A stretch of 25,447 bases of DNA from a virus. Positions 1-25,447 of the stretch are shown here, piece after piece; position 1 is the first letter of the stretch; the number at the start of each line of letters is the position of its first letter. The translations under genes and the position numbers were made by a program. The notes beneath the pieces were generated by a model. It made no database searches and was not told where the DNA came from. It saw only the letters and a program-made list of their open reading frames with translations. Location: positions 1 through 25,447 of the IMG/VR virus record IMGVR_UViG_3300024262_000217; one strand, given 5' to 3'.

Positions 1-1236
1 AAGGTAGTTGCAAATGCTCCCACTAATCGGCAGTTACGAGATATTTTTCTTGCGGAGATATCAAAATGGTTAAGACAGTCTATTGTATCAGAGGAGTTTA
101 AAGTATTAAAAGATTCTATTATTAGTAAAGAAGCACCTAAGGAATGGTGGATTCGTTTAATCTCTCCTTCTGTCCGGGCAACAAAGGAAGAGCAAGCTGA
201 AACGCTTGCAGGTCTTCATGGAGATCATTTACTTATCTTAATAGATGAAGCTTCAGGTGTACCTGATCCAACATTTATTCCTTTAGAAGGAGCTTTAACT
301 CAGCCAGATAATAAAACGATCTTAATTGGTAATATGACTAGAAATACGGGATATTTTTACGACTCACATTTTAATAGTGAGATTAAAAAAGATTGGTGTA
401 AATTCCACTGGGATAGTAGAAAGTCAACTATTGTAGATCCTTCAATGCCTTTATACTTTGCCAGAAAATATGGTATAGATTCTAATGTCTTTAAGATTCG
501 TGTTGAAGGTAATCCACCACTGCAGGATGAAAACACATTAATTCCTTTGTGGACTGCAGAACAATGTATTGGTCAGGAGTTTATAGTTGCTGAAGATGAA
601 CCATTGTTTCTTGGAGTGGATGTTGCAAGATATGGCGATGATAGTTCTATTATAATGCCAAGACAGGGTTTAAGAATTGATCCTTGGGAAACATTTAGAA
701 AACTTAATACTATTGATCTTGGTGGTTTTATTAATCAGACTTATCAAGAACTTGATGCTGATGGTTGCGCAATAGATGTTATTGGTGTTGGTGCTGGAGT
801 AGCTGATTGGCTAGAAAAACATAAGATGAAGAATCTTTATCAGGTTAATGTAGCACTTGCATCAAGTGATATTACTAAATATAACAGACTTCGGGATGAG
901 CTGTGGTGTAGAGTTAGAGATAATTGTTTACTTGGTAAGTACTCTTTTCCAGATGTGGTAGTAAATGGAGAGACTGAAACAATGGGACAACAACTTGCAA
1001 GTGAGCTTGCTACAGTTAGGTACACATTTAATGCTCACGGCGGATATGTTATTGAGTCTAAGAAAGATTTAAAAGCGCGTGGAATAGAGTCTCCGAATAT
1101 CGCAGATGCTCTTGGATTAACTGAATACTTTCATAACTCAGCTACAAGAGTATTTGGAAAGGAAAAGGAGGAAGAAATTCCCGCAAGAAATTATAGAAAT
1201 GAAGGTTATGGTTCAACGGCTTGGATGGGGTGCTAA
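1..1236 (+). CDS. Terminase large subunit (5' partial)
   Basis: Packaging motor ATPase and nuclease that pumps DNA through the portal and cuts the concatemer. The reading frame is open from base 1, so the start codon and the Walker A region lie upstream of the window; 411 residues are visible and the ATG at 334 is internal. A Walker B motif, LLILIDEAS, is at visible residues 77-85, followed by the coupling segment ILIGNMTRNTGYFYDSH. The C-terminal RNase H-fold nuclease shows three acidic positions in the expected contexts: D207 in FLGVDVARYGDD, D259 in CAIDVIGVG and D368 in SPNIADALGL. The gene ends in TAA directly against the ATG of the next gene, and the portal follows, the usual terminase-portal order. 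Nothing looks broken. Family assignment is strong; the packaging strategy (headful or cohesive end) cannot be read from this fragment. Confidence 0.95.
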   Translation, partial: KVVANAPTNRQLRDIFLAEISKWLRQSIVSEEFKVLKDSIISKEAPKEWWIRLISPSVRATKEEQAETLAGLHGDHLLILIDEASGVPDPTFIPLEGALTQPDNKTILIGNMTRNTGYFYDSHFNSEIKKDWCKFHWDSRKSTIVDPSMPLYFARKYGIDSNVFKIRVEGNPPLQDENTLIPLWTAEQCIGQEFIVAEDEPLFLGVDVARYGDDSSIIMPRQGLRIDPWETFRKLNTIDLGGFINQTYQELDADGCAIDVIGVGAGVADWLEKHKMKNLYQVNVALASSDITKYNRLRDELWCRVRDNCLLGKYSFPDVVVNGETETMGQQLASELATVRYTFNAHGGYVIESKKDLKARGIESPNIADALGLTEYFHNSATRVFGKEKEEEIPARNYRNEGYGSTAWMGC

Positions 1237-1434
1237 ATGGAAAACGTAGAACACTTTGATTATTATGAGGCAGAAAATCTACTTCAGCTTACTTTTAAGG
1301 GAGGAACAGTTAATACTTTTCATCCAGTTAATCCTGAAATCTTTGCTGAACTAATTCGTGCTGATATATTAATACGAGCAATACATAAACTTATTCGTAA
1401 TGGTATAACTGTTGGAGTAAATAAGGGAAACTAA
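1237..1434 (+). CDS. Small KTSC-like protein between terminase and portal
   Basis: A 65-residue protein of unknown role. Residues 8-43 fit the KTSC domain pattern seen in small phage and bacterial proteins: an aromatic-Asp start, a hydrophobic strand ending in FKGG, a second strand, then PVNPEIFAELIRAD in place of the usual VP-x-x-[VI]-[YF] helix. The last 20 residues do not fit the family. The ATG directly follows the terminase stop; the ribosome site must lie in the end of the terminase gene, where GGGGTG sits 5 bases upstream. The stop overlaps the portal start as TAATG, which suggests translational coupling. KTSC is my inference from pattern; no catalytic role is claimed. Confidence 0.7.
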   Translation: MENVEHFDYYEAENLLQLTFKGGTVNTFHPVNPEIFAELIRADILIRAIHKLIRNGITVGVNKGN

Positions 1435-4370
1435 TGGCAACTATTGCAGAGCAAAAAATTCTTACAGAAGCTAGAGATCGTCTTGCAAAAGCGATTGAAG
1501 ATGATGGTGAAAATCGTAAGCTTGCAAAAAATGATCTTGAGTTTATAGCTATTGAGGGTAAACAGTGGCCGGAAGCAATAAGAGCAGAACGTGAAGCTGA
1601 CGGTAGGCCTTGTATTACTATTAACAAAATGCCTGTATTTATTGATCAGGTTGTAGGTGATCAAAGAATGAATCGGCCTACAATCAAAGTAGTCCCGGTT
1701 GATTCTAAGGCCGATACTCAAACTGCTCATATTCTTGGTGGGTGGATTAAGCATGTACAACAGATTTCAAAGTCAGATATTGCTATTGATCATGGCTTTG
1801 AGCATGCAGTAGCAAGTGGGTATGGTGCTTGGAGAGTAGTAACAAAATATATTTCAGATGACTCTTTTGATCAAGAAGCTTATATTGAGAAAATTGATAA
1901 CGCACTTTCAGTGTATTGGGGTAAGCATATTGAGTATGATTGTTCTGATGCATTATATTGTTTTATTGTTTCTGATATGGATCGGGATGAGTATAAAGAT
2001 AAGTATAGACGTGAACCAATACCTTTTAGTTCGGCAAGTAGTCAGTATGTAGAAGGCTGGACAACTAAAGCTACTGTTAGAGTAGTAGAGTATTTTGTAA
2101 AAGAGCCAGTTAAAAAGATATTGTATCTTCTTGAAGATGGTTCAACTACAGATACCTTAAGAGAAGGCGATATAAAAGTTAACGAGAGAAAAGTTGAATC
2201 CTATAAGATTATGTGGTATCTTCTTTCTGGAAATGCTGTTCTTGAAAGTCGTGAGTGGGTAGGAAAGAAATATATTCCCGTTATTCCTATTTGGGGCAAA
2301 GAGTTTAATGTTGCTGGTAAAAGGGTACTTCGTAGTCTTATAAGAAATGCTAAAGATCCGCAACGAGCCTATAATTACTGGCAAGCACTTTCCTTAAATA
2401 CTTTATTACCAAGTCCAGATGGTTGGTTAAGTATGAAAGATGTTCAAGTAGGTTACCAGTTGTTTGATGAAAAAGGACAAATTTGTACTGTAACAGATAT
2501 TAGTCCTGTATTTGAGAATCGAGATTGTGTTGAAGTTTTATTTGATGATGGTTCAGTTATAATAGCAGATATAAAACATTTGTGGACAGTTGAGGAAAGA
2601 TGGAAAGAAAATGCGCCATATTATAACTGGGAGACAAAGACATTAACTACAGATCAATTAATTCCTAGAAAGCATTTTATATGGCTAACAGAACCTTTAC
2701 AACTTGCAGAAAAAGAACTTGCTATTTCTCCTTATGTTTTAGGTGTTTGGCTTGGAGATGGTAATACCGATGAACCAAGTATAACTCAGAGTCCTTCTGA
2801 TTGGGTAGAATTAGCTAAACATTTAGAATATTTTGGTTGTAAATTAGGAAAGCTAAAAAATAATGATACTTGTGTAAATGTCACTTTACTTGGGCTACGA
2901 AGTAAATTTACAAAACTTGGATTACTTGGAAATAAACATATTCCTTATGAATATGTACGAGGTTCTTTTCGACAACGACTTCAATTATTACAAGGTTTAA
3001 TGGATACTGACGGATCAGTTAATAACTTAAATGGCCAATGTAGTTTTACAACTACGCTTCTAGAATTAGCTAAAGGATTTGCAGAACTTCTTAGAACTTT
3101 GGGTATTAAAGCAAAGTATGTAGTAAGAAATAGAAATGGTGGAAATGTTTATGATAATGCTAAAATGCAATATCAATTCTACTTTACTACTCGATTACCT
3201 GTCTTTAGATTGTCTCGTAAATTAGTTGAGCTTGGAAAGGTTGTAGCACAAGAAAGACGAACTAAGCGTTATGGAATTAAAAGTATTACTCCAGTAAAGT
3301 CTGAGCCTGTTAAATGTGTTACAGTAGATAGTAAATCTTCCTTATATTTAGCAGGTATAGGAATGATTCCTACACATAATTCTAGTGATACGGAAACAGT
3401 TGCTTTGCAGCCAAAAGTTCCTTATGTACTTACTCCAATACAAATAGCAGGCCATGAAAAGCAGTGGAAGCAAGCACATAGAAAGAACTTCCCTTATCTT
3501 TTAGCAAACCCAGATAAAGATGCTCCAGGATGGCCGCATCGTGAAACACCTCCACAGGTTTCTTCAGCTATGGTTGAGAAACTTCGTGAAGCTGATCAGG
3601 AGATTCGAGATACAGTTGGTCTTCAAAAAGCTTCAATTGGTATGCAAAGTAACGAACGAAGTGGAGCAGCACTTAGAGAGCAAAAGAAGGAAGGTGATGT
3701 TGGGACTTTTGCTTTTGTTGATAATCTTTCTAGGTCACTTGAGCATACCGGTAGAATTCTTGTTGATATAGCTCCCGGTATTTTAGATACTGAACGTGTT
3801 GTTCGACTTGGTCTTGCTGATGGTGAGTTTGGTTTTGATACAGTTAATGCTGAAGGTCCAGATGGTATGATATTTAATGACTTGTCTATAGGAACTTACG
3901 ATGTCGTTGTTTCAGTCGGTCCTTCTTTTACTACACAACGAACTGAGGCACAACAATCTATCCAACAATTTATTCAGTATTATCCTGATGCTGCACCTAT
4001 CATTGGTGATTTGTATGCTAAGTATATGGATTGGCCAGGAGCCGAAGAAGTATCGCAGCGACTTGAGTTTCTTCTTCCGCCGGAGATTAAAGCTCAGATG
4101 GCTGCTAAGGCGGCTAAAAAAGCAGGTGAGCCAGCTATTCCTCCGGTTGAGTCACCTGCTCCGCCTGAGCCTAATCCTCAAGAACAACAGCAACTTGCAG
4201 CAGGACAAATAGAACTTGAGGAAGCAAAGATTAAACTTGAACAAGAAAAGATGAAACTGGAGGGATTGAGAATTAGAAACGAGCTTATGGTTAAAGAATC
4301 TAAGGAATCTTTAAAAGCTATGATGGAAGAAATCTTAAAGGAAGATGAAGGAGAAGGAAATGCCAGCTAA
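1434..4370 (+). CDS. Portal protein precursor, P22-like, containing an intein
   Basis: Dodecameric ring at the head vertex through which DNA enters and leaves. The precursor has 978 residues; removal of the intein (residues 318-649) leaves 646, in the range of P22-type portals. The N-terminal extein (1-317) carries features typical of the family, including GRPCITINKM, the run VGDQRMNRPTIKV and a final DPQRAYNYWQ. The C-terminal extein resumes with SSDTETVALQPKVPYV, so that the join reads NYWQ-SSDTETVAL, matching the uninterrupted NYWRSxxTETVAL-type segment I know from P22-like portals. The C terminus is Pro-rich, then a charged coiled coil (about residues 915-970). The start overlaps the previous stop (TAATG). 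Virions would need correct splicing because the insertion falls in a conserved core segment. Confidence 0.93.
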   Translation: MATIAEQKILTEARDRLAKAIEDDGENRKLAKNDLEFIAIEGKQWPEAIRAEREADGRPCITINKMPVFIDQVVGDQRMNRPTIKVVPVDSKADTQTAHILGGWIKHVQQISKSDIAIDHGFEHAVASGYGAWRVVTKYISDDSFDQEAYIEKIDNALSVYWGKHIEYDCSDALYCFIVSDMDRDEYKDKYRREPIPFSSASSQYVEGWTTKATVRVVEYFVKEPVKKILYLLEDGSTTDTLREGDIKVNERKVESYKIMWYLLSGNAVLESREWVGKKYIPVIPIWGKEFNVAGKRVLRSLIRNAKDPQRAYNYWQALSLNTLLPSPDGWLSMKDVQVGYQLFDEKGQICTVTDISPVFENRDCVEVLFDDGSVIIADIKHLWTVEERWKENAPYYNWETKTLTTDQLIPRKHFIWLTEPLQLAEKELAISPYVLGVWLGDGNTDEPSITQSPSDWVELAKHLEYFGCKLGKLKNNDTCVNVTLLGLRSKFTKLGLLGNKHIPYEYVRGSFRQRLQLLQGLMDTDGSVNNLNGQCSFTTTLLELAKGFAELLRTLGIKAKYVVRNRNGGNVYDNAKMQYQFYFTTRLPVFRLSRKLVELGKVVAQERRTKRYGIKSITPVKSEPVKCVTVDSKSSLYLAGIGMIPTHNSSDTETVALQPKVPYVLTPIQIAGHEKQWKQAHRKNFPYLLANPDKDAPGWPHRETPPQVSSAMVEKLREADQEIRDTVGLQKASIGMQSNERSGAALREQKKEGDVGTFAFVDNLSRSLEHTGRILVDIAPGILDTERVVRLGLADGEFGFDTVNAEGPDGMIFNDLSIGTYDVVVSVGPSFTTQRTEAQQSIQQFIQYYPDAAPIIGDLYAKYMDWPGAEEVSQRLEFLLPPEIKAQMAAKAAKKAGEPAIPPVESPAPPEPNPQEQQQLAAGQIELEEAKIKLEQEKMKLEGLRIRNELMVKESKESLKAMMEEILKEDEGEGNAS
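2385..3380 (+). mobile_element. Class 3-type intein with LAGLIDADG homing endonuclease, in the portal gene
   Basis: In-frame protein-splicing element of 332 residues (portal residues 318-649). Block A begins ALSLNT and continues LPSPDGW, with Ala instead of Cys or Ser at position 1. Block B ends IADIKHLW. Block F is VKCVTVDSKSSLYLAG and block G is IPTHN followed by Ser+1. Class 3 inteins lack a nucleophile at position 1 and use a Trp-Cys-Thr triplet; all three are here: W384 (HLW), C628 (block F) and T647 (before the penultimate His). The homing endonuclease between blocks B and F has both LAGLIDADG helices, LGVWLGDG (D442) and LQGLMDTDG (D526), with their acidic residues, so it looks active. 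A hand count of 2821-2880 gives 22% GC against 48% for 1561-1620 in the N-extein, consistent with a mobile origin. Confidence 0.92.
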
Positions 4371-4746
4371 ATCGAAAGCACAACAGCGCTTAATGGCTAT
4401 TGCCAAGCATAGTCCTGAGAAAGTATACGCAGAAAATAAGGGTGTGCTTGGAATGAGTAAGAAATCTCTTAGTGAATTTGCTTCGACTCCAAGAAAGGAG
4501 TTACCAGAAAAGACTCCAAAGTATGAAGTGTTAAATAAACTGCAGTCTGCTGCAGGCAAAGTTAAAAAGAAAGTTAAAAAGACACAATATTTAGTTAAAA
4601 ATAAACTTAGTGAAATTATGGAGGGCAAAGGCGCAGCTTTTCTTGCTCGAATGAAAGCAGATAAAAATAGCCTTTACTGGAGGAGTGCAGCTGAAAAACT
4701 GAAAGAGCGTAAAACTTTAAATAAAAAGTATTTAAAGAAAAATTAG
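4360..4746 (+). CDS. Small basic protein, DUF3008-like N terminus
   Basis: A 128-residue basic protein of unknown function. I place the start at 4360 (MPAKSKAQQRL) because the run AAGGAGAAGG at 4348-4357 serves as its ribosome site; the in-frame ATG at 4345 would lie upstream of that site. Residues 1-52 (MPAKSKAQQRL, then KKSLSEFASTPRKELPEKT) fit the DUF3008 pattern of small proteins often found next to phage portal and scaffold genes. The rest is a Lys-rich region with KVKKKVKK and a predicted helical end. It overlaps the end of the portal gene by 11 bases and is followed after 10 bases by the staple-like gene, so it belongs to the capsid operon. A virion or assembly role is an inference from position. 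Confidence 0.8.
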   Translation: MPAKSKAQQRLMAIAKHSPEKVYAENKGVLGMSKKSLSEFASTPRKELPEKTPKYEVLNKLQSAAGKVKKKVKKTQYLVKNKLSEIMEGKGAAFLARMKADKNSLYWRSAAEKLKERKTLNKKYLKKN

Positions 4747-4756
4747 GAGGAAACTA

Positions 4757-5119
4757 ATGGATTTAATAGATATGAAACTACCTAAGAAAACGAAGAAGGA
4801 ATTAAAGGAATACGATCAGCCTATAATGGAAGGTGAACGAGATCGCTGGCCATACGGACTTCAGCTTCGTTTTGAGACTGAGCAAGTAAAATTAATTCCA
4901 TCACTTAAAGATTACAATGTTGGTGACAGAGTTGTTATTTCAGCTGAAGCAAAAGTTACTGAAGTAAGAATGGTCGAAAGACAAAGTACTGGTGGAGAGG
5001 CAAAACCTCAGTATACAGTAGAGTTACAAATTGAGCAGATTGCTTGTGAACCAAAAGTAAAGAAACCTGTGGAGAAAATGAATCCGCAAGAGTACCGTAA
5101 AATGAGAGAAAAGAAGTAA
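4757..5119 (+). CDS. Capsid staple/stabilising-like protein
   Basis: A 120-residue protein with an N terminus (MDLIDMKLPK) and a beta-rich core (WPYGLQLRFETEQ through KPQYTVELQIEQI) like small phage proteins encoded between portal and scaffold that I know as capsid staple proteins. Those bind the coat lattice and stabilise it; this is a family-based inference. The C terminus, EKMNPQEYRKMREKK, closely resembles the C terminus of the scaffold encoded next (KMSPKEYRAWRERNKE), suggesting both use the same coat-binding tail. A strong AGGAGG at 4745-4750 stands 6 bases before the ATG. The gene is followed by a 62-base spacer with two small inverted repeats. Confidence 0.75.
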   Translation: MDLIDMKLPKKTKKELKEYDQPIMEGERDRWPYGLQLRFETEQVKLIPSLKDYNVGDRVVISAEAKVTEVRMVERQSTGGEAKPQYTVELQIEQIACEPKVKKPVEKMNPQEYRKMREKK

Positions 5120-5140
5120 CTAATCAGTAAAATTAACTCA

Positions 5141-5157
5141 CAGTGAGAAATTCACTG
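5141..5157 (+). other. Small stem-loop CAGTGA/TCACTG
   Basis: A perfect 6-bp inverted repeat, CAGTGA at 5141-5146 and TCACTG at 5152-5157, with a 5-base loop, in the spacer before the scaffold gene. No T-run follows, so it is not a classical intrinsic terminator. It could be an RNA processing or stability element. Short stems of this size also arise by chance. Confidence 0.4.
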
Positions 5158-5160
5158 CAT

Positions 5161-5177
5161 CAAGCTTAGGAGGCTTG
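5161..5177 (+). promoter_or_regulatory. Hairpin presenting the scaffold ribosome binding site in its loop
   Basis: CAAGC at 5161-5165 pairs with GCTTG at 5173-5177; the 7-base loop TTAGGAG carries most of the AGGAGG Shine-Dalgarno (5168-5173) for the scaffold ATG at 5182. The geometry could tune scaffold translation relative to coat. The stem is only 5 bp, so this is a candidate, not a proven switch. Confidence 0.4.
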
Positions 5178-5181
5178 CGCT

Positions 5182-6210
5182 ATGTTAAAATCACTAGAGG
5201 AAGTAAAGAAAGTAGAATTAAATGTCAGTGGTGTAGTAAATGGAGTTGATAATGCAAACTTAATGTCAGTTGATTCTACTGAACCATTTCAGACTGGCGC
5301 AGATGAACTTGAATCTGAAGAAGCTGCAACCGAAGAACAAAATAAAGCAGCCGAGAAAGAAGCGGCTGAGAAGAAAGCAGCCGAGGAAAAACCTGAGGCT
5401 AAGAAAGAAAGTAGTGAAGAAGAATCAGGTGAAAAATTAACTGCGGAAGAAATCGAAGCAAAAGCTGCAGAAGCGCCTGCAAAAGATTCAGCTGCAAAGC
5501 GTATTGGTAGACTTACTAAGAAGTGGCGTACAGTAGAAAGAGATCGAGATTTTGAGCGAACGAAGCGTCTTGAAGCAGAAGCTGAGTTGAAGAAGCTTAG
5601 ACTTACAATTCCAGCAACAGATAAACCAGACCCTGAAGATTTTGAGGATACACCGTCATATCTTGAAGCACTGACAGACTGGAAGGTTGAGCAAAAGTTA
5701 AATACTCGATTAGCAGAAGCTACTGCCGAAACAGAAGAAACAAGTGATAGGCAGGCTGTGGAAGATATTGAAGAGGAACTAGAGACAATTGCTGATCGCG
5801 GACGTGATAAGTATGATGATTACGATGCTCTTGTCTTTGATAAGGATTTAGTTCTAACTCATGATATGATCGAAACGATACTTCAATCAGATATTTCTGA
5901 GGAAATTTTATACTATCTTGGTTCAAACCCAGATATATCTGCGTCACTTGGTGAGATGTCAGCGCTTAAAGCTGCAAGAGAAATTGGAAAATTAGAGGTG
6001 GAGATTGCTGCGGGAATTCCTAAACTGAATACCTCAAGTGAAGGAGGCGAAAAGTCTCCTGACGCAAAACCAGTTAAGACTCCGAAGAAGAAAACAACTA
6101 AAGCGCCAGAGCCTATAATTCCTGTAAAGACTACAGGTGTAACAGATAAAGACCCATCAAAGATGTCTCCAAAGGAATACAGGGCTTGGCGAGAACGTAA
6201 TAAGGAGTAA
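5182..6210 (+). CDS. Scaffolding protein
   Basis: Assembly chaperone that nucleates the procapsid with coat protein and leaves before or during packaging. The 342-residue protein has the expected character: strongly acidic, Ala/Glu/Lys-rich from about residue 40 to 105 with heptad-like AAEKEAAEKKAAEE runs, a further charged helical segment (about 105-200), and a basic C terminus, KMSPKEYRAWRERNKE, of the type that binds coat in scaffold proteins. It lies immediately before the coat gene, as in P22. No protease motif is evident, so it is not a fused scaffold-protease. Its own AGGAGG is in the loop of a small hairpin. The last codons contain the AAGGAG that serves the coat gene. Confidence 0.88.
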   Translation: MLKSLEEVKKVELNVSGVVNGVDNANLMSVDSTEPFQTGADELESEEAATEEQNKAAEKEAAEKKAAEEKPEAKKESSEEESGEKLTAEEIEAKAAEAPAKDSAAKRIGRLTKKWRTVERDRDFERTKRLEAEAELKKLRLTIPATDKPDPEDFEDTPSYLEALTDWKVEQKLNTRLAEATAETEETSDRQAVEDIEEELETIADRGRDKYDDYDALVFDKDLVLTHDMIETILQSDISEEILYYLGSNPDISASLGEMSALKAAREIGKLEVEIAAGIPKLNTSSEGGEKSPDAKPVKTPKKKTTKAPEPIIPVKTTGVTDKDPSKMSPKEYRAWRERNKE

Positions 6211-6215
6211 GAATA

Positions 6216-7415
6216 ATGGCTTCAGATAATACACTTTTAACCCCTACGATCATTGCAAAGGAAGCGTTGATGCAACTTACCAACAACCTTGCAATGGCTA
6301 GGCATGTACATACGGCTTACAAAAATGAGTTTGTTAAGGTTGGGCAAACTATTACTGTTCGTAAGCCTAATAAATTTAGAGCGAAAAAGGCACAAACAAG
6401 AGATAACACGGATCTGTCTGAGCCGAGTACCTCTATCACGATGTCGACTCAAGCGCATGTATCCTGGGCTTTTAGTTCTGTTGATTTGACAACTACTATT
6501 GAAGATTATAGTAAGAGATATATTTCTCCTGCTGCTAATGCGCTTGCGAATGTAGTAGATGCTGATCTTTGTGGACTGTATGATGATATTTACAACTCTG
6601 CAGGTACGCCAGGAACTACTCCAGCTACGTTTGCTGTTCTTGGAGACGCTCAGCGGATTCTTGATGATGAAGCTGTTCCAAGTGATACAAGAGTTGGAAT
6701 TTTAAATCCCGCTGCTAACTGGTCTTTAGCTGACGGTCTGAAAGGTACTTTTGCACAGCAGGTTGCGAAAGATATTATGACTAAGGGTTTCCTTGGTCGG
6801 ATTGCTAACCTGGATCTGTTCTCTGATCAGAATGTTGTTCGTCATACGACAGGAGTGTTTACAGCTAGTGCTACTCCTGTGATGAATGCTACTATAAGTG
6901 AGACAGCATCTGAAATTGTTACCAAGGGTTGGGATAGTACTAACAATACTGTTACAGTAGGTGATGTGTTTACTATTGCTGCTGTCTATGCAGTTAATCC
7001 GATGTCTGGTGCTAGTACTGGTGAGCTTCGTAGATTTACTGTTACGGAAGCTGCTACAAGCAATACTACGATGACGATTAAAATCTCACCTAGTATTGTT
7101 TATGGTGCAACTGATCCTTACACTACTGTTAGTGCTTATCCTTTGGAAGATGCAGCATTGACGTTTATTGGAACAGAGTCTACAGCGTATCCTCAGAATT
7201 TGGTTTTTCATCCTAATGCTTTTGCTCTGGTCACAGTTCCTATTGAAATGCCTGCAAATGTTTGGGGTGCAAGAGAAACTGATCCTGATGCTGGCCTTAG
7301 TATTCGTGTTGTTAAGCAGTATGATATTGATGCTGATGAGGAAATCATCAGGCTCGATATTTTGTATGGGGTGAAAACACTTTATCCCGAATTAGCAGTT
7401 CGTTTATGGGGTTAA
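6216..7415 (+). CDS. Major capsid protein, P22 gp5-like
   Basis: Shell-forming coat protein of 399 residues; P22 gp5 is 430. Recognisable family segments in order: LTPTIIAKEALMQLTNNL near the N terminus, GQTITVRKP (about 43-51), the TLL-type DLTTTIEDYSKRYISPA region (about 91-110), RVGILNPAANWSLADGLKG (about 159-177), GDVFTIAAVYAVNP (about 249-262), NLVFHPNAFALVTVPIEMP (about 328-346), and the end RVVKQYDIDADEE...RLDILYGVKTLYPELAVRLWG. This is the HK97-fold coat family with the P22-type insertion. The ATG is 5 bases after the scaffold stop, with AAGGAG at 6202-6207 inside the scaffold gene. High expression is likely from the strong site and position. Confidence 0.93.
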   Translation: MASDNTLLTPTIIAKEALMQLTNNLAMARHVHTAYKNEFVKVGQTITVRKPNKFRAKKAQTRDNTDLSEPSTSITMSTQAHVSWAFSSVDLTTTIEDYSKRYISPAANALANVVDADLCGLYDDIYNSAGTPGTTPATFAVLGDAQRILDDEAVPSDTRVGILNPAANWSLADGLKGTFAQQVAKDIMTKGFLGRIANLDLFSDQNVVRHTTGVFTASATPVMNATISETASEIVTKGWDSTNNTVTVGDVFTIAAVYAVNPMSGASTGELRRFTVTEAATSNTTMTIKISPSIVYGATDPYTTVSAYPLEDAALTFIGTESTAYPQNLVFHPNAFALVTVPIEMPANVWGARETDPDAGLSIRVVKQYDIDADEEIIRLDILYGVKTLYPELAVRLWG

Positions 7416-7430
7416 GGGAGGTAAATAAAT

Positions 7431-8159
7431 ATGAGTTACCTCGATAGAGTTTTTGAAAACGCCGAAGAAATAGTAACCATACCGAACCCTATTATTTTTG
7501 CTAATACGGTTGAAGTTTCTGGTGAGGTTGTATTTTCAGGCGGAATGTCGGTTGGAACTGCTCTTACAACAGCTACTTCAGCAATGAGCGCAGTTAAAGT
7601 AAATTCTGATTATTCAAAAGCCGATGGTTATCATGTAGGTTCTTGGTTCTCGTCAAAATATACTGGTGATGGGGGAGGAATCGGTTCTGTTTATACCTTA
7701 AGAGGTCATGTTGATTTTGAAGGTACGCAGACAACCTCTACTACTGCTCAGTTTTTGACAGGTGTTCATGGTAGAGCTGCTGTTACTGGAACTGTTTACA
7801 ATAGTCAGCTGGTCATATCTGGTGTTACTGCCCAATTACTTGCGGGTGGAACACTTACTTCTGTACGACAGATGTGTGCTCTTTGGGTTGATAATCAGAT
7901 GGCTACTAATCCATCTTCTGGAAGCTGTGATATGGTATGGATTAGTAATAACAACGAGCAAGCGGGTGTAGTCGACCATATCTTCCGTATCTACGGTGCA
8001 AATGTTCAGGGTGGCTTATTTGCTTTTGATACTTGTATGGTAGGTAGTAATGGATTCATTACTGATGGAAGTGTTGCTCATGGTGGTGATATGGTTAAGA
8101 TTAAATGCACAGTTGATGGAGACGACTATTACTTATTGGCGTCTACAACACCTGCATAA
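7431..8159 (+). CDS. Putative virion surface/decoration protein
   Basis: A 242-residue Gly/Thr/Ser/Val-rich protein without a recognised domain. It looks beta-rich throughout, with alternating hydrophobic stretches and no membrane segment or signal peptide. The end, MVKIKCTVDGDDYYLLAS, has the form of the short C-terminal strand pair found in many phage head-fibre or surface proteins (IKVDGxxYYI-type). Position directly downstream of the coat gene, with a good ribosome site (GGGAGG at 7415-7420), fits a decoration or head-fibre protein. A stable UUCG hairpin 17 bases after its stop may protect or end the coat transcript. The functional call is mainly from context. Confidence 0.6.
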   Translation: MSYLDRVFENAEEIVTIPNPIIFANTVEVSGEVVFSGGMSVGTALTTATSAMSAVKVNSDYSKADGYHVGSWFSSKYTGDGGGIGSVYTLRGHVDFEGTQTTSTTAQFLTGVHGRAAVTGTVYNSQLVISGVTAQLLAGGTLTSVRQMCALWVDNQMATNPSSGSCDMVWISNNNEQAGVVDHIFRIYGANVQGGLFAFDTCMVGSNGFITDGSVAHGGDMVKIKCTVDGDDYYLLASTTPA

Positions 8160-8175
8160 CAAACTAATTTAACCC

Positions 8176-8199
8176 GGAGAGGAGCTTCGGTTCCTCTCC
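8176..8199 (+). terminator. Very stable 10-bp UUCG-tetraloop hairpin
   Basis: GGAGAGGAGC (8176-8185) pairs with GTTCCTCTCC (8190-8199) around the loop TTCG: ten pairs with one G-U wobble, closed by C-G around UUCG, one of the most stable RNA tetraloops. It lies just after the coat/surface-protein genes. No T-run follows (ACAACAAAACA), so it is better read as an mRNA 3'-end protector, attenuator or partial terminator than as a canonical intrinsic terminator. Confidence 0.65.
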
Positions 8200-8223
8200 A
8201 CAACAAAACAAGGAGGAAAGAAA

Positions 8224-8529
8224 ATGATAGTATTTTTAGGAAAAGGTTTATTTACGTTGGATGGAGAGATACTTCCTGATATGAAAGGTGAACCTGCAAC
8301 AGTGCGTGGTGTAGCTATTGAAGCGTTGTTTGCACAGTTTAAAGATGAAGAAAATCTTTCTGGCGAAGAGAAGATGAAACGATGGGAATTGGCAAGTAAA
8401 ATTAAAGCAGATCCCGATCCTGTTGAGTTAGCCGTAGAGGAGGTTGCTTTACTTAAGAAACTTATAGGTAAAGCTTACGGAGCAATAATTGTTGGTCAGG
8501 CTTGGAAGGTGCTTGAAGGAGGAGAGTAA
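8224..8529 (+). CDS. Small phage protein of unknown function
   Basis: A 101-residue protein. Its plan is a short N-terminal strand pair (FLGKGLFTLDGE), an amphipathic helical middle with charged LSGEEKMKRWELASKI, then VELAVEEVALLKKLIGKAY and VGQAWKVLEGGE. The layout resembles small proteins common in phage structural operons whose members have an LxxKI and a GxxYGxxVxGQAW-type end; their role is not known to me. A strong AGGAGG (8211-8216) precedes the start by 7 bases. The stop overlaps the next start as TAATG, which points to translational coupling. Confidence 0.7.
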   Translation: MIVFLGKGLFTLDGEILPDMKGEPATVRGVAIEALFAQFKDEENLSGEEKMKRWELASKIKADPDPVELAVEEVALLKKLIGKAYGAIIVGQAWKVLEGGE

Positions 8530-8897
8530 TGGCTTCGAATAACAGATTGTTAGGATCAGGTAAAGTCTATACTAAAAGTGATGTAAAGCAAACTCAACCT
8601 CTTAATGATTATGCTCCTCATTGGATGTTTCATAAGGATCATCCAGAAGGTCAGATTGTTAGAAATCAAGTAACATTTGATAAACTTGTTGCCGCGGGTT
8701 GGGTAAGACATCCTGGTCAGTGTACGTTACTGCCAGGACACGAAGCGATGTATGAAGGAGATAGAGAGGTTGAAGAAACTGAAAAGACTAAGAAGAAGAA
8801 AAAAGTTAAGGCAACTGAAGAAGCAAGTGAAGAAGAATTAGAAGTTCCGGAGTATCGAACTGAAAAGCAAAAGAAATTATTCGATCCAGACAAATAA
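8529..8897 (+). CDS. Unknown small protein with charged C terminus
   Basis: A 122-residue protein that I do not recognise. Residues 1-80 look folded, with PHWMFHKDHPEGQIV, a helix ending in AAGWVRHPG and TLLPGHEAM. Residues 80-122 are a highly charged Lys/Glu tail containing KKKKKVK and EEASEEELE, probably disordered. It is coupled to the gene before it by a one-base overlap, with AAGGAGGAG just upstream, and is followed by a copy of the AGAAAGGTCA element. A minor virion or assembly role is possible from position only. Confidence 0.65.
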   Translation: MASNNRLLGSGKVYTKSDVKQTQPLNDYAPHWMFHKDHPEGQIVRNQVTFDKLVAAGWVRHPGQCTLLPGHEAMYEGDREVEETEKTKKKKKVKATEEASEEELEVPEYRTEKQKKLFDPDK

Positions 8898-8915
8898 TCA
8901 AAATTTGACCTTTCT
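8898..8915 (-). repeat. AGAAAGGTCA element, copy A (minus orientation)
   Basis: TCAAAATTTGACCTTTCT fills most of the 40-base gap between two gene clusters. Read on the minus strand it is AGAAAGGTCAAATTTTGA, sharing AGAAAGGTCAAA with copies B (first 12 bases) and, apart from one base, D. The left arm is degenerate, leaving a TCAAA-A-TTTGA core. Confidence 0.6.
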
Positions 8916-8937
8916 GTAACTAAACGGGGTAAGATAA

Positions 8938-9657
8938 ATGTTAGTATCTGATTTACTGAGTGCGAGCCTACGAAAAATTGGGGCTTTAAGTAGTGGAGAA
9001 ACTATCGAGACTGCTAGACAAGCAGAAGCATTATCTGCTCTTCAAAGTATGTTAAGATCTTGGGGAGCATTAAGTTCTAATGTCTTTGCAACTGTTAAAG
9101 AGAATGCTACACTTACAGCAGGTAAAGCTTCTTATACTTGGGGATCGGGGGGAGATATTGTCACCGCTCGACCTAACCAAGTTCTCGGTGCATATATTCT
9201 TGATAGTGGTGGAATGACTCATCCAGTTGATATAATTGCTGAAGGAAGATACAGAAGTATTTCAAATAAAGATACTTCCTCGCGCCCATACAGTTTGTTC
9301 TTTCATCCGACTTATCCGTTAGCAAACGTTTATCTTTACCCCGTTCCAGATTCAGCAGAAACACTTTACCTTGATAGTTTTAAACCTTTCACTGAAACAG
9401 GATCGTTTGGCTTGACTACTGACACACTTACATTTCCTGTTTATTATGAAGAAGCAATAATTTTTAATTTAGCGATTCGATTGGCTCCGGAGTATGGAAG
9501 GGCGGTATTTTCTGAGGTTGCTTTAATCGCAAAGACTTCGTATAGTACCTTAGTTACTATTAATGCAGCAAATCAGGTTGAACCAATTTTTGTTCCAATT
9601 CCTGCAAATGGATGCTACGGAGCAGGTTACTCAATAAATACAGATAGTTATCTTTAG
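8938..9657 (+). CDS. Head-tail connector / tail accessory factor, P22 gp4-like
   Basis: A 239-residue protein with the arrangement of the P22 gp4-like connector family, which binds under the portal after packaging and helps hold DNA in the head. The N-terminal helices, LLSASLRKIGALSSGETIETARQAEAL then ALQSMLRSWG, are typical, as is the following NATLTAGKASYTWGSGGDI strand region, the SSRPYSLFFHPTYPLANVYLYPVP segment and the helical end YYEEAIIFNLAIRLAPEYG. Its place between coat genes and a gp10-like protein fits the P22 order. Translation would use a GGGG run (8926-8929) rather than AGGAGG; the same GGGGTA arrangement precedes the starts at 10024 and 13308. Confidence 0.85.
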   Translation: MLVSDLLSASLRKIGALSSGETIETARQAEALSALQSMLRSWGALSSNVFATVKENATLTAGKASYTWGSGGDIVTARPNQVLGAYILDSGGMTHPVDIIAEGRYRSISNKDTSSRPYSLFFHPTYPLANVYLYPVPDSAETLYLDSFKPFTETGSFGLTTDTLTFPVYYEEAIIFNLAIRLAPEYGRAVFSEVALIAKTSYSTLVTINAANQVEPIFVPIPANGCYGAGYSINTDSYL

Positions 9658-9666
9658 GAGGATGTT

Positions 9667-10023
9667 GTGATTACAGAAGATGAAAAAAATGAAATTATAA
9701 ATGAAGCTGTTGAAAGAACGTTGCTGATGATACCCGAGGTGGTTGGTAATTTAATGGCGAATCATGCAGCTTTACATAAGATTAATACTAAGTTTTACAA
9801 AGATCATCCTGAGTTTGCAGGTCGAAAAGACATAGTCCAGGCTGTTGTAGAGATGATAGAAGGTAAAAATCCTATAATGAAGTACGAAGATCTTCTGGAG
9901 AAAGCTGTACCAGAGATTGAAAGAAGAATGATAATTGTTCAAGATGTAAATGTAGATACAAAACCTGAAACAATACCAACAGATTTTAAAGATGTTGACT
10001 TCTCAGGGAATGGGGTACTTTAA
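9667..10023 (+). CDS. Small helical phage protein, GTG start
   Basis: A 118-residue, largely alpha-helical, acidic protein of a type often found next to gp4-like connectors in podoviruses; I know no function for it. Notable segments are HAALHKINTKFYKDHPEFAGRKDIVQAVVEMIEGKNP and YEDLLEKAVPEIERRM. I choose GTG at 9667 because AGGAGG at 9656-9661 stands 5 bases before it and overlaps the stop of the previous gene. The C-terminal 25 residues look unstructured. It abuts the next gene with no gap. Confidence 0.72.
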   Translation: MITEDEKNEIINEAVERTLLMIPEVVGNLMANHAALHKINTKFYKDHPEFAGRKDIVQAVVEMIEGKNPIMKYEDLLEKAVPEIERRMIIVQDVNVDTKPETIPTDFKDVDFSGNGVL

Positions 10024-10566
10024 ATGGCTGGAGCTTTTTCGTTTGTAATAGAAGCTGAGCAATTATCGAGGGGATTAAGACCTTCGAAACGTGTTGCAAG
10101 AAACAGTAAATACCTTATTGAATCAAAAGGAGCTGTTGGTAGAGATGGTGTCTTAGCTGCTATTGACGAGCTAACACGAATGGATACGTCTGGTATTAAA
10201 GATGTCTTTCCTTTTCCTCAGCTTTTTGTTTTTACTAACATGATTATTGTTTGTAGTAGTACAAAAATTTATGAGTGGGTAGACAGTGCTTTGGTAGAGA
10301 AGTTAGAAGTTACTGCCGGATCAACATGGTCGGCTGTCGATTTTTATAGTTATGCTTATTTAAGTAATGGTAAAGTTGCAGTAGTTAGGGATTATGGAAC
10401 TGGGGAGTACAGTATTACAACTGATTTACCTACTGCTAATAGTATCCTTAATTATAATGGGCAAGTAGTAATAGGTGCTCCTGATGTAACTATCCCGGGA
10501 GTAGGCCTTTTATTTAATGCGAGTGTTTTTGATTTGACTTTAAGCCAACAAGGATCGTGGGCGTAA
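10024..10566 (+). CDS. DNA stabilisation/stopper protein, gp10-like: N-terminal part
   Basis: 180 residues that look like only the beginning of a larger protein. The opening AEQLSRGLRPSKRVARNSKYL, then GAVGRDGVLAAIDELTR and FPFPQLFVFTNMIIVC, is the N terminus of a beta-propeller-type portal-closing protein (P22 gp10-like role) found as a longer single chain in related short-tailed phages. Here the chain stops after YNGQVVIGAPDV plus 24 residues that do not look like a continuation. The matching C-terminal half is encoded at 14213-15445. A GGGG run 8 bases upstream is the likely ribosome site. Either the gene has been split by insertion and the two parts assemble, or this is a decayed fragment; the family call rests on my memory of the pattern. 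Confidence 0.7.
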   Translation: MAGAFSFVIEAEQLSRGLRPSKRVARNSKYLIESKGAVGRDGVLAAIDELTRMDTSGIKDVFPFPQLFVFTNMIIVCSSTKIYEWVDSALVEKLEVTAGSTWSAVDFYSYAYLSNGKVAVVRDYGTGEYSITTDLPTANSILNYNGQVVIGAPDVTIPGVGLLFNASVFDLTLSQQGSWA

Positions 10567-11678
10567 TGACTAATTGGAAAACATATCAAGGACAAACTCC
10601 TTGGGATTTAACTCCTGTTGCAAGTAAAATTATTTATAATGAAGGAGATAAACTTGCTACTATTGCTGATTCAGTGTGGCATCCTCCTGGACAAGGTAAT
10701 GATCCTATAACACCAGAGCATGCCCCTTGTGGCTATTGGTCGAAGGATTATGTAATACCTTCATCAGATCCCGGACTTCCTTGTGATTGGGAAGAAGTAG
10801 CTCCTCAGTATGGTGATGATACAGTAAATAGACCTTCTAGTCTTATAGTTTATAATGATGAGATTTATGCTTCAAGTTATGGTTTAGGATATACACTACT
10901 TAAATGGAACGGAATAAATGCTTGGATAGGAATAATAGCTTATGCGTCTACAAATGCAACTCGATCATTAGCAACCTTAGGAAATTATCTTTATGGCTTA
11001 GGAGCTAATTGTAATTTAAATAAATGGGATGGTGAAAGTAGCTGGACAAGAATAGTAACAAATACTACTTATTATTCTCCAACTATTCTTATAAGTTATA
11101 ATGGGAAATTATATACTTATGAAGGTTCGCCAAGTTCAGTTCAACTTTTAGAGTGGGATGGAGTTACCTCTTGGGTATCAAAGGGAGCTTATGCAGTTGC
11201 AGATGCAGAGACTGTTGCTGATATGATAGTTTATAATGATGATTTATATTTAAATACAGTAGCTGGATTATTAGTATGGAACGGAACTGATACTCTAACA
11301 AAAATAGCAGATTATATTTCTGGAGATGGCGGAGCAGGTCATTGTGTTGTTTATAATAATAGTTTATATATGACTAAAGGAAAGTATTTATATTTACTCG
11401 ATGGTTCTCAGTTTGTACTTCAAAGTGGAGAGATGTCAGATTCTGAAAATTCTTTAGACATAATAGATTATGAAGGTAAATTACTTATTTGTGGGAGTTC
11501 TACTGGCGGATGTACACTTTGGTTGTATGAAGAGAGTTCTTTTACTGAAGCTGCTTTAACAGATGTTAATACTGTAAATACTCTTTGTCTTTATAACGGA
11601 AGACTATTTAGTTCTGGAGACAAAGTTGATAATACTAATACTGGAATTCTTTGGAGATGGACTAAGGTTTACTCATAG
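10566..11678 (+). CDS. Seven-repeat beta-propeller protein 1 (likely surface/receptor-binding)
   Basis: I place the start at the ATG of 10566 (MTNWKTYQGQT), overlapping the previous stop as TAATG; an in-frame GTG at 10557 is less likely because the paralogue downstream also begins M-x-x-W. The 370-residue chain has an N-terminal domain with YNEGD and PCGYWSKDY, then seven repeats of about 40-45 residues with the pattern [LIV]xx[YF]N[DG]x[LI]Y...LLxW[ND]GxxxW, e.g. LIVYNDEIYAS/LLKWNGINAW and LISYNGKLYTY/LLEWDGVTSW. The count of seven fits a closed seven-bladed propeller, related in form to kelch or tectonin-like folds. No signal peptide. The gene is AT-rich and lies between the two parts of the gp10-like gene. 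Carbohydrate or receptor binding is an inference from fold and context. Confidence 0.75.
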   Translation: MTNWKTYQGQTPWDLTPVASKIIYNEGDKLATIADSVWHPPGQGNDPITPEHAPCGYWSKDYVIPSSDPGLPCDWEEVAPQYGDDTVNRPSSLIVYNDEIYASSYGLGYTLLKWNGINAWIGIIAYASTNATRSLATLGNYLYGLGANCNLNKWDGESSWTRIVTNTTYYSPTILISYNGKLYTYEGSPSSVQLLEWDGVTSWVSKGAYAVADAETVADMIVYNDDLYLNTVAGLLVWNGTDTLTKIADYISGDGGAGHCVVYNNSLYMTKGKYLYLLDGSQFVLQSGEMSDSENSLDIIDYEGKLLICGSSTGGCTLWLYEESSFTEAALTDVNTVNTLCLYNGRLFSSGDKVDNTNTGILWRWTKVYS

Positions 11679-11687
11679 GAATAAATA

Positions 11688-12806
11688 ATGTCTGAGTGGG
11701 ATGTAACTAAAACTGAATATAACGAGGGTGATAGAATTTCAAGTATTAATAATCCTACTTGGGATTTAGATCACGAATTCAGTGGTATACCTATAATCAA
11801 TAAACATAATCCTTGCGGATATTGGTCAAAAGGGTATACTCCGACTCCTTCATCTGGTGAGATTCCTATAGTTCCTATAGATACATATGATGTATGGGTT
11901 AAATCTAGTGGTAGTTATGCGCCTTATTCTTATTCTTTAGTGGCATTTAATGATAAACTTTATATGGGGCATACACATTGCAGATTGATTGAATGGAATG
12001 AATTAAGTAGTTCAAGTTATGTAACTCCAATAGGAACAAATACTGGAAAATATATATCTGATCTTATTTCTTTCAACGATAAAATATATGGAGTAAGAAA
12101 TGATGGACGATTACTTGAGTGGAATGGTACAGATGATTGGACTGCTAAAACCTCTAACTATGAATCAAATAATTTTGTTCCTAAATTAGTAATACATAAT
12201 GGACTTTTATATGCTTCTCATTATAATCCTGGACGACTTATGGTGTGGAATGGAAGTAATGCTTGGGAAATAGTTGCTACGTATTCTGGTTCAACACCTT
12301 ATATTATTTCTATTGTTTCTAATGATTCCACTATTCTTTTAGGTGATAACTCAAATGATGGTGTTAATCTTTTTTCAGCTAGACTATTCCAATGGGATGG
12401 AGAAAATGCACTTGATTTAGTAGCAAATGGATGGGGAATTGATACTGCAATACAATCTTTAGCTTGGTTTAATAGCAATGTTTATGGTGGAACATCTCCT
12501 TCTGGAAAACTTCTTAAGTGGGATGGATCAGAGGCTTGGACTGAAGTTGCTCCAAAGTATGGTAGTCAAACATTTATTAGAGATTTACTAGTAGCTGGAG
12601 GAAGATTATTTGGATGTACTGGAGGTGGATACTCTTCAGGTTCTTTTGGTAATCTTTTAGAGTGGAATGAAACGGATGCATGGACTTTAAGAGCTAGTTA
12701 CGCATATAATGTTTGCGAAGTACCTAAAATAAGACTTCTTAATGGCAGAATATATGGTACTTCTGGATGGAAGTATGTATATCTAATTAGATGGGGAGCA
12801 AAATAA
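11688..12806 (+). CDS. Seven-repeat beta-propeller protein 2, paralogue of the preceding gene
   Basis: A 372-residue paralogue of the protein just upstream. Both start with a short M-x-x-W segment, then YNEGD, and CGYWSK before the repeat region. Seven repeats can be read: LVAFNDKLYMG/LIEWNE, LISFNDKIYGV/LLEWNGTDDW, LVIHNGLLYAS/LMVWNGSNAW, a longer fourth repeat ending LFQWDGENAL, LAWFNSNVYGG/LLKWDGSEAW, LLVAGGRLFGC/LLEWNETDAW and IRLLNGRIYGT/LIRWG. The pair is clearly diverged, so the duplication is not recent. Hand counts of 12181-12240 and 12301-12360 give 28% and 25% GC, well below the 50% of 13081-13140 in the next gene, suggesting a separate origin. Function as for copy 1: probable virion surface binding protein, unproven. 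Confidence 0.75.
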   Translation: MSEWDVTKTEYNEGDRISSINNPTWDLDHEFSGIPIINKHNPCGYWSKGYTPTPSSGEIPIVPIDTYDVWVKSSGSYAPYSYSLVAFNDKLYMGHTHCRLIEWNELSSSSYVTPIGTNTGKYISDLISFNDKIYGVRNDGRLLEWNGTDDWTAKTSNYESNNFVPKLVIHNGLLYASHYNPGRLMVWNGSNAWEIVATYSGSTPYIISIVSNDSTILLGDNSNDGVNLFSARLFQWDGENALDLVANGWGIDTAIQSLAWFNSNVYGGTSPSGKLLKWDGSEAWTEVAPKYGSQTFIRDLLVAGGRLFGCTGGGYSSGSFGNLLEWNETDAWTLRASYAYNVCEVPKIRLLNGRIYGTSGWKYVYLIRWGAK

Positions 12807-12824
12807 ATATAAAGGAGAAATAAA

Positions 12825-13259
12825 ATGGCAAGTACATTATCAAACAAAATAAAGTTTTTGCTTGCAAGTGGAGTAATTGATTTTGACGCTCATAGTTTTA
12901 AGATTATTTTAATGGATACAGGTTTTGTCTTTGATAAGGATACACATCACGCTTATGCGAATGTATCTGCTTATGAACTTGCAACTGGAAATGGATATAC
13001 TAAGAATACAAAAACTCTTGCAGGGGTCGCAGTAACAGAAGATGATACAGATGATAGATGCGAAGTTACCTGGGACAATGTTCAGTGGACTGCCTCAGGT
13101 GGTTCAATCGGACCGACTCCTGGAGCGATTATTTTTGATGATACTGTAGCTACGCCAACAGCTGATCCTGTTGTAGGCTACATTGATTTTGGTGGCGAGC
13201 AGACACAGGTCGATGGAGGAGTAGCAACGATTGCTAATGTCGAAGTTCGTATCGCTTAG
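12825..13259 (+). CDS. Phage structural protein, paralogue 1 of a tandem pair
   Basis: A 144-residue beta-rich protein of a small family I recognise as recurring among phage tail and fibre genes, without an established function. Marker segments are FKIILMDTGFVFDKD, NVSAYELATGNGYT, WTASGGSIG, GAIIFDD and YIDFGGEQT, ending in a strand pair. It shares all of these with the protein of the next gene. A good site, AAGGAG (12811-12816), precedes the ATG. No membrane segment or signal. Presumably a virion component, perhaps an adaptor or a short fibre subunit; position within the gp10-like gene insertion favours the tail. Confidence 0.7.
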   Translation: MASTLSNKIKFLLASGVIDFDAHSFKIILMDTGFVFDKDTHHAYANVSAYELATGNGYTKNTKTLAGVAVTEDDTDDRCEVTWDNVQWTASGGSIGPTPGAIIFDDTVATPTADPVVGYIDFGGEQTQVDGGVATIANVEVRIA

Positions 13260-13267
13260 TTAATCTA

Positions 13268-13286
13268 AGAAAGGTCAAAAATTGAC
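13268..13286 (+). repeat. AGAAAGGTCA element, copy B
   Basis: AGAAAGGTCAAAAATTGAC in the 48-base spacer between the two paralogous genes. The same 19 bases occur without a mismatch at 20330-20348. The core GTCAA-AAA-TTGAC is an inverted repeat with a 3-base centre. Confidence 0.7.
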
Positions 13287-13307
13287 TATTTTACTTGGGG
13301 TAAAATT

Positions 13308-13748
13308 ATGGCTAATGCAATAGCAAATTATATTAAAGGAATGTTGTTAGATGGACAGGTAAGTTCATCAGATACTTTTAAAATAATCTTAATGAAGAGT
13401 GGCTTTGTCTTTGATAAAGACTCTCACCAAGATTATTCTGACGTGTCAGCAAGTGAAATAGCTGATGGTAGTGGATATACTGCAGGTGGTGCAGAGCTTA
13501 CAGGGGCTGCAATAACTGTAAGTACTACATTAGATAATGCTACTCTTGCTTGGGATAATCCTGAATGGACGGCTGATGGAGGATCCATTGTAGCGTCTGG
13601 AGCTATTATTTATGATGATAGTACAAGTACAGGTGATGGTGATGACTATACTGATGCAATTATATCTTACATAGATTTTGGTGGAGATGTAACTGTAGCA
13701 GACGGTCAGATTTTAAAAGTTACTAATGTAAATATTTCAATAGCATAA
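13308..13748 (+). CDS. Phage structural protein, paralogue 2 of a tandem pair
   Basis: A 146-residue paralogue of the previous gene's product, aligned over the full length: FKIILMKSGFVFDKD, DVSASEIADGSGYT, WTADGGSI, GAIIYDD and YIDFGGDVT are conserved in order. An acidic insertion (DSTSTGDGDDYTDA) near residue 105 separates it from copy 1. The upstream region has GGGGTA instead of AGGAGG and includes repeat copy B, so expression may differ from that of copy 1. The family role is unknown; a virion component is likely from context. Confidence 0.7.
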   Translation: MANAIANYIKGMLLDGQVSSSDTFKIILMKSGFVFDKDSHQDYSDVSASEIADGSGYTAGGAELTGAAITVSTTLDNATLAWDNPEWTADGGSIVASGAIIYDDSTSTGDGDDYTDAIISYIDFGGDVTVADGQILKVTNVNISIA

Positions 13749-13759
13749 GGAGTAGAAAA

Positions 13760-14194
13760 ATGAGATTATCACTTGGAGTAAGAACGACACAGACGACAAT
13801 TACTAAATGTTGCTGGGAGATTTTAACTGGATCGACGCCGGGTAGAGTAAAGGTATTTGAGATTGGTATTACTATGGCAGCAGCTACTGCATCAACTTTT
13901 GGGCTTGGTAGACCACAAGCAACTGGAGTGACACCTAGTTCAGCTGTGAATTTCCAGGTTGAAGATCCAAATGATGTATTGGCTGCTGGAGTTGTTCGTT
14001 CAGCCTTAGCTTGGGGAACTGATCCTACTGTACCACTTACTTATTTTAGACGAGTTTCCCTTCCAGCTACTGTTGGAACTGGAGTAATATGGACATTTCC
14101 TCAGGGTCTTGTTATTCCCGTAAGCTCTAGTATTATAGTGTGGAATATATCTGCTGTTGGTGTTGCTGATATGTATGCTGTTGTTGAAGTATAA
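13760..14194 (+). CDS. Small beta-rich structural protein of unknown function
   Basis: A 144-residue protein dominated by beta-type sequence: alternating hydrophobic residues, many Thr, Val and Ala, no Lys/Glu-rich helices, no signal peptide. Segments include RVKVFEIGITMAAATASTFGLGRP, a Trp-containing LAWGTDPTVP and the end IIVWNISAVGVADMYAVVEV. The pattern fits a jelly-roll or sandwich virion protein found beside tail-fibre and adaptor genes. AAGGAG at 13747-13752 overlaps the preceding stop. I cannot assign a specific function. Confidence 0.65.
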   Translation: MRLSLGVRTTQTTITKCCWEILTGSTPGRVKVFEIGITMAAATASTFGLGRPQATGVTPSSAVNFQVEDPNDVLAAGVVRSALAWGTDPTVPLTYFRRVSLPATVGTGVIWTFPQGLVIPVSSSIIVWNISAVGVADMYAVVEV

Positions 14195-14212
14195 GTTAGT
14201 AAAGGAAACTTC

Positions 14213-15445
14213 ATGTCTACCTTACTTTATGCTGGTAAAATTATACAAGGAAGGCCTATACCTGTATTACCGATAATTCCTTCTTATCTTATTGTAGGCG
14301 TAGGAAATACCATTGCTGATGGTAGTTGTATAATGACTGCTAAAAGCAGTGGTGTTTATTCTGTTGTTGTACCTCGTGAACGTGATCCTGCTTTGGATTT
14401 GACTTTTGATTGTGCAGGAACTTCTTCACAAGGAGTACTAGACCAAGGTATTTTAGTTTTTACTACTTCTCAAGAAGGTGAGTGGGCTGCAATAGTTATT
14501 AATGTTGCTACTGACGTACCAACTGCAACCATGTCAATTCTTGGAGACTTTGCAGGAGATATGGCTGTAAGTGGTTTGTTAACTTTAACACTTAGTCTAT
14601 TACCTTCAGGCACTATTCCTTTTATTTCAGCTACAAAGAAAAACTGGATTAAGTGGTCTGATATTGGAGAGTTAAATTTTACTGTTGGTAAAAGTAATGT
14701 TGCTGGCGAAAGACCATTAGATTGGAAGGGTTATGTTTATGCTGTAAAGAAGTTACGAGGAAAGCCAATTGTTTATGGAGAGAATGGTGTATCTTTTCTA
14801 GTTCCTTCTGGTATTGTTTTTGGTTTAGATACTATTTATAGAGTAGGACTAAAAGGTAAACATGCAGTAGCTGGTGACGAAGCTAAACACTTCTTTGTAG
14901 ATGCCTTTGGACAGTTATGGAAGTTGTCTGATGGTATGCAGTTTTTAGATTATTCTGAATATCTTTCAACATTAAATGATAGTCTTGTTGTATCATATGA
15001 TAAACTTAATAATCTTGTATATATCTGTGACGGATCAGTAGGTTATGTTTATGATGTAGTAACTGGTAGCCTTGGCAAATGTCAACCAAACATCACTGGC
15101 TTGGATTACCAATCTGGAGTTCAGTATGTTACTGCTTCTGCGACAATAACTACTGATCCGTTTGAGATCTGTACAGATATTTATGATTTAGAAAGTAGAG
15201 TAGGAAAGACAATATTTTCTTTAGAGTTTGGAACAGATGTAACAACTGCTCTCTATGCAGCAATTGATTATCGAAGGAGTAAAGCAGCAGATTTTGTACA
15301 AACTCCTTGGTATCTTGTATCTTCTGTTGGTAATGTAAATATTACTGCTTACGGAAGAGAATTTAGAATTCGAGCTAAAACTTTAGCTTATGAATATTTT
15401 GAACTTGATTATATTAAAGTGAATGGAGTTGCTGATGCCTATTAA
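14213..15445 (+). CDS. DNA stabilisation/stopper protein, gp10-like: C-terminal part
   Basis: 410 residues. From about residue 136 on the sequence is the body of the gp10-like propeller protein: FISATKKNWIKWSDIGELNF, NVAGERPLDWKGYVYAVKKL, YGENGVSFLVPSG, GLKGKHAVAGDEAKHFFVD, LWKLSDGMQFLDYSEYLS, LVYICDGSVGYVYDVVTGSLGKC, then a closing domain EICTDIYDLESRVGKTIFSLEFGTD and YEYFELDYIKVNG. The first 130 residues are a Gly/Val/Thr-rich Ig-like stretch with no N-terminal gp10 motif; that motif is encoded 3.6 kb upstream at 10024-10566. The two together would make about 590 residues. The start uses AAAGGAAA (14201-14208). In the virion this protein should plug the portal channel and carry the tail fibre or needle. 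Split by insertion is my reading; two naturally separate genes is the alternative. Confidence 0.72.
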   Translation: MSTLLYAGKIIQGRPIPVLPIIPSYLIVGVGNTIADGSCIMTAKSSGVYSVVVPRERDPALDLTFDCAGTSSQGVLDQGILVFTTSQEGEWAAIVINVATDVPTATMSILGDFAGDMAVSGLLTLTLSLLPSGTIPFISATKKNWIKWSDIGELNFTVGKSNVAGERPLDWKGYVYAVKKLRGKPIVYGENGVSFLVPSGIVFGLDTIYRVGLKGKHAVAGDEAKHFFVDAFGQLWKLSDGMQFLDYSEYLSTLNDSLVVSYDKLNNLVYICDGSVGYVYDVVTGSLGKCQPNITGLDYQSGVQYVTASATITTDPFEICTDIYDLESRVGKTIFSLEFGTDVTTALYAAIDYRRSKAADFVQTPWYLVSSVGNVNITAYGREFRIRAKTLAYEYFELDYIKVNGVADAY

Positions 15446-15890
15446 TAATAGTGTGTATAGACTTTTAGCTATACAAATTCCTACGTTTTGGGAAGCAATA
15501 AAATATGCTTGTATTGAAGCTGATGAGGTTGACAAGAAAGACTATGCAAACTATTTTAATGACCTTTTACAAGCTCTTCTTAGTGATAAAGCTCAGTGTT
15601 TTGTTATTCTTGATAAAGATAGAATACTGCATGGTATAGCAATTACAAAGATTATAACAGATAAAATACTACTTAAAAAAGAATTAGCTCTTCAAGTTTT
15701 ATATTCAATGCGTCCTATATCAGATGCAGAGTTGTTTAGAAACCTTAAAATTTTACGTGATCTTGCTATACAAGAAGGTTGCTTTGCTGTTACATTTCAA
15801 TCAAGAAATCCTCGTGTATGGGAAATGGCTAAGATTTCTGGTTGTACTGAACGAAACAGAAGTTTTATTTATGAAGTAGGAGGTAACTAA
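15435..15890 (+). CDS. GNAT-like phage protein
   Basis: 151 residues if started at ATG 15435, which has GGAG at 15425-15428; the in-frame ATG at 15423 has no ribosome site and would give 155. The start overlaps the end of the previous gene by 11 bases. The layout suggests an acetyltransferase (GNAT) fold: an N-terminal helix pair (FWEAIKYACIEAD, YFNDLLQALL), a strand CFVILDKDRILHGIAITKI, a strand LALQVLYSM, a helix LFRNLKILRDLAIQEGC, a strand AVTFQSRN, then RVWEMAKISGC and FIYEV. The usual acetyl-CoA loop (Q/RxxGxG/A) is not obvious, so it may be a structural derivative. Such proteins recur between stopper and ejection genes in similar phages; function unknown. Confidence 0.65.
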   Translation: MPINNSVYRLLAIQIPTFWEAIKYACIEADEVDKKDYANYFNDLLQALLSDKAQCFVILDKDRILHGIAITKIITDKILLKKELALQVLYSMRPISDAELFRNLKILRDLAIQEGCFAVTFQSRNPRVWEMAKISGCTERNRSFIYEVGGN

Positions 15891-15891
15891 A

Positions 15892-16815
15892 ATGGGTGGT
15901 GGAGGTGGTGGTACACCAGCAAACACACAAACAATGATTAGGTATGCTCCTTATATTGAAGAAAAACATAAGAATTTTTTAGCTACTATTCAAGCTCAAC
16001 GTATTATTGCTGTAGCAAACTCACCATTTGAGGATTATACAGATATCGAAGTGGATGATGCATTCTTTGGAGTAGGTTATACTATAGCTAGCTTTCCTTC
16101 TCTTTATGATATGTTCGGAAAGTTTATGGCTGGCTTAGATATAGAAGCTTTGTGGGAGCAACTTTATACTAGTACTTTAGAGTCATCTGCTGTTGGAGAT
16201 TTAATCGCAGCAGAGGGTGATTTAATAGATGATGAAATTGAGGAATCTTCTTTACCAAGACTACAAACTGGTATGAGAGATATGAATGCTGTTATGAGTA
16301 GTTCTTTTGTTGTAGGTAAGTCTCTTATTGAAAGTACAAGAACAAAAGTAATAAATAAGTTTTCAGCTGATTTAAAGTATCGACTTATTCCTATTGCTCA
16401 AGAAAGATGGACTACACATCTTAATTGGAATAAGTTAGTTGTTGGAACTTATGCTGAAATTATGAAGTTGTATTTTTCAGCAAAAACTGATGTTGATGAA
16501 ATCAACTATGCTATGGCAGCAAAAAATACACTTTGGCCTTTTACAGTTCTTGATTTTGAGCGAGCTGCTTTGGGAGCTTTACAAGGTGCAACCAATCAGA
16601 AGACTGATGCGGCTGGAGCGTCTACAATGTCTAGAGTTCTTAGTGGTGCATTGAGTGGAGTTGCTATGGGTGCTATGGTAGGTGGACAGGTTGCTCCTGC
16701 TACAATAGCAAGTACTTCTGCTACTGGCGTAGTTACACCTGCGTCATCTGGCGGAGCTGGTTATGGAGCGATTGCTGGAGCAGCATTTGGTGCAGCAGCA
16801 GCTTATTATTATTAA
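15892..16815 (+). CDS. Ejection/internal virion-like protein 1 with glycine-rich hydrophobic C terminus
   Basis: 307 residues, starting with an unusual run of Gly (MGGGGGG) and then IRYAPYIEEKH. The body (20-235) is mostly helical with the conserved blocks GVGYTIASFPSLYDMFGKFM and LWPFTVLDFE. The last 60 residues are Gly/Ala/Ser-rich and hydrophobic, with GALSGVAMGAMVGG and GAIAGAAFGAAAAYYY, a glycine-zipper layout that could insert in a membrane. The combination, and a location among other internal protein genes of a short-tailed phage, suggests a DNA-ejection protein that helps form a channel through the host envelope. AGGAGG at 15878-15883 precedes the start by 8 bases. The next gene is a paralogue. 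Confidence 0.7.
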   Translation: MGGGGGGTPANTQTMIRYAPYIEEKHKNFLATIQAQRIIAVANSPFEDYTDIEVDDAFFGVGYTIASFPSLYDMFGKFMAGLDIEALWEQLYTSTLESSAVGDLIAAEGDLIDDEIEESSLPRLQTGMRDMNAVMSSSFVVGKSLIESTRTKVINKFSADLKYRLIPIAQERWTTHLNWNKLVVGTYAEIMKLYFSAKTDVDEINYAMAAKNTLWPFTVLDFERAALGALQGATNQKTDAAGASTMSRVLSGALSGVAMGAMVGGQVAPATIASTSATGVVTPASSGGAGYGAIAGAAFGAAAAYYY

Positions 16816-16824
16816 GAGGTTATC

Positions 16825-17700
16825 ATGGGTAGTAGTGGTAGTAGTCAACCAGAACATACTTCTAAAGCAATTAGATATGCTCCTTATATTGAGGAGAAAC
16901 ATATTGCAATGTTAAGTACTGTAGTTAATACTCGTAAAGATATTATAAATACTTCTCCTTATACTTCTTATACTGATCATGATATCAATACTGCAATGCT
17001 TGGTATAGGATATACGATTGCTGACTTCCCGTCACTCTATGATATGTTCGGGAAGTTTATGTCAGGTTATAATTTGGAAGTATTATGGGATACTACTTTT
17101 AATGATCAACTTCAAGCTGATGAGGTAAATGTTGCGATTAAAACTATGATTGCATTGTCAGATGATGATTTATCAGAAAAATCTATTCCTGAATTTAAGC
17201 TACATATGAGAGAAAATAATGCTGTATCAAGCAGTTCTTTTGTTATTAATAAAGCTAATATTGAATGTAAGAGAACTAAAGATTTATCTGTTATAAGTGC
17301 AGATGCTAAGTTTAAATTGCTTCCAAATCTTAACACAAAATATAACACAGCACTTAACTGGCAAAAAGGTGTTACAGACTCTTATACTGAAATAATGAAA
17401 CTGTATTATCTTTCTTCTATGGTAGGTGTAGATGCAGATAGTGAATTTGCTTTTAGAAATGTTATCTGGCCCTTTACTGTTTTAGATTTTGAGCAAGTAG
17501 TCTTAGGTTCTATGCAACGGAGTGCAGGCTATAATAAGTATGTTGGAAAGAGAAAACGTTCAGATCTTTCTAAAGTCTTGCTTGTTGCTAGTTATACTGT
17601 ACAAGGAGCATCTATTGGTAGTATGTTTCCAGGTTGGGGCACTGTGATTGGTGCAGTTATTGGCTTTGTTATTGGTGTAGCAATAGTAATGAGTGAATAA
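16825..17700 (+). CDS. Ejection/internal virion-like protein 2, paralogue of the preceding gene
   Basis: 291 residues, paralogous to the preceding protein: IRYAPYIEEKH, GIGYTIADFPSLYDMFGKFM, YTEIMKLYY and VIWPFTVLDFE occur in the same order and spacing. The N terminus is Gly/Ser-rich. The C terminus differs: a basic segment KYVGKRKRSDLSK followed by one clean hydrophobic glycine-zipper stretch, GWGTVIGAVIGFVIGVAIVM, that is a plausible membrane helix. Two copies with different ends suggests distinct sub-roles in one ejection complex. The ribosome site (AGAGG) is weaker than for copy 1. The role is inferred from architecture and neighbours. Confidence 0.7.
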   Translation: MGSSGSSQPEHTSKAIRYAPYIEEKHIAMLSTVVNTRKDIINTSPYTSYTDHDINTAMLGIGYTIADFPSLYDMFGKFMSGYNLEVLWDTTFNDQLQADEVNVAIKTMIALSDDDLSEKSIPEFKLHMRENNAVSSSSFVINKANIECKRTKDLSVISADAKFKLLPNLNTKYNTALNWQKGVTDSYTEIMKLYYLSSMVGVDADSEFAFRNVIWPFTVLDFEQVVLGSMQRSAGYNKYVGKRKRSDLSKVLLVASYTVQGASIGSMFPGWGTVIGAVIGFVIGVAIVMSE

Positions 17701-17712
17701 AGGAGAAGTATA

Positions 17713-18903
17713 ATGCAAAAGAATGTACTATATAACAGGAAGAAAAAAGATCCAATGGAGTTTTCTACTCCTAAAAATGTGTTATACCAAGAGCCTTTTA
17801 AAATTAAGGAAAGCTTAGGTTTAACTGAAGAAGCAACACCAACGGCTACGTCGACTCAGCCAGCAAGTATTCCTGAGACTCCGCCTAATAATTTGCTTTC
17901 GCTTCCTAAAGATAGCTTTAGTCAATACTGGAAACAACCAGTTGGAAAGACTCAAGTACCTCTTGATCAGTTCGTTCGCTTGGCTGGAATGGCAGCACAT
18001 GCCCTTGACCCAGAAGGTTTTGGTGGTAGGCTAGGAAAAGACTTATCTACAATGGGTGCTGAAGCTTACGGAGAAAGAGCAAAGAGAGAATATGAGTCCC
18101 CGAACCAATTGTTACGACAACAACTACTTACAGCACAAATTGAGAAGATTAAAGCAGAACAACCTGGAAAGTGGGAGGCGTGGAATAGATCACCAGAGGC
18201 TCAGGCTTTAGATCCACTTGAAAGAGTAAGGAAATTTACTGAAGCAACAACAACTGCAAAAGATCCTACATTATCAGCATATAAAACTTTTTATAGTTCA
18301 CAAAAAGCTGCAGGTAAATCAGATGCTGAGATAGATACGGAATGGACTAAAAGACAAAAAGATCTCGCAAAGGAAAGGAAAACAGAAGTAAGTACAGAGC
18401 AAGAAAGGTTATACTCATCATATAAAAAACAATTTAAAACTGCTAAAGGAGAAGGAGTTGTTAAGAGTCCTACTGGTAAAATGATGACACCGTGGGAATT
18501 TAAGAAACATATGGAACCCTTTGGTAAAATGTATATGACTGATAAAGGACCAGTCTTTGCAACTAAAGCTGGTGGGTTAATGGATGCACAAGGAAATATC
18601 GTTCCTACTGATATAGCATCTACAATAACAGGGATTCCAAAACCTAAAACTAGTATGGAAAAGAGACTGGAAAAGATACTTGCAGAAAAAGAAGCTAAAA
18701 AGAAGTCGGGTGGAGTTATTGGAGCAATAAGTAAACTTTGGTCACAACCTAAAACAGAATTAGAAGCACCTGAGCTTTCTACTGAAGGTCTTGAACAACC
18801 TCAACTTGTTCCTCCTGAAGGGTTTGTCGATTCAGGTAAAACATCTGGCGGAAAGAAAGTTTACTTAAATGCAGATGGGAGTAAAGCATGGATACAGCAA
18901 TAG
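17713..18903 (+). CDS. Internal virion/ejection-type protein
   Basis: 396 residues, hydrophilic, Lys/Glu/Pro-rich, with no membrane segment. The N terminus repeats KNVLY (residues 3-7 and 21-25). A Pro/Thr-rich linker (40-65) is followed by helical sequence (80-240) and a basic coiled segment EKRLEKILAEKEAKKK near 315-330. The end, PPEGFVDSGKTSGGKKVYLNADGSKAW, is a motif I associate with C termini of phage ejection or virion-internal proteins. A good AAGGAG precedes the ATG. The last 16 bases overlap the start of the next, very large gene. Specific function unknown; a packaged internal protein is the best inference. Confidence 0.65.
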   Translation: MQKNVLYNRKKKDPMEFSTPKNVLYQEPFKIKESLGLTEEATPTATSTQPASIPETPPNNLLSLPKDSFSQYWKQPVGKTQVPLDQFVRLAGMAAHALDPEGFGGRLGKDLSTMGAEAYGERAKREYESPNQLLRQQLLTAQIEKIKAEQPGKWEAWNRSPEAQALDPLERVRKFTEATTTAKDPTLSAYKTFYSSQKAAGKSDAEIDTEWTKRQKDLAKERKTEVSTEQERLYSSYKKQFKTAKGEGVVKSPTGKMMTPWEFKKHMEPFGKMYMTDKGPVFATKAGGLMDAQGNIVPTDIASTITGIPKPKTSMEKRLEKILAEKEAKKKSGGVIGAISKLWSQPKTELEAPELSTEGLEQPQLVPPEGFVDSGKTSGGKKVYLNADGSKAWIQQ

Positions 18904-21900
18904 TTGATACTAACTCTATAAAGTTTGATAGTCCAATAGCTGCTGCTCCAATGATGGATTCTTCAGTAGTTGATACTAATACTATAAAATTTGACGAAGC
19001 TCCGAGTATTGTTTCTACAGCTGATGTCATATTTGATGATGCAGTTTCTCCTACGCCGGAAGAAGTAAGTACTCCAACTATACCTGAAACAATTCCTACA
19101 GAAGTTGAAGCTCCTAAACCTATAACAAATGCTAAAGACTTTGTTCGTAATATAATGTATGAACGAAAGCCTGGTACTATAATTAATCAACTTGGACCAT
19201 CTACTGAACCTACACCAGAAGCTTCTTTTATAAAACCTGATACAGCTAAACAAATATTCGAAGCTCCTAAAACTTTGGGAGAAGTAGGACTTATGCTGGC
19301 AACAGCTGGACCTGCATGGATTGCTGGAAGTCTTGGTAAAATAGGAATAACTGGATATGGTGAATTAACTGGAAAGGATACAACTGAACAGGCAGAGAAA
19401 TTTCAAGAAGAAGTAGGAAAAGCTGTATGGCAACCAGAAACAGAAGTGGGAAAAAAAGCTACTGAACTTATTGGTAAGGGATTTGAGTTTATTACTACTC
19501 CAATTAAAGAAGCTGCTGAGCTAGTTGGTGAATCTTGGAATAGTAAAACAGTAGAAGCCGTATCTCAATTTGTTGTGGAATTAGCTTTGTTTCATTATGG
19601 AGGTGAGAGCATAGGAAAAGCTAAAGTTAAAATTCCTGAATGGTATAATAAGATGTCAGGTAGGGAACAAACACTTATTAATAATATGGTTAAAAAGGTT
19701 ACATCTGCAAAGAAAGCAGTATCGCTTAAAGGTGCAGAAGGTATTCTTGAAAAGCCTAAAGGAGTACCTGAGGGATATACTGTAAAGCCTGAAGTAAAGA
19801 TTGCAGAAAAAGAAAAGATTACTGTACCGGAAGAAGTAACTGAAAGAATAACTACTGAAGAAATAGCTAGAGTAGAAGAATTAGTTGAAAAAGAACATGC
19901 TTTATGGACTGAAGAAGATACAGCTTTTATTAATGAGATGGAGAGTAAACTGGAAAAGTCAACAGAGAAGGAAAAGAAACCTGCACCTGTTTGGGAGAAG
20001 ATGCCTGAAGAAGAATTAAAGAAACAGGCTGAGTATGGAGTTGAAGGTGCGAAGGAAGAGTTGGCTGTAAGAGAAGTAAAGGGGAAGGAAGTAGTAAAAG
20101 CTAAAGAAGAACCTAAACCTATTCCAGAACTCAAAAATTCAGAAGAAGCAATAGCATTTGGAGAGAAGGCTACACCTGAACAAGTTACTGAACTTGAGAG
20201 ATTGTATGAAGAGTCTCAAATTAAATCTAAAGCATTTAGAGATACTGGTAAACTTCAAGAAGCACTTGATGAAGGAGTACGAGGACAATTTTTTAGGGAG
20301 GCTGTAGATAAAGCTAAAGGAGTTTTACCAGAAAGGTCAAAAATTGACCTGGCAGCTGAGAAGGAAGTTAAGGTAAAGAAGTCTGAACTACCAGAACTCC
20401 TTAAAGATAAAGTAGTTGATGAAAAAGAAAACGCAAAAGTAATAAGTAAAACAAAAGATACAATAAAGGAGAAGCGTGCGTCTAGTGAGATTGCTGCAGA
20501 TGCTCCTATACGTTTTACTAATGTTGTTGAAGTTAATCATATGCTTAAAACAGGAGAGAATTTTCTTGGTAAAGATAGCGGAGGGAATTTAGGAATCTCT
20601 GCTTCAACAATACCAGAAGAGTTTGGAATTGTAGCATATGGAAGTAAAGTTAAAACTCCTGTTGCTATTATTTATCCTAAGAAAGCTATTGAAGGCACAG
20701 GAACGCATCCTAATGAAGTTAAGATTAATCCAGCAGTAAAACTTGATGAACTAAAGTTTATTGTTGGAGATCATGGTAAGTTACTTACACTTGAAGAACT
20801 CCGAGCAGCAGCTCCGAAAGTTAGTAAGAAGGTAAGAGAGGCAGAGAAAGCTGGGCGTGCTACTGAAGCTGAAAAGTATATTGCCGAGCTAGAGAAAACT
20901 AATATTGCTACAAAAACACTGATAAAAAAGGAAGTGGGAAAAGGTAATACCGTACTTTATTCAGGTCTTGACCCAACTCAAATTCCTGGAACATTACGTG
21001 GACTTAAAAACTCTGCAAAAGATTTATGGGAAGCAGCAGAGACAAAATCTGCAACATTAGGAAAGGTAAAAAGAACCGTAAGAGTAACAGTTAAAGAACT
21101 TAAAGAACTTGTATTCGATCCTGCAAGTGTTGTAACTAAAGATCCTGTAGCAAAAGAGAGTTTTAAACTTTTAATTAATGCTGAGGAAGGAAAGAATGCT
21201 TTCTTGCACAGAAATTTAAAGCTTTATGAAGATGCTTCACAAGGAATTAAAAAGGGATCTGAGTCATCTATTAATATTGGTAAGGTTTTAGATGGCCAAA
21301 GAGATATAAATACACTAACACAAAAAGAGCGTAAAGCTTATGACTTCTTTAAAGATAATTACGATTTTCTTATTAACGAATTTGCTCGAAAAGCTTGTGG
21401 TAGTGAAGAGGCGTATAAAAAGATTGTAAGTGAGGTTGGAAAAGAGCATCCAAAGAAAACTAAAATTGCTGACTTAAGTAAGGAAAGGGCAGAAGAATAT
21501 AAGACTCTATCAGATGAAGCAAAGAAGATTCGTGGAAGTAAAAAAGTATCAGAACTAAAAGGCGAAGAACGTATTGCTTATAAGAGTAAACAACAAGAGA
21601 TGCGTGACTTTCTAAATAAAGATTATATAGAAAGTTTAAGCCCCGGCGAGCGTGAAGCACATTTAATTCTTAGCAGACGTATTGATCAGTACTTACCACA
21701 TCTCTTTGATCCTAAAGAATTACTTACAATCTTCAAAACAAATCTTGAAGTTGCACAGGTTAAGTTAGCAAAGGCAACAAAGAAGGGGAGTATTACTAAG
21801 TATAAAAATAAAGTAAACAGTCTTACATCAGCTATAACTAAACTTGAAGGTGGGGAGTTTGTTGCGTTTAGACAATTACCTAAAGAAATCTTCTTTGCCT

Positions 21901-23372
21901 TTTTTACTAAAAGAAAGGGAGCAAAAGGATATTCGTTTGATGCTTTGAAAGCGTATGAAACTTATTTACACGGATTAGCTAGAAAAATGTTTGATGAGCC
22001 TGCAGTTAAACAAATAGCTGCTGATTTGTATCCTGATATAGATGTTGGACTTAAACCTTACGTTGGTAATTTAGTTAGACATTATATGGGATATGATAAG
22101 CATCCAATGGATAAGATTTCTAATGCAATTACTACAGCTCAATGGATTAGAACACTTGGTTTTAATCCAAGATCAGCATTAGTAAATTTATCTCAAAGAG
22201 TTAATACTGTTGCTTTTGTTGGAGAAAGATATGCGCTTCAAGCAGAAAAGATGATGTTATTTGATAGAAAAAATACAAATGCTATATTTGATAAAACTGG
22301 TATTACACGAGAAGTTCCGTCAGTTTTAACTGAAGGTCCTCCAAGCGTTGGTATGAAAGCTGTTAATGATGTTGCAAGATATATGTTTAATCAAATGGAA
22401 CTTGGGAATAGAAAACACGCTTATCTTTCAGGTTACTTAAAAGGATTAGATACTGGAAAAGGAAAAGGTTTATCTGGTGAAGCACTTACAGACTTTGCAA
22501 CAAAAGAGGGAATAAAGGCAGTACATGAAACTCAGTTTAGATATGGTAAACTTGGTATGGCTAAAATGTATTGGAATCCTTACGCAAGAATAGCATTACA
22601 GTTTACATCATACCCTTTAAAACAAGCAAGATTTTTATACCGACTGTTTAAGAAAGATAAGGTAGGATTTTTAAAGTACATGGCGTACGCTGAAGGAATT
22701 AATTATACTTTACAGGAATTGCTTGATATGGATATGTCAAACGCTTTGGGGTTTGGTATTACTTGGGGAGAAGGATTGAATACTGTTATAGCTTTAGCAG
22801 AGGGCGATACTCGAGGTGCACTTAGACATGCAAAGCAAACTATAAATATTGGTGGAGGATTGCTTCCGTCAGGTCCTGGACCAACAGTATCAAGTGCACT
22901 TACAATAGCAGAAAAGGCTAAGGAAGGAAAGGGAGTTGAACAGCTTGGTAAGGAGCTTACTCCTATAATGGCTACAAGATTAGCTCAAGCCTATAAAGCT
23001 GTTAGAGATGGATACGAAGGGAAGTATCCAATTTATGATTCTCAAGGACATATTAGATATTATGCTACTGGTGGACAAGTTCTTCAGAGAACAGTCGGGC
23101 CGAGACCCGCAGAAGAATACGAAGCTTCTAAAGCGTATGAAGCTAAAAAGAATCTCAGATTAGAGAAGACTGAAGTTCTTAAAGATATGACTGATGCTTT
23201 CTTATCGAATGACGATGAAACGCTTATAAAACTTTATGAAAGATTTGGTATTATGCCAAGTGATAAGCAAATAATGGCAGAGCAAGAAAAGCGTAATTTG
23301 TCAGAAGAAGAACGAAGACGTTATGGAGCTGAAGAGCAGTATCAGTTGTTAAGAGAAGGAACAATTTATTAA
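18888..23372 (+). CDS. Large polyvalent ejection/internal virion protein (1494 aa)
   Basis: A very large multi-domain protein of the kind injected with phage DNA. The N terminus has three short repeats ending in (I/V)(K/I)FD (VDTNSIKFD, VDTNTIKFD, TADVIFDD), then a Pro/Thr linker, a hydrophobic stretch LGEVGLMLATAGPAWIAGSLGKIG (about 130-153), a long Glu/Lys-rich helical region (about 300-530), a compact beta-rich domain (about 540-640), and a long helical C-terminal half. The latter includes DQYLPHLFDPKEL, AYETYLHGLARKMFDEPAVKQ, AQWIRTLGFNPRSALVNLSQ and YWNPYARIALQFTSYPLKQARF, typical of the polyvalent-protein-associated C-terminal domains (LPD type) of phage ejection proteins. No lysozyme or polymerase motif was found. 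The start has GGGAG just upstream inside the previous gene. Confidence 0.78.
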   Translation: MDTAIVDTNSIKFDSPIAAAPMMDSSVVDTNTIKFDEAPSIVSTADVIFDDAVSPTPEEVSTPTIPETIPTEVEAPKPITNAKDFVRNIMYERKPGTIINQLGPSTEPTPEASFIKPDTAKQIFEAPKTLGEVGLMLATAGPAWIAGSLGKIGITGYGELTGKDTTEQAEKFQEEVGKAVWQPETEVGKKATELIGKGFEFITTPIKEAAELVGESWNSKTVEAVSQFVVELALFHYGGESIGKAKVKIPEWYNKMSGREQTLINNMVKKVTSAKKAVSLKGAEGILEKPKGVPEGYTVKPEVKIAEKEKITVPEEVTERITTEEIARVEELVEKEHALWTEEDTAFINEMESKLEKSTEKEKKPAPVWEKMPEEELKKQAEYGVEGAKEELAVREVKGKEVVKAKEEPKPIPELKNSEEAIAFGEKATPEQVTELERLYEESQIKSKAFRDTGKLQEALDEGVRGQFFREAVDKAKGVLPERSKIDLAAEKEVKVKKSELPELLKDKVVDEKENAKVISKTKDTIKEKRASSEIAADAPIRFTNVVEVNHMLKTGENFLGKDSGGNLGISASTIPEEFGIVAYGSKVKTPVAIIYPKKAIEGTGTHPNEVKINPAVKLDELKFIVGDHGKLLTLEELRAAAPKVSKKVREAEKAGRATEAEKYIAELEKTNIATKTLIKKEVGKGNTVLYSGLDPTQIPGTLRGLKNSAKDLWEAAETKSATLGKVKRTVRVTVKELKELVFDPASVVTKDPVAKESFKLLINAEEGKNAFLHRNLKLYEDASQGIKKGSESSINIGKVLDGQRDINTLTQKERKAYDFFKDNYDFLINEFARKACGSEEAYKKIVSEVGKEHPKKTKIADLSKERAEEYKTLSDEAKKIRGSKKVSELKGEERIAYKSKQQEMRDFLNKDYIESLSPGEREAHLILSRRIDQYLPHLFDPKELLTIFKTNLEVAQVKLAKATKKGSITKYKNKVNSLTSAITKLEGGEFVAFRQLPKEIFFAFFTKRKGAKGYSFDALKAYETYLHGLARKMFDEPAVKQIAADLYPDIDVGLKPYVGNLVRHYMGYDKHPMDKISNAITTAQWIRTLGFNPRSALVNLSQRVNTVAFVGERYALQAEKMMLFDRKNTNAIFDKTGITREVPSVLTEGPPSVGMKAVNDVARYMFNQMELGNRKHAYLSGYLKGLDTGKGKGLSGEALTDFATKEGIKAVHETQFRYGKLGMAKMYWNPYARIALQFTSYPLKQARFLYRLFKKDKVGFLKYMAYAEGINYTLQELLDMDMSNALGFGITWGEGLNTVIALAEGDTRGALRHAKQTINIGGGLLPSGPGPTVSSALTIAEKAKEGKGVEQLGKELTPIMATRLAQAYKAVRDGYEGKYPIYDSQGHIRYYATGGQVLQRTVGPRPAEEYEASKAYEAKKNLRLEKTEVLKDMTDAFLSNDDETLIKLYERFGIMPSDKQIMAEQEKRNLSEEERRRYGAEEQYQLLREGTIY
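20330..20350 (+). repeat. AGAAAGGTCA element, copy C (inside the large ejection gene)
   Basis: The 19 bases of copy B recur exactly at 20330-20348 and extend here to a perfect palindrome, AGGTCAA-AAA-TTGACCT (20334-20350). It lies within the coding frame, encoding part of PERSKIDLAAE, in the charged linker before the beta-rich domain, so it may mark a junction between protein modules. Confidence 0.6.
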
Positions 23373-23386
23373 AATTCAATTCAGTG

Positions 23387-23410
23387 AAAAGGTCAAATTG
23401 TGACCTTTCT
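23387..23410 (+). repeat. AGAAAGGTCA element, copy D: palindrome between ejection gene and tail fibre
   Basis: AAAGGTCA (23388-23395) and TGACCTTT (23401-23408) form a perfect 8-bp inverted repeat with a 5-base loop, in the 59-base gap between the large ejection gene and the tail fibre. The right arm TGACCTTTCT matches copy A. With A's before and T's after, this copy could also act as a weak bidirectional intrinsic terminator. Confidence 0.7.
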
Positions 23411-23431
23411 TAAATAATAAAGGAAACAGTT

Positions 23432-25447
23432 ATGTCGTATGATACTGATACAGTACGAGCAATGTGGTATGAAACAGTTACCAGTGGAATGAGTGGTGTA
23501 ATTGTACCTCCTCCTAATAGCGAAATTGTAACTGAATTATGGAGAGATTCTAGCAGTGTTTTAGTTTCTACCTTTGTTAATGACGTGCCTAACTTTAGAA
23601 CTCCTCTTACCTCCGGCGGGACGTTGGTAGGAGCTACTTTAGATGCTGATGGTAATTATGTTTTATTGAATGAGCCAGCGTCTTATCCGATTGCTCTTCT
23701 TTATATTTATGAGATTGCGCATCAGGATTTTGATAAAGAGTACGCCTTATTTGGAAGATTGTATCAGGATAGCATTGGTTTGCATGAGTTGTATAAAACT
23801 GAAGCTCATTCTTTTACATTAGGCCCTAAGTATATAGTACCAGTTGAAGATAACCACGCAGTACCTAAGAAGTATGTAGATGATAAGATAGTTTCAGCCG
23901 ATCATGTTGAGGTTAAGGAATTTGGTACTGCAACTTATGATGATCTGCAGGACTATCTTAACAACACTATGAGTTCTGGATACGTCTTAGGAGGACTTCT
24001 TACTGCTGCTTCTCCTGCCGATGGTTCTGTGGATGTAAGTGCTGTTAAGGGACATATAAGGGCCTCTGATTCAGAGATAGGAGAGATTAAAGCCTATGAC
24101 TTGGCAGGTGCAAATGTCGCTCTGACAGACCAGAAAGCGAATTACATTTATGTGGAGTATTACCAGGCAACTACTCCTTTTGTGAGATTACAGGTCACTA
24201 CTGATAGATCAACTATAGGATTGAATACTCAGCATACTCTTGGCAGAGTTTACAGAGATGGGACTGCCACTCATATAATTCAGTCAGGTATTCAACTTCC
24301 AAATCTTCTACGTAAAGAACATGAACGAACATTAGCGGTACGGGGTTTTGAGAGGGCTTCTGGTGGGAATATAACTATCGCTGGAGTGGCTGGTTCAAGA
24401 GAAATTCAATCTGATGCTGGGGTGTTTTATTTAGGTAGAAATAAGATTACAATTTCTGCTAAGACTTCTGCGGTAGATAAATTCACAACTTGGTATTATG
24501 ATGGAGATGCTGGCCCTGCTGCGTGGGTAAGTACGGCAGACCAAACTCAGATTGATAAACTTCAGTATAATGATGTAGCAACTGGACTTGCTAATATCGG
24601 AGTTGCTCGATACGGAGTTCATTGGGTTTTTATAGACTACGCTTCTAATCTTCATGTTCTTTATGGACAGGATAGTTATAAAATAGCAGCGGCAGAGGGT
24701 GCCGAAGTTCCCTCTTCAATACCAGAGTTTTTAAGTTGTTTTGCGAAACTTGCTTGTAAGATAACGGTGGCTCAAAATGTAGATGTTTTTTATGACATTG
24801 CTGGTGCATATGCTACTTTGTTTCCTGTCAGTTCCCCTGAAGTTCATAATGATTTGACGGGACTGAACGATGGAGATGATTACGAACATATTACACAGAC
24901 ACAAAAAGATAAGCTTGATGGAATAGAAGCCTTGGCAGACGTTACCTCAACCCATGAAACATCTCATGCTGATGTCTTAGTTGATGCGGATATAGACGTA
25001 ACGGTTGCTGCCGCACTTGGTGAAGATGATAACTATGTGACAGATACAGAAAAAGCAGCGTTACATGCAGCAGGTTCAGACACCTCCCTCGGCGCACAGT
25101 CTGAAAACCTTGATATGAACTCACATCAGATTGAAGCTCTTTCCGTACCAGATGCCGCAGGTGAGGCTATCCGGCAGACGGCGAAGATAACGGAAGCGGC
25201 TCTTGAAACTGTGATTGATGGTGGTGGGACGACCTTGGCAGGGCTTACCGACACAGCAATAACCGGGCCAGTTGATCTTGATCTTTTGCAGTATGACAAT
25301 GCTTCAAACAAGTGGGTTGACAGAACCCTTGTAGAGGCTGGGGTTGCAAAGTCAGGAGCAAATGCTGACATTACCTCCATGACCGGTCTTGATGATGATG
25401 GAATACCGGTTGCAAAAGTGTCGGGAGCTATTGAAACGGCTGCATTA
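23432..25447 (+). CDS. Tail fibre protein (3' partial)
   Basis: An open frame of 672 codons from ATG 23432 to the last base of the window, without a stop; it is incomplete at the 3' end. AAGGAAA (23420-23426) is the ribosome site. The N-terminal 120 residues (MSYDTDTVRAMWYETV onward) are probably the virion-attachment part. Middle segments are beta-rich. From about residue 470 there are classic tail-fibre repeats: HNDLTGLNDGDDYEHITQTQKDKLDGIEAL and DNYVTDTEKAALHAAGSDT, then a Gly/Asp/Thr-rich shaft. The receptor-binding tip, and any chaperone or peptidase end domain, would lie beyond the window. Base composition rises sharply toward the end (62% GC in 25141-25200 by hand count), suggesting a recently exchanged distal part. 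Confidence 0.85.
   Translation, partial: MSYDTDTVRAMWYETVTSGMSGVIVPPPNSEIVTELWRDSSSVLVSTFVNDVPNFRTPLTSGGTLVGATLDADGNYVLLNEPASYPIALLYIYEIAHQDFDKEYALFGRLYQDSIGLHELYKTEAHSFTLGPKYIVPVEDNHAVPKKYVDDKIVSADHVEVKEFGTATYDDLQDYLNNTMSSGYVLGGLLTAASPADGSVDVSAVKGHIRASDSEIGEIKAYDLAGANVALTDQKANYIYVEYYQATTPFVRLQVTTDRSTIGLNTQHTLGRVYRDGTATHIIQSGIQLPNLLRKEHERTLAVRGFERASGGNITIAGVAGSREIQSDAGVFYLGRNKITISAKTSAVDKFTTWYYDGDAGPAAWVSTADQTQIDKLQYNDVATGLANIGVARYGVHWVFIDYASNLHVLYGQDSYKIAAAEGAEVPSSIPEFLSCFAKLACKITVAQNVDVFYDIAGAYATLFPVSSPEVHNDLTGLNDGDDYEHITQTQKDKLDGIEALADVTSTHETSHADVLVDADIDVTVAAALGEDDNYVTDTEKAALHAAGSDTSLGAQSENLDMNSHQIEALSVPDAAGEAIRQTAKITEAALETVIDGGGTTLAGLTDTAITGPVDLDLLQYDNASNKWVDRTLVEAGVAKSGANADITSMTGLDDDGIPVAKVSGAIETAAL

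Follow-up and report, generated by a model that had tools for sequence, protein, structure and literature searches.

Inteins are protein segments that remove themselves, and the most familiar class 3 examples reside in DnaB helicases, terminases and nucleases. The portal protein forms the ring that admits DNA to the virus head. In the class 3 intein MchDnaB1 the catalytic triad and WCT residues are H65, W67, C124 and T143 (PMC7664689), and PMC5050341 and PMC7891396 give WCT as the class 3 signature. Many class 3 inteins carry LAGLIDADG domains, 82.5% of the 1701 that have been collected having endonuclease motifs (PMC7891396), and six portal inteins are reported for the cluster C1 mycobacteriophages in the available part of PMC5050341.

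We analyzed a window of 25,447 bases, a tailed-phage genome fragment from IMG/VR (the metagenomic record of an uncultivated virus) in which the gene order is terminase, portal, scaffold and major head protein (Table 1). The portal ORF encodes 978 residues of the P22 type (PF16510, E 4e-162, 541 bits), and its PF16510 match falls into two stretches that flank an insert with LAGLIDADG matches. Like MchDnaB1 (6rix/6riy) and MsmDnaB1 (6bs8), this insert has a HINT fold (here predicted), the WCT residues, a block B His, Ala1 and a THN end; it differs from these two mini-inteins of bacterial DnaB by its LAGLIDADG domain, its virion-protein host and Ser+1. The class 3-type inteins of phage terminases, DnaB and exonucleases resemble it in being full-length, phage-borne and related over all 332 residues, but those of the Mycobacterium phage Gaia and Nebkiss terminases are about 38% identical and occupy a different site in a different host gene. 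A portal is also the host protein of the cluster C1 inteins (PORT, POG1190; Kelley et al. 2016, PMC5050341), which come from another phage group; the available part of that source gives neither class nor site. Alice gp98, picked by length as a cluster C1 portal for comparison, was set aside because it has no portal assignment in PHROGs. The phiCbK terminase intein (PMC3556154) is also found in a packaging protein, with Pro at position 1 and a His-Asn end followed by Ser, but its host is a terminase and not a portal. PI-SceI (the VMA intein) has the same HINT and LAGLIDADG architecture, whereas it is a eukaryotic class 1 intein at an unrelated insertion site. In all, class 3 inteins and phage portal inteins are already known and the insertion site is new: the class 3 range gains a lineage confined to portals and, in the stem helix of the P22 type of portal, a conserved site. 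We found no description of the P22-portal stem site, of the lineage or of its range of first residues in the open-access literature, and earlier reports are possible.

The first-pass annotation of this DNA had proposed an in-frame insertion of 332 residues at codons 318-649 (2385-3380), the removal of which would restore a conserved portal segment. Coordinates, frame and residues all agree with this proposal, and the portal without the insert is a predicted product of 646 residues. The restored segment was found in nature, since the uninterrupted portal of contig L015 (N-extein 78% identical) reads NYWQSSDTETVALQPKVPY, exactly the predicted spliced product, and runs through the site as QRMYNYWQSSDTETVALQPKVPY. 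The portals of L022 and L023 are likewise uninterrupted at the site, up to VAIQ, and many other close portals found by N-extein similarity are empty at NYW(7)VAL. This NYW-to-VAL spacing of seven residues in intact relatives is also the length of the inferred joins of the intein-bearing portals. The insert is thereby confirmed as an intein in a P22-type portal and chance is ruled out. A search for related loci with the C-extein alone as query returned no relatives. Four portals of 780-826 residues (L024-L027) were considered as intein carriers and rejected because their sequences show C-terminal extensions and no intein; such extensions, of roughly 100-150 residues, occur in some intact portals (L024-L027) and were not seen in the window portal.

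Table 1 Positions of the genes of the head region and of the features of the intein-bearing portal gene in the window.
Feature	Position	Strand	Evidence
Terminase	1-1236		phrog_2
Portal	1434-4370		PF16510
Scaffold	5182-6210		phrog_8865
Major head protein	6216-7415		phrog_283
N-extein, portal residues 1-317, ends NYWQ	1434..2384	+	PF16510 P22_portal stretch 14-325; alignment with 16 portals
Class 3 intein, 332 aa, Ala1 to Asn332	2385..3380	+	phmmer to 6rix/6riy/6bs8; absent in close relatives; AlphaFold pLDDT 91.2, HINT + LAGLIDADG fold
N-terminal splicing region, blocks A + B	2385..2684 (outer bound approximate)	+	matched to MchDnaB1 residues 1-70; both alignments
Block B His65, general base of class 3 triad	2577..2579	+	invariant in both alignments; = MchDnaB1 His65 (PMC7664689)
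Block B Trp67, W of WCT, portal W384	2583..2585	+	invariant in both alignments; = MchDnaB1 Trp67
LAGLIDADG homing endonuclease domain	2718..3254 (approximate bounds)	+	PF14528, PF05204; Foldseek PI-SceI, I-DmoI; dN/dS 0.18 vs L002
Asp125, first LAGLIDADG acidic residue, PYVLGVWLGDG, portal D442	2757..2759	+	invariant in 15 portal inteins
Asp209, second LAGLIDADG acidic residue, LQGLMDTDG, portal D526	3009..3011	+	invariant in 15 portal inteins
C-terminal splicing region, blocks F + G	3267..3380	+	aligned to MchDnaB1 111-145
Block F Cys311, C of WCT, predicted branch-point nucleophile, portal C628	3315..3317	+	invariant in both alignments; = MchDnaB1 Cys124
Block G Thr330-His331-Asn332: T of WCT + cyclising Asn (predicted)	3372..3380	+	invariant in both alignments; Thr330 = MchDnaB1 Thr143
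C-extein, portal residues 650-978, begins Ser+1	3381..4367	+	second PF16510 stretch; uninterrupted homologues

A phmmer search with the insert retrieved the class 3 inteins MchDnaB1 (6rix, E 1.4e-19) and MsmDnaB1 (6bs8, E 3.2e-18), aligned from residue 1 through THN. The first residue is Ala, so that no Cys or Ser stands there, as class 3 requires, and the WCT set that had been read as W384, C628 and T647 corresponds to intein W67, C311 and T330, which align with W67, C124 and T143 of MchDnaB1. These residues occupy block B:12, block F:4 and block G:5, the class 3 positions, and together with H65 they are invariant in two alignments. The intein ends in THN before Ser+1, and portal relatives have THN|S or THN|T. 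Both LAGLIDADG motifs are intact (PYVLGVWLGDG and LQGLMDTDG), with PF14528 (LAGLIDADG_3) and PF05204 (Hom_end) above cut-off inside the insert, and the two Asp residues named by the first-pass annotation, D442 and D526 (intein D125 and D209), are invariant in 15 aligned portal inteins. An AlphaFold model built on an alignment of 15 natural relatives (mean pLDDT 91) has a HINT fold and a two-motif LAGLIDADG endonuclease; with this predicted model Foldseek gave PI-SceI as top match over the whole architecture and the class 3 DnaB inteins 6rix and 6bs8 at TM 0.84-0.93 of their length. Sequence, block positions and predicted fold all support the assignment to class 3 that had been made from the letters alone. 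Between the window and L002, the contig with an intein 70% identical at the same site, dN/dS was 0.17 in the splicing regions and 0.18 in the endonuclease region, rough values because dS is near saturation in this comparison, and these support purifying selection on both.

The element is very likely a class 3 intein of full length that splices in cis, carries a LAGLIDADG homing endonuclease and interrupts the stem helix of a P22-type portal; we infer its splicing and endonuclease activity in this copy. Cys311, with His65 and Thr330, would attack the Gln317-Ala318 bond and form an internal branched thioester; Ser+1 would then accept the N-extein, cyclisation of Asn332 would free the intein and an O-N acyl shift would yield the 646-residue portal. 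The freed intein would in turn cleave the empty site of any co-infecting phage whose portal gene lacks the intein, and the cut would allow the element to spread by gene conversion. Alignment of a profile built from intact portals with the P22 portal 3lj5 (E 1.8e-81) places the site at P22 Met334|Ser335. Residues 320-343 of the P22 portal are part of the stem (PMC12005531), and by this alignment the insertion lies within the stem helix. At such a position 12 unspliced inserts of ~38 kDa would crowd the channel region and would be expected to keep a normal ring from forming. Portal assembly therefore probably needs splicing, a sound inference that the first-pass annotation had put forward.

Inteins at this site, give or take one codon, were identified in 17 other metagenomic contigs, of which 15 are distinct. 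Besides L002, scans based on alignment and on portal relatives gave L035, L036, L037, L038, L041, L042, L043, L044, L089, L119, L121, L122, L123, L133 and L134, of which those scanned with Pfam are P22 portals; a genome scan added L163, a contig binned as Chthoniobacterales that has a portal by PHROGs. With the near-copies L041/L043 and L119/L122 counted once, and including the window, there are 16 distinct portal inteins. They are 40-70% identical within the family. In a tree of 83 class 3-type inteins they group as a single clade (one change; recovered in 88% of bootstrap trees), the branch having moderate support (89 bootstrap / 56 SH-aLRT), and the sampled IMG/VR inteins of the terminase type lie outside it. 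The best GenBank matches of the intein, at 38% identity or less, belong to terminases, helicases and nucleases and lie below the range of the portal family, and none of 50,697 GenBank phage records spans portal and intein together at 80% cover or more. Sequence comparison thus supports the window intein as one member of a portal-specific lineage, a point absent from the first-pass annotation.

Residue 1 is Ala, Pro, Leu, Arg, His, Asp or Cys across the 16 distinct portal inteins, which offer a natural series for judging how far class 3 splicing can do without a particular first residue. This residue is Arg in L121 (4474-5496) and L123 (3852-4874), Asp in L089 (3998-5020) and His in L163 (4998-6026), all inteins that otherwise look intact. 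Cys1 stands beside the full WCT set in L041 (3998-5014) and L043 (101-1117), a mixed class 1/class 3 signature; Tori and Perler are said to have described comparable class 3 inteins with Ser1 in 2011. In L036, L037 and L089 the insertion lies one residue upstream, right after NYW, NFW or NYN, with the inferred spliced length unchanged.

On the portal N-extein tree the intein is patchy, with at least nine gains or losses, and the three portals nearest to that of the window (about 80-81% identical, grouped with it at 96% support) are empty. The share of intein carriers among distant portals is biased, many having been found via the intein itself. In L121 and L123 the inteins are 88% identical at the nucleotide level (dS 0.5) and the exteins 74-77% (dS 2.1-2.5), flank identity being already 77% right at the junctions; inteins so much closer than their exteins point to homing, that is, to transfer of the intein alone. 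Against L002, no recent homing of the window intein was seen, since it is no closer than the exteins. Patchy presence and the L121/L123 pair support a homing history for the lineage, and the claim of a homing intein is more tentative for the copy in the window. The empty-site DNA of relatives is 57-93% identical to the window flanks over 30 bp and is a plausible target of the putative endonuclease.

An intein that lacks Cys or Ser at residue 1 may also belong to class 2, where the +1 residue attacks the N-terminal junction directly. Ala1 fits this reading, but the block F Cys, the block B Trp and the block G Thr are invariant in 15 aligned portal inteins while residue 1 varies there (A, P, L, C, D, R), and the combination is the signature of class 3 (PMC7891396, PMC5050341), which class 2 lacks; a class 1 or class 2 intein is highly improbable. 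Somewhat less far-fetched and still very unlikely is a class 3 intein that has decayed or splices poorly, the genome having an intact portal copy at another locus. The window is a genome fragment, a second portal gene may lie outside it, and a degenerate class 3-type intein is on record in Arthrobacter FB24 (Arth_1007; available part of PMC3196547); here, however, the catalytic residues are all intact, the frame is open, the extein is conserved, both LAGLIDADG Asp are kept and dN/dS is about 0.18 in both domains. The least credible explanation, with a negligible chance of being right, is an assembly chimera of a portal gene and an unrelated intein, which an uncultivated-virus record might harbor; it is refuted by the same arrangement in 17 other contigs, with the site within one codon and the sequences divergent.

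A class 3 intein that splices could also do so conditionally, as a checkpoint on portal assembly, and not merely constitutively. The intein interrupts a helix that the ring requires, and the M. smegmatis DnaB inteins, including a class 3 one, are described as differing in their response to stress (available part of PMC6195587). In contrast, the patchy presence fits a selfish element, and class 3 inteins with endonucleases have been suggested to splice constitutively (PMC7891396). We regard conditional splicing as very unlikely, and have as little confidence that the portal-specific lineage is tuned to assembly, with splicing gating portal maturation, as opposed to a purely selfish constitutive element.

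No Pfam or PHROG match was obtained for the 1494-residue ORF at 18888-23372 of the window or for the next, open-ended ORF at 23432-25447 (672 residues), and an NCBIfam search gave nothing useful. The nearest inteins outside the portal clade are those of L039 and L040, in a large ORF (L039, 2438-5425) without a Pfam portal match, and in L164 (3471-6404) the junction is similar and the N-extein terminase-like (phrog_2); these inteins possibly record a jump between packaging genes. Because the intein splits the portal match, such portals may be mis-annotated or missed. The terminase profiles phrog_36964, phrog_15 and phrog_19299 match the L163 portal ORF (3891-7202), and a terminase identity of this ORF was rejected because these matches are confined to the intein region; the profiles therefore contain intein sequence and can mislabel portals as terminases.
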